Below, in pieces: positions 1 to 64,000 of a stretch of DNA of 64,000 nt. The DNA comes from a virus, in IMG/VR virus record IMGVR_UViG_3300032093_000074, positions 1-64,000 of that record; one strand, 5' to 3'. Under the pieces are notes generated by a model. The model was not told where the DNA came from. It was given only the letters and a program-made list of their open reading frames with translations, and searched no databases. The position numbers and the translations under genes are program-made. The stretch's first letter is position 1, and each line of letters begins with the position of its first letter.

Positions 1-119
1 CAACAGCAACCAACATTGCTACTACCGCAACTAACCAAAACACGGGTGGCGGTGGGGCGCACAACAACGTGCAGCCGACGATGGTTATGAACTACATCAT
101 CAAAGCGAGCAACTACTGA
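1..119 (+). CDS. Tail-collar fibre protein, 3' end only
   Basis: This is the last 39 codons of a collar-type fibre gene whose start lies left of the window. It ends in the GGGGAHNN...MNYIIK signature of phage tail collar proteins. The same DNA returns, almost unchanged, at 38,321-38,439 as the end of the complete gene that starts at 37,804, so the missing part can be read there. Its stop codon overlaps the next start by one base (TGATG). Confidence 0.85.
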   Translation, partial: TATNIATTATNQNTGGGGAHNNVQPTMVMNYIIKASNY

Positions 120-700
120 TGCCCATCTCTAACTATGTTCCGACCTCTGCGATTGCCCGTCCTGGGGTGTGTACCAGCACGACTCGTCCTGCCAGCCCGT
201 ATGAGGGGCAGGTTATTTATGAGACTGACACGGACAAGATTCTTGTTTGGCGTGGGGCTGCATGGAACCCGCCGTGGAACACAGCATGGGGGATTGTTGA
301 TACCACTTCGGGAGGGACAAGCGGAAAAGGTTACGCAGTAGCAACAGGTGGTGATGTAACTGTTACAACCAGTATCACGGATGTTTACTCGTTTACATTC
401 AACGCAGTTGCAAATAGAGTTTATTCGTTTACATTTTCTGCGACCACAACCAAACTTACTGCAGATGGCTACATAGTTGCGTATATCCGTGATGGTTCAA
501 ATAATGTGTTAGGGCAATGGGTGTGGCACGTTTTGAATGGCAAATACTTTTTAAGTGCTGGAACGTGCTTGTATAAAGCCACCAGTACAGGTTCATTTAC
601 ATTGAAACTTAGTGGTTTGGCAGAAAATAATACAGCAAGATTTTTTGCCAACTCTCCATATTCTTTGCAGGTCAAGTTGGAAGATGTAGGTCCGGCATGA
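119..700 (+). CDS. Fibre protein, variant 1 of first fibre gene
   Basis: A 193-residue protein with an N-terminal anchor of about 45 residues (RPGVCTSTTRP, GQVIYETDTD, VW.GA.W), followed by a beta-rich distal part that has no counterpart elsewhere in the window. The anchor is shared with its neighbour at 697 and with the allele at 38,439, so it probably attaches to the tail while the rest binds the host surface. The gene overlaps the preceding stop by one base and the next start by four, as in a translationally coupled fibre operon. Receptor binding is inferred from position and from the conserved-anchor/variable-tip pattern. Confidence 0.75.
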   Translation: MPISNYVPTSAIARPGVCTSTTRPASPYEGQVIYETDTDKILVWRGAAWNPPWNTAWGIVDTTSGGTSGKGYAVATGGDVTVTTSITDVYSFTFNAVANRVYSFTFSATTTKLTADGYIVAYIRDGSNNVLGQWVWHVLNGKYFLSAGTCLYKATSTGSFTLKLSGLAENNTARFFANSPYSLQVKLEDVGPA

Positions 701-1254
701 GTATTTCGTCGTCTGCTACAGGGCTACGTCCAGGGGTTTGCACCTCGACCACCCGACCCACCAACCCGTACCTCGGACAGATTATCTACGAGACTGACAC
801 GGGTTATCTGCGGGTGTGGGACGGAGCCAACTGGGACTACTTCTCCCCGAAACAAGACACGATTCCTGGCGAATGGATTTCGTGGACCCCGACCGTATCG
901 CAATCTTCAAACGTGACATTCACTACCGTGTATGCAAAGTACACCCGTTTTGGGAAAACGATTGTTGCCCAAGCGCATCTGTCAGTCACCGGAACAGGGT
1001 CAGCAGGCACCGGAATAACGGTATCGGCCCCAGTACAAATAGTTGTCGCTAACGGGCCTGTTTTGGGAAGCGGGTTTTTCTATGATGCTTCAGCCAACAA
1101 CGTCTACAACCTGACGACACTTGCATCTACTACGTCTGTTTTTGCTTTTTACTCCGACCTAACTGGCGCTTCGTCGGTATTCGGGTCAACCCCGTCAATC
1201 GGCGCAGCAGCGAGTGACCAAATACGTTTCACCGCAATGTACGAAGCCGCATGA
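697..1254 (+). CDS. Fibre protein, variant 1 of second fibre gene
   Basis: A 185-residue paralogue of the preceding protein. The anchor reads PGVCTSTTRPTNPYLGQIIY and is followed by WDGANWDY. The distal domain begins around residue 57 with W.SWTPTV and ends in an aromatic-Glu-Ala-Ala terminus. That distal domain resembles the C-terminal half of the phage B fibre at 42,918 (YxxxGxxIVAxAxxS, ending TYEAA), so related receptor-binding modules circulate between the two phages. Start and stop both overlap neighbours by four bases (ATGA). The allele at 39,161 keeps the anchor but carries a different tip. Confidence 0.75.
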   Translation: MSISSSATGLRPGVCTSTTRPTNPYLGQIIYETDTGYLRVWDGANWDYFSPKQDTIPGEWISWTPTVSQSSNVTFTTVYAKYTRFGKTIVAQAHLSVTGTGSAGTGITVSAPVQIVVANGPVLGSGFFYDASANNVYNLTTLASTTSVFAFYSDLTGASSVFGSTPSIGAAASDQIRFTAMYEAA

Positions 1255-2027
1255 TTTCTGTAGTCACCTGCACCCACAACACCCCGCCAGACGTACTCGC
1301 CCGCACCTGGGCCTCCCTCAAAAACCAAACCCACCAAGACTGGGAATGGGTCATCATCGACGACAGCCCAGGCTGGGAAACCCACCGCCAACTCTACGGA
1401 TACTGCGCCGACGAACGATACCGAATCCGCATCTACCGGCCCCACACCCCCAGCAACGGCAACATCGGAGCCACCAAACACGATGCCTTCATGCTCGGCA
1501 GAGGCGAACTCCTAGCCGAACTAGACCACGACGACGAACTCACCCCCGACGCACTCACCACCATCCAACAATACGCCGACAAAGCCCCCTACTCAGGCTT
1601 CTTCTACTCCGACTGGTGCGAAATCCTCCCAGACGGACAATCAGGCCGCTACCCAGACGGCTGGGCCTTCGGATACGGCGACCACTACTGGGACGAAACC
1701 CACCAAGTCTGGGCAATGAAAGCCCCCGAAATCAACCGCACCACCCTCTCCCACATCGTCTCAGCCCCCAACCATGTACGAGTCTGGCGCAGCGATGTCT
1801 ACCACCGGCTCGGAGGACACAACCCAGACCTCCCCATAGCCGACGACTACGAACTCTGCGTACGCACAGCCCTCGCCACCCGCATGACCCACATCCCCAA
1901 AATGCTGTACAAGCAACACATCGGGAACCACACCGCCCAACGGCAACGCAACGGCCTGATACAACAGCTGGTGGAGGAAACCCACCGCAAGTTCGCTGAC
2001 CAGTTGGACGACCGATACGGGGCCTGA
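1251..2027 (+). CDS. Family 2-type glycosyltransferase (left copy)
   Basis: A 258-residue GT-A fold glycosyltransferase. The N-terminus SVVTCTHNTPPDVLARTW is the usual first strand and nucleotide-binding loop, DDSPGW follows at about residue 37, and ELDHDDE at about residue 90 is the metal-binding DxD region. It presumably uses a nucleotide sugar to decorate a virion or host-surface component; the acceptor cannot be told. It is coupled to the fibre genes by an ATGA overlap. The second copy at 39,847 is nearly identical up to residue ~238 (RNGLIQQLV) and then diverges at the genome junction. Confidence 0.85.
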   Translation: MISVVTCTHNTPPDVLARTWASLKNQTHQDWEWVIIDDSPGWETHRQLYGYCADERYRIRIYRPHTPSNGNIGATKHDAFMLGRGELLAELDHDDELTPDALTTIQQYADKAPYSGFFYSDWCEILPDGQSGRYPDGWAFGYGDHYWDETHQVWAMKAPEINRTTLSHIVSAPNHVRVWRSDVYHRLGGHNPDLPIADDYELCVRTALATRMTHIPKMLYKQHIGNHTAQRQRNGLIQQLVEETHRKFADQLDDRYGA

Positions 2028-2050
2028 ACCGCATGGGCTATGATGTGCCT

Positions 2051-2182
2051 ATGAAAAAAATGTCTGGCAAGAAGCACGAAATGATGGAAGGCCCCAAGGA
2101 GCGTATGAAGGAATACGGTTCCAGCAAGGCGGGCATGAAGAAGAAAGCAGCCAAGAAGATGGCTGCTAAAAAGAAGAAGTAA
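2051..2182 (+). CDS. Small Lys-rich protein, 43 aa
   Basis: A short, strongly basic protein (MKKMSGKKHE at the start, AAKKMAAKKKK at the end). Its stop overlaps the next start (TAATG), so it is co-translated with the DUF6496-like protein. Such Lys/Ala-rich peptides are common between structural genes of short-tailed phages and may bind DNA; no function is known. No strong ribosome site is visible upstream. Confidence 0.6.
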   Translation: MKKMSGKKHEMMEGPKERMKEYGSSKAGMKKKAAKKMAAKKKK

Positions 2183-2334
2183 TGCCCTCCAAGAAGCAGG
2201 CTGCTAAGAAGGTTTCGAAGGTGATGCGGGAGTTCAAGTCCGGCACGCTTCATTCCGGCAAGGGCGGGCCTGTTGTCAAGTCTAAGAAGCAGGCTGTTGC
2301 TATTGCTCTCAGTCAGGCCAGGAAGAAGAAGTAG
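2182..2334 (+). CDS. Small basic protein, DUF6496-like
   Basis: A 50-residue basic protein with the pattern KVMREFKSGTLHSGKGGPVV followed by KSKKQAVAIALSQA, which I recognise as the DUF6496-type small phage protein. It lies directly before the adaptor gene, which starts on the base after its stop. The role is unknown; the basic composition would fit nucleic-acid or virion association. Confidence 0.7.
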   Translation: MPSKKQAAKKVSKVMREFKSGTLHSGKGGPVVKSKKQAVAIALSQARKKK

Positions 2335-3222
2335 ATGTCTACTGTTGCCAATGTCATTAACCGTGTCCAACGCCAACTCCTGTCGGGGGTTGTGGAGGAA
2401 CGGAACAAACTTTCTGCCCCTATGACAGCCACGGCTTTGACCTGTGTGCTGACTTACGACTTGGGTTCGGTGCGTTCCGGTTCGGTTATTGAGATTGGTT
2501 CGGAGCAGATGTATGTTTGGGAGGTGGTGGAGTCCACGAAAACTCTCACCGTCGAACGGGCGTTTAACGGTACGGTTGCTGCTGCCCACACCAACGGCAC
2601 GGTCTGTATCGCCAACCCCCGTTTCCCCCGCTCACAAATCCTTGAATCAATTAACGACGAGCTGGCTGACCTTGCCTCCCCGATGAACGGCCTGTTCCAA
2701 GTGAAGATTCTTGACCTCCAATACAACGGGTCGAACCGCCAAATCAACTTGCCGACTATCGGCACAGTCATTGACATTGTTGAAGTGCGTTCAAGATACA
2801 AGTCTGACGACTACCAACAGGTACACAAAATCAAACTTTTGCGGGATATGCCGACAAAAGATTTCGGTTCCGGTCTAGCTCTACAAATCGACCAAGACGT
2901 ACGCAACGGTGACCTGCGGGTGTCTTACAAGGCCCCGTTCACACGGGTCGCTACAGAGAATGACAGTTTGCAGTCTATTGCAGGGTTCCCTGAGTCGGCT
3001 GAAGACATCCTGATTATCGGGTCGCAGATTCGTCTCATCGCCCCCCGTGAGGTGAAGCGGAACTTTACCGAGTCGCAGGGCGACACCCGCCGTTCGGATG
3101 AGGTTCCTCCTGGCGCTGTTGGGAACAGCATCACGAACTTGTTGCGTTTGCGTCGTGACCGTATTACGGCTGAGGCTGCGAAACTTACCCGCCAGTACCC
3201 AACCTTTTTGCAAAGGGCGTAA
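2335..3222 (+). CDS. Head-tail adaptor / tail protein
   Basis: A 295-residue protein at the first position of the neck genes. Residues ~100-115 (ILESINDELADLAS) and the following strands resemble phage adaptor proteins, which sit under the portal and receive the tail. The next gene is a large beta-rich tail protein, so the pair matches the adaptor/nozzle order also seen in phage B at 40,661 and 41,284, where the adaptor is shorter (207 residues). The assignment rests on that gene order and weak sequence resemblance. Confidence 0.6.
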   Translation: MSTVANVINRVQRQLLSGVVEERNKLSAPMTATALTCVLTYDLGSVRSGSVIEIGSEQMYVWEVVESTKTLTVERAFNGTVAAAHTNGTVCIANPRFPRSQILESINDELADLASPMNGLFQVKILDLQYNGSNRQINLPTIGTVIDIVEVRSRYKSDDYQQVHKIKLLRDMPTKDFGSGLALQIDQDVRNGDLRVSYKAPFTRVATENDSLQSIAGFPESAEDILIIGSQIRLIAPREVKRNFTESQGDTRRSDEVPPGAVGNSITNLLRLRRDRITAEAAKLTRQYPTFLQRA

Positions 3223-5070
3223 ATGCCAGTCGCAAACTTCACGCTCCCGTTCCTGAACACCCCTGCATATTTTACGGGTACGGGCACTACGTCCCTTGTG
3301 CCTTCGGTGTATCCGGTCGCTATCAACGGTCGGCCCTACATGGTGGACCAAAAGAGTGGCAGGTTCCAGCGGGGGTATGAGCAGCGTGTCCGTGATTCGC
3401 AGGACATTTCGACTGCTCCTGGCGAGGCGGCTATTAACCCTGGCGGGTTGTGGCGGCGTGGTCAGGATTCGTGGCATTTGGGTGCAGGGCAGGAGTATGC
3501 GGATATCGGTGGGTCTTTGGATTTCCGGTTCTACAAGTCGAAGGGTATTGACCCTTGGACTAAGGGGCAGGTAAGCCTGCTGAATACCACGAAGGTGTCT
3601 TTAGCGTCTTCTGCCACTTCGCAGCACATGGTTGTTCAAGATGGCCGTGTCTATGTTTCGTTGAACGGCGATGTGAAGTTCACCGCTGACCCGTATGCGT
3701 CTAGCCCGACATGGACAGACTGCACCGGAGAACCAGGCGGGACCTGTGCGGCTATGGCCACAGACGGTTACAAGATTTACCTAGCGTTCCCCAGCGATGG
3801 TGTCCGTCAGATTATCCCGAACACTTCTATCTCTGCCATCAGCACCACTAAGTATGTCAACTCATCAGATTCGTACTATATGTTGGGGTTCGCTAAACAG
3901 TTCATGTTCGGTTCGCATGACCATATTTTGAACACGATTTCTTCCGGTGGTTCAAAATCTGCCCATATCACCCCAGCCGATACAGAGTTCCGATGGGTTG
4001 GTGTAGCCACAGGGCAGAACGCTGCATATGCGGCAGGGTACTCAGGCAAAAAGTCTCTTATCTACAAGATTACGGTTGCCTCAAACGGTGCGTTGGACGC
4101 TGGCGTGGTCGCCCTCGAACTCCCAACAGGGGAAGTTGTTACAGCCATAAGCGGGTACCTCGGCTTTATTGTCTTAGGAACAGACAAAGGTGTCCGGTTC
4201 TGTTCAACAGATAGCAACTCGAACCTTGTTGCTGGCCAGTTGATTCCCACTAGCGGGCCGGTCAAAAAGTTCACCTCGACTGGACGTTTCACATATTTCA
4301 CTTGGTCCAACTATGACGGTACTTCTAGTGGTCTTGGCCGCATGGACCTATCTGTGTTTACCGCCCCGAACACTCCGGCTTACGCCACCGATTTGATGTA
4401 TACGTCATCAAACAATGATGTGTTGTCTGTTGTCACGTTTGACGACAAACATTGTTTTGCTATTTCTGGTGTGGGCATTGTGGCTGAAGACACATCCAGC
4501 CTTGTCGCCTCAGGCGAGGTGGAGTTGGGCACCTACCGTTGGGGTATCCCCGACCGCAAGTTCGTCGCCAAAGTCGATGTCCGGTCAGAGCCACTCAAAG
4601 GTTCCGTCACCGCCTACCTGTCAAACGACACCGAAGACTACGACAACCTTGGCGAATGGGACGACGAAGATGGCACAGAGTTCACCTACGCAGGGTCCGA
4701 CAACAGGGCTATTGAGGCACGGTTCAAACTGGTGTTGGAACGCAGCGCCACCGTCACCGAAGGACCCGTTGTCACCCGTTGGATGGCCCGAGCCTACGCC
4801 GCCCCATTCCGGTCACAGGTTTTCGTTGTGCCTGTCTTACTCCACAACAAAATCAAGGTACGGAACAAGGACATCTATCTTGATGTGCAGGAAGAAACCG
4901 ACCTGTTGGACGACCTGATTGCTAACCCTCGCATCATCGTGTTGCAGATTGGCGAGTCCCGCCATTCGGTGATTGTTGAGGATGTGGAGTGGACCCCTGT
5001 GGATTCCTATGGCAACGCCTGGGATTGGGAAGGAACCGCTACTGTTACTATGAGAAGCGTCGAAAACTAG
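3223..5070 (+). CDS. Tail nozzle-like protein
   Basis: A 615-residue beta-rich protein directly after the adaptor. Its N-terminus (NFTLPFLNTPAYFTGT) and the many short strands with Gly/Asp turns are typical of beta-propeller-like nozzle or tubular B proteins of short-tailed phages. The phage B counterpart is 41,284-42,921 (545 residues). It would form the tip channel through which DNA and internal proteins leave the capsid. I see no enzymatic motif. Confidence 0.6.
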   Translation: MPVANFTLPFLNTPAYFTGTGTTSLVPSVYPVAINGRPYMVDQKSGRFQRGYEQRVRDSQDISTAPGEAAINPGGLWRRGQDSWHLGAGQEYADIGGSLDFRFYKSKGIDPWTKGQVSLLNTTKVSLASSATSQHMVVQDGRVYVSLNGDVKFTADPYASSPTWTDCTGEPGGTCAAMATDGYKIYLAFPSDGVRQIIPNTSISAISTTKYVNSSDSYYMLGFAKQFMFGSHDHILNTISSGGSKSAHITPADTEFRWVGVATGQNAAYAAGYSGKKSLIYKITVASNGALDAGVVALELPTGEVVTAISGYLGFIVLGTDKGVRFCSTDSNSNLVAGQLIPTSGPVKKFTSTGRFTYFTWSNYDGTSSGLGRMDLSVFTAPNTPAYATDLMYTSSNNDVLSVVTFDDKHCFAISGVGIVAEDTSSLVASGEVELGTYRWGIPDRKFVAKVDVRSEPLKGSVTAYLSNDTEDYDNLGEWDDEDGTEFTYAGSDNRAIEARFKLVLERSATVTEGPVVTRWMARAYAAPFRSQVFVVPVLLHNKIKVRNKDIYLDVQEETDLLDDLIANPRIIVLQIGESRHSVIVEDVEWTPVDSYGNAWDWEGTATVTMRSVEN

Positions 5071-5079
5071 GAGTAACCA

Positions 5080-6339
5080 ATGGCTTTACCAGTTCGCAGA
5101 GGATACAAGGGTGCCCCAGTCAGCACCACTTTGTCGTCCAATATCTCCAACTCGGCAACTTCAGCAACCGTGGTATCTGTCACAGGTTGGCCGACCACCT
5201 TCCCATTCTTTGCTGTCTTAAGCCCTGGCACCTCGAAGGAAGAAAAGGTGTCCGTGACGGGCATCACTTCTACCACGCTCACGATTGAGCGAGCAAAAGA
5301 TGACACCTCAGCCTCGGCTCATGACGCTGGCGCAACTATCTACCCTGTGTTCACCGCTGTTGAAGCGAACGAAGCGAACCTTGTTGCATCCGCAATGACC
5401 ACCAAGGGCGACCTCATCGCCACGGACGGTACAACTATTAACCGTTTGGGTGTCGGTACCAACACCCACGTTTTGCAGGCAGACTCGACCGCCGCCAACG
5501 GATTCAAGTGGGGGCAGGTAGCCACAGCAGGTATCGCTGACTCGGCTGTCACCTCAGCCAAGATTGCTGACGGAACGATTGTACTGGGCGACTTGGCTGC
5601 TGCTTTGCAGGCGTTCCTTGTCCCGACTGGTTCTATCAACGCATGGTCCACGAACACCGCCCCTACCGGCTGGCAGTTGTGTGACGGTACAGCAGTATCC
5701 CGTACCACCTACGCAGCCCTGTTCGCTGTCATCGGTGAAACATATGGTGCGGGCGACGGTACAACCACGTTCAACCTGCCGAACCTGAAGGGCCGTGCGA
5801 TTGTCGGTCGGGACTCAGCCCAAACAGAGTTCGACACGTTGGCTGAGACGGGTGGAGCAAAGACACACACGCTGACTAGCGCAGAGATTCCTGTCCACCT
5901 TCACACCATCTCCGCATACAGCCATGCCAGCACCAGCACCGCAGACTTGGCCCACACCCACACCTTCAGCGGTTCCGTTACTGGTTCTGGTACGGGTATC
6001 AGCGCATCAACCGATACGGTCGGTGACCACGTTCACACCAGAGCCTACGGAAGCGTTAACCGACAAGCGACCGGCACCGCAACTACTGTTCCTGTTAACG
6101 GTGGAGGGGTCCCCAACCACGACTCGGGCGGGGCAGGAAGCCACAGCCACGCCGTTTCAATCAGCGACCCTGGCCACGGCCACACCTACTCAGGGACAAC
6201 CAGCGGTATGTCTGCAAACGGGACACACAGCCACACCATCGCCCAACACGATGCCAAAGACACAGGTCAAACAGGTGGCGGTGGGGCGCACAACAACCTG
6301 CAACCGTACATCGTCCTCAACTACATCATTAAGCACTAG
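5080..6339 (+). CDS. Tail collar fibre protein
   Basis: A 419-residue fibre with three parts: an N-terminal attachment region (1-110), a short repeat-like shaft (110-185), and a collar domain starting near residue 187 (PTGSINAW.....PTGWQLCDG). The collar domain is followed by a His-rich receptor tip with many HxH pairs and the terminal GGGGAHNN..PYIVLNYIIK. In T4-like fibres such HxH motifs bind metal ions along the needle. A second collar gene is at 37,804. A weak ribosome site (AGGAGTAACC) precedes the start. Confidence 0.85.
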   Translation: MALPVRRGYKGAPVSTTLSSNISNSATSATVVSVTGWPTTFPFFAVLSPGTSKEEKVSVTGITSTTLTIERAKDDTSASAHDAGATIYPVFTAVEANEANLVASAMTTKGDLIATDGTTINRLGVGTNTHVLQADSTAANGFKWGQVATAGIADSAVTSAKIADGTIVLGDLAAALQAFLVPTGSINAWSTNTAPTGWQLCDGTAVSRTTYAALFAVIGETYGAGDGTTTFNLPNLKGRAIVGRDSAQTEFDTLAETGGAKTHTLTSAEIPVHLHTISAYSHASTSTADLAHTHTFSGSVTGSGTGISASTDTVGDHVHTRAYGSVNRQATGTATTVPVNGGGVPNHDSGGAGSHSHAVSISDPGHGHTYSGTTSGMSANGTHSHTIAQHDAKDTGQTGGGGAHNNLQPYIVLNYIIKH

Positions 6340-6347
6340 GAGTAATC

Positions 6348-6599
6348 ATGGTAAAGATTCAAACAGTCATCGGACGCATCTTCGCAGTCTTCGGTTCAAC
6401 CGCTCTCGGCGCACTTGCCGGTGGAGCAGTCATCGGAGTAGAACTGTGGAAAGCCGCAGCCCTCGCAGGCTTCATGGCCGCAGCCAAAGTCACCGAACAA
6501 CTGCTCCGTTTCTGGGCAGAAGACGGCGTGCTGACCAAGGAAGAAGTTGCTGAAGCCTTTGGCAAGAAGGCCGTTGCCCCTGCTACGCCAAGCGAGTAA
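6348..6599 (+). CDS. Holin-like small membrane protein
   Basis: An 83-residue protein with a hydrophobic Gly/Ala-rich segment at about 10-50 (FGSTALGALAGGAVIGVELW) and a charged C-terminus (EEVAEAFGKKAVAP). Its position right after the fibre and before an M15 peptidase suggests holin function. The phage B protein at 44,176 has the same size and layout. The ribosome site AGGAGTAATC sits directly upstream. Holin identity is inferred from topology and context. Confidence 0.6.
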   Translation: MVKIQTVIGRIFAVFGSTALGALAGGAVIGVELWKAAALAGFMAAAKVTEQLLRFWAEDGVLTKEEVAEAFGKKAVAPATPSE

Positions 6600-7749
6600 A
6601 GCCCTCGTAGCCCTGTCGGGGCTGGCACTCATCTTCGTTGCCACCACAGCAAACGCAGAGAACATTCGGGTGACCAGCCCCACAGATTTTTGGTTCGAGT
6701 TCAACACCACCACCACGTTCACCGCCCGCACCTACAATGTGGAGAACGAGTGGTCGGACCCGATGTTGTGGTTCTACAACTCTGACGGTCAACTACTGGT
6801 ACAGAACGACGACTGGTTCGGGCTGCAATCAAACATCGTTATCGAAGTCCAACCAGGATGGTACCGGCTGAGGGCCGGTGTGTGTTGCGGGAACCCTGAG
6901 GCTTGGTACAACGGGGTGCTGTATGACCTGTACGCATCGGCCACTCAGGTTGTGCCGACACTCCCCCCATCTACTACCATGCCTGCATGGGACAGTACGA
7001 CGACGACGAGCACGGTGCCGCCTACGAGCGAGCCAGAGACTACGCAGAGTTCGCCAACATCGTCCACAACTACGACGACACAGCCCGAGGAAACCACGAC
7101 GACATCGACTTCAACGACATCGACCACGATGGAGCCGAGTACGACGACAACGGAAACCCCGTTATTCCCATCGACCTTGCCGACTACATTGCCGCTAACC
7201 CCGCCGTTGGAATCATCATCGCCGTCTGCGACTCCATCGACCAGTTCGGAACCACCGCCGACGACTACGAGTTCTGCACCGCCGACAACTTCTACGAGGC
7301 CATCAACTACGACTACGACCACCCTTGCCTCCGCCAGCTCAACCACGGCACAGAACCCTTCCACAACCCCTACAAGCCCCTCAGAGGCTTCTACGGGGCA
7401 GACGGCAACATCTACCCCCCCGGACTCCCCGACGCCTTCTGAGGCGATTGTGGAGGTTCTCACAGCCATCGGGGACAACCCCACCCCCGAACAGGTCCAG
7501 GAGGCTGTCGCAGAGATTGTCGCCAACCTAGAAACCCTCACCAGCACCGAACTGGACGCTATCGCCGCCACCTTCAGCGCCGCCCCACCCGAAGTGAAAC
7601 GGGAGTTTGAGAACCAAGTCAACATTTTTGGGGGCGGGCTAGACACCTACATCCCGCTGGATTCCACCGTGACGGTAGGGCAACGCCGTGCCCTTGTCGC
7701 TGTCGGAGCAGTCATGGTTGCCGCCCCCGCCGTCGTCCGGCGCAAATGA
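6547..7749 (+). CDS. Secreted protein with long Thr/Ser/Pro-rich linker
   Basis: A 400-residue protein starting at a non-ATG codon inside the holin-like gene; TTG at 6,547 has an AAGGAAG ribosome site, and TTG at 6,574 is an alternative. It has a signal-peptide-like stretch (LVALSGLALIFVATTANA), a compact domain to about residue 135 with two adjacent Cys (CC near 115), then about 165 residues almost entirely Thr, Ser and Pro. A helical C-terminal domain follows (NPTPEQVQEAVAEIV) with a terminal hydrophobic segment and RRK, like a membrane anchor. The linker resembles those of actinobacterial surface proteins. It may act at the envelope in lysis or exclusion. The linker region is also open in another frame (6,987-7,442). 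Confidence 0.65.
   Translation: MLKPLARRPLPLLRQASKALVALSGLALIFVATTANAENIRVTSPTDFWFEFNTTTTFTARTYNVENEWSDPMLWFYNSDGQLLVQNDDWFGLQSNIVIEVQPGWYRLRAGVCCGNPEAWYNGVLYDLYASATQVVPTLPPSTTMPAWDSTTTTSTVPPTSEPETTQSSPTSSTTTTTQPEETTTTSTSTTSTTMEPSTTTTETPLFPSTLPTTLPLTPPLESSSPSATPSTSSEPPPTTTSSAPPTTSTRPSTTTTTTLASASSTTAQNPSTTPTSPSEASTGQTATSTPPDSPTPSEAIVEVLTAIGDNPTPEQVQEAVAEIVANLETLTSTELDAIAATFSAAPPEVKREFENQVNIFGGGLDTYIPLDSTVTVGQRRALVAVGAVMVAAPAVVRRK
6987..7442 (+). CDS. Possible nested acidic protein in alternative frame
   Basis: A 151-residue open frame, shifted by one base against the Thr-rich protein, reads as an acidic, aromatic-rich protein (ARDYAEFANIVHNYDD, NPVIPIDLADYIAAN, GADGNIYPPGLPDAF) with C-ending codons like the true genes of this phage. 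A Thr/Ser/Pro linker automatically creates NAC/NTC/NCC codons in this frame, so it could be a shadow. Against that, the Thr codons here are mainly ACG, ACA and ACT while the same gene uses ACC in its N-terminal domain, as if the alternative frame were constrained. No ribosome site precedes the ATG. Confidence 0.3.
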   Translation: MGQYDDDEHGAAYERARDYAEFANIVHNYDDTARGNHDDIDFNDIDHDGAEYDDNGNPVIPIDLADYIAANPAVGIIIAVCDSIDQFGTTADDYEFCTADNFYEAINYDYDHPCLRQLNHGTEPFHNPYKPLRGFYGADGNIYPPGLPDAF

Positions 7750-7762
7750 TATTCTCGTTAAG

Positions 7763-7936
7763 ATGAAAAAGTACCTGAGCCAACTAGCAGCCATCGTCGT
7801 CGCTATGTGCGGTTCGGCGTACATTCTTATTACCCTGTCGGGGGCTACCCGCAGGCAGGCACTTTGGATTACAGGTGTCATGCTTGCGGCAGTAGTGTTG
7901 ACCGCCTACTTTGACGTTAAAGGAGACGACGAATGA
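7763..7936 (+). CDS. Small two-helix membrane protein, holin-like
   Basis: A 57-residue protein with two hydrophobic segments (about 8-27 and 33-49) separated by a basic turn (SGATRRQ) and ending in charged residues. It overlaps the M15 peptidase start by four bases (ATGA), the classic holin-endolysin coupling. Either this protein or the one at 6,348 could be the holin; two-component systems are common. Confidence 0.6.
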   Translation: MKKYLSQLAAIVVAMCGSAYILITLSGATRRQALWITGVMLAAVVLTAYFDVKGDDE

Positions 7937-8571
7937 TGTACCCCGTCCAAAAGTTTCTTATCCCTGGGGAACTAGAAAAGTTCCCGAACGGGGACATCCC
8001 AGCGCATCTCCTGTCCAACATGAAACCTTACGGCCAGTTGTATTGGAAGGCCGGTTGTGCATGGGAGGCGATGCTGGAAGCGGCGAAGGCTGACGGGTTG
8101 GAATACTCCCATGTTGGGATGTTCCGCTCGTTGAAGGAACAAATCTCCCTGTTCGAGTCCCGTTACACGACGAAACCAACGAAACGTGTCCCTCAGGTGA
8201 CCCGCATCTACAAGGGCAAGACGTTCTTCCTGAAAGATGGCATGGCCCCAGCTGGTACACCTGGCACCTCCAAGCACGGCAACGGCTGTGCCTCGGACAT
8301 TGCGGCTCTCATCAACAAGAAGGTTGTCAGCGTCGGCTCCAGCCAAAAGCACGTTGACTGGCTTGTCAAAAACGCCCACCGTTTCGGCTGGTCATGGGAA
8401 GTAGCCGACCCGAAGAACCCCAACTTCGAGATTTGGCACCTCATCTGCTTCGACGCAGACAGTCTCCCCCAAGAAATCTTGAACCGGTCCGTGTCGCAGG
8501 CTGCGAAGATTGCGAAACCTACCCGCAAAGAGAAGAAGGGACGCAAAAACAAGATGGGTGGGGCTGGGTGA
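7933..8571 (+). CDS. M15-family peptidase endolysin (VanY-like)
   Basis: A 212-residue peptidase with the zinc-site pattern of D-alanyl-D-alanine carboxypeptidases: TSKHGNGCASDIA around residue 112-124 (His and Asp ligands) and IWHLI near 173 (third His). It cleaves peptide bonds in murein and is therefore the lysis endolysin. The C-terminus is a Lys-rich tail (RKEKKGRKNKMG). No signal peptide is visible, so it relies on the neighbouring holin. A related but distinct peptidase is at 44,369 in phage B. Confidence 0.85.
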   Translation: MMYPVQKFLIPGELEKFPNGDIPAHLLSNMKPYGQLYWKAGCAWEAMLEAAKADGLEYSHVGMFRSLKEQISLFESRYTTKPTKRVPQVTRIYKGKTFFLKDGMAPAGTPGTSKHGNGCASDIAALINKKVVSVGSSQKHVDWLVKNAHRFGWSWEVADPKNPNFEIWHLICFDADSLPQEILNRSVSQAAKIAKPTRKEKKGRKNKMGGAG

Positions 8572-8572
8572 A

Positions 8573-8689
8573 ATGGGTTCTCGCTTTAGCCGTCTTCTCG
8601 TCGGGGTTTGTGTTGGCACCGTTGCTGCTGTTGTTTACTCTGTTTGTTACCCATCGGAACGATTCGTCCGAGGGATGTGGTACGAGTGA
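8573..8689 (+). CDS. 38-aa single-pass membrane peptide
   Basis: A short reading frame with one hydrophobic helix (LLVGVCVGTVAAVVYSV) and a short charged tail. It starts two bases after the peptidase stop, and its last codons overlap the next start as GTGA, so it fits a tightly packed lysis operon. It could be a holin modulator or spanin-like component; nothing more can be said. Confidence 0.5.
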   Translation: MGSRFSRLLVGVCVGTVAAVVYSVCYPSERFVRGMWYE

Positions 8690-8862
8690 GCGAGGCAATC
8701 ATTGTGGCCACTATCGCTGCGGTGGGCGGCATCTTGGCGGCGCTGTTTCAAGGGATGCGGAAAGAGAACCGTGAAGACCACAATGTTGTGGCCAGCGGGT
8801 TGAACCGTATCGAAACAAAGATAGACACCCACATCCGGGACCATGCGAAAGGCGACCTGTAA
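8686..8862 (+). CDS. Membrane-anchored coiled-coil protein, 58 aa
   Basis: It starts at GTG 8,686 inside the previous stop. Residues 1-20 form a transmembrane helix (IIVATIAAVGGILAALF) and the rest is a charged amphipathic helix (NRIETKIDTHIRDH). The same TM-plus-coil layout follows the peptidase in phage B (44,959), which supports a conserved lysis-associated role, perhaps membrane remodelling. Confidence 0.6.
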   Translation: MSEAIIVATIAAVGGILAALFQGMRKENREDHNVVASGLNRIETKIDTHIRDHAKGDL

Positions 8863-8882
8863 CTGCTACAGTCGCAGGTCCT

Positions 8883-9017
8883 ATGACAGACGCCGAACTT
8901 GAAATCCTCATCAAATACCTGCAAAAAGCGGTCGTCCCAGCCACCGAACACGAAACCTTTCTCCGAGCATTTGAACGTCTCATAGCCTTGAAAAATAAGG
9001 GTTTGCTGGCTGCGTAG
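8883..9017 (+). CDS. Small hypothetical helical protein, 44 aa
   Basis: ATG at 8,883 opens a 44-codon frame (MTDAELEILIKYLQKAV...). It is predicted all-helical with alternating Leu/Ile and charged residues. It lies between the lysis operon and a zinc-ribbon gene. No family is recognised. Confidence 0.5.
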   Translation: MTDAELEILIKYLQKAVVPATEHETFLRAFERLIALKNKGLLAA

Positions 9018-9029
9018 TAGTGTCTAGGT

Positions 9030-9155
9030 ATGACAGACAACAGCTGGCTGTACTGCACCGCATGTGGGACGGCTTGGAAAACCAGTGAATCCCGTTACTG
9101 TTGGGAATGCAAGCAGGAAGGGGAACCCGAATATGACCGAATCGGTGACTCCTGA
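9030..9155 (+). CDS. Zinc-ribbon miniprotein, 41 aa
   Basis: A small protein with two Cys pairs, CTAC near residue 9-12 and CWEC near 24-27, spaced as in a zinc ribbon. It overlaps the next gene by 23 bases in another frame. Such miniproteins usually bind nucleic acid or act as anti-host factors; the role here is unknown. Confidence 0.55.
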   Translation: MTDNSWLYCTACGTAWKTSESRYCWECKQEGEPEYDRIGDS

Positions 9156-9420
9156 ACCTCAACCTGTGCTGGTGAAATGGGCTGACGCCCACGCCGGAAG
9201 CGGGCATTGGGATGAGCTTGACACAGACGATATGGATGAACACATCGTTGTCACAGTCGGCGTGTTGGTGACACAAGATGAAGGTGGCAAACCGAAACAT
9301 TTGACGGTTGCCCAATCGAAATCCCCGGACGGTTTCTACGACCACGTTATCTATATCCCGCAAGGGATGGTGCGGACCGTAACATTCTTGCAACCGTTCA
9401 CAACAGAAATATCTGTGTAG
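9133..9420 (+). CDS. Hypothetical acidic protein, 95 aa
   Basis: A start at ATG 9,133 is supported by GGAAGGGGAA just upstream. The protein is acidic with a central beta-rich part (HIVVTVGVLVTQDEGGKPKH) and a YIPQGMV loop. It is the last gene before the promoter-like region at 9,424. No recognisable family. Confidence 0.6.
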   Translation: MTESVTPEPQPVLVKWADAHAGSGHWDELDTDDMDEHIVVTVGVLVTQDEGGKPKHLTVAQSKSPDGFYDHVIYIPQGMVRTVTFLQPFTTEISV

Positions 9421-9423
9421 GGT

Positions 9424-9455
9424 CCTTGCAGAAGTAACACCCCCTCGTTATAGTG
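9424..9455 (+). promoter_or_regulatory. Promoter-like sequence before the recombination block
   Basis: TTGCAG at about 9,424 and TATAGT at about 9,450 are separated by roughly 20 bases, followed 30 bases later by the exonuclease start with a GAAGGGAATG ribosome site. It is the only clear gap between the lysis and recombination genes, so an early promoter here is reasonable. The spacing is longer than ideal for a sigma-70 type promoter. Confidence 0.4.
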
Positions 9456-9486
9456 TCCGCTAGACCAACTAAACGAAGGGAATGTT

Positions 9487-10449
9487 ATGAGTTTCAAACG
9501 TTATCGCCTAGCCAAACCTGAACACGGAGGCCAAGACTGGCTGAACATCCGGTTCCGTGACGAGAACGGCAACAAGCGCATCAGCGCCTCAGCTGCCGCA
9601 GCCATCTACGGGTTGCACAGGTTCGTCCCACCCGACAAGTTCGCTGCCGAGCTACTGTCCGACATCGCCCCCATCCCAACCGAACCGACTTGGGCTATGA
9701 AACGGGGCAACGACCTTGAACCCATCTGCATCACATGGGTGTCGGAACGTCTCGGCATCGAGTTCTACACCCCTGAAGAAATGTTCTGCTACGACGACCC
9801 ACGGGGCGCACGGCTCATCTCCACTATCGACGGATTTTACGAGGACGGCGACACCCGCAAAATCGTAGAAATCAAAACCTACAACCGTCCGTGGGACCCC
9901 GGCCATTTCTTTGACTACTGGCGCATCCAAGGAATCCAGCAAGCAATCTGCGCAGACACCGACGAAATCACTTGGGGAATCTTTGATGGCTCCCACCAAC
10001 TCCACATCCATGTGCAGGAAGTGTCAGCCGCCGAAAAAGAGGAACACATCGAGAAAGCCTCCGAATGGCTGTCCGCCATCGACATGGGCATGACCCCACC
10101 AGGCGTCACATGGTCTTTCGCCTCCATCCAGGAACGTTACCCCGAACCGGAAACAGACAAGCTGGTGGAGATAGGCGAAGAATACAAGGACCTTGTATCC
10201 CAGTTGAAGCATGTCAAATCGGAACTCAACTCGTACAAAGAACTTGAAGACAAGTTGAAAGCGCAACTGTGCGAACTTATCGGCCCCAACGACGGGGCGA
10301 CCATCGGCGGCAACACTATCGCCACATGGAAAGGGCAAGCCCGCACATCGTTTGATGCGAAAGCTCTCAAAGCCGACCACCCAGAGTTGGCAGAGAAATA
10401 CAGCAAGCAAATCACCGTCCGCACTTTGCTTTTGAAAGGGGCTAAGTAA
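9487..10449 (+). CDS. YqaJ/lambda-exonuclease-type recombination nuclease
   Basis: A 320-residue PD-(D/E)XK nuclease. GNDLEP near 78, the acidic STIDGF near 117, and the catalytic EIKTY near 134 with a downstream Gln-rich helix (IQGIQQAIC) match viral YqaJ-type exonucleases. These enzymes resect double-stranded ends so that an annealing protein can act. The C-terminal third is a coiled coil (LVSQLKHVKSELNSYKELE) plus a small domain. Its stop overlaps the start of the annealing-protein gene (TAATG), giving the usual exonuclease/annealase pair. Confidence 0.85.
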   Translation: MSFKRYRLAKPEHGGQDWLNIRFRDENGNKRISASAAAAIYGLHRFVPPDKFAAELLSDIAPIPTEPTWAMKRGNDLEPICITWVSERLGIEFYTPEEMFCYDDPRGARLISTIDGFYEDGDTRKIVEIKTYNRPWDPGHFFDYWRIQGIQQAICADTDEITWGIFDGSHQLHIHVQEVSAAEKEEHIEKASEWLSAIDMGMTPPGVTWSFASIQERYPEPETDKLVEIGEEYKDLVSQLKHVKSELNSYKELEDKLKAQLCELIGPNDGATIGGNTIATWKGQARTSFDAKALKADHPELAEKYSKQITVRTLLLKGAK

Positions 10450-11093
10450 TGGAAGAAAACAACAGTAAACAACTTCTGCAAGTGTTGAAAGACCACGCAG
10501 TACCGGACCCGAAGATTGTTGGCAAACTCCCGAAAGGGAACATGCAACTCGACTTCGTTGGCCATGCCGACATCACCCGGCTCTTGATTGAGATTGACCC
10601 GACATGGCGTTGGGTCCCTATCGCCTGGGACGAGGGCCGACCCAAGGTTCATGTTGAGAACGGGATGGCAACCATGTGGGGGGAACTCCAGTTGCTCGGC
10701 CATGCCCGTCTAGGTGTCGGCTCGGTGCGGGCAGACAAAGCAGATTTGGACAAGGAACTTGTCTCCGATTTTCTGCGCAACGCCGCCATGCGATTCGGCA
10801 TCTGCCTGTCCCTGTGGACGAAGCAAGAGTGGGAAGATTTGGGTGGCAAACCCGAACCGCAGAAGCAGGTCGGCTCGAAAGCGAAACCGGCACCGAAACC
10901 GGAGCAGACTGACGGAAACCTGTCTGACCAGCAACGCAAACAGTTCGAGAAAGCCTGCACCGACAGCGGACTCTCATTCATGCTTGTCGCTGCGAACGCC
11001 CAGGTTGACTGGGATAAGCCTGTCCCCGCATCACAACTGCCTGCGCTCCGTGCCGCATACAAGGAACTTCTAGAGTTCAGGGAATCTGAGTGA
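10449..11093 (+). CDS. Single-strand annealing protein, Rad52/Erf-like
   Basis: A 214-residue protein. Residues 30-135 contain GHADITRLLIEIDP, a strand-rich middle (GELQLLGHARLGVGSV) and DFLRNAAMRFGICLSLW. This last motif matches the helix of Rad52-fold phage annealing proteins. A basic, Pro-rich linker (PEPQKQVGSKAKPAPKPEQ) leads to a small helical C-terminal domain. Translational coupling to the exonuclease supports the role of annealing resected DNA. The exact subfamily is uncertain. Confidence 0.65.
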   Translation: MEENNSKQLLQVLKDHAVPDPKIVGKLPKGNMQLDFVGHADITRLLIEIDPTWRWVPIAWDEGRPKVHVENGMATMWGELQLLGHARLGVGSVRADKADLDKELVSDFLRNAAMRFGICLSLWTKQEWEDLGGKPEPQKQVGSKAKPAPKPEQTDGNLSDQQRKQFEKACTDSGLSFMLVAANAQVDWDKPVPASQLPALRAAYKELLEFRESE

Positions 11094-11425
11094 GTGTCAA
11101 CAGGGGGCGGGGCACAGCGTTCGAAACGCTCGTTGTTCGGTTCCTGCAATCTAAAGGCTGGATTCATGCAGAGCGCCGCGCCCTCCACGGCACCCTGGAT
11201 AAAGGTGACATCACCGGAACCGGCCCGCTGGTGTGGGAATGCAAAAACCACAAGACACTTGACATCTCCGGCTGGTTGAAAGAAACCGAACAGGAACGGC
11301 AGAACGCTAAAGCGGACCACGGCATTCTTGTTGTGAAACGACGCTCCTACGGGGAACCTTCAGACCAGTACGCCATCATGCGGCTAGACGATTTATGTAA
11401 CCTTTTGAAGGAAGCGGGATACTGA
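11090..11425 (+). CDS. Holliday-junction resolvase-like nuclease
   Basis: A 111-residue protein with an archaeal Hjc-like PD-(D/E)XK core: RGTAFETLVVRFLQSKGW at the N-terminus, then GDITG near 39 and the catalytic WECKN near 50. It begins at a GTG overlapping the annealase stop (GTGA). It probably resolves recombination or replication intermediates before packaging. Length and motif order fit; the family name is inferred. Confidence 0.7.
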   Translation: MSVNRGRGTAFETLVVRFLQSKGWIHAERRALHGTLDKGDITGTGPLVWECKNHKTLDISGWLKETEQERQNAKADHGILVVKRRSYGEPSDQYAIMRLDDLCNLLKEAGY

Positions 11426-11721
11426 TGCGTTGGAAACCGATACAAACAGGCGGGTCAACCCAATGCGACACCTGCCCCGAAGTGGTGGGCTTGCGCCGCA
11501 CCGTCGAATCGTTGCAGGTTCTTGTGTCCGAAGTGAAACGCCCCGACGTTAGCGCCGAGCTGTACAACGAAATGGGTGAGCGGTGGACCGAGGCTGTGTT
11601 GGAAGCGAAACGGTGGCGTGAGATTGCCGATGCTTTGTACACCCATTTGCCTTGGGGCACATCTGCTGGCGCTGGTGATGCTCGACGCAAATACAACAAG
11701 GCGGTGGCTGATGAGCGGTAA
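11425..11721 (+). CDS. Hypothetical protein with CxxC, 98 aa
   Basis: The N-terminus has a single CDTC pair and the rest is helical (LRRTVESLQVLVSEVKR). Start and previous stop overlap by one base. A short related helical pattern (ERWxEAVLEAKRWREIADAL) recurs in the genes at 11,872 and 12,092, suggesting these three are distant paralogues. Confidence 0.55.
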   Translation: MRWKPIQTGGSTQCDTCPEVVGLRRTVESLQVLVSEVKRPDVSAELYNEMGERWTEAVLEAKRWREIADALYTHLPWGTSAGAGDARRKYNKAVADER

Positions 11722-11875
11722 CGAATACAACCCGTGGGTGGTCACCCATGAAGACGGCTCGCAGACATTGTTGAGCATTTTTGTGGAGGACGGCGAGATT
11801 ACTGCGGTGCAGTATGCGACCCGCTCCGACAGGTGGGGTTCCTGGGGGGTTCCTGAGGATGCGGTGAAAGGATGA
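11711..11875 (+). CDS. Hypothetical protein, 54 aa
   Basis: ATG at 11,711 lies inside the end of the previous gene. The product is small, acidic and beta-rich (NPWVVTHEDGSQTLLSIFVE). It ends overlapping the next start (ATGA). Unknown function. Confidence 0.5.
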   Translation: MSGNEYNPWVVTHEDGSQTLLSIFVEDGEITAVQYATRSDRWGSWGVPEDAVKG

Positions 11876-12117
11876 CCGACGACATTGTGAAGTACTTGCG
11901 TTTGAGTAGAACACGGTTCAACCGCCACGCTGAAGCCGCCGACGAGATTGAACGGCTGCTGGCACAAGTTGAACGCTGGAAAGAAATAGCAAACAACCTT
12001 CTCATCGCTGGCGAATACCAGCTGGATAAGCTGACAGGCGGGGCAAGCAAAAAAGACCTGCACCCAATGTGGGTTATCGCATGGGAAGAACATGACAAGG
12101 CGGTGCGTGGTGATTGA
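11872..12117 (+). CDS. Hypothetical helical protein, 81 aa
   Basis: It contains AADEIERLLAQVERWKEIANN, a long amphipathic helix like those in the neighbouring small genes, followed by a LHPMWVIAWEEHD segment. It is coupled by ATGA to the gene before. Function unknown. Confidence 0.55.
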   Translation: MTDDIVKYLRLSRTRFNRHAEAADEIERLLAQVERWKEIANNLLIAGEYQLDKLTGGASKKDLHPMWVIAWEEHDKAVRGD

Positions 12118-12394
12118 CGACGCAAGAAGGGTTTCTGAAACCCTAGGCACTGGACAGCATATTGATGCTCCGTTTGGCGGAACCGTGAAAGATGTTCATG
12201 CATCATGTCGTGATGAGATTGAACGCCTACGGGAAGACCGTGACTGGTGGAAAAACGTAGCAACAGACCTGTTTTGGGCAGACAGCCCATGCAACTGCCC
12301 TGCCTGCGACCAAATCAGAGACAAAATCCGAGACGATTTGGACATCAAAAAGTACACCGTCCACAAAGAAAGCGATGCGTATGGCGATAGGTAG
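12092..12394 (+). CDS. Hypothetical protein with Cys pair, 100 aa
   Basis: ATG 12,092 (GGGAAGAA upstream) or the internal GTG codons at 12,107/12,110 could be the start. The helix DEIERLREDRDWWKNVATDLF resembles its two neighbours, and CNCPAC near 73-78 may bind a metal. Unknown role in the early region. Confidence 0.5.
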   Translation: MTRRCVVIDDARRVSETLGTGQHIDAPFGGTVKDVHASCRDEIERLREDRDWWKNVATDLFWADSPCNCPACDQIRDKIRDDLDIKKYTVHKESDAYGDR

Positions 12395-12551
12395 CGGCGC
12401 AGAAATCGGCATCGTCTTCGGCCAATGGAAAGACATGACCCCAACAGACCGAGACATATGGTGCGCCACCTTCCGAGACAGGTTCGGAGACAATCTGCTG
12501 AAAGGCTATGCAACCCTCGCATACCCCAAAAGGGAACAGGAAAACGACTGA
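12375..12551 (+). CDS. Hypothetical protein, 58 aa
   Basis: This frame starts inside the previous gene and ends with TGATG overlapping the next start. It is rich in aromatic residues (VFGQWKDMTPTDRDIWCATF), consistent with a small folded protein. No family recognised. Confidence 0.45.
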   Translation: MRMAIGSGAEIGIVFGQWKDMTPTDRDIWCATFRDRFGDNLLKGYATLAYPKREQEND

Positions 12552-12973
12552 TGCCATACAACCCGCAACACGACATCCCAGCACACAACTTCAAAAAAGA
12601 CTTGGAATACGGTGAGCAAGGCGAACAAATCGTCCACCAGTTCCTCACCGCCCTACACGACGGGTCTTTCGAAGTGAAACGGGACCGCTACCGCAACGGC
12701 CGAATGGTCATAGAAACCCACCAAAACCCACGGGGCGAAGGCTGGAAACCATCCGGCATCAACGTCACCGAAGCATCCTGGTGGGTGTACCTGTTCTCCG
12801 ACGACGCCTTCATCATCGTCTCCGTGCAACGAATCAAAAACTTCCTGAAACGCCACGGATTCGACGACATAGAGAAACGTGTCATGGCTGCAACCGGAGA
12901 CAACCCAGCTAAAGGGTTCCTTCTGTTCCCGAAACATGTACAGGACCTGCTGGTCAACGAACTATACGACTAG
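12551..12973 (+). CDS. Nuclease-like hypothetical protein, 140 aa
   Basis: A 140-residue protein whose centre (GSFEVKRDRY...ETHQNP...WKPSGINVT, then WWVYLFSDD) has the Glu-x-Lys and downstream acidic/aromatic pattern of PD-(D/E)XK-type phage endonucleases. It sits among recombination genes, which fits. Catalytic residues are not assigned with certainty, and it could be a non-catalytic relative. Confidence 0.5.
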   Translation: MPYNPQHDIPAHNFKKDLEYGEQGEQIVHQFLTALHDGSFEVKRDRYRNGRMVIETHQNPRGEGWKPSGINVTEASWWVYLFSDDAFIIVSVQRIKNFLKRHGFDDIEKRVMAATGDNPAKGFLLFPKHVQDLLVNELYD

Positions 12974-13050
12974 ACTCACCTAACCCGTCCCAACAAGGAG
13001 GCACAGCCACGAAAAACACCACCTAATGCCAAAACTGAAAGGAGAACATC

Positions 13051-13500
13051 ATGCGCAAATCGGCGCTCTTGGCATCCATCATCATTATCAGTCTCGCCCC
13101 CACCCGTGTGGAGGCCAAACCAAACATCCCGGAACCATGCCGGAAATACGTCAACATGGCACTCGAAGTAGGTTTCCGAAGGGGCGAACTACCAGAACTG
13201 TTCCGTCTCGCTATGCGTGAATCCAGGTGCATACCGCACAACAAAGGACTCAACAAGCGGGCAGACGGCTCTGTATGGTCAACCGATATGGGGTTGCTCC
13301 AAATTAATAATTACAGTTGGGTGACCTATCTACGGGGACTCAACATCATCAAAAGTAGCGAAGACCTTCTAAATGCACGAACCAACCTGCGGGCTGCGTT
13401 AGCATTAGTGAAATATTCGGAGAAGAAAGGGTACTCGAAATGGCATCAATGGCGGACCGGAAATCCGAATGGTTCTGCCGGAGTTGCGGCCAAAGGATAA
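13051..13500 (+). CDS. Secreted lysozyme/transglycosylase-like protein
   Basis: A 149-residue protein with a signal peptide (about 1-22, cleavage after VEA) followed by a goose-lysozyme/SLT-like core. AMRESRC near 53 gives the catalytic-type Glu, and DGSVWSTDMGLLQINNYSW near 72-90 is the matching second motif. AAGGAGAACATC precedes the start. It cleaves or binds murein glycan outside the membrane. It lies between recombination genes and SSB rather than in the lysis operon, and phage B keeps the same protein in the same setting (57,642). Confidence 0.75.
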   Translation: MRKSALLASIIIISLAPTRVEAKPNIPEPCRKYVNMALEVGFRRGELPELFRLAMRESRCIPHNKGLNKRADGSVWSTDMGLLQINNYSWVTYLRGLNIIKSSEDLLNARTNLRAALALVKYSEKKGYSKWHQWRTGNPNGSAGVAAKG

Positions 13501-13597
13501 CCCTCTTTATCAAACCGTTGGAACCACCACACCATCTCTGCCAAAAGAGACTCAACAGAAACCTTCCGCTACAGCTGAAGGGGAAAGAAGAAACAGA

Positions 13598-13993
13598 ATG
13601 AACAACATCACCATCATCGGCAACGTCGGCAAACAGCCCGAACTGCGGTACACAGGCTCCCAAATGGCTGTGTGCGAGTTCACCGTAGCCACCACCCGAG
13701 GCAAAGACGACAAGAAACAAACCACCTGGCACAACGTCACATGCTTCGGCAAACTGGCAGAAAACGTGGCAGGGTCCCTCGCTAAAGGCAACCGTGTCAT
13801 CGTCGTCGGACGTATCGACATCACGACCAGCGAAAAAAACGATGTCAAAAAGACATACACCAAGATTGTGGCCGAAAACGTCGGCATGGACATGACCTAC
13901 GACATCGTTCTCATCGACAAGTCGGAGCAGGTTGTGAAACAGGTCGCCAAAACCTTCGGCGGCACCATCCTTGACGACGAGGAAGCGTTCTAA
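13598..13993 (+). CDS. ssb: Single-stranded DNA-binding protein
   Basis: A 131-residue OB-fold protein: NNITIIGNVGKQPELRYT at the start, FTVATTRG near 28, and WHNVTCFGKLAENV near 45 are diagnostic of bacterial-type SSB. The C-terminus ends in an acidic tip (DDEEAF), as in SSBs that recruit partner proteins. It coats single strands during replication and recombination. Start chosen at the first ATG giving the canonical N-terminus. Confidence 0.92.
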   Translation: MNNITIIGNVGKQPELRYTGSQMAVCEFTVATTRGKDDKKQTTWHNVTCFGKLAENVAGSLAKGNRVIVVGRIDITTSEKNDVKKTYTKIVAENVGMDMTYDIVLIDKSEQVVKQVAKTFGGTILDDEEAF

Positions 13994-13995
13994 CC

Positions 13996-14280
13996 ATGAC
14001 CGTTTTGAAGGGGGCCGAAATCCTGGGTGAAGCACACCAGCTCATCACCGGTCCAAGACAACAACAATACGCACACCCGTACGAGGACTACAGCAAAGTT
14101 GTGGACATCTTCTACGGGCTAACCGGCGTCCGTCTCACCGTCCATGAAGCACTCTGTTTCATGGTGTCAGTCAAAATGGCACGGCTACGCACAGCCGTGG
14201 AACGTGGAGGCTGGCACCATGATTCGCTGGTGGACGCCATCGGATATTTGGGGTGCATCAACATGGTGGAGAAACGATGA
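13996..14280 (+). CDS. DUF6378-like phage protein
   Basis: A 94-residue helical protein: EILGEAHQLITGPRQQQY, then HPYEDYSKVVDIF, CFMVSVKMARL and DSLVDAIGYLGC. This order matches the DUF6378-type family common in phages, whose all-alpha shape resembles MazG-like nucleotide enzymes. Activity is not established. Its stop overlaps the methyltransferase start (ATGA). Confidence 0.65.
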   Translation: MTVLKGAEILGEAHQLITGPRQQQYAHPYEDYSKVVDIFYGLTGVRLTVHEALCFMVSVKMARLRTAVERGGWHHDSLVDAIGYLGCINMVEKR

Positions 14281-15553
14281 GATTCGGAAGTTTGTTCGCA
14301 GGAGTAGGCGGATTCGATATCGGGTTGGAAGCAGCCGGATGGGAATGCGCATGGCAAGTCGAATGGGACAAACATTGCCAACAAACACTTCAACACCATT
14401 GGCCGGACGTACCGAAATGGTGGGATGTGTCCGACGTAAACGGTGCAGAACTACCACCGGTAGACGTCATCACGTTCGGTTCACCATGCCAAGACCTGTC
14501 TGTCGCAGGCAAAAGGGCAGGTCTAGACGGCGGACGTTCCAACCTATTTTTTGAAGCAACAAGAATCATCAAGGAGATGCGAGATGCAACAAACGGAACC
14601 TATCCAAGATGGGCTATTTGGGAGAACGTACCAGGAGCCTTATCCAGCAACAACGGTGCAGACTTTGAGAGGGTCCTCGAAGAAATGGTTGACCTCGGGG
14701 GTCATCACATCGAATGGAGCATCCTTGATGCGCAGTTCTTCGGAGTCCCCTAACGGCGTAGACGAGTGTTCGTCCTCGCTTGTTTCGATGCTTCAATCCT
14801 CCAACGAGGTGGCAGACCGGTACTTGCTGTCGGGGAAAGCCGCAGAAGGAATCCTGCGAAGGGCAAACAAGCGGGGCAAAACACTTCCCCCACAACTCCA
14901 GCAGGCTTTGGAGATAGTGGTTTTGCACGGTGGCAGGAACGGGAAGTAACAGTCACACTCGCAGCCCGAGACTACAAATCCCCCAACACGGTTGTTGTTG
15001 AAGAACAATGGCCAGCTGGGACAACAGAAGACGACGTTCTCGCCACCTCTATATGCAGCAAATGGGCTAAAGGCACAGGCGGACCGTCAGGGAGCGAATA
15101 TTACAACCTGGTGGTGGACAGCCATGTGGTTCACGAAAAGTAGGCGTGCCCAAAATGTTGACGATTACGAAACATGGAATATGGGGGGGGGTGTCACCGA
15201 CATTGAACGCTTTTGACAACACCGGGGATAGCCGTGCAACCGTCCTCATCATTGATGGGACCCGTGTCAACGATGTCCGAATCTACGACGACGAAATCAC
15301 CCCATGCTTGAAAAACAGGATGGGGACAGGAGGCAACAACGTGCCACTCATACAGGAGCAAGAAATGCAAGTACGCAGACTCACCCCCGTCGAATGTGAA
15401 CGACTCATGGGATGGCCCGACAACCACACACTCCCCCGAGCAGACGGCAAAACAAACAGCGACACCACCCGCTACAAAATGTGCGGCAACGGAGTCGCAT
15501 CACCAGTAGCCCAATGGATAGCAGAACAAATCAACAATGCAGAACATCTGTGA
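14277..15553 (+). pseudogene. C5-cytosine DNA methyltransferase, broken by three lesions
   Basis: The locus encodes a Dcm-type enzyme: motif I FAGVGGFDIG at the start, motif IV FGSPCQDLSVAG near 67 with the catalytic Cys, motif VI WENVPG near 125, motif VIII before QRRRRVFV, and the C-terminal LTPVECERLMGWPD and YKMCGNGV. TAA at 14,751 replaces the Gln codon of motif VIII. The frame then shifts in an A run near 15,136 and again in a nine-G run at 15,184-15,192; removing one base from each run restores a continuous protein (VDDYETWNMGG-VSPTLNAFD). The product from 14,277 would stop at residue 158 and should be inactive. Sequencing error could explain the indels but less easily the substitution. 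Confidence 0.8.
14584..14949 (+). CDS. Intact gene overlapping the methyltransferase in another frame
   Basis: A 121-residue protein read one base out of phase with the methyltransferase. It has its own ribosome site (AAGGAG at 14,571, seven bases before ATG) and a conserved-looking C-terminus: DRYLLSGKAAEGILRRANKR followed by GKTLPPQLQQALE. From memory, phage proteins with the LSxKAxxGILRRAxxRGKxLPxxL signature occur beside phage methyltransferases. The nonsense change that kills the methyltransferase is silent here (Pro CCC to CCT), and both frameshifts lie downstream of this stop. Function unknown. Confidence 0.65.
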   Translation: MQQTEPIQDGLFGRTYQEPYPATTVQTLRGSSKKWLTSGVITSNGASLMRSSSESPNGVDECSSSLVSMLQSSNEVADRYLLSGKAAEGILRRANKRGKTLPPQLQQALEIVVLHGGRNGK

Positions 15554-15686
15554 CCATTGCGGAACCGTCAACCTCGCCCTCACAACCTGGACACGGCAAC
15601 AAATCGAAGGATGCGAATGCGGATGCCACCAAGCACAGGCATACCGGATAGCGAAAAAAACCAAATCAAAGAAATGGAAAAAATGA
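15537..15686 (+). CDS. Zinc-ribbon miniprotein, 49 aa
   Basis: MQNICDHCG opens with a CxxC pair, and CECGC near 34-38 supplies the second metal-binding cluster; the tail is Lys-rich (KKTKSKKWKK). It overlaps the end of the methyltransferase remnant and ends as ATGA over the first WhiB start. It probably binds nucleic acid. Confidence 0.55.
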   Translation: MQNICDHCGTVNLALTTWTRQQIEGCECGCHQAQAYRIAKKTKSKKWKK

Positions 15687-15949
15687 GAAACAAAAACTGG
15701 AGAAACGAAGCAGCATGCCGCGGGGTGGACATCGCCATCTTCTACCAAGGGCGAGGAAGCGGACCCCGCATGTACGACAAAGCCCGAGAATACTGCAACC
15801 AATGCCCAGTCCTAGCTGACTGTTTCGAGTTCATCATGGAAATAGAACTAGACCCACACAACCACCGCTGCGGAATGTTCGCAGGACTCACCCCCAAGCA
15901 ACGTGCCGCATACCAAGCACAAAGAGACACCAATGTTTCTGCCTCTTAA
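15683..15949 (+). CDS. WhiB-family transcription factor 1
   Basis: An 88-residue WhiB-like protein. The four iron-sulphur Cys are ACRG near 11, YCNQCPVLADC near 38-46 (CxxCxxxxxC), and the WhiB turn follows as RCGMFAGLTPKQR. WhiB proteins bind sigma-factor region 4 and occur only in actinobacteria and their phages, so this marks the host group. The ATG chosen overlaps the preceding TGA. Phage WhiB proteins may repress host genes or block superinfection. Confidence 0.88.
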   Translation: MRNKNWRNEAACRGVDIAIFYQGRGSGPRMYDKAREYCNQCPVLADCFEFIMEIELDPHNHRCGMFAGLTPKQRAAYQAQRDTNVSAS

Positions 15950-16187
15950 ATGGATGAGCGAAGCAGCATGTGTCGGTGCCCCAACAGAAATCTTCTTCCC
16001 CGAAATCAACGGTGGCAACACCGAAGAAGGCTGGGTTGAAGCCCGAAAATACTGCGCTGAATGCACCGTCCGAAAAGAATGTTTGGCGCTAGTCCAACAA
16101 TGGGAAAGCCCGGACGTCCGCCGCAACGGAATGTGGGGCGGGATGACACCAACCGAACGTGACAGGCATTTCTCCCGCAAAAGATGA
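15933..16187 (+). CDS. WhiB-family transcription factor 2
   Basis: An 84-residue second WhiB directly behind the first, overlapping it by 17 bases. It has ACVG near 12, YCAECTVRKEC near 38-47 and the GMWGGMTPTERD turn. The clear sequence differences from the first copy argue for an old duplication or separate acquisition rather than a recent tandem repeat. The start at ATG 15,933 gives normal WhiB length. Confidence 0.87.
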   Translation: MFLPLKWMSEAACVGAPTEIFFPEINGGNTEEGWVEARKYCAECTVRKECLALVQQWESPDVRRNGMWGGMTPTERDRHFSRKR

Positions 16188-16465
16188 CGCACGAAGGCGT
16201 CGGATGTTGGCGCACGGACCCGTCCCATTGCAAACAGGGCCGGTTGGGGAATGCAATAGCCTGCGCTCAACTGCCAGGAAGGGGATACCGACAGGAGCGC
16301 AGGCTACGAAGAAGACTCTACAAGGTTCGAAGCTATCTGCGCAACACTCCACGCCTAACCCCAACAACAATACAGTCAGACGGCAACCCGCATCCCGCAA
16401 CCGCCGCTAACGCAGCTTGGCGGGACCCATGCGGATACGCACCCGCCAACGCCCCCCACGGTTGA
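16184..16465 (+). CDS. Hypothetical basic protein, 93 aa
   Basis: This frame starts with an ATGA overlap on the second WhiB and encodes an Arg-rich product with two Cys near the N-terminus (GCW, HC) and a Pro/Ala-rich end. The composition is less convincing than its neighbours, so it may be only partly real. Confidence 0.35.
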   Translation: MTHEGVGCWRTDPSHCKQGRLGNAIACAQLPGRGYRQERRLRRRLYKVRSYLRNTPRLTPTTIQSDGNPHPATAANAAWRDPCGYAPANAPHG

Positions 16466-16628
16466 CCGGTTCGAACATGCGGACCCAACCAAAACACTTG
16501 AACCGAACCGAACCGCCGAAACACTACGAAAACAACACGGCGGGACCGGGCACGGGGCAAAAGCAGATGGCGGACCTTTCGGCCCGCCACCTCCCCAACA
16601 TGCTTGACGACAGATAAGGCGTCAGATG
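16466..16628. other. Intergenic stretch between converging genes
   Basis: Rightward and leftward gene sets meet here. A GGCGG/CCGCC inverted repeat at about 16,569-16,588 with a short loop could end transcription from both sides, but it lacks a clear T run. I see no convincing gene. Confidence 0.35.
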
Positions 16629-16904
16629 TCATCCGCCCACCTGTATTTCCCACTCGGCCACCAAAGCAGCCACCGCTATACGTTGCGTATCGGGGCGTGA
16701 AGACAAAACCAGCGGGGAATATTCAGACACGGCTACCCGCACGGACCCGTCCGACTCACCGAAACAAATACCCCGTGCCCACCTCTCCACATATTCGACG
16801 ACAGGGGCAGGGACCTTCCCACGGCGAACCCCCCGATTGTCCGCCAAGACAACAACCTCCGCATAAGCGGTGCCCAAGTCACATTTGAGGAGATATGTTT
16901 TCAT
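16629..16904 (-). CDS. Hypothetical protein, 91 aa
   Basis: Leftward gene starting MKTYLLKCDLG, with a beta-rich first half (AYAEVVVLADN) and a mixed second half. Its start overlaps the stop of the upstream gene (ATGA), so the two form one leftward transcript. No family recognised. Confidence 0.55.
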   Translation of the reverse strand: MKTYLLKCDLGTAYAEVVVLADNRGVRRGKVPAPVVEYVERWARGICFGESDGSVRVAVSEYSPLVLSSRPDTQRIAVAALVAEWEIQVGG

Positions 16905-17074
16905 CTCGGCACCCGTGCAGCCAGCAGGACCGCCGTCCAAAGACGGTCAGAGTCGGGGGCATTGTCGACGGCGTGCCAATCCTCCGCCGTCCAAAGTGAA
17001 GTATTGACAACAACGAAGCGCCCAGGAGTGGCATCCCCAAAAGTGCCGTCGTCGGTAAAGAATGTCAAAGACAT
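16901..17074 (-). CDS. Hypothetical protein, 57 aa
   Basis: Starts MSLTFFTDDGTF after a GAAAGGGTT ribosome site. It contains FVVVNTSLWTAEDWHAVDNA, a strand followed by an acidic helix. It lies immediately downstream of the tRNA-like element at 17,117-17,183. Function unknown. Confidence 0.55.
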   Translation of the reverse strand: MSLTFFTDDGTFGDATPGRFVVVNTSLWTAEDWHAVDNAPDSDRLWTAVLLAARVPR

Positions 17075-17116
17075 ATGAACCCTTTCTATGTTTAACCTTC
17101 CGGCACGGTGCCGAAA

Positions 17117-17183
17117 AGTAGCGGACGGGGTGGGAATCGAACCCACCGAAGGCACCAACGCCCCCGCCCTGTAGGACTATCGC
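17117..17183 (-). other. tRNA-like element (T-arm plus acceptor-like stem)
   Basis: On the minus strand this holds a perfect T-arm (GTGGG TTCGATT CCCAC) followed by CCCGTCC and G, which can pair with GGACGGC at the 5' side (six of seven pairs). Only about 67 bases span these ends, and no normal D-arm or anticodon loop with U33 fits, so I do not call it a functional tRNA. A similar T-arm element is at 17,822. Confidence 0.45.
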
Positions 17184-17398
17184 CGTCCCGCCATCATCAA
17201 AGTGAACGCACCCCCCAACATTCCAAGACCCGCAGGCAGGCCCCACCCTTCAGACTCGCCCGCAGCGTACGCAACAAACGCCCCGCAGACGGTGGCAAGG
17301 GCGAACATGGCCCGCCACCGCCCGCCGATACGTTCACGCTCCGCCCATTGCTCCGCCGTAAACGTGCGTGAAGGCGTCTCACGGTAATGCCCCCGCAT
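17177..17398 (-). CDS. Small membrane protein, 73 aa
   Basis: Two hydrophobic segments (FALATVCGAFVAYAAG and LPAGLGMLGGAFTLMMA) follow a charged N-terminus (AEQWAERERIGGRW). The ATG overlaps the upstream stop (TGATG). It could be an inner-membrane exclusion or anti-host protein; no motif decides this. Its last bases overlap the tRNA-like element. Confidence 0.55.
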   Translation of the reverse strand: MRGHYRETPSRTFTAEQWAERERIGGRWRAMFALATVCGAFVAYAAGESEGWGLPAGLGMLGGAFTLMMAGRR

Positions 17399-17778
17399 CA
17401 CTCGGCCCCCCTGTAGCTGTCACGCTCCGCCGCATCCATAGCGGACCATAGGCCCGCCTGCACGCCACGGAGTGCCCGCATAGCCTCCGCCTTGGTGGAA
17501 CCCAAATAGCCCGAACCCAAACGGAGCGGGTCGAAGTGTGCCGTGCGGTATTTGTCCCCGCCGGAACCATTCAACCGCCACGCCCGCCCATACGTCACCG
17601 AGCCTTCATCTAAAACCAAATGGGGGAACCGGTAACGGCTGTCCGCCAAATGTTCCGGCATAGGCTCCGCAGAATCGGCGGACCACTCGCCCCCCTCCAA
17701 TATCCCTAGCGCCTTGCACATTCTTTCAATATCGGCCGCAAGCTTGCGCAGGTCCCCTACTGTCACTCTCTCAGACAT
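17398..17778 (-). CDS. Hypothetical protein, 126 aa
   Basis: N-terminal helix (VTVGDLRKLAADIERMCKAL) followed by a mixed domain with YRFPHLVLDE and a Gly-rich loop. GGGGTAAAGA lies before the ATG. Between it and the clamp-like gene lies the second T-arm element. No recognised family. Confidence 0.55.
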   Translation of the reverse strand: MSERVTVGDLRKLAADIERMCKALGILEGGEWSADSAEPMPEHLADSRYRFPHLVLDEGSVTYGRAWRLNGSGGDKYRTAHFDPLRLGSGYLGSTKAEAMRALRGVQAGLWSAMDAAERDSYRGAE

Positions 17779-17821
17779 TCTTTACCCCTTCATTATGTTC
17801 AACCCCCCCGCCCCATGCGGG

Positions 17822-17882
17822 GAGGTAGCGGACGGCGGGGGAATCGAACCCCCGCAAGGCACCTGCCCGCCCCACCTTCTAG
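17822..17882 (-). other. Second T-arm-like hairpin element
   Basis: The minus strand has a GCGGGGG TTCGATT CCCCCGC hairpin followed by CGTCCGCTA, the same 3' end as the element at 17,117. Upstream is GGTGCCTT, also shared. No matching 5' acceptor strand is present. Its 5' part overlaps the stop of the clamp-like gene. Confidence 0.45.
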
Positions 17883-18502
17883 CGCTTCGGTTGACGCTGG
17901 GGCATCAGAACCCCTACGAACCGGTGCGGACCTTGCACCGACTCAACCCGTGTCGGTTTCGTATCGTGAACCGCCACCATCACCGCCCCGTCGGTTTTGC
18001 CGGCGAAAACCTGGGCAGACTTGAAAAGGTCCGCCATGTGGCCCCCGTTAAAACATGCGGGGAGTGTCGGCGGGTTGTCTGCCATTGCAAGAATCGAAGC
18101 GCAGTTAGGCGACTCACCCCACAAAAGCGGGAGAGTGCAGGACGCTTTGAAAGTGGAAAGAGCCACGAACCCTTCCGATTCATCCACCGCAAAACCTACC
18201 GGCGTGTCACGCTTTTCCGGATTCTTTAAAGCAGCTTTCACGAAGGCGCTCAGAGTCTTCACCGCATCGGCGGGCAAAACCATAGAACCGTTACGGTTCA
18301 TAAAAGCATCGTGCGCCGATGTCTCTAGTTCTACTGAATGCAGACGGTACGAATCGGTAGCCCACACTCTCGCCGTCTCTGCTGGATGCATCTCAAAGTG
18401 AAGCGCATTCAACATGGGCCGATTCTTTTCCGAAGACATGGCAGGCGTGACCGCTCCCAAAATGTCGGACAGTAGCCCCGCCCGAAAATCGATAACCAAC
18501 AT
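17879..18502 (-). CDS. Sliding-clamp-like protein (DnaN-related)
   Basis: A 207-residue protein with DnaN-type signatures: ATDSYRLHSVEL near 49-60 corresponds to the clamp TDxxRL motif, NGSMVLPADAVKTL near 72 is the next helix, and the end FVGVLMPQR resembles the terminal MPMR of beta clamps. It is shorter than a full three-domain clamp (about 370 residues), so it may form a higher oligomer or be a decoy. AAAGGGGTTAACA precedes ATG 18,502, which I prefer over the upstream ATG at 18,523. No phage DNA polymerase is visible, so it may recruit or compete with the host enzyme. Confidence 0.65.
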   Translation of the reverse strand: MLVIDFRAGLLSDILGAVTPAMSSEKNRPMLNALHFEMHPAETARVWATDSYRLHSVELETSAHDAFMNRNGSMVLPADAVKTLSAFVKAALKNPEKRDTPVGFAVDESEGFVALSTFKASCTLPLLWGESPNCASILAMADNPPTLPACFNGGHMADLFKSAQVFAGKTDGAVMVAVHDTKPTRVESVQGPHRFVGVLMPQRQPKR

Positions 18503-18546
18503 TGTTAACCCCTTTACTTTCATGTAGTGCCCACGGTGGGCACCGT

Positions 18547-18586
18547 CCCTGTCCCGAATCGAATCGGCACGCCCAAGGCGACAGGG
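18547..18586 (-). promoter_or_regulatory. Structured leader upstream of the clamp-like gene
   Basis: A seven-base stem (CCCTGTC with GACAGGG) encloses a GCC/GGC mini-hairpin and a CCGA...TCGG hairpin with a TTCGAT loop. It lies 45 bases before the clamp-like start on the same strand, so it would be in the 5' leader and could affect translation or stability. Confidence 0.35.
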
Positions 18587-19090
18587 GGAGCGGGTCTGTT
18601 ATTCGGCAGTGAACCCTACCGAATCCCCACACGATGCGCACACGGTAGCGGGTGCATCACCGTGACACCCATCCCATCCACCGTAAATGGCTCCTGTATC
18701 GGCCACTCATTGCCGACACCCCCAACAATACCGAATAGTCGGACTATTGACAAGGGGGAAATAGCAAATATTCCCCACCCCAAAAACCAGGATTTTGCCC
18801 CCCAAGATTCGAACCCCCCACCCTCCCGCACCCCCACCTGCCTGCCTTCCCACCTTGTAGGCGCACCTTCCCGAAACATACGCACCCCCTCCGCCGGTAC
18901 CTTTCTGATTGTTGCCGTCCCCGTGTCCCCCGCTACCTGTGCCCGCCTGCCTTTTGTTTCGGACCCGCCCTGCCTGTCCCCGTTGCCTGTCTGCCGGAGC
19001 GCTCGGGCTGCACACGCAACCGGCCAAGTGCCGAGGCACCCCCCTGCCAATATACTTATTATCGGTTCTGTATGTGTTCACACTAGGTTT

Positions 19091-19111
19091 GGTATCAACG
19101 AAGTTGATACC
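19091..19111. repeat. Perfect 9-3-9 inverted repeat
   Basis: GGTATCAAC, three bases GAA, then GTTGATACC. The G run and T-poor flank that follow do not make a normal terminator, so an operator or replication-protein site is more likely. Its minus strand carries TTGATA, a possible -35 element toward the clamp operon, without a good partner -10. Confidence 0.6.
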
Positions 19112-19192
19112 CTGGGGGGTTTGTGGTTGGTTTTGTGGTGTTGTATTGCTTGGTCGAGTTTGTATTAGTGGGTTTTGTATTAGCTTGCGGGC

Positions 19193-19206
19193 GTGACGGC
19201 TGTCAC
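19193..19206. repeat. Short inverted repeat GTGAC-GGCT-GTCAC
   Basis: A five-base palindrome with a four-base centre, about 80 bases from the 9-3-9 repeat. The sequence continues as GTGG. It could be a half-site of a regulatory protein, but is short enough to occur by chance. Confidence 0.3.
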
Positions 19207-19786
19207 GTGGTTGGGTGGCCGGGGTGTCGAACATGCGGCTTATTGGCAGAAAAAGAAAAAGTTGCCAAAAAGAAAAAGGTTGTATCCGACCCGGCGTTGT
19301 CGGCCAGCCTGCTTTGTTGCATCCTGGTAGCAACCGAGCTTGCGAGGGCGGTAGCCAGCGGCATTCATGCTGTTCGGCTTGCGTCTTGCCCGCTGGAACA
19401 GCAGACAGGCTTCTGCTCCCCCCACGCTTCGACACTCTTTTGAGAGCATCCGGTGGCCGTTAGCTATCTTCAAGCCGACACCGTACAAATCCTTTTTCTC
19501 CCCCTCGACGTATCTGTTGCGCTACCGTTCTATGTCTCGGTACTAGGTTCTTCAACAGGCGTTTTTTGCATGGGAGGGCGGTCCCCGTTTCCGGCCATAT
19601 ACACCCTTCCCACCTCCATGCTCTGCGATGGGGTCCGGGTCATGCTTGCCCTGTCGCTTCCCAGCGAGGGGGACTTACTCGATTAGATGACCGACACTTG
19701 AGACGTAAGCCAGATGGCTGTCACAGAGGTGCCGGTCGTACCGACATTGATAGTAGCAGAACCGTATGGTATGTTGTCAACTACAC

Positions 19787-21763
19787 ATGGGGACTAGACG
19801 GATAGTTTCAGACGCAGACAAAGCCCGCTACTGGGCTGCACGACAGTCCGGCATGTCACAGAAAGATGCCTCCAGAATCGCAGGCATCCACTTCAACACC
19901 GCCTCCAACTGGGAAAAGAAACGCTCCGAAACAAAAGCAGCTCTAGAACTAGCACAAGTTGAAGGGAAACAACACCGCAAAAATCAGGGTGGGAACCAAA
20001 ACGATTCAATGAAACTGTTGGCAGACTCACTCGAACTGCCCCCAGCTATACCCCACGACCGGCTCTGCCCCGAAGCAAAACGAGGGTTGGAGGACTTCGA
20101 CTTTTTCAGAACCTACTATTTGGGGCGTGTCCCATCCCCTTGGCAGGTTGAAGCCGCATACAAGATTGTTCAATATCTAGAATCCCCTGAGAAAGAGTTT
20201 TTGGTGCTGAACGTCGCACCAGGCGCAGGCAAATCCACCCTATTCCACGATGTTGCTGTGTGGTGCATCGTCCGAAACCGTGCGATTCGAGTCCTCTACG
20301 GCTCTATCTCCCAAAACCTTGCGAAAATGTATTCAAGACGTATCCGAGACACGTTGGAACGCCCAACAGCTTTGGAACCCGACCCCGAACTGGTGAAGAA
20401 GGGGCTGGCAGTCAACGCTAAAGGCTGCCTATCTCTTGACTATGGCAGGTTCAAACCGGCATCGACAGGTGCTTTGTGGAGGGCAGATGAGTTCATTGTG
20501 GAACAGGACATTGTGGGCAACCTTGACAACAAGGAACCGACAGTCCGAGCGTACGGTATTGACGCCGAGTTCATCGGTCACCGAGCAGATTTGTGTCTTT
20601 TCGATGACGTTGCCTCTACAGAGAACGCCCGAGAATCAACTGCCCGAGACAAACTGTTGGAACGTTGGGATTCGATGGCGGAAGCCCGAGTTGACCCAGG
20701 CGGTCTGCTTGCCGTCATCGGACAGCGGTTGGGGCCGGGCGACCTGTACGCACATTGCCTATCTAAAGTCACATATGATGACGACGACTACGAATATGAT
20801 GGTTCAGACGTAGAAAACCCGGAGGATATCCGTGCGGAACCCACTAAAAGGTCCAAATATCATCACATCATCTATCAGGCGTATTACCCCGAGCTTGATA
20901 CGGGCAAAGAATCTCGTAGTGTTTCTGCCCTACCGTTTCCGAAAGGACCCCTTCTAGACCCTGTACGTCTTTCTTGGAAAGATTTGTCGTACATCAAATA
21001 CTCTAACCCCACCACTTTCAGGGTTGTGTACCAGCAGGAGGATGCGGCTGACGAATCCTATTTGGTGACACGCACCATGCTGACCGGTGGGATGGGCGAC
21101 GACGGGGTTCTCTACCAGGGCTGTATCGACAATGACCGGATGCCGGGGCAAATACCGTACGGGTTGGCCCCCCCGATTATTTCTATTGTCTCAGTAGACC
21201 CGTCACCCACCCAGTTTTGGGCTTTGACATGGATGCTGTACCAGCCTGACACCAACCTGTACCACATCATCGACGTTGAACGAACCAAACTGACTGCTGA
21301 AGGATTGTTGGGGTTCAACACAACCACCGGTGTGTATAGCGGGATGATGGAGGAATGGCAGAACCGGTCATGGTCTTTGGGGTATCCGATATCGCATTGG
21401 GTGGTGGAAATCAACGCCGCCCAGCGGTTCCTGCTCGCCCACGACTTCATCCGCAAATGGCAGTCTTTGCATGGGGTGAACGTGGTCCCGCACACCACTT
21501 CTAGAAACAAGCTTGACGAAAACCTAGGTGTGGAGGCTCTGCTCCCCCCGTTGGTGCGTACCGGCGCTATGCGGTTCCCGTCGATGCGGGGCAACTGGAA
21601 GACGATGGCTGCGGTTGACGAACTATGCAAGTGGACCCGTGACAAAAAGAACGGCACCGACATTGTGATGAGTCTTTGGATGGGTGTACTCAACCTGCCG
21701 AACCTGACCCAAACGAAGGCTCCGCCCCGTCTGTGGCGTCCGTCGTGGATGCTTGAACGCTGA
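19787..21763 (+). CDS. terL: Terminase large subunit with N-terminal HTH
   Basis: A 658-residue packaging ATPase-nuclease. The first 50 residues (YWAARQSGMSQKDASRIAGI...TASNWEKK) form a helix-turn-helix usually found in small terminase subunits. The ATPase has Walker A APGAGKSTL near 143 and Walker B LCLFDDVAS near 264, with an RNase H-like nuclease starting at SVDPSPTQFW near 466. No separate small subunit gene is visible, so DNA recognition may be built into this protein. ATG 19,787 is chosen because it gives the HTH a short leader; ATG 19,766 is also possible. Confidence 0.88.
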   Translation: MGTRRIVSDADKARYWAARQSGMSQKDASRIAGIHFNTASNWEKKRSETKAALELAQVEGKQHRKNQGGNQNDSMKLLADSLELPPAIPHDRLCPEAKRGLEDFDFFRTYYLGRVPSPWQVEAAYKIVQYLESPEKEFLVLNVAPGAGKSTLFHDVAVWCIVRNRAIRVLYGSISQNLAKMYSRRIRDTLERPTALEPDPELVKKGLAVNAKGCLSLDYGRFKPASTGALWRADEFIVEQDIVGNLDNKEPTVRAYGIDAEFIGHRADLCLFDDVASTENARESTARDKLLERWDSMAEARVDPGGLLAVIGQRLGPGDLYAHCLSKVTYDDDDYEYDGSDVENPEDIRAEPTKRSKYHHIIYQAYYPELDTGKESRSVSALPFPKGPLLDPVRLSWKDLSYIKYSNPTTFRVVYQQEDAADESYLVTRTMLTGGMGDDGVLYQGCIDNDRMPGQIPYGLAPPIISIVSVDPSPTQFWALTWMLYQPDTNLYHIIDVERTKLTAEGLLGFNTTTGVYSGMMEEWQNRSWSLGYPISHWVVEINAAQRFLLAHDFIRKWQSLHGVNVVPHTTSRNKLDENLGVEALLPPLVRTGAMRFPSMRGNWKTMAAVDELCKWTRDKKNGTDIVMSLWMGVLNLPNLTQTKAPPRLWRPSWMLER

Positions 21764-21804
21764 TTGTGTTACATTAAACAGCGAACCCGTCTCTAAGGAG
21801 TGTC

Positions 21805-22203
21805 ATGGCCGCTAAAAAGATGCCCGCAAAAAAGGTTGCAGCAAAAAAGTCTGCTGGACCGGTGAATCCGATTATTTCGGAAATCAAGAAAGCCATTGAA
21901 AAGGAAGGCGGTTTCCCCCGCTCTAAAGGCAAGAGCCGCAAAGAATATGTGCAGTCTGTCCAGGACGAAGGTTACGCTGGCGAAGTGAAGGTTGGGAACA
22001 AGTATTTTTCTGGTACTTCCAACCTTGTGCAACTTGCATACAAAGAGGTTGCAGGCAAGAAGTGGGACAGCATGAACAACTACTACAAAGCCACCGGCAC
22101 GAAGCCTAAGAAGATGTCTGCTGAACAAAACAAGCAGTTCCAAGCTGAACGTGCATACACCGGCAAGTCGGGTTCGGCAACAAAGAAGAAGCCTAAGAAG
22201 TAG
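21805..22203 (+). CDS. Basic Lys/Ala-rich protein, 132 aa
   Basis: The N-terminus (KKMPAKKVAAKKSA) and C-terminus (TKKKPKK) are histone-like, flanking a compact domain (ISEIKKAIEKEGGFPRS...YFSGTSNLVQLAYKEV). TAAGGAGTGTC precedes the start. It sits between terminase and portal, so it may help DNA packaging or be packaged with DNA; this is inference. Confidence 0.6.
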   Translation: MAAKKMPAKKVAAKKSAGPVNPIISEIKKAIEKEGGFPRSKGKSRKEYVQSVQDEGYAGEVKVGNKYFSGTSNLVQLAYKEVAGKKWDSMNNYYKATGTKPKKMSAEQNKQFQAERAYTGKSGSATKKKPKK

Positions 22204-22206
22204 TTG

Positions 22207-24036
22207 ATGCGCACAGTTGAAGAAATCCTTGCCATCTACCGTGAACGGTTCGATGCCCAAGGACCCATCTTGCAGCAGATGCGGGAGGTACGCACCCTCG
22301 CCAACGGCGATATTGTTGTACCGCTCAACGAACTGGACCGGTCTGCACGTTCATCTGTAGCCAACCTTTTGGTTCAAGGGTTGGACCAGATGAGTATGCG
22401 TGTCGCCTCCACCATGCCGGTCCCATATTTCCCTGCTATGCGGGAAGGCAACGACCGGAGCATGAAACTTGCCCGTGAACGCAAGAAAGCAATGCTGTCT
22501 ATTTGGGACCAAAACAGGTTGTCGCAAAAAATGCGCCGCCGTGCCCGCCACCTGCTCGCATATTCTTCAGCGCCAGTTTTCATCAAACCCAACTTTGATA
22601 AGCGTCTCCCCGAATGGCATCTCCGCAACCCGCTCGACACGTTCGCAGCACCACAAGTAGACCTAGACAACCCTGTCCCCGACGACGTTATCTTCACCTA
22701 CAACCGCACCTACAAGTGGCTGATGAGCAACTACGGCTCCGTACTGAACGGTGTTCTGCGTGTCGGTGAACCCCGCCCCGACGACATGTTCACGATTCTT
22801 GAATATGTTTGCGCCAACGAGATTGTCACCGCCGTTGTTGGCACCGACAAAGACCGCAACCAGGTCACCGGCCAAAACTATGCTGGTGCAAAAATCGTTG
22901 AGATAGAACGAATCCCGAACCGCACCGGTATGCCTCTAGTGGTTGTACCGCAACGCATCACGCTCGACCGCCCACACGGACAGTTTGATGGTCTGCTCGG
23001 CATGTACTACACCCGTGCAAGGTTGCAGGCACTTACCGAAATCGCTATCGAACGGGGCATCTTCCCCGACGAATATCTTATCGCCCGCCCAGGTGAGAAC
23101 CCTGAAGTGATTCAGATTGCCGACGGCAAAACCGGACAGTTGGGTGTGGTCAAGGGTGGCGACATTCAGCAGTTGCAACAGAACCCAGGGTATAAGACAG
23201 ATGTTGCGTTGGACCGTTTGGAACGTCAGGAACGTCTAGAGGGTGCTATCCCGGCAGAGTTCGGTGGCGAATCCGGTTCAAATATTCGTACAGGTCGCCG
23301 CGGCGACTCCATCCTGTCCGCAACCGTAGATTTCCGTGTACAAGAATCCCAAGAAATTTTCGCAGCAGCACTCATTGAAGAAGACAAGATTGCTATTGCG
23401 CTCGAAAAAACGTATTGGGGTAACAACGCCAAATCGTTCTTTATCCCCGGTATGGGCGGTGGCGTGAAAGACTACACACCTAACAAACTGTGGGAAACCG
23501 ATTTCCACTATGTCGCATATTCGGCGGCAGGTTCCGATGTGAACAGTCTTATTGTTGGACTCGGCCAGCGTCTCGGCACCGGCCTCATGTCTAAAGAATC
23601 TGCCCGTGAAGCCGACCCGCTCATCTCCGACCCCGAGTTGGAACGTGACCGCATCGTCGCTGAAGGAATCGAATCGGCGCTTCTCGCATCCATCCAATCA
23701 CAGGCTGCTGACCCGAACGGGCCGTACCAGCCGGAAGATTTGGCATACATCGCCATGCTGGTGCAAACCAACAAGATGTCGTTGCCTGAAGCGATTCAGG
23801 ACGCTCAACGCCGTGCGCAGGAACGTCAAGCTGCGGAAGCCCCGCAGGGCGCACCCGAAACGATGCCAGGTTTGTCACCGGCAGGTATGGGCATGGAGCA
23901 ACCTGTTGCACAGGCCGGTCCGCCCGACATCCAAGGTTTGTTGGCAAGTTTGCAAGGCGGTGGTGGCGCTGGTGCTGCCGCACCCCCAGGAACACCGGGT
24001 TCTGTTCTCAGTCTCGCAGGGAGGCTAGGTGGCTAA
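22207..24036 (+). CDS. Portal protein
   Basis: A 609-residue portal located right after terminase. The helical N-terminal half (ILAIYRERF, GLDQMSMRVASTMPVPYF), the RNPLDTFAAP wing-like part, and a long C-terminal tail rich in Gln, Pro and Gly after residue 540 fit phage portals. It would form the 12-mer ring through which DNA is pumped. The TTG at 22,204 directly precedes the ATG used here. Assigned by size, composition and order terminase-portal-internal proteins-scaffold-capsid. Confidence 0.75.
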   Translation: MRTVEEILAIYRERFDAQGPILQQMREVRTLANGDIVVPLNELDRSARSSVANLLVQGLDQMSMRVASTMPVPYFPAMREGNDRSMKLARERKKAMLSIWDQNRLSQKMRRRARHLLAYSSAPVFIKPNFDKRLPEWHLRNPLDTFAAPQVDLDNPVPDDVIFTYNRTYKWLMSNYGSVLNGVLRVGEPRPDDMFTILEYVCANEIVTAVVGTDKDRNQVTGQNYAGAKIVEIERIPNRTGMPLVVVPQRITLDRPHGQFDGLLGMYYTRARLQALTEIAIERGIFPDEYLIARPGENPEVIQIADGKTGQLGVVKGGDIQQLQQNPGYKTDVALDRLERQERLEGAIPAEFGGESGSNIRTGRRGDSILSATVDFRVQESQEIFAAALIEEDKIAIALEKTYWGNNAKSFFIPGMGGGVKDYTPNKLWETDFHYVAYSAAGSDVNSLIVGLGQRLGTGLMSKESAREADPLISDPELERDRIVAEGIESALLASIQSQAADPNGPYQPEDLAYIAMLVQTNKMSLPEAIQDAQRRAQERQAAEAPQGAPETMPGLSPAGMGMEQPVAQAGPPDIQGLLASLQGGGGAGAAAPPGTPGSVLSLAGRLGG

Positions 24037-24418
24037 GCAATATTCGAACCGCACCGATTTGCGTGACCCAACCCGCAAAGTTGCAAAAATGGCTGCACCC
24101 AACCAAACGTATGGTGAAGCCGGTAAACAGATGGCTGGGCAACGTGCCGTCCCTGTCGCCCCCCAGCCAACTACTGTCGCCCCGACACGCCCTGCACCGG
24201 CACCAGGTTCAATGGGTGCGTTTGACCGCCCCACCGAGTTCCCTGATGAACCGTTGACAGCAGGCGTAGATTTTGGCGCAGGTATGGGTTCCCGTGCCGC
24301 AGGAATCAAACCGACAATGCAGTTGGGCGACCCCGTGTTGCAAGAACTGCTCGCCCTCTACCGTTCGTACCCTAACGACGATTTGGCAAACCTTATTTCT
24401 GCGATGGTTGAAAGGTAA
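24029..24418 (+). CDS. Small virion-associated protein, 129 aa
   Basis: Begins at GTG 24,029, overlapping the portal stop by eight bases. The N-terminus is basic, the middle is Pro/Ala-rich and disordered-looking (APQPTTVAPTRPAPAPG), and the end is helical (LQELLALYRSYPNDDLANLI). Possibly a linker between portal and internal core; no family recognised. Confidence 0.55.
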   Translation: MAKQYSNRTDLRDPTRKVAKMAAPNQTYGEAGKQMAGQRAVPVAPQPTTVAPTRPAPAPGSMGAFDRPTEFPDEPLTAGVDFGAGMGSRAAGIKPTMQLGDPVLQELLALYRSYPNDDLANLISAMVER

Positions 24419-24421
24419 CCC

Positions 24422-27400
24422 GTGGCGTTTCGCATAGCCCCAGACGAGGAAGAAGCAATCCTTCGGGGGATGAGAAGGGAAGCGGAATCCAAAAACCAAA
24501 TCCGCACCAATATCCGCCCCGAAACTTCAGACAAAATCTCTGAACTTCACAAGAAATATCCGTGGCTTTCCCCCGGTGTTTTGCTTGCCGCATCTAAAGG
24601 CAATGTGTCGCAAGAACTTTTGGATGCGATGTCTGCCTCTATCGCTACGATGGCGAACGAGGACCCCGATAAGGCGAACGGTAAAGATAAAGGCAACTGG
24701 TTTAGTAGTGCTGTGAAAGGTGCGACACGTTTGACGTTCGCAGCTTTTGACACATCTAAAGAACTGTTTCAAAACATTGTTGCCAAAACCCCTATCCCTG
24801 TCGCAACAGAATATGTTGGGGCGAAAGTCCAGCAGGCAACCGGTCAAACTGAGGCAGGTTACGGCGGTCCGAAAGCTTCCGATATTGCGATAGTGAACGA
24901 TGCCGCTTCACGGCAAGGCGAAGGCGGTTTCGGAGAGTTCATCGGCTCAACCACTTTGGCGTCTCTTGCCCGCAACTGGGAGAATCAAGGTAGCGGATAT
25001 TTTGTGTCCGAAAACATTGTGCAGGAACAGCGGGAACGTGCCAAAAAGTTTCGTGGCACAACCCAAGGAGGCCACGCATGGACCCCTGGCCGCGGGTTCG
25101 CTGGCATGGTTTTCAACGAGGACAGTTACGCATACAACCTGATGTCAGGTTTCGTTGACGGGGCTGTCGCAGTCAAAATCCCTGTCGCCCCAGGTGTCGC
25201 TTTCGGGTTGACGAAAGTCAGCGAACTCGCCGCAGCTGACGACGCCGGAGATGTTTTGAGGCAGGCTGGCCGTGTCGCAGACACTCTGCAAGGCCGTGGG
25301 CAGGTCATCAAAATATCGGACATGACTGGCGAAGAACTGCGTGAGGCTCGACGCTTGGCAGGTTTGGTTGGCGACACGGTAGATGTTGAACAAGCCAACG
25401 CTTTCCTCGGCACCCGTGCCGGTCGCCGTCTTGTTGAACGTCTTGTAGACGCAAACACCACAGACGACGTTCGACGGCTTTTGGGACGCAACCTGTATGC
25501 AGACACGGTAAAACAGTTGCGTGACGCCAAAAACGAGTTTGAGGTGCAAGCAGTTTTGGCCGACGTTTTGGGCAAACCGCAGGCAGGTTTGGCAAGCACT
25601 AAAGGCGTTAAAGGTGTCAAAAAGGTTGCTTTATCTAACGCCCGCAGGTTGAAGATGATGGAGTCTTTAGACACTCAGGTCGGGTTGAAAATCAAACGTG
25701 GACTCGGCTACAAACCTGGGCGCATGTTTGACATGTCTTCCACCAACCCTGCCGACGTTCGACGCACTTTGAACCAAATAGATGACTGGGCTAAAACCAC
25801 GTTAATGGACGAGGAAACCCGTCGCACGTTGCTAGACAAGGCTGTTGATGCGATGGTTGGGGACACCGCTACCCCCACCGCCCGTAAAGCGTTCAAAGAA
25901 GAATTTGAGCAAATCGCTGTTGATTCTTTGGTGAAAAATAGCAATGTTGACAAAAATGTTGCTGCTGTTGTTTTGCTGACTATGCCCACAAGAATGAAAA
26001 AGGTCACCAAATGGGCGCTCGGCCCTGACGGTGTGCCGGACGACGCAGGGTTTCTTAAGAATGCGACACGGGTAGGCGACGACGTTGTTGACGACGCATC
26101 TTTCGGTGGGGCGATGCTGAGTTCTGAACTCGCAGATGTCATTGTAGAGATGCCGGACCCACGGCAGGTTCGAGCAATCAGTAACCGCTTCAACAAGATT
26201 TGGCGGTACAAGCCAAAAGATGTTGGCCCGTTGAAGGACGCAAACCTTGAAAGACTTGCGAAGGCTGGCACGTTGCGTCCCCCGTTTTCAGCGGTGATGT
26301 GGGCGCAAGACAAACTGTTCCGCCGACTCATCTTGATGACCGGTGGCTATTCGGTGCGCAACCTTACCGAAGCCCAACTCCGCATCGCTTTGTCTTACCG
26401 AAACGTGGAAGGCGTTTTTGACCACCCCGCATCATGGCTTGGCTGGGCCACCCACAAAAAGGGCGCTTTCGACATCACCGGCGAAGCGTTTGACTACAAC
26501 ACTCTTACCGACAATATGCGCACATTCCGTGAAGCGGTGCAGGCAGAAAACTTCACAGACTTCGGTGACCCCACTATCGCTTACCGTCGAGGAAAAAGAA
26601 TCGGCTACTTTGACGAGGTTGACCGCACCGACCCCCAGCAGTTCGACTTGGTTGTTGAGGCGCACGGTGACCAAATCGGGTTGCTTAACGCCGACCCTGT
26701 AGCCCGCCGTGTTGCTGGCGGGGCAACAGACGAAGAAATCCTTGTGTTTCTGCGCACCGACCCTGAAGGTAAGGCTTGGTTCCGTAACCAGCAGGACTAT
26801 CACATTAACGGTCGTCCAACATTTGAAAAGACAACCCGTGGCTACAAGCATGTCGGCAACCAGCAAGTTGACCTGAATGTTGAAGAAAACCTTTTGCTTC
26901 ACATCAAAGAGATTCGCACCCGAATCGAATACCAAACTGGTGGCGATACCCGCCTAAAGAACGTCATCGCCCAAGGCCAGTTGCCTGTTGAAACGGTTGT
27001 TATCGCTAACCAAACTGTTGCTGGGCGACCTCTCGGTGCGCTTATCAACAAAAACGATGAGGGCCAAGCCCTCATGCTGGAATACAAGGTCCCTGGAAGC
27101 AACCGTCCAGGCACCCGACAGGTTCGAGTTCAGTCGGTGGACGAAGCAACCGGCGAAGCGGTTGTAGTCCCATTCGCTTTTGAAAGAGGCGAAGCAAGCC
27201 TTGACCTTCGCAAACTGCTGGAAGCAGACGACGTTTACTACAACCCGAAACTCACAGAAATCCTGCCACATGAGATTCGAGTTGATTCTTTGAAGGAACG
27301 CCCGTGGGACGCTGGGTGGGACGATATGACCGACAGAGCGTTCGCTTTCCTTTACGGCAAACCTTCCCGCTACTTGGACCGGTCACCGCTGTTCCGCCAG

Positions 27401-29209
27401 TTCTACTACAGCATGGCTATAGACCAGTTGCTCACCTCACTAAGCATCGACGACGCAATCCGTTTGCACGACAACATTGTGGAATCCGCCGCAAAAGTGG
27501 GACGCAAACCCGAGTTTTATTTGGGTGACAAGAAACGCTGGCAACGCATCCAAGACGCCAAAGACGGCAAACTCCCTATGCAGGGCACATTGACTTTAGA
27601 AGAAGTAGACGACTTTGCTAAAGGTCAGGCTTTGGACGAACTCAAAGGTTTGCTTTACGACGCCAGCAACGTGCGAAACTCTATGGACGCCGCCCGAGTC
27701 GTGTTCCCGTTCGCTAACGCTTTCGTAGAGTTCTACAAATCTATTGGCCGTGCCTACACAATGCCGACGCTGACCGGTGTCCCTCTGCCAAACCTAAAGT
27801 CTCTCCGCAAAACCCAGTTGGTTGTTGACGGCGGGCGTGATGCAGACCCAGACGGTGACGGTCGAGGGTACTTCTTTGTGGACCCCGAAACACAGGAATG
27901 GTCATTCACCTACCCAGGCTCAGGGTTTATTACTAAAAGCCTACTGGGTTTGACAGCCCCTCTGACCGCCCCTATCGCTGGCGCTTTGCAAGGTGTCGGG
28001 TTGAGCGAAGGCGACTTTTTCGGTTTGAAAACTAACCCAGGTTTGGGGCCGGTAGTTAACGTCCCAGCATCCTTCATGTTTTCAAAGGTTCTCCCCGACA
28101 CAGATTTTGTTCGGTCTGTAGAAAAGTTTTTTCTCCCATTCGGCAAAACCGAGTTCACCACAGAAACAGGTGGGGTTGCTTCCGGGGTTGTCAAATCTTT
28201 TCTCCCAGCTTGGTCCACCAAAATCATGTCAGCGGTGTTTGACGACCCGCAAAGCCTTACCGCTTTTGGCAACGCCGCATTCGAAACCCGCCAAGCGTTG
28301 CTTGCTACCGGCGAATACGACTTGAACAACTTTGAATCCATGAAACAGTTGGAGGAAGACACCAACTACAAGGCCCGCTGGTTGACGGTTATTCGTGCAG
28401 CAGGCCAGTTCACCGGTCCTTCCCGCCCAAGTTCAGAGTTCAAAACCAAGGTGATGGACGGCGATGTCTACATCAACCAAGCCATCGCAGACCTTCGTCG
28501 TTGGCAGTTGGAAGATTATGATTCTGCAATCTTGCGGTTCTTGGACACATACGGAGACGACTTTTGGGCATATCTCGCTCGCAAAACTTCTACCGGAGAG
28601 TTTGAAGCATTGGGCACCAGCGCCGACTTCGGTTCATGGGAACGAGACAACCCCGATTTTCTTCGAGAGTTCCCGAACGTCGCATCATATTTCGCCCCTG
28701 TCGGAACCGGCTTTGACTATTTTGTCTACACCGGCCAAATCGGTAAAGGTATGCGCCGCCGAGAAACTAACAAGGCATCGTTTAACGCAGCCCAATACTA
28801 TGTGGTTGGTGCGCAGATGCGTCTCGCCAACAAGCTCATCGGAGACAACCCGACCCCTGAGCAAGAAGAAGAACTAGACGCATACCGTAAAGCCCTCGAA
28901 TCCGATTACCCTGGGGCAAAATCGTATCCTTTCAACCCCAACAAACTACCCAACCAAATTGAGGCTTTATACAGCGCTGCTTTCGTATCAAGCATGGACG
29001 GCAACCCTGTAGCGGAAGGCACCCGCCTCTATCTGCAACAGCGGACCAACGTCTTGGCGCAGGTTGAATCAACCGGTCAAGGTTTGGGTGCTAAAAAGAA
29101 CCTTGAATACCGCAACCTTTTGCGGGCTTCAGCAAACATTATTATTGAAGAATACCCAGAGTTTGAACGTCTTTGGGAACGTGTACTTTCTAGAGAACTG
29201 GACCGCTGA
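24422..29209 (+). CDS. Large internal virion (ejection) protein, 1,595 aa
   Basis: A giant protein between portal and scaffold, starting at GTG. Regions seen: charged N-terminus, a helical centre with GGYSVRNLTEAQLRIALSY near 640, and VVFPFANAFVEFYKSIGRAY near 1,100. A Gly/Pro/Leu-rich stretch (TKSLLGLTAPLTAPIAGALQG) near 1,170 could insert into membranes, and a helical C-terminus follows. In short-tailed phages such proteins fill the capsid core and are injected with DNA. The phage B counterpart (47,710) shares the NLT...Q helix and the aromatic PFANAF/PNATFYAW region. No enzymatic motif is clear. Confidence 0.6.
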   Translation: MAFRIAPDEEEAILRGMRREAESKNQIRTNIRPETSDKISELHKKYPWLSPGVLLAASKGNVSQELLDAMSASIATMANEDPDKANGKDKGNWFSSAVKGATRLTFAAFDTSKELFQNIVAKTPIPVATEYVGAKVQQATGQTEAGYGGPKASDIAIVNDAASRQGEGGFGEFIGSTTLASLARNWENQGSGYFVSENIVQEQRERAKKFRGTTQGGHAWTPGRGFAGMVFNEDSYAYNLMSGFVDGAVAVKIPVAPGVAFGLTKVSELAAADDAGDVLRQAGRVADTLQGRGQVIKISDMTGEELREARRLAGLVGDTVDVEQANAFLGTRAGRRLVERLVDANTTDDVRRLLGRNLYADTVKQLRDAKNEFEVQAVLADVLGKPQAGLASTKGVKGVKKVALSNARRLKMMESLDTQVGLKIKRGLGYKPGRMFDMSSTNPADVRRTLNQIDDWAKTTLMDEETRRTLLDKAVDAMVGDTATPTARKAFKEEFEQIAVDSLVKNSNVDKNVAAVVLLTMPTRMKKVTKWALGPDGVPDDAGFLKNATRVGDDVVDDASFGGAMLSSELADVIVEMPDPRQVRAISNRFNKIWRYKPKDVGPLKDANLERLAKAGTLRPPFSAVMWAQDKLFRRLILMTGGYSVRNLTEAQLRIALSYRNVEGVFDHPASWLGWATHKKGAFDITGEAFDYNTLTDNMRTFREAVQAENFTDFGDPTIAYRRGKRIGYFDEVDRTDPQQFDLVVEAHGDQIGLLNADPVARRVAGGATDEEILVFLRTDPEGKAWFRNQQDYHINGRPTFEKTTRGYKHVGNQQVDLNVEENLLLHIKEIRTRIEYQTGGDTRLKNVIAQGQLPVETVVIANQTVAGRPLGALINKNDEGQALMLEYKVPGSNRPGTRQVRVQSVDEATGEAVVVPFAFERGEASLDLRKLLEADDVYYNPKLTEILPHEIRVDSLKERPWDAGWDDMTDRAFAFLYGKPSRYLDRSPLFRQFYYSMAIDQLLTSLSIDDAIRLHDNIVESAAKVGRKPEFYLGDKKRWQRIQDAKDGKLPMQGTLTLEEVDDFAKGQALDELKGLLYDASNVRNSMDAARVVFPFANAFVEFYKSIGRAYTMPTLTGVPLPNLKSLRKTQLVVDGGRDADPDGDGRGYFFVDPETQEWSFTYPGSGFITKSLLGLTAPLTAPIAGALQGVGLSEGDFFGLKTNPGLGPVVNVPASFMFSKVLPDTDFVRSVEKFFLPFGKTEFTTETGGVASGVVKSFLPAWSTKIMSAVFDDPQSLTAFGNAAFETRQALLATGEYDLNNFESMKQLEEDTNYKARWLTVIRAAGQFTGPSRPSSEFKTKVMDGDVYINQAIADLRRWQLEDYDSAILRFLDTYGDDFWAYLARKTSTGEFEALGTSADFGSWERDNPDFLREFPNVASYFAPVGTGFDYFVYTGQIGKGMRRRETNKASFNAAQYYVVGAQMRLANKLIGDNPTPEQEEELDAYRKALESDYPGAKSYPFNPNKLPNQIEALYSAAFVSSMDGNPVAEGTRLYLQQRTNVLAQVESTGQGLGAKKNLEYRNLLRASANIIIEEYPEFERLWERVLSRELDR

Positions 29210-29991
29210 TGGCAGAAAAAAACATTGAAGAAGTAGACGCCCTACCCGCAAACCGTCCGGCAGGCACCCGCCTTGAATACAAGGGTGGCGAATGGGTGTT
29301 TGACGGCGCTGAATGGCTCCGTGGACAAGATTGGGATGCGCTCACCCCGCAACAAAAAAATGAACGAATCTCTGCCGCTTTCCAAGCAAACGTGGACGCT
29401 GCAGGAAACAACGATTTGTATGACCCGAACGACGAAGAAAAGGTCCGGGCCGAACTGTTGAGACTGAAACCTGTGGAACGGGAGAACGTCTTGAAAAAAC
29501 TGTACGAAGCCGGACAGTACGGCGGGTCTTCTAGAGGGAACGGTTTCAACCCCGCAGATATCTCTGCTTTTTCCAGCCTTCTATGGTATGCAAACTATAA
29601 AAAGAAAGATTTCAAATCTGCTCTTATCGATTATGAGCGGGACTTTGCGAAACGCCCCGACCTTCTGCAAGGGGTTGGTCGCAAACCGCCACGGCAGGTC
29701 ACAAACACCGACGAGATTCGAGCCGTGTTCAACAAGACAGCCCAAAACATGTTGGGGCGCAAACTCCCCGACAATGTTGCGGAACAGTTCGTTCGCACCA
29801 TCCAAACCCAGCAGGCCACATTCCAGCAACAGTTGGCTACCCAGTCAGGCGGGACTCTCATGCAACCGGCAGATGTCGGGTTGTCTGCGGAGAAGCAGAT
29901 TGAGGAACGTTTCCAAGAAGAACTGCGGGTGCAGAACGCTGCGACGTTTGCGGGTACTATGGACCAAATGATTAAAGGTTTGGCACAATGA
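29209..29991 (+). CDS. Internal virion protein, 260 aa
   Basis: Mostly helical, Gln-rich toward the C-terminus (FVRTIQTQQATFQQQLATQSG). Its start overlaps the giant protein's stop and its own stop overlaps the next start. The N-terminal part has LEYKGGEWVFDGAEWLRG, a short strand pair. Probably part of the ejected core; inferred from position. Confidence 0.55.
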   Translation: MAEKNIEEVDALPANRPAGTRLEYKGGEWVFDGAEWLRGQDWDALTPQQKNERISAAFQANVDAAGNNDLYDPNDEEKVRAELLRLKPVERENVLKKLYEAGQYGGSSRGNGFNPADISAFSSLLWYANYKKKDFKSALIDYERDFAKRPDLLQGVGRKPPRQVTNTDEIRAVFNKTAQNMLGRKLPDNVAEQFVRTIQTQQATFQQQLATQSGGTLMQPADVGLSAEKQIEERFQEELRVQNAATFAGTMDQMIKGLAQ

Positions 29992-31016
29992 GCGATACAG
30001 GACCGGCACTTGACCCCCGTGAACAGATGCTTGTTTCCCAAGCAGATAAAACAGCCCAAGAAAAATCTTCTCGGGATGCTGCGGCTCGGCAAAAAAAGGA
30101 GGCTGAAGCCGCCAAAAAAGCCGAGACAGAGAAACGCCGGAAGGCTCGCCAAACCGCCCAGCAGGAACGCCAAGCCGCCAAAACCGCTCGATGGGAACAA
30201 ACCTTCCAAACCCAATATCCGCAGTATGCGTGGATGTTCACCGAGTTGGACCGCACCAAATATGCTGACGTATTCAACCTTTTCAACAAGGCTGTAGACC
30301 CGAAGACAGGTTACACGGCGGACCGTTTCCAAACAGAGTTCGCAGCGACATCCTGGTACCGTGAAATCCAGTCGTCCAACAAGATTCAAGAAATCCGTGA
30401 CACAGTTGGGACACTCGACTGGGACGCTGGGAGCCTCTCCAAGTTTGTGACCCGTGCAGTCGGCCAAGGCTGGTCCGGCGACCAACTCGGGCAGGAAGCC
30501 TATAAAGAGATTTTTGCTAAAGGACTCAACAACCAGTACATCAACCAAAAAGCGGTTGAACAGATTCGCAAAACCGCACCGTATCTGCGTTACCAAAACG
30601 CCGCTAAATCGTATTTTACGACACTCCCCGAAGACAAGATTCAACGTGTCCTCACCGGGGCTTTGACTGAGGAAGACGTTCTTGCCAGTCTGCGTGAATC
30701 AACAAAACTGAAATACAGCCATCTGTCGGCGGCTATCGACGCCGGTCAAACCTTGGAAGATTTGTCTGCTGACTACAAGAAGACTGCGGCAGGATTGTTG
30801 GAACGCAACGAAAACGACATTGACATGACCAGCCCCGATTTTGAGGTTGCGCTCGCCTACACGGATGGTTCCACTAAGCGCATGTTGACAACCGGCGAAT
30901 GGGCAAAACTGTTGAGAACAGACAAAAGGTATGGTTGGGAACGTACCGAGCAGGCCCGTGAAATCGGGTCACGCATCGCCACCAATATTGTTCAGCAGTT
31001 CCAGAGAGGATTCTGA
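29988..31016 (+). CDS. Internal virion protein with charged coiled coil
   Basis: A 342-residue protein. Residues 20-65 are an Ala/Lys/Glu/Arg coiled coil (RQKKEAEAAKKAETEKRRKA), followed by an alpha-helical body rich in Tyr and Trp (TQYPQYAWMFTELDRTKY). The ATGA coupling on both sides places it in the internal-protein operon. No catalytic motif. Confidence 0.55.
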   Translation: MSDTGPALDPREQMLVSQADKTAQEKSSRDAAARQKKEAEAAKKAETEKRRKARQTAQQERQAAKTARWEQTFQTQYPQYAWMFTELDRTKYADVFNLFNKAVDPKTGYTADRFQTEFAATSWYREIQSSNKIQEIRDTVGTLDWDAGSLSKFVTRAVGQGWSGDQLGQEAYKEIFAKGLNNQYINQKAVEQIRKTAPYLRYQNAAKSYFTTLPEDKIQRVLTGALTEEDVLASLRESTKLKYSHLSAAIDAGQTLEDLSADYKKTAAGLLERNENDIDMTSPDFEVALAYTDGSTKRMLTTGEWAKLLRTDKRYGWERTEQAREIGSRIATNIVQQFQRGF

Positions 31017-32083
31017 TGGCCGCCGCACGACGCCGAGTAACACAACCATCCCCAAGCACCGGTGTCACCGATGTCAACTGGGATATGCTCCCAGCAGATG
31101 TTGTGGCACAGGTCACAGGACAGCCTGTTGCACAACCAATAAACCCTGCCCTGCCCCCTGTAGAACCGTCTTTTGAACCAACCACCCCCGCCCCAGGCGA
31201 CCAAAACCTGCCTGCTGCTATCACCGACCCAAACGACACCCTCACCAACCGCATCCTCACCGGCCTTCGTGGGTTCGGTATCGGGGACGCCACCTTCGCA
31301 TCCGAGATAGCGACAGCGATAGCGGACGGTCGGCTCAACGAAAACTCGGGCAGTTTCCTAGACGATGTTGGTGTGGTCCTCTCCGAATCCACCTACCTCA
31401 AAACCCGCTTCCCAGCGAACGTCACCCGCAAACAAGCAGGTCTACAACCGTTGCCACTCTCCGAAATCCTAGGGCTGGAGAACGGCTACATCACCGCTAT
31501 GCAAGCTGCGAACCTGCCCGCAGGTTTCTACGACGACCCCCAAACAGATTTGCAGAACCTCATCGCCCGCAACGTATCGGTCGCTGAAGTCCAGCGTCGA
31601 ATCAACCAAGGCTATTCAGCGGTACGCAACGCCGACCCCGAGATTCGTCGCCAGTTCAAAGAACTGTACGGGGTGGACGACGGCACTCTTGCAGCCTACT
31701 TTTTGGACCCTGTACGGATGGAAGCCCAACTCACCAGCCAAATGGAATCCGCCCAGCTCGCCGCTGAAGCCCGCCGTGTCGCAGACATGCAACTCACCAC
31801 AGCCCAGGCTGAAGCGTTGCAACAGGCAGGAATCTCCACCGCTGCAGCCCGTGAAGGGTTCGGCGCTATCAGCGAACAGCAAGGACTGTTCCAAGGACAG
31901 ATGGCCGGTGAGCAGGCGATTAGCACCGAGGAACAGATTGCGGGCACATTCGGCACATCTGCTGCGGCAGCGCAACGCATCGCCCAACGCCGACGCCAAC
32001 GCCAAGCCGCATTCGAAACCGGTGGCGGATTCTCCCAAGTCAACCAGTACGGCATCTCAGGTTTGGGAACCGCCGCACAATAA
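31016..32083 (+). CDS. Internal virion protein, 355 aa
   Basis: It starts with a basic patch (ARRRVTQ) and a Pro-rich disordered section to about residue 65. A helical body follows and the end is Ala/Gln-rich (QQAGISTAAAREGFGAISEQ, then AAAAQRIAQRRRQRQ). The pattern resembles core proteins of short-tailed phages. Function inferred from location before the scaffold. Confidence 0.55.
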   Translation: MAAARRRVTQPSPSTGVTDVNWDMLPADVVAQVTGQPVAQPINPALPPVEPSFEPTTPAPGDQNLPAAITDPNDTLTNRILTGLRGFGIGDATFASEIATAIADGRLNENSGSFLDDVGVVLSESTYLKTRFPANVTRKQAGLQPLPLSEILGLENGYITAMQAANLPAGFYDDPQTDLQNLIARNVSVAEVQRRINQGYSAVRNADPEIRRQFKELYGVDDGTLAAYFLDPVRMEAQLTSQMESAQLAAEARRVADMQLTTAQAEALQQAGISTAAAREGFGAISEQQGLFQGQMAGEQAISTEEQIAGTFGTSAAAAQRIAQRRRQRQAAFETGGGFSQVNQYGISGLGTAAQ

Positions 32084-32254
32084 CCACGGTAAGTGGTTGA
32101 CAAAACACAGACGTTCCATTACTGTAACTTTCTGAGGCCGAGTGCCGGAACCCACGGGTAGCCCCCGTAACCGTGGCGTACATATCGGGGTGTAACCAAC
32201 AAAGCAGCCACCCGAGTCCTCCGCTTGGGTGTGGGCAGAAACGGAGAGTGCCAT

Positions 32255-32713
32255 ATGTCAAATTTCGAGGATTTCGATTCGGAAGACGACGACCAGCAAA
32301 CTGAAACCAACCCCATGCGGGCGAGGATGAAGCAACTGGAGAAAGAGAACCGTGAATACAAGAAGGTTCTAGCCGAAACACAGCAGGCTGCTAAAGAGCT
32401 TGCTTTCGTGAAAGCCGGAATCAACTTGGATAACCCGATGGCAAAATATTTTGTCAAAGGCTACGACGGTGAACTCACCCCGGAAGCAATCAGAGCAGCT
32501 GGCGAAGAAGCACAGTTGATTACACCCCAAACAACGGTGATGGACAGCGACAGGCAAGGCTGGCAGACAACCAACAGGATTGCTGCCGGAAGCGAAACCG
32601 CCCCACCGCCCCCGTCTTGGGCTGCTCGAATCAACGAAGCTAACTCCGAATCGGAACTTATTGCGATTTTTGCAGAGGCACAAGCACAAGGATTAGACCT
32701 CAACAACCTCTGA
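32255..32713 (+). CDS. Capsid scaffolding protein
   Basis: A 152-residue acidic protein: acidic N-terminus (FEDFDSEDDDQQTE), a coiled coil near 25-50 (RARMKQLEKENREYKKVL), a Pro/Ala-rich middle and a helical end (ESELIAIFAEAQAQG). This composition and the position 16 bases before the capsid gene are typical of scaffolds. The start is at the ATG after GGAGAGTGCCAT. Confidence 0.8.
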   Translation: MSNFEDFDSEDDDQQTETNPMRARMKQLEKENREYKKVLAETQQAAKELAFVKAGINLDNPMAKYFVKGYDGELTPEAIRAAGEEAQLITPQTTVMDSDRQGWQTTNRIAAGSETAPPPPSWAARINEANSESELIAIFAEAQAQGLDLNNL

Positions 32714-32729
32714 ATAGGAGAACACCCCA

Positions 32730-33710
32730 ATGGCTGATTATTACGCAGCAGAAACCGGCACCGCAAACCTCTCAACCGACCAGATTGCGTTTGAGAAACT
32801 TGCGTACTTCGCCCTTCGCCCCGAAATGTACTACGACCAGTTCGCAGACGTTCAGGCAACCAACGCCACCAACCCTGGCGCATCCATCAAGTTCACCATT
32901 TTCGCAGACCTTGCTGAAGCCACCACCGAACTCGGTGAGGCTGAGGATGTCACCCCTGTCGCCATGAGCGACTCGCAGGTGACGGTCACCCTGCGTGAAT
33001 ACGGTAACGCTACGGTCACCACCGCCAAGCTCCGTGCCTCGTCGTTCCTGCCGGTTGACCCGGTGGCTGCGAACGCTGTCGGATACAACGCCGGTATCTC
33101 GATTGACTCGATTTGCCGCAACGTGCTTCAGGCCGGTGACAACGTGATTTACGCTACGGGCGGTGCAACCGACCCGTCGAGCCGTACCACAATCAACACC
33201 GACGACCTGTTGGTGGCGAACGATGTTCGTCGTGTTGTGGCCCAGCTCCGTGGCGCAAACGTCCCCACCCTCGGCGGTTCGTACGTCGGCTTCATCCACC
33301 CGGATGTGTCCTACGACTTCCGTAGCAACACCGACGCCGCCGCATGGCGTACCCCGGCGAACTACGTCAACCCCGAAGGCATCTACAACGGTGAAATCGG
33401 AATGTTTGAAGGAGTCCGCTTCATGGAGTCGTCCCGTGCCCCGAAGTTTGTGGACGCATCCAACAACTCCGGTTCGTCCGGCACGATTGACGTCTACGGC
33501 ACCCTCATCATGGGCCGTCAGGCTCTTGCCAAGGGCGTGTCGCTCGGCGGCGAGTACGGCGCACAGCCGACCATCGTGTACGGCACCGTCACCGACTTGC
33601 TGAAGCGTTTCCGCCCGGTTGGTTGGAAGCACTTCGTCGGCTACGGCGTGTTCCGTCAGGAAGCCCTGCGCCGCATCGAGTCGGCATCCAGCATCGGCAC
33701 CAACGCCTAG
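32730..33710 (+). CDS. Major capsid protein
   Basis: A 326-residue HK97-type capsid candidate: a helical start, the sequence GNATVTTAKLRASSFLPVDP near 90-108, SYVGFIHPDVSYDFRS near 184 (typical of this capsid group), and an end with KHFVGYGVFRQEALRRIE. It follows the scaffold, has AATAGGAGAACACC upstream, and strong terminators come after it, as expected for the most expressed gene. Confidence 0.87.
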   Translation: MADYYAAETGTANLSTDQIAFEKLAYFALRPEMYYDQFADVQATNATNPGASIKFTIFADLAEATTELGEAEDVTPVAMSDSQVTVTLREYGNATVTTAKLRASSFLPVDPVAANAVGYNAGISIDSICRNVLQAGDNVIYATGGATDPSSRTTINTDDLLVANDVRRVVAQLRGANVPTLGGSYVGFIHPDVSYDFRSNTDAAAWRTPANYVNPEGIYNGEIGMFEGVRFMESSRAPKFVDASNNSGSSGTIDVYGTLIMGRQALAKGVSLGGEYGAQPTIVYGTVTDLLKRFRPVGWKHFVGYGVFRQEALRRIESASSIGTNA

Positions 33711-33731
33711 TCCTACCGACAAGGAAGCATT

Positions 33732-33766
33732 GCCCTCTCCGACTTGCGTCGGAGGGGGCTTTTGCT
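33732..33766 (+). terminator. Terminator after the capsid gene
   Basis: TCCGAC-TTGC-GTCGGA extended outward by C/G pairs and followed by CTTTTGCTTT. It lies just after the capsid stop and likely sets the level of downstream genes. Confidence 0.85.
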
Positions 33767-33814
33767 TTATGGTGCCATCGGACGTTGTTGGAGAACTACG
33801 GTCCAACTGGTAAT

Positions 33815-33852
33815 AAAAACCCCTCGTCACTTACTGTTTCGGGGGGTTTTTG
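33815..33852 (+). terminator. Second terminator before the accessory virion genes
   Basis: AAAACCCC pairs with GGGGTTTT across a roughly 18-base loop, followed by TTTTTG. Because it is A-rich on one side and T-rich on the other, it could act in both directions. It ends 14 bases before the next gene. Confidence 0.75.
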
Positions 33853-33865
33853 TTATTATCTGCAC

Positions 33866-34120
33866 ATGGCTGTTTTTCGCCCACCCACAGACCCTTTCGT
33901 AACTTTTGATGATGGTTCGGGGGAAGGCATTTTTTCGTATTTGAACGGCTGGCCTCGGGGCCGGAACGTGTTCAAAATGACGGACGGCTCGTTTCAGGAA
34001 TCGGAACCGAGCGACCCTTCAACTATCGCCCACACCTACCACGGCGGGCATATCCATGAGTTGACCGCCCAAGAGGAAGCGGACCTTATCGCCGCGGGCT
34101 ACGGCGACTACATTGAGTGA
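33866..34120 (+). CDS. Hypothetical protein, 84 aa
   Basis: A small acidic protein (PPTDPFVTFDDGSGEGIFSY, HIHELTAQEEADLIAAGYGD). The C-terminal EEADLIAAGYG resembles the end of small head- or fibre-associated proteins. No certain family. Confidence 0.55.
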   Translation: MAVFRPPTDPFVTFDDGSGEGIFSYLNGWPRGRNVFKMTDGSFQESEPSDPSTIAHTYHGGHIHELTAQEEADLIAAGYGDYIE

Positions 34121-34147
34121 CACGCAGAAACGTAGGGGTTTGACAAT

Positions 34148-34435
34148 ATGAAACACGCAGAAGTGCATCCCAGCCTTGACGTTGACGGCTGTTTCGGGTG
34201 CAAGGTGGCTGGTGTCCGTATGGGGTTCAACACGACAACCACCCGTGGGGCGAAGGTTGCTGAGGTAAACCAGCGGGAGAAAGGCTGGGGGAAAGACATG
34301 CCAGCCTATAAACGTCTCCGCCAGCAAGGGTTGCAACCGAGACAGATAGATGGTTCGGCGCTGTTGGAGTCCCGAGCTACTGAACGGTGGCAGATAGAGG
34401 GCGCACCGGTAGCAACCCCGACACCGGTCGAATGA
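34148..34435 (+). CDS. Hypothetical zinc-binding-like protein, 95 aa
   Basis: The N-terminus HPSLDVDGCFGCKVAGVR holds a CxxC with nearby His, a pattern common in small phage proteins. The remainder is basic (YKRLRQQGLQPRQIDG). Its stop overlaps the glycosyltransferase start (ATGA). Confidence 0.55.
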   Translation: MKHAEVHPSLDVDGCFGCKVAGVRMGFNTTTTRGAKVAEVNQREKGWGKDMPAYKRLRQQGLQPRQIDGSALLESRATERWQIEGAPVATPTPVE

Positions 34436-35499
34436 ACCACCAAAACTGGGTCGGGCACAACGACCCGAAACTTGGCTACGGTTCGATGCTGGACGGTTTC
34501 AAAACCGCTGCACCGAAAACGGTTGTGTTTACAGACAAGGCTTCTGTGTCGGTGCATATGCAGGTGCCGGAAGCGGTGAAAGGGTGGTGGCGTGACGCCC
34601 ACCGAGTCCTGTTTACGATGTGGGAAACAGACACGATGCCGGACCGGTTCAAACCGTGGCTCAACCAGTTTGACCAAATCCTTGTCCCATGCGAAGACAA
34701 TGTTGAACTGTTCAGCCCGTACCATCCGGTTGTCCGCCATGTCCCGTTGGGGGTGGACACAAAGTTTTGGTGCGCCCAACCGAAACAACCAGGGCCGTAT
34801 CGGTTCCATGCTGGGGGGTCTTTGTGGAAGCGTAAAGGCTTAGATGTGGTTGTGCAAGCGTTCAAAAACCTGCGGTTGGCTGACGCCGAACTACATATCA
34901 AAGCGGCACCCCACGCATTTGACGCCCCGACAGGCCGGCTGGGGGACAACATTTTTGTGAACCGGAACTGGATGACCCGCACCGAACAACGGGACTGGTA
35001 CGCCCAAGCTGACTGTTTTGTAGCCCCAGCCCGAGGCGAAGGGTTCGGGTTGATGCCTCTCCAAGCTATCTCTATGGGCATCCCCACTATCGTTTCGGCT
35101 AGCACCGGTCAGAAACAGTTTGCGCATCTAGCTACAGGTGTGGTCGGGTGCAGAAAATCTAGGGCAGAAACTTGCGGTCACTGGGATGAACCTAGCCTTG
35201 CCGAGTTGGAGGAACAGATGATGCGCCACTACACGGACCGGCTAACGGTGCCGAGCGGGGTTCAACAGTTTTCGTGGACGGCTTCAACCAAGAAACTTGT
35301 CGCAGCGGTACCTAAAGGCGACGTTTTGGACACCGACGAGTGGGTGTTGCCGGAGGTGGATGTCCGGGTGAAAGCGTTGCGGACCGTGAATGCGACTGTC
35401 GGGAAAGAAACGTATCGGTTCAAAACGGGGGAGGAAGGCAAAGTTCCGCTCGGGGTTTTTGAAGTATTATCAGGGTCAGGAGCTTTGGAGGTTCTATGA
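34432..35499 (+). CDS. Group 1-type glycosyltransferase
   Basis: A 355-residue GT-B fold enzyme. Residues 110-230 show HVPLGVDTKFW, FHAGGSLWKRKGLDVVVQAF and the sugar-nucleotide site ARGEGFGLMPLQAISMGIP with the EX7E-like acidic positions, as in GT4 enzymes. The last 60 residues form a separate beta-rich domain (VKALRTVNATVGKETYRF) perhaps for virion attachment. It lies with head and fibre genes, so a glycosylated virion protein is a likely product; the collagen-like fibre is a candidate acceptor. Confidence 0.82.
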   Translation: MNHQNWVGHNDPKLGYGSMLDGFKTAAPKTVVFTDKASVSVHMQVPEAVKGWWRDAHRVLFTMWETDTMPDRFKPWLNQFDQILVPCEDNVELFSPYHPVVRHVPLGVDTKFWCAQPKQPGPYRFHAGGSLWKRKGLDVVVQAFKNLRLADAELHIKAAPHAFDAPTGRLGDNIFVNRNWMTRTEQRDWYAQADCFVAPARGEGFGLMPLQAISMGIPTIVSASTGQKQFAHLATGVVGCRKSRAETCGHWDEPSLAELEEQMMRHYTDRLTVPSGVQQFSWTASTKKLVAAVPKGDVLDTDEWVLPEVDVRVKALRTVNATVGKETYRFKTGEEGKVPLGVFEVLSGSGALEVL

Positions 35500-35768
35500 C
35501 TATCGAATATCGGGGCGAAAAGTTCGCCGGTTACAACAAGCCGAAACGGACACCGAACGCCAACAAATCTCATGCTGTCTTAGCCAAGGAGGGCAGCAAG
35601 GTGAAGTTGATTCGTTTCGGTCAGCAGGGTGTGTCTGGTTCCCCGAAGAAGGCTGGGGAATCTGAGGCGTACCGGAAGCGTCGTGAATCGTTCAAGGCCC
35701 GCCACGCTTCGAACATCGCCAAGGGCAAGATGTCTGCGGCTTACTGGGCTGACAAAGTAAAGTGGTAA
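35496..35768 (+). CDS. Small basic virion-associated protein, 90 aa
   Basis: Contains HAVLAKEGSKVKLIRFGQQG and a C-terminal YRKRRESFKARHASN then KGKMSAAYWADKVKW. The RRxSFxARH...K.YW pattern recurs in small proteins of many phages including cyanophages. Function unknown. Confidence 0.65.
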   Translation: MTIEYRGEKFAGYNKPKRTPNANKSHAVLAKEGSKVKLIRFGQQGVSGSPKKAGESEAYRKRRESFKARHASNIAKGKMSAAYWADKVKW

Positions 35769-35780
35769 GGTACTAGAGAT

Positions 35781-36122
35781 ATGGCTGCTCCCGCTAAACA
35801 AGACTTGACTATCGTTCGTGGTGACACCGAGATTGTCGACGTGACCCTCACCACCGATGGGTCTACCCCTATCAATATCACGGGCCGCACCTATGCCTCG
35901 CAGATGCGTACCACCCCCGACATTGCTGCTATCGCCATTACGGGTACTTGCACGATTGTGGACGGCGCAGCAGGCGAGATGCGTGTCACGTTTTCTGCTA
36001 CGGACACCGCTGACCTTGACCCAGGCTACCTGTATTGGGACTTGCAGGAAACGGCTGGCAGCACGGTTTCCACGATTCTTGCTGGGACTGTCACCGTTCT
36101 TGCCGATGTAACGAGGCTGTAG
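35781..36122 (+). CDS. Tail- or fibre-associated beta protein, 113 aa
   Basis: A beta-sandwich-like protein starting QDLTIVRGDTEIVDVTL and containing YLYWDLQET. This start is typical of small baseplate- or fibre-attachment proteins. It directly precedes the collagen-like fibre gene. Confidence 0.6.
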   Translation: MAAPAKQDLTIVRGDTEIVDVTLTTDGSTPINITGRTYASQMRTTPDIAAIAITGTCTIVDGAAGEMRVTFSATDTADLDPGYLYWDLQETAGSTVSTILAGTVTVLADVTRL

Positions 36123-36123
36123 C

Positions 36124-37464
36124 ATGACCACTACTCAGGTGGTTGTCGCTGTCGAAAGCGAACCAGTTACCCTCACGAAAACTGGCAACACCTATTTGGT
36201 TTCTTTGGCTGACCCTGCTGTTCCGGTTGAGGTTGGTACGAAGGTTACGATTATTGCGTCTGAGAACACGGGGCCTCAGGGTGTGCAGGGACCGCAGGGC
36301 GCTACTGGTGCTACCGGCTCGCAGGGTTTCACGGGCGCTCAGGGCGCTCAGGGGCCTCAGGGCGCACAAGGTACGCAGGGTCCACAAGGTACGCAAGGTA
36401 CGCAAGGTACACAAGGACCCCAGGGTGCGCAGGGTTCGACAGGGCCACAGGGTTCTACCGGCGCTCAGGGACCTCAGGGGGCGCAGGGAGATATCGGCCC
36501 GCAAGGTTTGACCGGCCCGCAAGGTTCTACCGGAGCAACAGGCGCACAAGGCGACATCGGACCCCAAGGAGCGCAAGGCCCGCAAGGTACGCAAGGCCCG
36601 CAGGGGGCACAAGGCCCGCAAGGTGATGTGGGGCCTCAAGGCGCTACCGGCCCCCAAGGACCTCAAGGTGTACAAGGCCCACAAGGAACAACAGGAGCGC
36701 AAGGCCCGCAAGGTTCGGATGGGCAGTCGGCAAGTTTCTACGACTACCTAGCCAAAACGTCGCTCATCGGCGGCGACCCGCTGTCTGGGTTCATCATCTG
36801 GAACAGCGCCACCCAATCTGCCGCAACACAAATCAACGTCAGCCACACCGACCAAGACGGCTACGACATTGACATCTTCTTGGCGACAATCAAAGCCAAC
36901 GACACAATCATTCTCCAAGACAAGTCTCTGCACACGAACTACCAGAAATGGACTGTCTCGTCGGCCCCTGTCGTGCAGGTTGACTACATCGAGATTCCCG
37001 TCACGCTCGTTACTTCGACGTACAGTTTCCCGAACAACCAGCCGATGCTGTTTGTCATCTCGGCTATCGGTGCCCAAGGCCCGCAAGGTGCACAGGGTGC
37101 TACTGGCCCGCAGGGAGCGCAGGGTGCTACTGGTTCGCAGGGTCCTCAGGGTGACATCGGCCCGCAGGGGGCGCAGGGACCTCAGGGTGCAACAGGTCCT
37201 CAGGGACCACAAGGAGATATCGGCCCTCAAGGTGCTACAGGTCCCCAAGGTTCGACTGGTGCTACTGGTGCCCAAGGCCCGCAGGGACCGCAAGGTTTCA
37301 CCACTTTGTCTGCTGCTACCGATGTCGCTATCTCGTCCCCGTTGACGGGTCAGGCCCTTGTGTACAATCAAACCCTGAGCAAATGGGTGAACACGACAGC
37401 ATCCACCGACCCGATGAACGACTCGAAGTTCACGGCGATTATCACGACAGATGTAGGAGCATGA
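36124..37464 (+). CDS. Collagen-like fibre protein
   Basis: A 446-residue fibre with an attachment domain (1-50), a first Gly-X-Y run (about 51-200, mostly GPQGAQ- and GATG-type triplets), a globular interruption (about 201-316) and a second Gly-X-Y run (about 317-393). A short C-terminal beta motif follows ([16 protein letters not shown]). The runs should form collagen triple helices, giving a rigid trimeric spike. The DNA repeats in 9-base units, making the gene prone to length change. Confidence 0.9.
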
Positions 37465-37465
37465 C

Positions 37466-37804
37466 ATGGCTGTAGGCGACAGGACTGAGAAACGGCTTGT
37501 CGGGCCGGTTGCTTTGACGAACGCTAATGCTTCGGTTGGTTCGGCTGTGCCTTCGGCAAGGGTGTGGGTTATCAAGCAGTTCGCTATCTGCAACACGGAT
37601 GGTTCGGACAGAGTGTTTTATTTGGCGGTGGGGTCGGCTGCGACGGCTGCGAACCGGATTTTTTCTGCGTTGCCGATTGCTGCGGGTGACACGATTATTT
37701 GGGATACGGCGTTGACGATGACGGCGACTGAGCAGTTGTTCGGGTATGCGGATACTGGGTCGGTTGTGACTGTGACTGCTGTGGGTTGGGAGAAGGAAGT
37801 CTAG
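37466..37804 (+). CDS. Small fibre- or head-associated protein, 112 aa
   Basis: A beta-rich protein (RTEKRLVGPVALTNANAS, VYVIKQF-like strand, ATEQLFGYADTGSVVTVTA). Similar small proteins decorate tails or head fibres. Its stop overlaps the collar gene's GTG start. Confidence 0.55.
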   Translation: MAVGDRTEKRLVGPVALTNANASVGSAVPSARVWVIKQFAICNTDGSDRVFYLAVGSAATAANRIFSALPIAAGDTIIWDTALTMTATEQLFGYADTGSVVTVTAVGWEKEV

Positions 37805-38439
37805 TGGGGGTTTCTAACGGTATTGGCGGCACTATCGGGGCGTTGCCTCCTGGTGTTGTGATGCCGTATGCGGGTCCTTCTGCTCCTGCGAACTGGTTGT
37901 TGTGTGGCGGGCAGGCGGTGTCTCGCACGGATTATGGCTCGTTGTTTGCTGTTATTGGGACAACGTATGGTTCAGGCGATGGCTCGACCACGTTCAATGT
38001 TCCTGACCTTCGTGGTCGTGTTGTTGCTGGCGAAGACGACATGGGTGGGACTGCCGCCAACCGTTTGACTTCAGGTGGTTCCGGTATTACGGGGACAACA
38101 TTGGGGGCTAGTGGTGGTGCCCAAACGCATACGCTGACCTCGGCAGAGATGCCAAGCCATACGCACGTTCAAGATTCGCACAACCACACCCAAAACGCCC
38201 ATAGCCACGGACCAGGAAACGAAACAAGATTCGTCACTAACAGCGGGCAACTTATTGCCGGTTTGACTGCGGGGAACGCTCTGTACAGCCCATTTAATGC
38301 TTCCACATCAACAGCAAACGCAACAGCAACCAACATTGCTACTACCGCAACTAACCAAAACACGGGTGGCGGTGGGGCGCACAACAACGTGCAGCCGACG
38401 ATGGTTATGAACTACATCATTAAAGCGAGCAACTACTGA
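37804..38439 (+). CDS. Tail collar fibre protein
   Basis: A 211-residue collar protein starting at GTG 37,804. The collar domain PGVVMPYAGPSAPANWLLCG is followed by FNVPDLRGRVVAG, then a His-rich tip (SHTHVQDSHNHTQNAHSHG) and the GGGGAHNNVQP end. The last 119 bases are the sequence found at the very start of the window. Metal-binding HxH pairs suggest a thin needle-like tip. Confidence 0.87.
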   Translation: MGVSNGIGGTIGALPPGVVMPYAGPSAPANWLLCGGQAVSRTDYGSLFAVIGTTYGSGDGSTTFNVPDLRGRVVAGEDDMGGTAANRLTSGGSGITGTTLGASGGAQTHTLTSAEMPSHTHVQDSHNHTQNAHSHGPGNETRFVTNSGQLIAGLTAGNALYSPFNASTSTANATATNIATTATNQNTGGGGAHNNVQPTMVMNYIIKASNY

Positions 38440-39164
38440 TGCCCATCTCTAACTATGTTCCGACCTCTGCGATTGCCCGTCCTGGGGTGTGCACCAGCAC
38501 GACTCGTCCTGCCAGCCCTTTTGAGGGGCAGGTTATTTATGAGACTGACACGGACCTGATTCGGGTGTGGACTGGTGCGTTGTGGGAAATCGTTATCAAC
38601 ACAACAAAAACGTATGCGAATGAAGCAGCCCGTAACGCTGCAATCCCGACTCCGTACGAGGGCTTGGAAGTGTATTTGACAGCACCTACTGCCCCTGCTG
38701 CTACGGGTGGTTCTACGTTTATCCCTGCTGGCATCAAGACTGTGTATGACGGGTCTAACTGGGTATGCGTAACCGAGGTGTCTGCCCGAACCGACACGTC
38801 AGGCACAGTTGATGTGAACCCTTGGGTTGCTCTCACGGGTGGTGGTACGGCTCCTACTGTCACGCTCACGACGGGGACAAAGGCGTTGGTTACCTTGCAA
38901 TCACGGGTTGTTTGTTCCGTCACATCAACGCAGTTGTTTTACCTTGGCGTTGTCGTTACGGGAGCAAGCACAATCGGTGTCAATAGTTATTGGTCAACAG
39001 GCAGACCGTCGTCAAATACCAGTGACCAGTATATTAATGGGAGTTTTATTGTGACAGGTTTGACCCCTGGCTCTAACACATTTGGTATTCAATATGGGCG
39101 CACCAATGTTGGTGGTGCTGTTACTTTTGCTGACCGACAGATTACGGCTGTGGGGTTGTTGTGA
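38439..39164 (+). CDS. Fibre protein, variant 2 of first fibre gene
   Basis: A 241-residue allele of the gene at 119. The first ~48 residues match (RPGVCTSTTRPASPFEGQVI), after which the protein is different and longer: a spacer that repeats a short YEGLEVY-type motif and a new beta-rich tip. The swap point falls right after the anchor, as expected for recombination through the conserved 5' end. Confidence 0.75.
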   Translation: MPISNYVPTSAIARPGVCTSTTRPASPFEGQVIYETDTDLIRVWTGALWEIVINTTKTYANEAARNAAIPTPYEGLEVYLTAPTAPAATGGSTFIPAGIKTVYDGSNWVCVTEVSARTDTSGTVDVNPWVALTGGGTAPTVTLTTGTKALVTLQSRVVCSVTSTQLFYLGVVVTGASTIGVNSYWSTGRPSSNTSDQYINGSFIVTGLTPGSNTFGIQYGRTNVGGAVTFADRQITAVGLL

Positions 39165-39850
39165 GTATTTCGTCGTCTGCTACAGGGCTAAAGCCTGGGG
39201 TTTGCACCTCGACCACCCGACCCACCAACCCGTACCTCGGACAGATTATCTACGAGACTGACACGGGCTATCTGCGGGTGTGGGACGGGGCAAACTGGGA
39301 CTATCTTAGCCAGAAGCAAGACGACACCGTTGGTCTTGGACCTGTCGGCGGCTTGGTGTATATCAACACGCTCACACTTTCCAGCGTGGCTACAGGGTCA
39401 ATCAACTCCGTTTTCAGTTCCACATACCAAAACTACCGCCTCGTCATTCGGTCAGGAGCGGCAAGCGCAAACACGGCGCTTTTCATCCAGTTCCGAGCCG
39501 GGGCCACCGCCTACACCACAGCCGACCAAGACTATGGCTTAGTGGGAATCAACATGGCGACCGGCGCAGCCGACAACGCATCCAGCGGCACAGCCGTAGG
39601 AATGTACATCGGCAACGTGCCAACCACAGCCGGACGGCACCTAGCAATCGTTGATATTACAAACCCATTTGAAACAACCTTCACCGTCTCATCCATTGAC
39701 GCAATCTTCCAAGACTCCGGTGGCGCTCTTTCTAGAAGGGGCGGCGGGATAGTGCCAACCAGCACAAGTTACGATGGCTTTCAAATCACAACAAACGGAG
39801 CGCCGACCGTTTCAACCGTGTGCCGCATTTACGGTTACCGCAACTCGTGA
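39161..39850 (+). CDS. Fibre protein, variant 2 of second fibre gene
   Basis: A 229-residue allele of the gene at 697, starting at GTG. The anchor is conserved (PGVCTSTTRPTNPYLGQIIY, WDGANWDYL), while residues 55-229 form a different beta-rich domain (GGLVYINTLTLSSVATGSIN) of the kind found at fibre tips, ending in YGYRNS. The stop overlaps the glycosyltransferase GTG start. Confidence 0.75.
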   Translation: MSISSSATGLKPGVCTSTTRPTNPYLGQIIYETDTGYLRVWDGANWDYLSQKQDDTVGLGPVGGLVYINTLTLSSVATGSINSVFSSTYQNYRLVIRSGAASANTALFIQFRAGATAYTTADQDYGLVGINMATGAADNASSGTAVGMYIGNVPTTAGRHLAIVDITNPFETTFTVSSIDAIFQDSGGALSRRGGGIVPTSTSYDGFQITTNGAPTVSTVCRIYGYRNS

Positions 39851-40650
39851 TTTCTGTAATCACCTGCACCTATAACACCCCACCAGACGTACTCGCCCGC
39901 ACCTGGGCCTCCCTCAAAAACCAAACCCACACAGACTGGGAATGGGTCATCCTCGACGACAGCCCAGGCTGGGAAACCCACCGCCAACTCTACGGATACT
40001 GCGCCGACGAACGCTACCAAATCCGCATCTACCGGCCCCACACCCCCAGCAACGGCAACATCGGAGCCGTCAAACACGATGCCTTCATGCTCGGCAGAGG
40101 CGAACTCCTAGTCGAACTAGACCACGACGACGAGTTGACCCCCGACGCACTCACCACCATCCAACAATACGCAGACAAAGTACCCTACTCAGGCTTCTTC
40201 TACTCCGACTGGTGCGAAATCCTCCCAGACGGACAATCAGGCCGCTACCCCGACGGCTGGGCCTTCGGATACGGCGACCACTACTGGGACGAAACCCACC
40301 AAGTCTGGGCAATGAAAGCCCCCGAAATCAACCGCACCACCCTCTCCCACATCGTCTCAGCCCCCAACCATGTACGAGTCTGGCGCAGCGATGTCTACCA
40401 CCGGCTCGGAGGACACAACCCAGACCTCCCCATAGCCGACGACTACGAACTCTGCGTACGCACAGCCCTCGCCACCCGCATGACCCACATCCCCAAAATG
40501 CTGTACAAGCAACACATCGGGAACCACACCGCCCAACGCCAACGCAACGGCCTGATACAACAACTTGTCGCCGAGATCAGCTCGACCCATGCAGCTGACA
40601 TCGCCCAGATATACCGCGATGTAGAGACGCCGGCCCCCTCAAAAGAGTAG
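39847..40650 (+). CDS. Family 2-type glycosyltransferase (right copy, junction gene)
   Basis: A 267-residue enzyme almost identical to the left copy for about 238 residues (SVITCTYNTPPDVLARTW, ELDHDDE). The C-terminus differs (AEISSTHAADIAQIYRDVE instead of EETHRKFADQLDD). The switch coincides with the first GATC of the window at about 40,574 and with the transition to phage B genes. The enzyme itself still looks complete, so the hybrid may be natural or be where the assembler crossed between genomes. Confidence 0.8.
   Translation: MISVITCTYNTPPDVLARTWASLKNQTHTDWEWVILDDSPGWETHRQLYGYCADERYQIRIYRPHTPSNGNIGAVKHDAFMLGRGELLVELDHDDELTPDALTTIQQYADKVPYSGFFYSDWCEILPDGQSGRYPDGWAFGYGDHYWDETHQVWAMKAPEINRTTLSHIVSAPNHVRVWRSDVYHRLGGHNPDLPIADDYELCVRTALATRMTHIPKMLYKQHIGNHTAQRQRNGLIQQLVAEISSTHAADIAQIYRDVETPAPSKE
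40562..40574. other. Junction between phage A-type and phage B-type DNA
   Basis: Left of this point the sequence matches phage A (including the repeat of 1-2,000). Right of it the homology to the left copy stops, GATC sites appear, and a second adaptor, nozzle, holin, peptidase and giant virion protein follow. Confidence 0.75.
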
Positions 40651-40660
40651 ACTCCGACCC

Positions 40661-41284
40661 ATGAACCGTGGCGAGCTCCGCACCGAAATCAAAAACCGGT
40701 TAGCGATCCCCTCCTCCGGCGACGGACTCATCACCGACACCGTCGTCAACCAGGCGATCACCGACGCCCTGAACGTCATGGTCACCACCCGAGACTGGCC
40801 GTGGCTTGTCGCCAGCCAACAACTCGCCTTCCCCGCCAACATCAACTCTGCCGAACTGCCCTGCGACTTCGTCCGAGCGAAAGAGCTTGTCGTCAACGGC
40901 CAACCCGTCCCATACGTCGACCTCAACCAGTTCATCAACACCGCCGACTACTCCGGCTGGCCCTACCAGTGGACAATCGTCGGCAACCAGGTGCAGATAT
41001 CGCCGACATCGAGCCAAATGATTCTGGCGACCATGTACTACTACAAGACCGAACCCGAAATGACCGTAGATTCTCAAGAACCGGTCATGCCAGGCTTCCT
41101 CCACCAGTGGATCGTCGCCTACGGAGCGTACCTGTGCGCCCTACGCCGGCAAGACGAGGGCCGCGCAGCTGTCTACATGGCCCAATCCAACGATCTGATG
41201 AACCGGATGCGGGACGATGTCCGACGCAAAACTGGCCGGAAGATCCAAGTCGCGCCCCGCGTCTCCTACGCTAACTGGCAGTAA
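40661..41284 (+). CDS. Head-tail adaptor protein (phage B)
   Basis: A 207-residue adaptor with the usual N-terminal helix pair (RGELRTEIKNRL, VNQAITDALNVMVTTRDWPWL) and a central beta region. The INxALxxxxxxxxWPWL pattern is characteristic of adaptor proteins that bind the portal ring. Its stop overlaps the nozzle-like gene start. Phage A's adaptor at 2,335 is longer. Confidence 0.7.
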   Translation: MNRGELRTEIKNRLAIPSSGDGLITDTVVNQAITDALNVMVTTRDWPWLVASQQLAFPANINSAELPCDFVRAKELVVNGQPVPYVDLNQFINTADYSGWPYQWTIVGNQVQISPTSSQMILATMYYYKTEPEMTVDSQEPVMPGFLHQWIVAYGAYLCALRRQDEGRAAVYMAQSNDLMNRMRDDVRRKTGRKIQVAPRVSYANWQ

Positions 41285-42921
41285 TGGCTACCCGCATCGT
41301 CGAATGGGACGACTTCACGGGCGGCTTCTATGTTGGGCCGTCAGCTACGAAGCAGCCCCGCAACACGTTCACCGGCGACAACGTGGCGGTCGCTATGGAC
41401 GACGCGACCCTGATCCCGATGTACGAGCCAACGCAGCTCACCCTGACCGGCACCGACACCGCCTCGGGCCTGATAAACAACACTGGCCTCACTGAGATCA
41501 GCAAGCCGGCCTGCTTGGACCGGATGATGGTGTTCACCGCCAAAACCGCGTCAGTTGCCTACCTGTATGCGATCAACACCGAGACTAGCGCCGTCACCCG
41601 TTTCACCCTCACGCTGGCAGGCAGCGTTGCCGATTTTGTTATCTCCACCCCAGTAATGATTAACAAACTGGGGAGCACCAACATTGACATCTACGTTCCT
41701 GGCGACCTCAACCGGATCATGCTTGTCGGCATTGGTGGAACCGGCACATTTGGCACCCAAGTCAACGTTGACATCACTGCGCTCATGACCGCGACCGGCC
41801 AAACGAGGCTCACCAACCTTGTCATTTGGGGAGCCCGGATGATCGGCTGGACAACCTCCGCATACCTGTTCTTCAGCGGAGCAGCAGCTTTCAGCACCAC
41901 ATGGGCGGCCACGAACTACATCATCATCGGATACGCCGAAGATTCCATCTCGACAATCACTGCCCGCAACTACGACCTGATCGTCGGCAAACCCTCCGGC
42001 TGGTTCTCCGTCACCGGCGTCCTCTCCTACTCGGCAGCAGTACGCCAGATCAACAACGGCCTCGGCGTCATCCCCACCGACCCCGTCGCCGAATGGAACA
42101 ACAGCGTCGTATTCAACGCTGACACCGGCACCGTCAACTACCCCGTCAACCTGTACACCGTCAACGGGGCCCGCGTCACCCCCATGATGTTCCAACGCTT
42201 CAGCACGTTGACCCAAGAGCTCAACATGTCCAAAGGCCCCCTCGGAACATTGCAGGTTTGCCTCACCAACCAAGACTCGTCGACCGCGCTGTCCGGCAGA
42301 ATGTGGCTTCTCAACCAGCAAAACCGTTGGACGAAAACGCAGATCCCGAACGTCACTGGCATCACCCCAGCGACCGGCACACTGTCCTACTACCCAGGCC
42401 TCGCCTACGTTTCGCGGAGCACCGTCTCCATCCAACGCCCCATCCTTGTCATGCAGGTCAGCAAAACTACAGCAGGGGCACTCAAGGTCGGCGTCCACAC
42501 CGTCAAGCTCCCCACCTTTGAACCAGGCCAGACAGCATCCCGCGCCCCGTCAACCGCTACCGCGCTCCTATCCGACTTCAGTTCGCAGGTCCCGATCACC
42601 GTCAAAGACGTATTCGTGGAAGTAGAAGTAGTCGAGCTGGAAACTGCTAGCGCCTACACAGCGGCCAGTTCCGTCGCGGTACGCACCAACATGAAATATC
42701 CCATTGGGGACCTTGCCGTATCGGTCGGTGACGTGTCGTCTACCAACATGACGACATCCATCACCAATAGCGACATCCCAGGCACCGGCACCCGTTTCAT
42801 GGGCCGTGTCTACCGTTTCAGGCCCGACAACCCTGGCTACGGCTACGGGATCGAGATCCAGATCACGTTCTCCGGCGTCAAGGTCCGGCGCGTCATGGCC
42901 GTCATTGAGGAATACAAGTGA
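41284..42921 (+). CDS. Tail nozzle-like protein (phage B)
   Basis: A 545-residue beta-rich protein immediately after the adaptor, starting ATRIVEWDDFTGGFYVGP. Repeated short strands and the KVRRVMAVIEEYK end (phage A: long beta-rich end before its collar gene) fit a tail nozzle. Position supports the call more than sequence. Confidence 0.6.
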   Translation: MATRIVEWDDFTGGFYVGPSATKQPRNTFTGDNVAVAMDDATLIPMYEPTQLTLTGTDTASGLINNTGLTEISKPACLDRMMVFTAKTASVAYLYAINTETSAVTRFTLTLAGSVADFVISTPVMINKLGSTNIDIYVPGDLNRIMLVGIGGTGTFGTQVNVDITALMTATGQTRLTNLVIWGARMIGWTTSAYLFFSGAAAFSTTWAATNYIIIGYAEDSISTITARNYDLIVGKPSGWFSVTGVLSYSAAVRQINNGLGVIPTDPVAEWNNSVVFNADTGTVNYPVNLYTVNGARVTPMMFQRFSTLTQELNMSKGPLGTLQVCLTNQDSSTALSGRMWLLNQQNRWTKTQIPNVTGITPATGTLSYYPGLAYVSRSTVSIQRPILVMQVSKTTAGALKVGVHTVKLPTFEPGQTASRAPSTATALLSDFSSQVPITVKDVFVEVEVVELETASAYTAASSVAVRTNMKYPIGDLAVSVGDVSSTNMTTSITNSDIPGTGTRFMGRVYRFRPDNPGYGYGIEIQITFSGVKVRRVMAVIEEYK

Positions 42922-43649
42922 CCGAAAGGTTCAACGCCAACTCCGAAGGCACCAACATCAGTTCGTCGGGCATTGGCCCCGCAGGCTCTGGCAGCAGCCT
43001 TGTCGCGTTGGGCCTCGGCCAAGGGCCAGGGCAGACCGCCAACAATCAGGAAAACAACCAGTTCGCCCAGTTTGAGTACCCGATTAAATGGGATGACGTC
43101 GCTAACGCCCTCGGCCGGCTCGGCGAGAAACAGAAGGTTGACGAGTTACTGGACGACATGTCGACCCGCGACCGCGTGTTGGAGGACTTTCTCAACACCA
43201 ACGTAGTGAATGGTATTGTCGCAGGATCGCGGGTGACCATTGACCGAGCCGCAGGCGTCGTCACAATCACCGCCACCGATCAGATCGCAGCTCTCGGCGC
43301 ATGGACAACTTTCACGCCAGGCCTCACTGGGCAGCTCGGCGGCGTCGCCACGATCACAAACAACGCATCGGCTTACATCAAGCTTGGGTCCATTGTCATT
43401 GCGCGGGCATCCTTCACAGCAACGTTTGCTGTAGCGCAATACCCCACAACGATGACGAACTTCCCGTTCAGCATCAAAGCAGCCGGCGCAGCAGGCACAA
43501 CCATCGGCACAGGCTACTCCCGTTTTGACATCACCATGTTTGCGCCAGCATCAGCAAGCACCACCGCCTCAATCACAATCAACCCCGGCACACCGTCAAA
43601 CCAGCTCGTTTGGAACACGACAGCAATCACCACCTACGAAGCCGCTTAG
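42918..43649 (+). CDS. Fibre protein (phage B)
   Basis: A 243-residue fibre. The N-terminus is Gly/Ser/Asn-rich, a helical segment with heptads follows (LGRLGEKQKVDELLDDMSTR), then GIVAGSRVTIDRAAGVVTIT, and a beta-rich tip from about 128 (W.TFTPGL...YIKLGSIVIARASFTATF...TYEAA). The tip resembles the tip of the phage A fibre at 697, so the two phages may bind related receptors. Starts at GTG overlapping the previous stop. Confidence 0.7.
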   Translation: MTERFNANSEGTNISSSGIGPAGSGSSLVALGLGQGPGQTANNQENNQFAQFEYPIKWDDVANALGRLGEKQKVDELLDDMSTRDRVLEDFLNTNVVNGIVAGSRVTIDRAAGVVTITATDQIAALGAWTTFTPGLTGQLGGVATITNNASAYIKLGSIVIARASFTATFAVAQYPTTMTNFPFSIKAAGAAGTTIGTGYSRFDITMFAPASASTTASITINPGTPSNQLVWNTTAITTYEAA

Positions 43650-43689
43650 CCCGTAGAAAAGTCCTCGCCTTTGTGCAACGATTACCCCC

Positions 43690-43920
43690 ATGTTGTTCAG
43701 GACAGCCTTCGTTGCCATCCTTTTCGCCGCCATCCTCGTCGCCTGCGGTGACCGCTACCGCTACCCCTGCCAAGACCCTGCTAACGCCAACACCCCAGCC
43801 TGCGCCGGCCTCGTCATCGCCCCGCCAACCACCTGCCCTACCCCGACCACGCTCCGCACCAAAAACAAGGCACTAGGCGTCACCGGCAGCACCATCTACG
43901 GGCCCGCAGCACCATGCTGA
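43690..43920 (+). CDS. Small lipoprotein, 76 aa
   Basis: Signal peptide with a lipobox (FAAILVAC, Cys near residue 19) followed by a Pro/Thr/Cys-rich outer part. It would be lipid-anchored outside the membrane. It could be part of lysis (outer spanin-like) or superinfection exclusion. It overlaps the next gene by seven bases. Confidence 0.65.
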   Translation: MLFRTAFVAILFAAILVACGDRYRYPCQDPANANTPACAGLVIAPPTTCPTPTTLRTKNKALGVTGSTIYGPAAPC

Positions 43921-44198
43921 ACCGCGACCGAACCCGCCTCACCCCCGAGGATCTCAACGCTCGACTCCGATTCGCAGTCGGCCTCACCCTCGCCGGAGTC
44001 CTCGCCTTCACAATGGGCGCTGTGCTCTACTCGTTGATCTACGTTACGCAGCCAATGGAGCAAAGCCCCAACGACAAAGCGTTCTTCGATCTCATCACCC
44101 CGATAGCCACGTTCCTCGTAGGCACCCTGTCAGGCGTGATGGTCGCTGGCAATAACAACCGGAAGGACAAAACCAATGAAACTGACAGCAGCACATAA
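43914..44198 (+). CDS. Two-helix membrane protein, 94 aa
   Basis: Charged N-terminus (LNRDRTRLTPEDLNARL), a transmembrane helix (AVGLTLAGVLAFTMGAVLYS), a loop (QPMEQSPNDK), a second helix (ITPIATFLVGTLSGVMVAG) and a hydrophilic tail. The layout is holin- or holin-partner-like. It lies before another small membrane protein and the peptidase. Confidence 0.6.
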   Translation: MLNRDRTRLTPEDLNARLRFAVGLTLAGVLAFTMGAVLYSLIYVTQPMEQSPNDKAFFDLITPIATFLVGTLSGVMVAGNNNRKDKTNETDSST

Positions 44199-44382
44199 AG
44201 CCCTAGTGGCCTCCTACGCCCGATCCGTAGTCGGAGCTGGCGTCGCCGCCTACATCGCTTCCGGCCAAGACTGGAAAGCCGCCCTCAACGCCCTGTGGGC
44301 TGCCGCGCTGCCAGTCATCATGCGCTACCTGAACCCCGCCGACACCGCGTTCGGAAAGGGCTCAGCCAATGGCAACGGGTAA
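44176..44382 (+). CDS. Holin-like small membrane protein (phage B)
   Basis: A 68-residue protein with SVVGAGVAAYIASG and ALNALWAAALPVIMRYL segments around a charged turn. It overlaps the peptidase start. Size, Gly/Ala content and position parallel the phage A protein at 6,348. Confidence 0.6.
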   Translation: MKLTAAHKALVASYARSVVGAGVAAYIASGQDWKAALNALWAAALPVIMRYLNPADTAFGKGSANGNG

Positions 44383-44962
44383 GCAGCCGCTGCGTCGCAA
44401 ACTCCGGCTCGCCGTCGGGAAAAACAAAGGCATCCCAGCCCGGAGCCTTGTCATCCCAAAAGAGTTAGAAAAATACCCGAGAGGCGAAATCCCCGAGGAA
44501 TACCTGAAGAAAGTCAAAACCGGCGGGAAGCTCTACCACCACGCCGCCGACGCCTTCAACAACATGTACGACCATGCGATGTCCGAAGGGATCAAGTTCC
44601 GTAACATCGGCGACTACCGCCCCAAAGCCCAAGTCGAGGCCCTGTTTCTTCAGCGGTACAGCCTCAAAGATCAGGGACGCAAACCGCAGATCACTCGCAA
44701 ATACCAAGGCAAAACATGGTATTTGAAGCCTGGCATGGCCCCGTCTGCGTCACCCGATAGCGGAAGCCCCCACGATGTCGGCGTCGCCATTGACCTCGGC
44801 GAAGACAAGAAAGGCCAGCTGGTGCCCCTCACCGAAAAGGCCCGCCTCTGGTTGTGCGCCAACGCCCCGGCTTACGGCTTCACACTTCAAAGCCTGCCCT
44901 ACCTAGACAACGGGCAAGCCAACCCCGAACACGAATGGTGGCATTGGCAGTGGGCGAAATGA
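44369..44962 (+). CDS. M15-family peptidase endolysin (phage B)
   Basis: A 197-residue murein peptidase: SPHDVGVAIDLGED near 131-144 and HEWWHWQWAK at the end provide the His/Asp/His zinc ligands. The VIPKELEKYPRGEIP start parallels LIPGELEKFPNGDIP in phage A (7,933), showing common descent. It cleaves peptide crosslinks in host murein at lysis. Confidence 0.85.
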   Translation: MATGKQPLRRKLRLAVGKNKGIPARSLVIPKELEKYPRGEIPEEYLKKVKTGGKLYHHAADAFNNMYDHAMSEGIKFRNIGDYRPKAQVEALFLQRYSLKDQGRKPQITRKYQGKTWYLKPGMAPSASPDSGSPHDVGVAIDLGEDKKGQLVPLTEKARLWLCANAPAYGFTLQSLPYLDNGQANPEHEWWHWQWAK

Positions 44963-45210
44963 ACGCCGCATGGTCTGCTATTGTAGTAGCAGTCATAGGC
45001 GGCCCCCTGATGTGGCTGTTGTATCGCTTGGATAGGCGCAACACTCAGCAACACGGCGAGTCAATCAAAATCATCCAAGAGGTTCAACGCGACGTGAAAG
45101 ACGTAAAAGGCGACATGCACGACGTCAAAGCTGACGTACGCGATTTGAAGTCTGACGTGCGACGCCTCGACAAAACCGTCAAGCCCACCAGGATCAAGAA
45201 AACCGCCTGA
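44959..45210 (+). CDS. Membrane-anchored coiled-coil protein (phage B)
   Basis: An N-terminal transmembrane segment (AIVVAVIGGPLMWLLY) is followed by DVKDVKGDMHDVKADVRDLK, a heptad-like repeat with Val/Leu every third to fourth residue. It is the counterpart of 8,686 in phage A, also right after the peptidase. Possible lysis accessory. Confidence 0.65.
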   Translation: MNAAWSAIVVAVIGGPLMWLLYRLDRRNTQQHGESIKIIQEVQRDVKDVKGDMHDVKADVRDLKSDVRRLDKTVKPTRIKKTA

Positions 45211-46007
45211 TGTCCGCGTCGTCCGACTACCTCGCCGCGCTGGAAAAGCTTGCCAAAGACAGCTACGACGCTAAGCAGGCGCAGCTCGCCCAGCAGCTCA
45301 AAGCCGGCGCTTCAGGCACGTTCGCCAAAGACGAATCCGGTAAGACCACCTACACCCCTGGCACCACCGGCGTCCTTGACGTCGGGTACCAGCGTGGCAA
45401 AGAACGGCTGTCAGCAGGCGCGGAAGCAGCAGGGATGCTCCGTTCGGGGCAGGCAGCTGTCGGTCAGCAGAACCTCGCCGGCGACTACTACCAGTCGGTC
45501 ATGGACCTGTACAACCAGATCGCAGGCCAAGAGGCGACGAACACCGCCGACTACAACAAGCAGCTCGCCGACTACCGGATCAAGTACGGCACCGTCCCCG
45601 AACCCGCTCGGGATACAACCGCCGACAGCGGCAACCGCATGACACTGCCGCCAGGCACATCGACCGCGATGCCGGCCCCGTCGTTCACCCCAGCGACACA
45701 GGCACAGGCCCCTGGCGTCAACAAGGCTACGCGCACCGGCGTCAACCTTGACCAGCAGGTCGGGGCAACCTTGTTCGGGTCACAGGGCCCTTACAGCACT
45801 GGCGACGCGACAGTCCAGCAGGCGATCAACGACGTATTCAGCGGCCGCACAATGGCCCCTGCTCCCGCCCCTGCCCCACGTCCTGCCGCTCCGCGCACAC
45901 CGACGCCACCCAAAGCGCCAACGGCCCCCAAGCCACCCACACCACCGAAGCCACCGACACCGCCCAAGCCCCCAGCAGCTAAAACCCCAGCAAAGAAGCT
46001 CCGCTAA
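45210..46007 (+). CDS. Virion protein with Pro-rich C-terminus, 265 aa
   Basis: The N-terminal part is helical (YLAALEKLAKDSYDAKQAQL, LAGDYYQSVMDLYNQIAG), the middle is flexible, and the end is a Pro/Lys/Ala repeat (PPKPPTPPKPPTPPK). In short-tailed phages similar proteins are found with internal core proteins. Overlaps its neighbours by one base. Confidence 0.5.
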   Translation: MSASSDYLAALEKLAKDSYDAKQAQLAQQLKAGASGTFAKDESGKTTYTPGTTGVLDVGYQRGKERLSAGAEAAGMLRSGQAAVGQQNLAGDYYQSVMDLYNQIAGQEATNTADYNKQLADYRIKYGTVPEPARDTTADSGNRMTLPPGTSTAMPAPSFTPATQAQAPGVNKATRTGVNLDQQVGATLFGSQGPYSTGDATVQQAINDVFSGRTMAPAPAPAPRPAAPRTPTPPKAPTAPKPPTPPKPPTPPKPPAAKTPAKKLR

Positions 46008-46492
46008 TGGCATTTAACCCTTTGACGAACCTCGCCGAAACCGGCGTAGCTAACTTGAAGCGCCGGCGCGGCGAAGTTGGTGGCATCGCAGAAGCGGTCA
46101 ACCCGACGCTCCGTGGCATTGAAACCGCATCAGGCATGGTCCCTGGCGCAAACGTGCTGCAAGCCAACTTGCGGAATGTAGACGCGCTTGCCCCACAGCA
46201 GGCGTATATGGAGTCGCAGGCCTCAAGCCTGCCGAACTACGTCAACGCTGCCCGCGCCTACCAAAAGTTCTTGGAAGACGAAGCTGAGAAGAAACGCAAA
46301 GCGGGGAGCGGCAGCGGCGATGGTGTGGGCGGTATGGGCATGACCGGCAACGAACAGCCAGACTTCAACCTGCCAGATCCAACCGACTACATGGCGGTTA
46401 TAAACGCGATCATTGACGCTCGCCGACGCCTTGGAACCGGACGCCGCTCAACATACACTCCCTCAACCTCACGAATGGCGAGCGAATACTGA
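46007..46492 (+). CDS. Virion-associated protein, 161 aa
   Basis: A mixed protein with a helical first half (GNAVNPTLR-like turn, ASSLPNYVNAARAYQKFLED) and a Gly-rich middle (GSGSGDGVGGMGM). Its stop overlaps the next start. Likely internal virion component; no family recognised. Confidence 0.5.
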   Translation: MAFNPLTNLAETGVANLKRRRGEVGGIAEAVNPTLRGIETASGMVPGANVLQANLRNVDALAPQQAYMESQASSLPNYVNAARAYQKFLEDEAEKKRKAGSGSGDGVGGMGMTGNEQPDFNLPDPTDYMAVINAIIDARRRLGTGRRSTYTPSTSRMASEY

Positions 46493-47700
46493 TGGTTATT
46501 TCACGGCAGAAACTGATCGAGAAGGCAACAGGCGCAGCCCCCGTCGAACCCGAATCACCGTTGGCGAGCCCATATGGCAAAGCCCTGCTCAACACTCTCC
46601 CGACACCGGCGTCGTACACCGACTTCCTTGGCGCAACAAACCTCGCCACCCCAGCCCCGATGGGCCAAGGCCTGTCCAGCAAGGGCAAGTACGGCGGCTT
46701 CTACACCACCAGCGACCTTGAAACAGCGATCAGAGGCGAGGCAGAACAACGCAACGCGGCGTCTAACGCTTGGGCCGAGAGCCTGCGTAACCTTGCGGCC
46801 AAGGCAACCGGCACGTCCCGCCAAACAGGGCGGAATCGGTACATGGCCGAGGACATCGGCGAGCTCGGCGGGTACGCACGGGAAGTGTTCCCCACCAGCC
46901 TGCGGGCCCCAGCAAAAGCCTTGTTCGGAGGCTACGACGCGCCTGAACAGACGATGGCACCAGCCGAACGACGCGCAGAAGAACAGACATACGGCGCACT
47001 CGCAGGCGAAACCCTGCGCCAGAAAGTGGGCGCGGAAGAAACAGCTTCAATGGTCGAGGACACCCCGATGTCCGTCTACGCACGGGCCGTGGCCACCCAA
47101 CGCTACGGCATGAACCCCGCACTGGCCGCCGGCATCTTCGGCACCGAATATGACGTGGAATCTGCAAAGGCGCTCCGCGACCAGCAAGCTTTGCAGTCTG
47201 GATTCGTGGACTACGCCGAGTACGAGCGGGTCATGCAAGAACAAGAAGCTGCCGAAGAAGACGTACTTGACCGCGCACTGGGGACAGGCGATGTCGGTTC
47301 AATCGACGCCGCGATGGCAGAATACGACCTGGAACCAGCGCAGTTGCCGAAACAAGCCCGTGATTTGTATTACTTGGGCAAGTCTTCGCAAGCCCTCGGC
47401 TTTAGTGCCTCCAGGTTGCCGACGGAAACGGGCATGACCCCCGACGAAATCTACGCAACGATTGCCGACCCCAACCTGGGCCCACAACTCCAGCTCGACC
47501 TTGACGAAATCCAGGCCCTTATCAACGATGGCGACGACGCCGGTGCTTACAATTACGTCGACACCCGAATCCGCGACGCGCAAACGGAACCTATTGGGCG
47601 CATCCTTAGCGCCTACGTCACCCGCATCCTTAAATCAGCTCGGAACCCAGCCCAAAGTGCGTTGCAATTGCAGCGTACAGGACGCCTCATCGGCAAGTAA
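46492..47700 (+). CDS. Internal virion protein, 402 aa
   Basis: Helical protein with Ala/Glu/Arg-rich regions (ERRAEEQTYGALAGETLRQ, ERVMQEQEAAEEDVLDRAL) and a basic C-terminus. It occupies the place before the giant protein, comparable to the internal proteins near 29,209-32,083 in phage A. No catalytic motif is visible. Confidence 0.5.
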   Translation: MVISRQKLIEKATGAAPVEPESPLASPYGKALLNTLPTPASYTDFLGATNLATPAPMGQGLSSKGKYGGFYTTSDLETAIRGEAEQRNAASNAWAESLRNLAAKATGTSRQTGRNRYMAEDIGELGGYAREVFPTSLRAPAKALFGGYDAPEQTMAPAERRAEEQTYGALAGETLRQKVGAEETASMVEDTPMSVYARAVATQRYGMNPALAAGIFGTEYDVESAKALRDQQALQSGFVDYAEYERVMQEQEAAEEDVLDRALGTGDVGSIDAAMAEYDLEPAQLPKQARDLYYLGKSSQALGFSASRLPTETGMTPDEIYATIADPNLGPQLQLDLDEIQALINDGDDAGAYNYVDTRIRDAQTEPIGRILSAYVTRILKSARNPAQSALQLQRTGRLIGK

Positions 47701-47709
47701 AGTCTACGC

Positions 47710-50700
47710 ATGGCCCAGTACACGCCGCCCCCCACCGCCCTGCCTGTTGGGCCGGAAGGGGGGAAAGGTAAGAAGCGTCTTAAGCCTCTGACCACTGGCC
47801 CCGCCGCCCCGCCAGCACAACCAGTCACCACGGTCCCAACGGTCCCTGGGTCTGCGCCACAGTTGCGGCCACCAGTTGCCCCCGCAAAAAAAGAAGACGA
47901 AGGCGAATGGTCTTGGGAAAATGTTGGCAAAGCTTTCAGTCCACAGAAATCTGCCGACTTCTTGGCCAACGCCATTATTGCGGCCCCCGCAGCTGTCTTC
48001 GGCCTTGGCACGGGGCTGTTCAAGGGCGGGGATAAAAAAGGGACAGAAGGCGGCAGCCTGTCGATCCCAACAAAGGTCTTCCAAGCTCTTTTGGGGACGT
48101 CCTTCGGTCCCATCGCTTTAAGCGAAACTGGCGAAGAATACTCCGAATCTCTTGCTAATACTTTTACTGGCAAAAATATCCGTCTTGCTGGGCAAGCGAT
48201 CAAACGCGGCGAAACACCGCTCCCATACCTTATGGAAGACGCAGGTAACGCTGCGATTGTTTTGGGCGGTACAGGAGCCGTGCTGAAGGGAGCTAGCGCC
48301 GGCGGCCGCATTTCGGCAGCAGGGGCTGCCCGTCTCAATCGTGTTGGCGCAAAGGTCAGCAAGGCAGCCAATGTTGCTGACTGGATTGGCGATGCCCCGA
48401 TTCGTTTGCCCATCGAAGCAGTCAGCAAATCCGTTAGCACAGCGGGCAAATACGGGCGTTACAAAGCTAATAATCTCCGCGCCGAAGCAGCCCGGCGCGA
48501 GGCGCTTGACCCGATGGACCCCGAGGTCATGAGCAAACGAGCAAAAGCGAACCGGCTTGAAGCCCGTTGGGGTAAAGAAATTGATCGTGGCGGGATAGTG
48601 ACCGTCGTAACCCAAAAGTTGCTTGGCACCGGCGTTGGCAGGGCTGTCCTTAGAGCGAACAAAAACGGCACAAAGATCGTTCGTGAAATGACTGAAGTAG
48701 CGGACAAGCCCTTGTTTTGGGAAGACCTCGGGCCAATGACGCCCGAAGAAAATCAAGCAGTCTTCGCAATCATCAATGGCCGGGCTGCGCTGATTGAGGA
48801 AGTCGCCCAACGAACCGGGCAAAGCGTTGAGTACATCGCCGAAATTGGGCGGTACAACTTCGAGCCAGGCTATTCGTTGACGCCAGCAGGGGCCCGCATG
48901 GCATCCGATTATCTCAATGGCCGCCTGTCCCCCCAGCAAAGTTCACGCATCCAGGATGCTGCCCAAAAAGTGTCGGCACGTTTGGAAATCCAAACCGAGC
49001 AGGCCCGTGGGGGGTATGGCCGCAAAACCCCACTGACCCCTTCGTACGATATTCCGTTCCCTAGCCCCGACAAGTTCGCGGATGCGATGGCCCGCATTGG
49101 TCGCTCCGACGTAGCAGAAGAAATCGGGGCGTTGTATGAATCAGGCTTCTTCAGCGATCTCCAAGATCCGCGTGTCATTGAATACATGAGGGCCCGAGTT
49201 GAGGCAGCGCCAGAATCCGTGGCCCTTGACTCGACGCTGTACCCACCCAAAGAGCGCAACAACGTCGAGTTTTACAAACGCGTCCGAGAGGCCCTACTCG
49301 CTCAAGGCGAAGCGACTATTGCTGGCTTCCCCCGGCCGCCAGGCGACATGGGCGGCCCGTCAACGGGTGTCCCGCCGCAAGACTTTTATACAACCAACAA
49401 ATATCCTGGCGACCTCGTTCGGACCCCAGCACAGAACATCAAACGCAGTATCAAAATCTTGGAGCGTTTGCGTGGCAAGAATCGCAAACTGGCCGAACAG
49501 ATTGTCGACGCCGAGCTGCGTATCCGCAAGCTTGAGTTCATAGTCATCAAAGCCCAATACAAAATCGGGCAGCTTGCCGGCTACTACACCGACGCTGACG
49601 GCAACCTCGTCAGCCCGGATTCCCCGGAAGCCACCAACTATGTGCCTGGCATGTTGGAAAAACTCCAAGCCGAACGCAATCGGCTCAAAGCAATCGACGA
49701 CGAAATGCGGGCTACGCAATCCGACAGCACTGTCGTCAACGGGGTCATTGTCAACCGCGAACTTGTAGAAGAAAATCTTGCTGTCGTCGAAGATGGCATT
49801 GCTGCTGTTGAGGCTGGCATTGCGGAGCTCGAAGACCAAATCGACACCGCAACCGCAGAAATCGACGCCGAAGAAGGCCGCCAGATCGACGCTGGTGACC
49901 AGCTCGATGAAGCGGGGGAGAACCCTGATGAGATCATCGCGGCGGCCAAAGCCGACGTTGAAGAAATCCCTGGCGACCCGGACGCCTACTCCGAACTAGC
50001 TCCGACCGACGAGCAGATCGCCGCGCTGCAAGATGAAATCCTCGACTTGGAATCGGCGATCAGCACGAACGTGGTCGACCTGCGAAAACTCGACATAGAG
50101 ATCACTAACGCCAAGCTCACCCGTGATGACGCCAGCAAAACGGTTGAACCGGAAACCTTGGCCGCAGCCCCGGCAGCCGAAGGCTTCATTTCCGCTGACC
50201 AACTACTTGCGATTCTTGAAAAGGCTGTCGCAGATAAAACGCTTCCAGCAGAAGTCATCGACGACGTCAAACAACATCTCGACACAACCTATGTAGCCCC
50301 GACAAAAGACAAAGAGATTGCCAAAGCAGCAGACGAGGTCCTGTTGTCTGCAAAAAACGGCGGGTACAGAAACTCCGGCGGCTACCCCGCATTGGTTTCT
50401 AACGTCAATGGCGAACTTTGGTTCAGTAACGGCTACATGGCAACGAAAATCCCCGGTGGCTCCAAAGCAGCAGAACTGTTCAAAGAACCTGGCAGGTACA
50501 CCGACCCGTGGGGACAGACCCTCGGGTTCAAAACTGTCGGCGGCCGCACAACTATGGAGCGCACGATAGGCGACACGACCTATCGCATCGAAGAAAACGT
50601 CGTTGGCAAAACTAAAGACGGCAAAGACAAGAAAAAATACACGTTGTCGCAACTCGACGCGGACGGAAATGTCGTTGCGGGGACGCAGCAGACGTACGGT

Positions 50701-53700
50701 TCTTTCAGTGCAGCGAAGGACGCGGCCCCCAAAGCCCCAACGTCCGAAGGCCCAGACTTCCAAAAGCTCATTGACCTGGCTAAAAAAGCCAAAACAGACA
50801 AACAGCCCCCTGCGAAGATCGAAGGCCAACGTATTGCAACGGTTACGTTGGACGGCAAGCCCACGCAAATAACATTCGTGTTTTTGCGACGGCCGGACGG
50901 CCAGCTTATGTTCGCCGACCAGCAACAGTTCAACGTCGTGTATAAGGCCGGCGACACTGTTCACCTCCCGATAGAAGACAAAGCGTCGATCATCATCAAG
51001 CGGGATGGCAACATTATCGGCTTGGTGATGCCGTTCCGCAACCAAGAGCTATTCACCAAGGTTGAGAACCCGCTGTCGCCGGACACAATCGCAACTCAAA
51101 TCGTCCGAGAAGGCAACCTCCCTGATGACATTGTCGCGGCATTGTCAAGGACAGCTGAAGGCCCACGTTTGGCAGAACCAAAAGCAGTTGGAGCCACCGA
51201 TGCCGAAATAGCTGCTTTGGAACAAAAGATCGCCGACCTTGAACAAATCAGGACTAACCTCGTCGCCGATACAGTCAGCCTGCGCGATGCCCTCGACCAG
51301 ACTCGCTCCGAACTTGAAATCATGCGCGAGGAAGCTGCTGCGGCAACGCAAATACAGGGTGCGTTAGCGCCGCGCCTAAAGCCTGTCGAAGCACCTACCG
51401 ACGTTAGAATCGCGGAAGCCCAGGCCCGCGTCGACCAACTAAAGCAGGATCTCGACGCTAAAGAAGCGGCCGCAGTAGAAGCGCAAAAGAAAGCTGATAA
51501 CCTAGCCAACCTCAGCGACGAGGAAGGCCTCAGCGTTGCAGAACGCCAAAAGCGGCTAGCCAAGAGTGTCAAAGCCGACAACGCTGCAAAAAAGCTAGAA
51601 AATGCTGCTGACGAGGCTTGGGTAACGCACCGTGACGCAGTTGCCGAACTTGAGGCGTTGAAAGCAGGAAGCGCCGCCGGCCCTGTTGGGCCGCCACAAG
51701 GGTTTGTGCAAGTTGATTCGGTAATCGCGGGCACCGAGTTGCCTGAAGCATTGGACCCACCAGCACTCGAATCAACCGGGCCTGCTCCTAGCGCCCTCAA
51801 CGAATCCGACTGGACCAAGATCGACGACAACAACTGGTCGATCAACACTGGCTATCGTTCGTACCTAGCCACGCGCCGCCAAGTCGGTACGACGAAAGCC
51901 GGCAAACCCCAATACCGCTTCATACTTAAGCGTTACGGCAGCGACGGCCTGCCCATCGAATCGACAGCGCAAGAGTTCACGAACTTCAAACAGGCCCGCA
52001 AGGTTGTCGACGAAGGCCTGCAATATGACCTAGCAAACCCCGTCGCGGAACGGCCAATCTTCCGGCCAGGCCGCGAGCTCACAGCCGGCAGCGGCAATGT
52101 CCTGTCTACGGCACCCGAATTGATCCGCGCCGAACAAAAACTTGCGTCAGGAATCCAACGCCTAAAAAGCCTGGAACGTACCAAAGAGCGTGCGACCGCC
52201 AAGGTCGACAAACTCCGCGTCGACCAGGCAGCTCGTCGCGCCCGACTCAGCCTTCTTACCTCGGCTGAAGTGCGAGCCGAAGCTCGCCTCGGGAAAGAAA
52301 TCGTCACCCAGCCGGATGTCGCCGTTACGGGCCAAGGTCCAACCGGCCGCGTGTTCATCGGCCAAGAAACAGGGGCCCCAAGTGTTGCAAGGCCGCTGTC
52401 GGAATCAGGAGTCCCCGTTGCTCCTGGAGAAGGTTTCCCAGCGATGCTTCGGCCGACAGCGCAGACTGTCCGTTTCGTCGACGAGACAACTCGCCAGATC
52501 AATGAGGTTGAAGCTGCACAGGGCGCAGCCATCGAGGATCGCACTCGCAATGTTGATGTGGTTGTCCAATCAATCGATGCAGCGAACCTGCGCCGGAGGA
52601 CACAGTTGCCGCCAGGGTTGCCCCTCCGTTCCGCGCTCAACATGCCCCGTGCTGAAGGTCAACCATTTATTGGCAGCCAATATGCCCCCGCCGGCCGCCC
52701 CACCAACCGGACGCAAGGTGCAATCGTCGAGATCCAGGAAGGCTTGATCGGCGACACAAAGGCAAGTAGCGAATACTTCCGCGAAGGAACTACTGAAGAA
52801 ATCTACGATCCGATTGTCCTCGCCAACCGTCTCGTTGCCGAACAAATGAACCTCGACATGACCGAAGCCTTCCGGTCACTGATGCGTTCAGCTATCACAG
52901 TCAACGCAGAGGAACTGCTCGGGCGTGACGTTGTGCAAAACCTGCGTAAGGAAGCATACGACCGTGCCTACAGCTGGGCTGGCGGCCGGCCGGCCACCCC
53001 CGAGGGTGTTGCTGCGTATGCCGAAGGGCTGCCGAACCGCGCTGCTGTTGCCGCACGAAAAGAAGCAGAAATCTATGGCGACCTCATCAACAAGGAAATG
53101 GAAAAGCAAGGCTTTGTCACGCTGCCGCTAACTGGGCGCATCGAACGCGGTGTGCCGACCTACGAAATCGACGAAAGCACACCTTACCTTCCTAAATACA
53201 CCCGTGAGCGCGTCATGCGGAAAGCGACCGTCTACAACCCTGATGACATGGGCATCTATTTGAGGACTGCTTCGCGCGTTACGACCGGCTTCAAAAATCT
53301 GACATTGCCATTTTCGTTCCAATGGCAAATCGGCGACATCCTCGGCATTTTCATTTCGGCTGCCGTGTCTGGCGTTAACCCGCTAACACTTGGCAACTAC
53401 ATGGTCGACTCGCTGCGGGCTAACTACGGTGGCCCGAACGCAACGCGCGGCGAAATAATCCGCAACGTTTTCCGCGAAGCTGACAAACGGGGCACCACGC
53501 GCATTGGCGAAATCCTTGCCGAATCGGGCCTCCAGGACGTCGGCCTTCGCATTGGCGAACAACAACGCCTGCGTGGGTACCGTGACGCACCCGAGCGGAT
53601 GACAGTTCCCCAGCAGTTTTTACGGGATTACACGCCAAACATCAAAGGCGACTTTAATGTCGGCGACATCATCCCAACCTGGCGCAAAGGGATGTACCGC

Positions 53701-54678
53701 GTCAACGAAGCGATCAACCGCGTCGGCCGTCACGCGTTTTTCCTTGCCAAGTTCCAAGAAGCCATTGACGGGTACAACGCCCGCAACGGGACGAGTCTGA
53801 CTGCCGAAAGTGCGCTTGAGGCGGGGCTCCACGAAAAGCCCGGCCCCATCCGTGATGCCTTTGAAGATACTGTCGACAGCGCAAACGACGTCATGGGTGA
53901 CTGGATGGGGTTGTCACCGCGCGAACGTAAGTACATCCTGCCGAACGCCACCTTTTACGCATGGATCAAACACATCCACAAGCTGTTCCTAAAAGTCGCC
54001 AAGGAAAACCCGAGTGCGATCAAGTGGTACGTCTATTTGGGCAACTTTGCATACGACCCCGATACCGACCCGTTTGACCTGTACACCGACAAAATCTCTT
54101 TGCCTGGCGGTTTCCTGGCCGGCAGCAACTTCATGAACCCGTTTGCCGACGTAGTCGGCGGCCCGATTGGCCGCGCCATTGTGAAGGGCGACCCATCGTC
54201 ACTCCTGTCCCCACTGTCCCCACTTCCCCGCATCCTGGGAGCAGGATTCCTTGGTGAAAACTTGCCACGACTCAAGGATGTGTCGAGGCCCTACGGGACG
54301 GGATCGGTTGGGTCCACCGGGACCGAGCGCAACACGATGTTGTTCCGTCGTCCCGAAGAACTACTGGGCTTCTCGTTGCAACAGTTCCCCATCGCCACCC
54401 GAGTCTTGGACATTCTGCCCACTGGCACCATCCCAGGGACAAATATCCAAACCGGCCCATACCAACGATACGACACCGGCCAGGCGCGGCTGCGGCCAGG
54501 CACTTTGGACATGGTGCCCAAAGCCGGTGGGCGCGCCGTTGCAGCAGCTCGTCTTCTTGGCCTGCCCTTCCTGCCCACGGCGACAAGGCAGCAAATGTCT
54601 GACATCGAACGCACCGCTAAGGAACGCTTGGTCGCGTTCGAAGAAGCACAAAAACGTGCCAAAGCACTCCAGGGGTAA
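47710..54678 (+). CDS. Giant internal virion (ejection) protein, 2,322 aa
   Basis: One of the largest reading frames expected in such a phage. Seen in order: Pro/Lys-rich N-terminus; a Gly-rich hydrophobic stretch near 80-100; two long coiled coils (near 575-830 and 1,160-1,320) built of similar units such as IAALEQKIADLEQI and IAELEDQIDTATAEID. Two related beta-rich domains follow, each with a TxxGKPQYRF- or TKDGKDKKKY-type strand plus a SF..AK/NF..AR end (near 945-1,010 and 1,370-1,430). The helical C-terminal part has TTGFKNLTLPFSFQW and PNATFYAWIKHIHKLF. It likely passes into the host during DNA entry. No enzyme motif is evident. Confidence 0.6.
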   Translation: MAQYTPPPTALPVGPEGGKGKKRLKPLTTGPAAPPAQPVTTVPTVPGSAPQLRPPVAPAKKEDEGEWSWENVGKAFSPQKSADFLANAIIAAPAAVFGLGTGLFKGGDKKGTEGGSLSIPTKVFQALLGTSFGPIALSETGEEYSESLANTFTGKNIRLAGQAIKRGETPLPYLMEDAGNAAIVLGGTGAVLKGASAGGRISAAGAARLNRVGAKVSKAANVADWIGDAPIRLPIEAVSKSVSTAGKYGRYKANNLRAEAARREALDPMDPEVMSKRAKANRLEARWGKEIDRGGIVTVVTQKLLGTGVGRAVLRANKNGTKIVREMTEVADKPLFWEDLGPMTPEENQAVFAIINGRAALIEEVAQRTGQSVEYIAEIGRYNFEPGYSLTPAGARMASDYLNGRLSPQQSSRIQDAAQKVSARLEIQTEQARGGYGRKTPLTPSYDIPFPSPDKFADAMARIGRSDVAEEIGALYESGFFSDLQDPRVIEYMRARVEAAPESVALDSTLYPPKERNNVEFYKRVREALLAQGEATIAGFPRPPGDMGGPSTGVPPQDFYTTNKYPGDLVRTPAQNIKRSIKILERLRGKNRKLAEQIVDAELRIRKLEFIVIKAQYKIGQLAGYYTDADGNLVSPDSPEATNYVPGMLEKLQAERNRLKAIDDEMRATQSDSTVVNGVIVNRELVEENLAVVEDGIAAVEAGIAELEDQIDTATAEIDAEEGRQIDAGDQLDEAGENPDEIIAAAKADVEEIPGDPDAYSELAPTDEQIAALQDEILDLESAISTNVVDLRKLDIEITNAKLTRDDASKTVEPETLAAAPAAEGFISADQLLAILEKAVADKTLPAEVIDDVKQHLDTTYVAPTKDKEIAKAADEVLLSAKNGGYRNSGGYPALVSNVNGELWFSNGYMATKIPGGSKAAELFKEPGRYTDPWGQTLGFKTVGGRTTMERTIGDTTYRIEENVVGKTKDGKDKKKYTLSQLDADGNVVAGTQQTYGSFSAAKDAAPKAPTSEGPDFQKLIDLAKKAKTDKQPPAKIEGQRIATVTLDGKPTQITFVFLRRPDGQLMFADQQQFNVVYKAGDTVHLPIEDKASIIIKRDGNIIGLVMPFRNQELFTKVENPLSPDTIATQIVREGNLPDDIVAALSRTAEGPRLAEPKAVGATDAEIAALEQKIADLEQIRTNLVADTVSLRDALDQTRSELEIMREEAAAATQIQGALAPRLKPVEAPTDVRIAEAQARVDQLKQDLDAKEAAAVEAQKKADNLANLSDEEGLSVAERQKRLAKSVKADNAAKKLENAADEAWVTHRDAVAELEALKAGSAAGPVGPPQGFVQVDSVIAGTELPEALDPPALESTGPAPSALNESDWTKIDDNNWSINTGYRSYLATRRQVGTTKAGKPQYRFILKRYGSDGLPIESTAQEFTNFKQARKVVDEGLQYDLANPVAERPIFRPGRELTAGSGNVLSTAPELIRAEQKLASGIQRLKSLERTKERATAKVDKLRVDQAARRARLSLLTSAEVRAEARLGKEIVTQPDVAVTGQGPTGRVFIGQETGAPSVARPLSESGVPVAPGEGFPAMLRPTAQTVRFVDETTRQINEVEAAQGAAIEDRTRNVDVVVQSIDAANLRRRTQLPPGLPLRSALNMPRAEGQPFIGSQYAPAGRPTNRTQGAIVEIQEGLIGDTKASSEYFREGTTEEIYDPIVLANRLVAEQMNLDMTEAFRSLMRSAITVNAEELLGRDVVQNLRKEAYDRAYSWAGGRPATPEGVAAYAEGLPNRAAVAARKEAEIYGDLINKEMEKQGFVTLPLTGRIERGVPTYEIDESTPYLPKYTRERVMRKATVYNPDDMGIYLRTASRVTTGFKNLTLPFSFQWQIGDILGIFISAAVSGVNPLTLGNYMVDSLRANYGGPNATRGEIIRNVFREADKRGTTRIGEILAESGLQDVGLRIGEQQRLRGYRDAPERMTVPQQFLRDYTPNIKGDFNVGDIIPTWRKGMYRVNEAINRVGRHAFFLAKFQEAIDGYNARNGTSLTAESALEAGLHEKPGPIRDAFEDTVDSANDVMGDWMGLSPRERKYILPNATFYAWIKHIHKLFLKVAKENPSAIKWYVYLGNFAYDPDTDPFDLYTDKISLPGGFLAGSNFMNPFADVVGGPIGRAIVKGDPSSLLSPLSPLPRILGAGFLGENLPRLKDVSRPYGTGSVGSTGTERNTMLFRRPEELLGFSLQQFPIATRVLDILPTGTIPGTNIQTGPYQRYDTGQARLRPGTLDMVPKAGGRAVAAARLLGLPFLPTATRQQMSDIERTAKERLVAFEEAQKRAKALQG

Positions 54679-55183
54679 CCGGATCGCGGTCGAGCTGGCC
54701 CTTATGGGCCGTCGCCCCACCAGCCTGAACCAGGAACGCACTAGGCATTACCGTGTCCGAGCTGAGGATACGAAATGGTGGCGCGAAGGGTTTTGTTGGG
54801 CGGCCGTTGAAGCTGGGATGCCCCACCTGGAAGCAGCTGAGATCATTGTCCAGCCGGTGCTGAACACCCGCAACTGGCAGGACACGGCGGCCTGTTTCCC
54901 GTCTGCGAAGGCAGCTATTGACGGGTTGATTGACGCGAATGTTTTGGATGACGACACCCCAGACATTATCCCTACCATCACATTCAAGCGCCCTATACTT
55001 GGCAAGCAGGCAGGACTACGATTGACGATTATTGCGCTACCAGAAAGGGTGCCAGGTGAAGAAAGCATTTTGGGATACTCCGAGCCCCAAGGGGAAATCG
55101 CAGCCTCTCACACCCACACAAAAGCTGGCGGCAAAGAAGCGAGCCGCCGACGCCGGCCGGCCGTATCCGAACCTCGTAGATAA
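54656..55183 (+). CDS. RusA-like Holliday junction resolvase
   Basis: About 175 residues. VELALMGRRPTSLNQERTRH gives the RusA strand and Asn, and DTAACFPSAKAAIDGLIDAN followed by VLDDDTPDII gives the acidic cluster of the active site; the strand LRLTIIAL closes the fold. RusA cuts four-way junctions. GTG 54,656 is used because the first strand lies upstream of ATG 54,704; both are possible. The last ~43 residues overlap another gene (55,056) and may be extra. Confidence 0.7.
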   Translation: MPKHSRGNRIAVELALMGRRPTSLNQERTRHYRVRAEDTKWWREGFCWAAVEAGMPHLEAAEIIVQPVLNTRNWQDTAACFPSAKAAIDGLIDANVLDDDTPDIIPTITFKRPILGKQAGLRLTIIALPERVPGEESILGYSEPQGEIAASHTHTKAGGKEASRRRRPAVSEPRR

Positions 55184-55205
55184 CGCATGGGCAGGTAAAC
55201 AATGA
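55056..55205 (+). CDS. Small basic protein with RPYPNLVDN motif, 49 aa
   Basis: Starts at GTG and reads KKAFWDTPSPKGKSQPLTPT then AAKKRAADAGRPYPNLVDNA. The KAFWDTPxP...LTPxQKxxAKxxAxxxGRPYPNLVDN pattern is a recurring small phage protein. It overlaps the RusA-like gene by 128 bases in another frame and ends as ATGA on the next gene. Confidence 0.7.
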   Translation: MKKAFWDTPSPKGKSQPLTPTQKLAAKKRAADAGRPYPNLVDNAWAGKQ

Positions 55206-55393
55206 AGCCAATCCAACAACTTGCACAAGCTAAGGCGAAAAAGGGCAAGACCCCGCCCAAGCCGTTAGGCCCGCTTCAAACGTTGCCTGAGGGCACGAAG
55301 AAGCGAGAAGCAAAGGCATACCCACTTTTGCCGAACCCATATTCATACCAACATCGAAAGTCAAGTGCTCGGATAAAGATGGTCGATAGATGA
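55202..55393 (+). CDS. Small basic protein, 63 aa
   Basis: Lys/Pro/Ala-rich (QLAQAKAKKGKTPPKPLG) with a Tyr-containing end (YPLLPNPYSYQHRKS). Coupled on both sides by four-base overlaps. No family recognised; probably DNA- or virion-associated like its neighbours. Confidence 0.5.
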   Translation: MKPIQQLAQAKAKKGKTPPKPLGPLQTLPEGTKKREAKAYPLLPNPYSYQHRKSSARIKMVDR

Positions 55394-55560
55394 CTCCTGC
55401 TAAGAAACTTGCGGCCAAGATGGCCAAGAAGAAGGCTTACGACCGTCACGAAGAAGGCGAGTCCAAGTACACCGAGCGTGAAGAAACCCGCATGGAAAAC
55501 AAGGGCTGGTCAGAGGAACGCTCCGAACGTCGCGCCCATAGGCTGTCCAAGAGGCGCTGA
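55390..55560 (+). CDS. Small charged protein, 56 aa
   Basis: Highly charged (AKKLAAKMAKKKAYDRHEEG, ERSERRAHRLSKRR), helical. It is one of a run of small basic genes between RusA and a 517-residue protein, comparable to the pair at 2,051-2,334 in phage A. Confidence 0.5.
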   Translation: MTPAKKLAAKMAKKKAYDRHEEGESKYTEREETRMENKGWSEERSERRAHRLSKRR

Positions 55561-55829
55561 TGGCATCGCCAGCGTGGCAACGTAGCGAAGGCAAAAACCC
55601 TGAAGGTGGGCTGAACGCTAAGGGGCGGGCCTCGTACAACCGTGCCACTGGGGGCAAGTTGAAGCCGCCGGTGTCCAAGAAGCAGGCCTCGTCGTCGCCT
55701 GCGGCAGCTGCCCGACGCCGGTCTTTCTGCGCCCGTATGGAGGGGATGAAGCGCCTGTTGACGTCCGAGAAAACGAAACGTGATCCCGATAGCCGGATCA
55801 ACAAAGCCCTACGCAAGTGGGATTGTTGA
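55560..55829 (+). CDS. DUF6321-like small phage protein
   Basis: An 89-residue protein starting PAWQRSEGKNPEGGLNAKGR then ASYNRATGGKLKPPV, which matches the DUF6321-type family, followed by a basic RRRSFCARMEGMKRLL part. This family is widespread beside packaging or structural genes; function unknown. Confidence 0.75.
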   Translation: MASPAWQRSEGKNPEGGLNAKGRASYNRATGGKLKPPVSKKQASSSPAAAARRRSFCARMEGMKRLLTSEKTKRDPDSRINKALRKWDC

Positions 55830-57382
55830 TGGCGGCCGACCCGACGAAGCAACTGGCCGAGAAGAAAGCCAAGAAAAGCCAGCTCGCTGTTGGTGTCCCC
55901 GAGCCTGAGACTGCCCCTGAGAGGGGGTGGGGCTGGTTCGGTGACTTTGTTGGCGATCTGAAAGACGCTGTGACGAATCCTGTGGCGACGGCCAAGCAGA
56001 TGCCAGGCGAGTTTCGTCGCACGTTTATTGACCCGATCTACGGCCTCGGCGAGTCGGTCAACCCGTTGGTTAAGCAGAGCCCGATGGAGCGGGTGAACAA
56101 GGCTGCCGGCGGTCTACTTACGGCTGCGGATTTGTTGACGCCGGCGATACCCGAAGGAGCTATTGCTAACCAGGCGACGCGTAAAATAGCTGGGGCCGTT
56201 GACGACATCGGTCTGAACGCCCCAGCGATCCGACCCGTGATAAGCCCGTCTGGGCTTGAGTTCCCCCGAAACTCGGCGACGACGCGATACGAGAGTGCGA
56301 TGAAAGATTTGGCGCGGGTCTACGGAAACCGTAGTGCCGTCCCAAGTATCCAGGTGCAGGGCAGCCAGATTCCAAAGATTTTGTCGGCTGGGCAATACGC
56401 TCCAGGGTTAGACCCCACATCTGGTTATATCGGGCTAGCTAACAGGTTGGCCGCAGAAAAGGGTGTTGACGCGAGGTCTGGCTATGCCGCGATCCGAAAC
56501 GAGCTGGAACAAAGTTTGGGCGGCCCCGTATATGGGCACATTAGAAACCCCCTCGACGTGCAGACTGCCAGCCAATACCGGACGCCCCGAGCGTTTATGA
56601 ACGCAGAAGAAGGCATGTCAAAACAGGCTATAGATGATTACTGGCGCGACTTCGCGGCTCAGGGCATTTTTGATTTCACTCCTAAGCCAGGCGCAACAGT
56701 CACCCCAGGTGACAGCTACATGATGTTCCGTAGATTTGATGACATCGGGCGCAAAAGTGATTTCCCTAAAATAGTCCAGCCCTATGACCCATCGTTGCCG
56801 CCGATTGCCTACAACGTCCCAACCCCAGAGGTGTACCAAAAACCGCTGCGTGATATAGGCGAGTATTTTGCGGAAAAAGCCGGCGCGTCACGGCTGCCGT
56901 ATGCCGAAATTCAAACGCCGCCAGTTGACGTTGCCGATATGCAAAGGCTTACCGTTATACGCGACGCCAATGAAATGACCCCCACATACGCCCCAGCCAC
57001 AGAGCAGATGGGCATGCGCCTCCGTCGCCAGAACGCTATGCAAACATTGGCAGCTAATAGGGCGCTGGCCGCTCAGGCCCGGGCAGCTGGACTGGACGTA
57101 GTCACGGGGCAAACAAAACGTGGGTCGGCAATGCTGACAGAGCGGAATCTTGAGCAGCTGCGCGAGAAACCTGGTTTTATGGATTTGTTGATGGAGGAGT
57201 TTTTTATTCCAGATCGACAAGCCCTTGACTTGGTAGATGAGGACCGGTACCGGGCTCAGCTACGCACGATGGCGCAGGAAATTGCGCGTCAGCGTCGTAG
57301 CCAACTAGCGGCCCGCGCAGCTGTCGCCCCAGAACGCGGGGCAAACGATTTGTTCCTAGCGCGGGAAAAGGATATCGCCTAA
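55829..57382 (+). CDS. Large hypothetical virion-type protein, 517 aa
   Basis: N-terminus Lys/Ala-rich, then GWGWFGDFVGDLKDAVTNPV, a hydrophobic Leu/Ala stretch (AAGGLLTAADLLTPAIPEGA), and a helical C-terminus with Arg/Gln-rich coils (RQRRSQLAARAAVAPERGA). The mixture resembles injected virion proteins. The centre (SGYIGLANRLAAEKG, YWRDFAAQGIFDFTPKPG) gives no known motif. It could also be a toxin-like or polyvalent module. Confidence 0.5.
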   Translation: MAADPTKQLAEKKAKKSQLAVGVPEPETAPERGWGWFGDFVGDLKDAVTNPVATAKQMPGEFRRTFIDPIYGLGESVNPLVKQSPMERVNKAAGGLLTAADLLTPAIPEGAIANQATRKIAGAVDDIGLNAPAIRPVISPSGLEFPRNSATTRYESAMKDLARVYGNRSAVPSIQVQGSQIPKILSAGQYAPGLDPTSGYIGLANRLAAEKGVDARSGYAAIRNELEQSLGGPVYGHIRNPLDVQTASQYRTPRAFMNAEEGMSKQAIDDYWRDFAAQGIFDFTPKPGATVTPGDSYMMFRRFDDIGRKSDFPKIVQPYDPSLPPIAYNVPTPEVYQKPLRDIGEYFAEKAGASRLPYAEIQTPPVDVADMQRLTVIRDANEMTPTYAPATEQMGMRLRRQNAMQTLAANRALAAQARAAGLDVVTGQTKRGSAMLTERNLEQLREKPGFMDLLMEEFFIPDRQALDLVDEDRYRAQLRTMAQEIARQRRSQLAARAAVAPERGANDLFLAREKDIA

Positions 57383-57456
57383 CCCTTAAGGTTGTATTGA
57401 GGGTTGTTGCCGACTAGGGTAGTCGGAACATATCCGTAGACGCTTGGGAGCCGTAC

Positions 57457-57645
57457 ATGGGAACCACGAAAGAGTTTGAATACGGCGATGCCGTGAAGGT
57501 CAAAGGCCTGCATGGAGAGTTCGTCGTCCACAGCAAGAACCAGGACGGTTCATATTCGATTTATGGGGGGACGGTAAGTCACCGTCAGTTCAGGGATATC
57601 TATCCCGACCGGCTTACGCCGATCAAACGAAAGGAACGCCCATGA
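57457..57645 (+). CDS. KOW-like small protein, 62 aa
   Basis: A beta-rich protein: EYGDAVKVKGLHGEFVVHSK, DGSYSIYGG and HRQFRDIYPDRL. The barrel-like strand order with a Gly turn resembles small KOW/SH3-like proteins. A 74-base gap precedes it, and it overlaps the lysozyme-like gene by four bases. Confidence 0.5.
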   Translation: MGTTKEFEYGDAVKVKGLHGEFVVHSKNQDGSYSIYGGTVSHRQFRDIYPDRLTPIKRKERP

Positions 57646-58061
57646 AGAAGATTCTCGTCGCCGCCTTTGCGGCCATGTCCTTGACCGCCAGCCCCGTCGG
57701 AGCGACCGAGTGGCGCTGCCCCAAATGGCACAAGCTCGCGCTTGACGTCGGGTTCAAACGGTCGGATCTCAAGACCCTTGACTACATTTTGTGGCGTGAG
57801 AGCCGATGCCGGCCAGAAGCCAAGGGCTACAACAAGCGGGCCGACGGCAGTGTCTGGTCGACCGACCTTGGGCTCAGCCAAATTAATAATTACAGCTGGG
57901 TTACCTACCTTCGGAACCTCGGGATCATCAAGCACTCCGAGGACCTGTTACACCCACGCACTAACTTGCGAGCTGCGAAAGCCTTGTATGACTACTCAAA
58001 GTCCAAGGGCTACTCACCGTGGCACCAATGGAGAATCAGTAGTAGCACATACCGAGGGTAA
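57642..58061 (+). CDS. Secreted lysozyme/transglycosylase-like protein (phage B)
   Basis: A 139-residue protein with a signal peptide (about 1-21, ending SPVGA) and the goose-lysozyme-like motifs WRESRC near 50 and DGSVWSTDLGLSQINNYSWV near 69-88. It corresponds closely to 13,051 in phage A, including YLRxLxIIKxSEDLL and the GYSxWHQWR end. It should act on murein glycan outside the membrane, separate from the endolysin. Confidence 0.75.
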   Translation: MKKILVAAFAAMSLTASPVGATEWRCPKWHKLALDVGFKRSDLKTLDYILWRESRCRPEAKGYNKRADGSVWSTDLGLSQINNYSWVTYLRNLGIIKHSEDLLHPRTNLRAAKALYDYSKSKGYSPWHQWRISSSTYRG

Positions 58062-58066
58062 TGTGG

Positions 58067-58072
58067 TATAGT
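58067..58072 (+). promoter_or_regulatory. Candidate -10 element before the annealing operon
   Basis: GTGGTATAGT lies 19 bases before ATG 58,091 and resembles the -10 elements of the right-end cassettes (GTGGTATTGT, GTGGTAATGT). No clear -35 is visible at the normal distance. Confidence 0.35.
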
Positions 58073-58090
58073 AGAATCATGGAGGATCAA

Positions 58091-58615
58091 ATGACCACAG
58101 AAATTGAGAAAACAACATTCGGTGTCGCCACAGGTGGCACCCCCGAGATCGTCAAAGTGTTCAACCGAGCACTCCTTGACGCTGACGAACTGCGCCAAGA
58201 GCTCGCAGACGCCGGTGACTACACGTCACTCGCCTACGGCCTCGTCGCGTTCAAAGACCTCAAAGCGAACCTGGACATCCTGGTCCGCGCAATCGAGGAC
58301 GACGTAGCTGCCCACCTGCCAGCAAAGAAACACACCATTGAAGGACTCGGCACCTTTGAGCGCCGATCCACCACGTCACGCAAATGGGACTCCGAAGGCC
58401 TCATGCAGTACATGGTGCGCGACGTCCTTGACCCCGACCGCACTGGTGAAGTCAACTACGACCGCATCTGGGATCTGATCGAGGCCCTCAAAGCCGTGCT
58501 GCCCCTCACCGCGTCGCTTGGCTGGCGTGTCACCGCACTCAAAGAGCTCGGCATGCCCGTGGACAACTTCGCCGAAACAACCTACGGCCGTCAAACAATC
58601 TCGGTGGTGAAGTGA
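58091..58615 (+). CDS. Hypothetical protein before the annealing protein, 174 aa
   Basis: ATG 58,091 follows ATGGAGGATCAA, a good ribosome site. Contains DLKANLDILVRAIEDDVAAH, a TFERRSTTSRKWDSEGL segment and a helical end. Genes in this position often support recombination or encode nuclease inhibitors. It is coupled to the next gene by a one-base overlap. Confidence 0.6.
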   Translation: MTTEIEKTTFGVATGGTPEIVKVFNRALLDADELRQELADAGDYTSLAYGLVAFKDLKANLDILVRAIEDDVAAHLPAKKHTIEGLGTFERRSTTSRKWDSEGLMQYMVRDVLDPDRTGEVNYDRIWDLIEALKAVLPLTASLGWRVTALKELGMPVDNFAETTYGRQTISVVK

Positions 58616-59544
58616 TGAGCGACGTAGAACTGTACGAACACACATGGAAACTCGCCCAACGTGTCAACCAGACACCGTTCGTGCCGAAGTCCATGATGGG
58701 CAAACCCGAACACGTCCTAGCCTGTGTGCTGTACGGGCGGGAGATCGGGCTCGGCCCAATGCAGGCGCTGAACAGCATCCACGTCATTGAAGGTCGCGCC
58801 GCTGCCAGCCCCGAACTGATGCGAGCACTCGTCGCCAAAGCCGGCCACCGCATCGACATCACCGAAAACACCAACGACGCATGCACCATGAAAGGCAGCC
58901 GGCAGGACACCGGCGCTGAAGCCGTGGTGCGCTGGTCAATGGACGACGCGAAGGCCGCAGGGCTGACGCACAAAGACAACTGGAAAAAGTATCCGCGAGC
59001 CATGCTGGCCGCGCGAGCGACAAGCGAACTGTGTCGCCTGCTTTTCCCAGACGTGATCGCTGGGCTTTCCTACACCCCTGAGGAGGTGGAAAGCATCTCT
59101 AACGAGAGGACCGTGACCCCGTCTCGCCAAGAGATCCAGGAAAGCCCAGCACCGACCGACGAACTGATCGTTGACGCTGTTATCGTGGCCGAGACGGATC
59201 AGTCCGTTGTGCAAGTGGAGGATGGGCCCGAGGTACCTGGGGAGGACATCGCGGGCCCATCCGAAACTGACCCAACCGAAGCCGCGCTGGAGCTCCTGAT
59301 GGAAGCGTTCCCCGGCAGTGAGCTCGTTGAAACCGGCGAACCAGTCGCCGAGGCTGAGCTGGTCGATAGCAAAACCGCTGACGAACGACGCAAAGAGATG
59401 AAAGCGTGGGGCAACTGGAACCGCATCCGTGCCGTAGCAATGCCCATTGCCCGAGGCGAAGGCATGGCCGTCCCACAGAACGTAGACGAGTTCATCAACA
59501 ACCACACCCTGTACACCCTCGTCGCAAAGCAGCTGAGCCGATGA
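58615..59544 (+). CDS. RecT-family single-strand annealing protein
   Basis: A 309-residue protein. RecT signatures: FVPKSMMGKPEHVLACVLYG near 22, GLGPMQALNSIHVIEGRAAA near 45, and KYPRAMLAARATSELCRLLF near 120. A disordered acidic linker (about 160-265) leads to a small C-terminal domain (WGNWNRIRAVAMPIARGEG). RecT anneals single strands after exonuclease resection. It is a different annealing family from phage A's Rad52/Erf-like protein. Confidence 0.82.
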   Translation: MSDVELYEHTWKLAQRVNQTPFVPKSMMGKPEHVLACVLYGREIGLGPMQALNSIHVIEGRAAASPELMRALVAKAGHRIDITENTNDACTMKGSRQDTGAEAVVRWSMDDAKAAGLTHKDNWKKYPRAMLAARATSELCRLLFPDVIAGLSYTPEEVESISNERTVTPSRQEIQESPAPTDELIVDAVIVAETDQSVVQVEDGPEVPGEDIAGPSETDPTEAALELLMEAFPGSELVETGEPVAEAELVDSKTADERRKEMKAWGNWNRIRAVAMPIARGEGMAVPQNVDEFINNHTLYTLVAKQLSR

Positions 59545-59717
59545 TGCCGTTCGGATACGACATGTTCCAAGACCCCGACGTGGTCAAGGAAATGATGGAC
59601 AACATCGCCAAGATCATGAAACGCAACGGCGAGCTGTATGCGATGGTCGGCAAAATGGAACAAGAAATCGGCCAGCTAAGAATGGAGCTGTTACTTCGTG
59701 GCGACACACATAGCTGA
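59541..59717 (+). CDS. Small helical protein, 58 aa
   Basis: Starts MMPFGYDMF and continues as a coiled coil (MVGKMEQEIGQLRMELLLRG). ATGA overlap with the annealing protein and a 20-base overlap with the next gene. Unknown role. Confidence 0.5.
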   Translation: MMPFGYDMFQDPDVVKEMMDNIAKIMKRNGELYAMVGKMEQEIGQLRMELLLRGDTHS

Positions 59718-60324
59718 CATCCCTCGACCCATGTACGCGTACGTCAACACGGCGTACCTGTACGACCATCACCCTGACCACATCGCGTCATGGCAAGAGT
59801 GCCTGATCTACGGCATCTCCGCTATCCCCAGCCGCGCGTGGGGCCTATCCATCCTGATGAACAACGGCGCGATGGTGCAACACCTGCCACCCCAAGCCGT
59901 ATCGCTTCAAGGCCACAGCCAAGCCGGCGAGCTCGACCACTACCACGCACTGCCCGACCTGCAAGTCTGGTCATGCTACGGCTACGACTTCGCAGTCCAC
60001 GAATACGACGCCCTGTCCGAACTGCGGTGCCGCGTCTACCTCGGTGACGGCACATGGGAACCTGGCCGCTACTGGTTCACCGCCGCGCCCTACGGCGACC
60101 ACTACGCTCGCACACCCGACCAGCACAAGCATTTCAACTTCGTGTGGCTTGAGTGCGGCGCGCTCGCAGCCCTGCCGGGGAATCGAATGTTGATGAGCGA
60201 CCCGAGTTTCACCCACCTGCCCCCCGAAGGGGTGCGGCCGGACTACAGGGTCAACACGCGCTACTGGTACCCCGAAGACCCGTGGCTAAAGTTCGATAAA
60301 ACTATTACGGAGGTAACAGGATGA
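59698..60324 (+). CDS. Hypothetical beta-rich phage protein, 208 aa
   Basis: Begins at GTG. Rich in Tyr, Trp, His and Pro (SRAWGLSILMNNGAMVQHLP, DLQVWSCYGYDF, YWFTAAPYGDHY). Proteins of this type are widespread in actinophages without known activity. Its stop overlaps the next start. Confidence 0.6.
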   Translation: MATHIADIPRPMYAYVNTAYLYDHHPDHIASWQECLIYGISAIPSRAWGLSILMNNGAMVQHLPPQAVSLQGHSQAGELDHYHALPDLQVWSCYGYDFAVHEYDALSELRCRVYLGDGTWEPGRYWFTAAPYGDHYARTPDQHKHFNFVWLECGALAALPGNRMLMSDPSFTHLPPEGVRPDYRVNTRYWYPEDPWLKFDKTITEVTG

Positions 60325-60536
60325 ACCGCGAAGAATGGCTTGACTTTGGTTTCGACCACGGTTTTTGTAGCAGGCCCGTGTGTGCCGTGCACGACTGGCT
60401 CCCGTCTACAGCTGAAGAAGAACAAGACTTCTGCGAAGGCTTGGACCCGTGCATTGTGGCGATCCGTGTCTACCACGACGACGCTGAGAAGCAGGCGGTC
60501 GAAGACAACGATGGCATCCTTAAGAGTGGTAGCTGA
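60321..60536 (+). CDS. Small acidic protein, 71 aa
   Basis: MNREEWLDFGFDHGFCSRPV with two Cys (C..PVC) then an acidic helix (TAEEEQDFCEGLDPC). ACGGAGGTAACAGG precedes the start. Ends 53 bases before a strong terminator. Confidence 0.55.
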   Translation: MNREEWLDFGFDHGFCSRPVCAVHDWLPSTAEEEQDFCEGLDPCIVAIRVYHDDAEKQAVEDNDGILKSGS

Positions 60537-60589
60537 TCGCCCACGATGGAGGACGCGAGCGACCAGCCGCGTCTAATCTACCCAATAGA

Positions 60590-60628
60590 AAAGCCCGAGT
60601 CCGGGGTCACACTTCGGACTCGGGCTTT
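60590..60628. terminator. Bidirectional terminator, 14-bp stem
   Basis: AAAGCCCGAGTCCG pairs perfectly with CGGACTCGGGCTTT across an 11-base loop. The A and T ends make it usable from both sides, and converging genes flank it. Confidence 0.9.
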
Positions 60629-60655
60629 ACCGCGCTTGGGAGCGAGCGGAGACTA

Positions 60656-60919
60656 TCAGGGCAAGTGTGTGAAAGCAAGTTTGGGTGGCCGCTTGATTCC
60701 GTACACGGTGTGGCCCTTCGGTGTGTTCCTGGAGACAAAGTCGTAGCCCTGGGATTCGTAGCGCCGGCGCAGCCGTTTGCATCGGTGTTTGGCGATACTG
60801 CTGGAGGGGAACGACCCGAGCGCGGCCCACTGCCCTACGTTCGCGTCAAGGAAGGCGACGAACTCAGCGGCCTTGGCTGAGGCTTCGCGGGGTGGCCGTT
60901 CGAGGATGAAGTCAGACAT
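60656..60919 (-). CDS. Hypothetical basic protein, 87 aa
   Basis: Leftward frame starting MSDFILERPPREASAKAAEF, with VGQWAALGSFPSSSIAKHRC and KRLRRRYESQGYDFVSRNTP. The last part has the look of a small DNA-binding winged fold. It faces the terminator and diverges from the cassette at 60,945, so it could be the local repressor. Confidence 0.55.
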   Translation of the reverse strand: MSDFILERPPREASAKAAEFVAFLDANVGQWAALGSFPSSSIAKHRCKRLRRRYESQGYDFVSRNTPKGHTVYGIKRPPKLAFTHLP

Positions 60920-60944
60920 AGCTACGAGTTTAGTGCGCGAAGGG

Positions 60945-61024
60945 TTGCGCGTCGAGTTGGTTGGTGGTATTGTCGAACACGTCGCCAACCGGCGACACCT
61001 TCACAACCTCGAAAGGGTCACACC
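60945..61024 (+). promoter_or_regulatory. Leader cassette 1: promoter, hairpin, ribosome site
   Basis: TTGCGC (60,945) and TATTGT (60,968) are 17 bases apart. A GTCGCC-AACC-GGCGAC hairpin follows at 60,981-60,996, then GAAAGGGTCACACC directly before ATG 61,025. Three further cassettes with the same order but different stems occur downstream. Confidence 0.7.
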
Positions 61025-61579
61025 ATGAGCGCATATTTAGTTAATCAAGACACCATCAACCTATTGGCGTCGGCCGCCCTCGATCCCATGTGGCGAGGCC
61101 ACGGCGCGCACACTTCCGGCGTCAGCGTCTACGCCGAGACAGGCCACCTCAAGTGCCACACCCGCGAGGCCCGCGACTTAGTGCGGCCTGATGGTTGGTC
61201 AAAGCGTTTTGAGGTCTTCGAGGCCACCTATTCCGACGGCGACACCTTGGCCCGCGAACTGGCGGCCGCTAACTATTTTTCGATGATCGCCCGCTACCCC
61301 AAAGAACATGACCTCGCCACCATGTACGAGTACGCCGCCGGCCACTCCTTCCAGCGCATTAGCGCGGCCGAGGCCACGCGCCTCGACGTGCTCGGGGCCA
61401 TCAACTGCTACAGGTACCAAAGCTGCGAAGCGGGCGACGAATACGACCGACTTTGGGGCCGGTTCTGCCAGGCGCTAGAACGCCGCGTGGTGTCCGAGTT
61501 GCCTGGTGTTGGTTGGGAATACAAGCGCCCCGAGTCGGCCCCCGTGTCGATCTTCGAGCTGTCGCAGAAGGGCAAGTGA
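61025..61579 (+). CDS. Hypothetical protein, 184 aa
   Basis: A mixed alpha/beta protein: YLVNQDTINLLASAALDPMW, ANYFSMIARYPKEHDLATMY and YECGxEY-like acidic end (YQSCEAGDEYDRLWGRF). It is the first gene after cassette 1 and overlaps the next start by one base. No recognised family. Confidence 0.6.
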   Translation: MSAYLVNQDTINLLASAALDPMWRGHGAHTSGVSVYAETGHLKCHTREARDLVRPDGWSKRFEVFEATYSDGDTLARELAAANYFSMIARYPKEHDLATMYEYAAGHSFQRISAAEATRLDVLGAINCYRYQSCEAGDEYDRLWGRFCQALERRVVSELPGVGWEYKRPESAPVSIFELSQKGK

Positions 61580-62088
61580 TGAGGCCGACATTCACCCCCG
61601 AGCAACTCGACCACCTGGCCGCCGGCGAAACTGTCGAGGCTGGCGGCGTGGCCTGGACCGTCAACACGTCGGGCGATGCCGATACGCAGCTTGCCGACTT
61701 CGATTGCTACGGCCGCGTCGAGTGGATTGGCCGCCGCCCCGAGATGCAGCGGCCCGCAGGGTTTAGCGGCCGCGCCGAAAAGATCCACACCGGCAGGGAT
61801 GCTTACTGGTGGGAGCCGCCGGCAGACATCGCCCCCGCAGTGTGGCACAGTGACGCGCAGCTCCGACGCTCGTTGCGTCACAGTGTTTTAGACATTCTGG
61901 CGCATGGTTTCCAGATTGTGAGCCTGTCCGGCCGGCGGCGGTGCGAGTGTTGCGGCAGTGTGCGGGAGGTCACTGGGGCCGCGCTCGGCGGCGTCGATCC
62001 CTTCCCCGACGCCTCGTACCTGCGGGACATAATCCAGGACCTGGGCAGCATGGTCGACGTTCCCGAGACGGTGGCCGCAGCGCACTAA
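61579..62088 (+). CDS. Hypothetical zinc-binding-like protein, 169 aa
   Basis: A C-terminal CECC cluster near 127-131 (RRCECCGSVREVTG) could bind metal; the N-terminal half is beta-rich (VAWTVNTSGDADTQLADFDC). It ends 23 bases before terminator 62,111. Unknown function. Confidence 0.6.
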   Translation: MRPTFTPEQLDHLAAGETVEAGGVAWTVNTSGDADTQLADFDCYGRVEWIGRRPEMQRPAGFSGRAEKIHTGRDAYWWEPPADIAPAVWHSDAQLRRSLRHSVLDILAHGFQIVSLSGRRRCECCGSVREVTGAALGGVDPFPDASYLRDIIQDLGSMVDVPETVAAAH

Positions 62089-62110
62089 CCTCGACAAAAC
62101 TACCCAACCG

Positions 62111-62148
62111 AAAGAGGCCCGCCCGATCACTTGCGGCGGGCCTCTTTT
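62111..62148 (+). terminator. Terminator with -35 of the next promoter inside it
   Basis: AAGAGGCCCGCC pairs with GGCGGGCCTCTT, 12 perfect pairs, followed by TTTTCG. TTGCGG in the loop and stem base is a usable -35 for the promoter at 62,131-62,158, so the end of one unit and the start of the next share DNA. Confidence 0.88.
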
Positions 62149-62208
62149 CGTGTATCATCACACCACGCGCGGCAACGGGCCGCACGTTCACAGAAAGAGG
62201 GTCACACC
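62131..62208 (+). promoter_or_regulatory. Leader cassette 2: promoter, hairpin, ribosome site
   Basis: TTGCGG and TATCAT (62,153) are 16 bases apart. GCGGC-AACGG-GCCGC (62,169-62,183) is the hairpin, then AGAAAGAGGGTCACACC before a TTG start at 62,209. Confidence 0.65.
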
Positions 62209-62871
62209 TTGAGAATAGTAGAAGTAACCAAGTACAAGGGCGGCCAGGGGGCAACACTTACCGCCGCCATGTTCGCGCTCGTCGCGCTCGAAGATTCCGG
62301 CCCGCTGGCCCAGGTGCTCATTGTGTCGGATTCGCTCGATATCTTTTCTGCCCTGGCGCTGCCCTCCCCCATTAACGGCAGCGGGGCCTACAGTAACGAG
62401 CGGCTGCACGTTGTGAAGGTCGACGACAAGGTGACGCGCAAAGAACTCGAAGACCTGGCCAAAGGGTTCGGCGCTTCGTATGTCGTCACTGACCTCGCCG
62501 AGATTATCCGAGACGTGAAGAATAGCCGCCCGCTATGGAGGTCGAAAGACGTAGCGCACGAACTGGTGACAGTTTGCCGGCCCTGCTATATGGCCATTCG
62601 CTCGACGCTGGCGGCAAAGAATCCGAACATTCACCACCTGGTGACGTTCGAGGAAGAAGGGCGCGCGCTCACCGTAAAGGACCTGCACACCGTGACGCGG
62701 CCCAACCGGATCACGGCGGCCAAGTGGGCCCCGACAGTGGCCCGCGCGCTCGATGCTGGCCTACTCCAGCACCGTAGGCCCGCCGAACTCGCCGGCCTGG
62801 AGGCTGGGGCCCGCACTACCTGGGCGGTCCTGGCACTGAAGGCGGCAGACTTGGCGGGGGCTTCGGCATGA
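62209..62871 (+). CDS. ParA/MinD-like protein with altered P-loop
   Basis: A 220-residue protein starting RIVEVTKYKGGQGATLTAAM, laid out like a deviant Walker A of ParA/MinD proteins (KGGxGxT), but the usual GKT is GAT, removing the conserved second Lys. LIVSDSLDIFSALALP sits where ParA has its Asp-rich switch strand. The remaining helices (LAAKNPNIHHLVTFEEEGRA) fit the fold loosely. It may bind nucleotide poorly or serve as a decoy. Start at TTG, set by cassette 2. Confidence 0.5.
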   Translation: MRIVEVTKYKGGQGATLTAAMFALVALEDSGPLAQVLIVSDSLDIFSALALPSPINGSGAYSNERLHVVKVDDKVTRKELEDLAKGFGASYVVTDLAEIIRDVKNSRPLWRSKDVAHELVTVCRPCYMAIRSTLAAKNPNIHHLVTFEEEGRALTVKDLHTVTRPNRITAAKWAPTVARALDAGLLQHRRPAELAGLEAGARTTWAVLALKAADLAGASA

Positions 62872-63143
62872 GCGAATACAACCGCATGACGCGCCGCGCG
62901 TTGCTCGACCACCTCGACAGTGTGGCGGCGGCCCTCCGAGAAAGTGACCGGCCCTCTGCCCTGGAGGTGGCTGCCCTTTGTGCTGCCATTGACCGCGCCG
63001 CGCTCGATCAAATCCGCGACATACTCGCCCAACCTGACGCCGGCCTCGATTCCCTCGATGAGGTGGCCGAGGTCCTCGAACTGGCAGCGGAACAAAACTT
63101 ACAAGCAGTCCGAGACGCGCGCCGAGGGGGTCCGACATGGTGA
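62868..63143 (+). CDS. Hypothetical helical protein, 91 aa
   Basis: An all-helical protein (RALLDHLDSVAAALRESDRP, LDEVAEVLELAAEQNLQAVR) coupled to the ParA-like gene by ATGA. Its place behind a ParA-like gene would fit a small partner protein, but there is no ParB or HTH motif. Confidence 0.55.
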   Translation: MSEYNRMTRRALLDHLDSVAAALRESDRPSALEVAALCAAIDRAALDQIRDILAQPDAGLDSLDEVAEVLELAAEQNLQAVRDARRGGPTW

Positions 63144-63532
63144 CGCCCTTTCAGGTGTGCCACTGCGGCGGCGCTCCAGGTATGCCGCACCCTTCGGCGT
63201 GCCCTTATCCGTACTACGGAGACGTGCCGCGCCTGGTCGACGAGTGGCAGCGGGCTAGTGACGAGCGGGCCGAACACTTGGCCAGTGAGCGCGAACTAGC
63301 CGGCCTCGACGGGTTCGGGGAAGTGTTCGCCCTGGCTGCGGCCGAGCGGGCTGCGCTCCTGGTGCGACTGGTGCACCGTCATTTACTCGACGCGTACACG
63401 GCCGGCGAGGTGGTGACCGACGCCGGCGAGATCCTCGACCACCTGCGCGAGGTTCGCAAAGTGTCGCGCGAGTCGATGACCTACGCCCAGGCCTTCGAGT
63501 TCGAGAACGCAACGCCGGCCCCCTGGCCGTAG
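63137..63532 (+). CDS. Hypothetical protein with Cys/His N-terminus, 131 aa
   Basis: VCHCGGAPGMPHPSACPYPY at the start resembles a small zinc site; the rest is helical (LVDEWQRASDERAEHLASER). It ends 12 bases before terminator 63,544. Confidence 0.55.
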   Translation: MVTPFQVCHCGGAPGMPHPSACPYPYYGDVPRLVDEWQRASDERAEHLASERELAGLDGFGEVFALAAAERAALLVRLVHRHLLDAYTAGEVVTDAGEILDHLREVRKVSRESMTYAQAFEFENATPAPWP

Positions 63533-63543
63533 TGCTCGACGAT

Positions 63544-63580
63544 AAAGGCCCGCCAGGTATCCCCCGCCTGGCGGGCCTTT
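63544..63580 (+). terminator. Terminator, 14-bp stem
   Basis: AAAGGCCCGCCAGG pairs with CCTGGCGGGCCTTT, with a TTTTCGCG tail. Sequence and placement resemble terminator 62,111; each directly precedes a leader cassette. Confidence 0.88.
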
Positions 63581-63585
63581 TCGCG

Positions 63586-63637
63586 TACTGTCACATGTGC
63601 CGCCGCTCCTGGCGGCCCGTAAGAAAGGGTCACACCA
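63586..63637 (+). promoter_or_regulatory. Leader cassette 3: -10, hairpin, ribosome site
   Basis: GCGTACTGT gives a -10-like element; the -35 is not clear because the terminator fills that space. GCCGCC-GCTCCT-GGCGGC (63,599-63,616) is followed by GAAAGGGTCACACC and ATG 63,638. Confidence 0.6.
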
Positions 63638-63874
63638 ATGAGAACACCACACGCCGCACCGTTCCCCGAAGGGTGCACACTGACGCCGCCCGAGTGCGAA
63701 GCCGTCGCCATTGTCGAGGCAGGTGCGCGCCATTACGAAGCCACGAAGAACGAGCCGGCCCCTACCTCGGCGCTCCTGGCCGTTGTCGTTGCCCTGGCCG
63801 GTTGCTTTGTGGTAATGTCCATCTTCACCGGCCGCACGTCGCGGCCCGTCACACCGAAAGGGTCACACCAATGA
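63638..63874 (+). CDS. Single-pass membrane protein, 78 aa
   Basis: A hydrophilic N-terminus (TPPECEAVAIVEAGARHYEA) is followed by one membrane segment (LLAVVVALAGCFVVMSIF) and a basic tail. Its last codons contain the hairpin and ribosome site of the next cassette, and its stop overlaps ATG 63,871. Confidence 0.55.
   Translation: MRTPHAAPFPEGCTLTPPECEAVAIVEAGARHYEATKNEPAPTSALLAVVVALAGCFVVMSIFTGRTSRPVTPKGSHQ
63789..63870 (+). promoter_or_regulatory. Leader cassette 4: promoter, hairpin, ribosome site
   Basis: TTGCCC (63,789) and TAATGT (63,813) are 18 bases apart; GGCCGC-ACGTC-GCGGCC (63,830-63,846) and GAAAGGGTCACACC follow. It lies entirely inside the previous coding region. Confidence 0.65.
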
Positions 63875-64000
63875 GCAACGAAACAACAACCACCACCGGC
63901 ACAGCTGCGGCCGCCGCGTTCATCGAGCTTGTCACCAAGTGCAGGGAAACACAGGCGGCCGAGATCGAAGGAGGCGGCCAGGCCGAGGCCTGGGCCATTC
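63871..64000 (+). CDS. Start of an unknown gene, cut by the window end
   Basis: Begins MSNETTTTTGTAAAAAFIEL after cassette 4 and runs off the right edge (43 codons seen). Thr/Ala-rich start, then a helix (VTKCRETQAAEIEGGGQAEA). No identification possible. Confidence 0.6.
   Translation, partial: MSNETTTTTGTAAAAAFIELVTKCRETQAAEIEGGGQAEAWAI

Follow-up and report, generated by a model that had tools for sequence, protein, structure and literature searches.

A +1 reading frame under purifying selection inside phage C5-cytosine methyltransferase genes

Does the gene of a broken phage methyltransferase (MTase) carry a second, intact protein in another reading frame, and if so, is that protein peculiar to the broken copy or a regular companion of the enzyme? 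The question is raised by a locus in a window of 64,000 nt (the whole stretch of DNA analyzed here), taken from a virus contig of 79,213 bases. A first-pass annotation of this window had described a dying MTase whose lesions all spare an overlapping frame. Its main features, including the predicted domain of the second protein, are as follows.

14277..14753, + strand: N-terminal half (N-half) of a C5 cytosine MTase, motifs I-VIII, frame 0 (PF00145, E=2.6e-44; phrog_116, E=8.6e-58)
14571..14576, + strand: Shine-Dalgarno (SD) sequence AAGGAG, with a 7-nt spacer to the +1 ATG (from the sequence)
14584..14949, + strand: overlapping +1-frame gene for the "GILRRA" protein, 121 aa (+1-register homologues in >350 loci; purifying selection)
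14754..15143, + strand: N-half frame beyond the nonsense codon, up to the native TAG at 15141-15143 (ORF 14766-15143)
14818..14931, + strand: conserved C-terminal domain of the GILRRA protein, residues 79-116, RYLLSGKAAEGILRRANKRGKTLPPQLQQALEIVVLHG, a predicted basic helical hairpin (AlphaFold, column conservation)
15124..15216, + strand: start of a separate MTase C-terminal half (C-half), ATG at 15124, MWFTKSRRAQNVDDYETW... (junction as in locus L025)
15183..15191, + strand: G9 run, lesion of the C-half frame (from the sequence; identical in L010 and L011)
15192..15553, + strand: remaining MTase C-half, part of the TRD and motifs IX-X (PF00145, E=1.4e-10; phrog_116, E=1.2e-22 on 15146-15550)

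A split methyltransferase with two lesions

The N-half frame is cut within motif VIII (FGVP*RRRRVF) by a TAA at 14751-14753, the nonsense codon that had been reported, and the same codon is present in L010 and L011. Farther 3', an A4 run lies at 15136-15139 and a G9 run at 15183-15191, both of which had been read as single-base expansions. The G9 run is real, is common to three assemblies, and puts the C-half start out of frame. The window, L010, and L011 are three IMG/VR records that are identical across about 1.4 kb, every feature included; since L010 and L011 come from other assemblies and share all of the lesions, these are not sequencing errors of one assembly.

The A run, by contrast with its earlier reading, is no lesion. 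The MTase is naturally split in the close relatives L017, L022, L025, L208, L030, L033, and L036, where an N-half with motifs I-VIII in frame 0 ends close to the position of the window's junction, and the C-half, which starts at a separate ATG in a different frame, opens with variants of MMWFTKRRRAQ..DYETW...PTLNAFDN and usually overlaps the end of the N-half. The window's junction (N-half stop at 15143, C-half ATG at 15124) follows that of L025 almost letter for letter, with junction details varying among the other split relatives. Because this junction is common to the window and its close relatives, the A run belongs to the native architecture. This leaves two genuine lesions in the window, one in each half of the enzyme: the nonsense codon in the N-half and the G9 run in the C-half.

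The +1 gene is intact despite this damage; its 121-residue frame with its own AAGGAG is present as had been described, and the A4 and G9 runs both fall 3' of its stop. To that extent the lesions do spare it, but the sparing is uninformative. The silence of the nonsense change in the +1 frame had also been taken as a sign of selection, a point that did not survive counting: 19 of the 40 possible single changes that create an enzyme-frame stop in the overlap (7 of 15 for transitions) are equally silent in +1. With about half of all nonsense routes silent, the window's own nonsense codon proves nothing, and since its lineage represents a single haplotype, it does not inform on +1 retention after enzyme loss. 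Just 3' of the MTase, at window positions 15557-16187, we also observed two WhiB-like regulator genes (PF02467), pointing to an actinobacterial host.

Conservation and selection of the +1 frame

When the 121-aa product was used as a tblastn query, 114 GenBank phage records matched, P1 dmt among them. Homologues in the same +1 register are found in C5-MTase genes of P1 and of Vibrio, Roseobacter, Mycobacterium, Streptococcus, and Ruminococcus phages, as well as of prophages, and further ones in Pectobacterium, Enterobacter, Akkermansia, and Pseudanabaena phages; the hosts span Actinobacteria, Proteobacteria, Firmicutes, cyanobacteria, and Verrucomicrobia. A pattern scan of IMG/VR for the gene gave at least 600 matches. 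The homologue is at +1 relative to QRRRR in the loci read, and the gene typically extends from just 5' of motif VI (ENV) to about 60-75 codons past motif VIII (QRRRR). It is almost never annotated, being missing from the annotation of P1 and of >100 GenBank phage records. In P1 dmt itself (L002:1434-4475), an intein-like insertion sits at the catalytic PC motif (PC^FTAGHMVLCKNG...VVHN^CQ), and this insertion is missing from the related enzyme of Enterobacter phage CobraSix.

We analyzed the openness of the frame in loci selected by the enzyme N-terminus only, upstream of the overlap. The +1 frame was kept in all 75 readable loci of this sample, with a GILRRA-like motif or a close variant; under a looser motif, it was open in 76 of 77, compared with none of 11 generic proteobacterial C5 MTases of equal GC. 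Synonymous shuffling of 20 representatives below 65% identity gave a summed log10 P of -38.8 (median P 0.025 each), a value to be read beside the MTase-selected counts because many of these representatives had been found via the +1 frame.

A comparison of synonymous rates in the two frames, set beforehand as the decisive test, favored constraint in +1. Across 97 disjoint pairs, +1 dSN/dSS in the overlap was 0.29 (0.25-0.36), against 0.76 upstream and 1.19 downstream, the upstream control of 0.76 rather than 1 reflecting a composition bias in the test that is below the effect size. For the same pairs, the overlap-aware +1 dNN/dNS was 0.33, against 0.76 upstream and 0.93 downstream, these rates being raw counts uncorrected for multiple hits. 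Along the enzyme, synonymous change drops about 3- to 5-fold exactly within the limits of the +1 ORF: in a sliding profile of MTase-selected pairs, a level of ~0.4 gives way to 0.08-0.18 over codons -55 to +64 relative to motif VIII, with recovery after +65, and P1-like pairs give the same dip. Constraint on the enzyme frame is almost lost within the GILRRA half (dNN/dSN 0.84).

Could the frame simply be held open by the arginine-rich motif VIII together with constraint on the enzyme, or by an RNA element, with no second protein made? Part of the conservation does have this origin, in that the SExPN of the +1 protein is mostly forced by FGVPQRR and its N-terminal conservation is partly dictated by frame 0. 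However, the frame is open in none of the 11 generic C5 MTases, and in a 31-codon block from 25 divergent loci mean identity is 65% in +1 but 28% in frame 0 and 27% in +2. The effect is also specific to +1, with a dNN/dNS of 1.52 in the +2 frame and stops there in 20 of 25 blocks. An Rfam search returned nothing above threshold, its one snoRNA match lying far below it as a chance hit, and start signals are enriched beyond synonymous expectation (see below). We therefore consider such a by-product very improbable. Together, these comparisons show that the +1 frame is kept open and that purifying selection acts on its amino-acid sequence; within the overlap the +1 protein is better conserved than the enzyme. 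A frame open beyond chance and purifying selection specific to that frame are what is expected of a functional overlapping gene, and the >350 loci and these selection tests lend strong support to the earlier proposal that the locus is dual-coding and widespread and that its GILRRA product is conserved.

The predicted protein and its expression

AlphaFold predicts helices at residues 84-97 and 103-116 of the window protein (pLDDT >90) and the same hairpin in a Firmicutes homologue, the two divergent members modeled, with a disordered N-terminal half in both. Near-invariant positions are L82, S83, A86, G89, I90, L91, R92, R93, A94, G98, L101, P102, L105, A108, and L109. The product would thus begin with a disordered stretch, its sequence dictated in part by frame 0, and end in a basic helical hairpin that is conserved. 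We found no sequence similarity to proteins of known function and no convincing relative in Pfam, NCBIfam, PADLOC, or the PDB. Foldseek matches to sigma-A and EXOG had E values of 1 or worse, leaving no significant structural match. A ribbon-helix-helix fold, suggested by one Pfam match and by eye, was rejected by profile-profile comparison: the RHH_1 profile hit 1 of 145 members (E 6.5e-4), and hhalign gave 8.8% probability, out of register. Nor did the +1 protein match any HNH family in Pfam, and its ORF sits in native MTase sequence. Motif IX (RxLTPxExxRLxG) is missing from GILRRA proteins unless they are fused to the C-half.

The only family matching most members is PHROG_16143 ("DNA methyltransferase"), whose profile matches 106 of the 145 +1-frame proteins. 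Its label is probably wrong, naming the host gene, since the +1 protein has no methyltransferase motif. Because this profile matches +1 proteins, some phage gene calls must already include the +1 ORF.

As to expression, we propose that the protein, 120-160 aa in length, would be made by internal initiation on the methyltransferase mRNA. The best +1 start in 246 loci had an SD-plus-start score of 5.56, compared with 2.27 for synonymous shuffles, and 166 of these loci carried an SD of at least 5 nt; in some, including P1 and L301, the SD is weak, the P1 start being placed about 95 codons ahead of motif VIII. On sequence grounds, the gene usually has its own translation start. Gene architecture also argues for translation. 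In L301, L345, and L380, GILRRA is fused in frame to the MTase C-half and the N-half ends in frame 0, so that an active enzyme would there need translation of +1; L312 is fused likewise, on a contig that ends before motif IX and cuts the C-half. In the mycobacteriophages Thibault and KashFlow, an HNH insertion removes the 5' part of the +1 ORF, and what remains is the hairpin part, preceded by a new ATG that overlaps the HNH stop (annotated in Thibault as gene 104, gp104, 81 aa). Such fusions and such survival favor translation of the +1 frame, which could in principle also be reached by a programmed frameshift out of the enzyme frame. The +1 gene is very probably real and translated.

A possible partner of the enzyme or an unrelated passenger

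What might the protein do? We favor the reading in which the hairpin protein and the methyltransferase act together, the former being an accessory subunit, nucleic-acid-binding partner, or regulator, and put the probability of this reading at roughly 0.4 to 0.45. The protein would act near the junction of motif VIII and the TRD, which is a frequent split point of these enzymes. The argument rests on linkage and fusion. No stand-alone homologue was found in the >350 loci, in 80 bacterial loci, or in 10 prophage-bearing genomes searched whole; nor was one found in 299 genomes of one bacterial phylum, where PF00145 occurs in 165 and a GILRRA match in 7 and where the weakest matches were inspected in part. 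The first-pass annotation had assigned the second product an independent function. The protein search that it proposed did yield many homologues, but none outside MTase DNA, and this absence and the fusions to the C-half suggest a role bound up with the enzyme. The case is weakened in that an overprinted gene is linked to its host gene by origin, and the fusions can arise by frame drift of the C-half.

The main rival is accordingly a real second protein whose function is unrelated to methylation, such as counter-defense or regulation of a neighboring gene, and which is nested in the enzyme through its birth by overprinting. This would fit the window, where the +1 gene is intact and the enzyme is broken in both halves, and the nearly relaxed enzyme frame in the GILRRA half. 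It would also fit L081 and L082, in which three stops interrupt the enzyme frame within the overlap but none the +1 frame; however, both keep a separate ORF for the C-half with motif IX and may thus have a split enzyme instead of a dead one. Against an unrelated function also stand the fusions and the fact that no GILRRA gene turned up away from a C5 MTase in the loci and genomes searched. We regard this rival as somewhat less probable than a partner role, though a serious contender.

Alternatively, the +1 ORF could be part of a split or frameshifted MTase, GILRRA heading a beta subunit (GILRRA, TRD, and motifs IX-X) in the manner of M.AquI and being a relic elsewhere. The fusions in L301, L345, and L380 (and L312), with an N-half ending in frame 0, have this very layout, and split halves occur in many loci. 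Yet 152 distinct loci have a one-piece frame-0 enzyme that extends past motif IX together with a +1 ORF closed by a stop of its own, and selection on +1 is strong, with no sign of decay; we thus find this reading unlikely. In this phage group, C5 methyltransferases seem to be split often: motif IX lies in a separate ORF in about 56 of 209 classifiable distinct loci, some of which may reflect sequencing frameshifts.

We then set the partner reading beside known systems. The beta polypeptide of M.EcoHK31I is encoded within alpha, in a different frame. In this alpha/beta C5 methyltransferase, the second, smaller polypeptide takes part in methylation (PMC3404938). The loci studied here likewise code for a second, smaller polypeptide, the part in methylation being that of M.EcoHK31I; but its beta carries motif IX, which the GILRRA protein lacks, and GILRRA is spread over phages whose hosts belong to many phyla, where it mostly accompanies an enzyme that is complete and in one piece. 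M.AquI is split in the variable region past motif VIII into N-half and C-half polypeptides (PMC3404938), much as the window lineage has separate ORFs for the N-half (I-VIII) and C-half (IX-X). The same two-ORF layout is met in L017, L022, L025, L208, and L033, while both halves carry lesions in the window. Unlike in these phages, no GILRRA gene is described for M.AquI (PMC3404938).

Hidden frames of other kinds are also known. The ShiLan domain is an HNH endonuclease encoded out of frame within the gene of a phage methylase (PMC11855218). It resembles GILRRA as a hidden other-frame ORF inside a phage DNA methylase, but it is a mobile insertion of patchy occurrence, whereas GILRRA lies in native core sequence and is near-universal in its MTase group. 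Thibault and KashFlow (L450:1375-1992 and L451) have both together: their out-of-frame HNH insertion, similar in kind to the ShiLan element, sits directly past motif VIII and leaves the methylase frame open. Overprinted viral genes offer a wider comparison, in that GILRRA, too, is encoded in a second frame of a gene older than itself. De novo frames of this kind are described as restricted in distribution (reviewed in PMC8227390), while GILRRA spans phages of many bacterial phyla and is better conserved than its host frame in the overlap. In the full text that we searched, with subscription papers mostly outside the search, no description of the +1 gene was found.

Together, the evidence favors an overlapping gene of ancient origin that occupies the +1 frame in C5-cytosine methyltransferase genes from a large group of phages. 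Overlapping genes are a known kind that tends to be young, local, and difficult to demonstrate; it is the depth and breadth of conservation that are unusual here. Knockout or mutation of these methyltransferases may disturb two proteins together. A stronger form of the partner reading, which we hold only tentatively and as less probable than a partner role in general, is that most C5 MTase genes in this large group of phages, among them that for P1 Dmt, also specify an obligate +1 subunit or regulator needed for correct methylation of the phage DNA. If so, an ancient overprinted protein would hold an undescribed small module, a basic helical hairpin.
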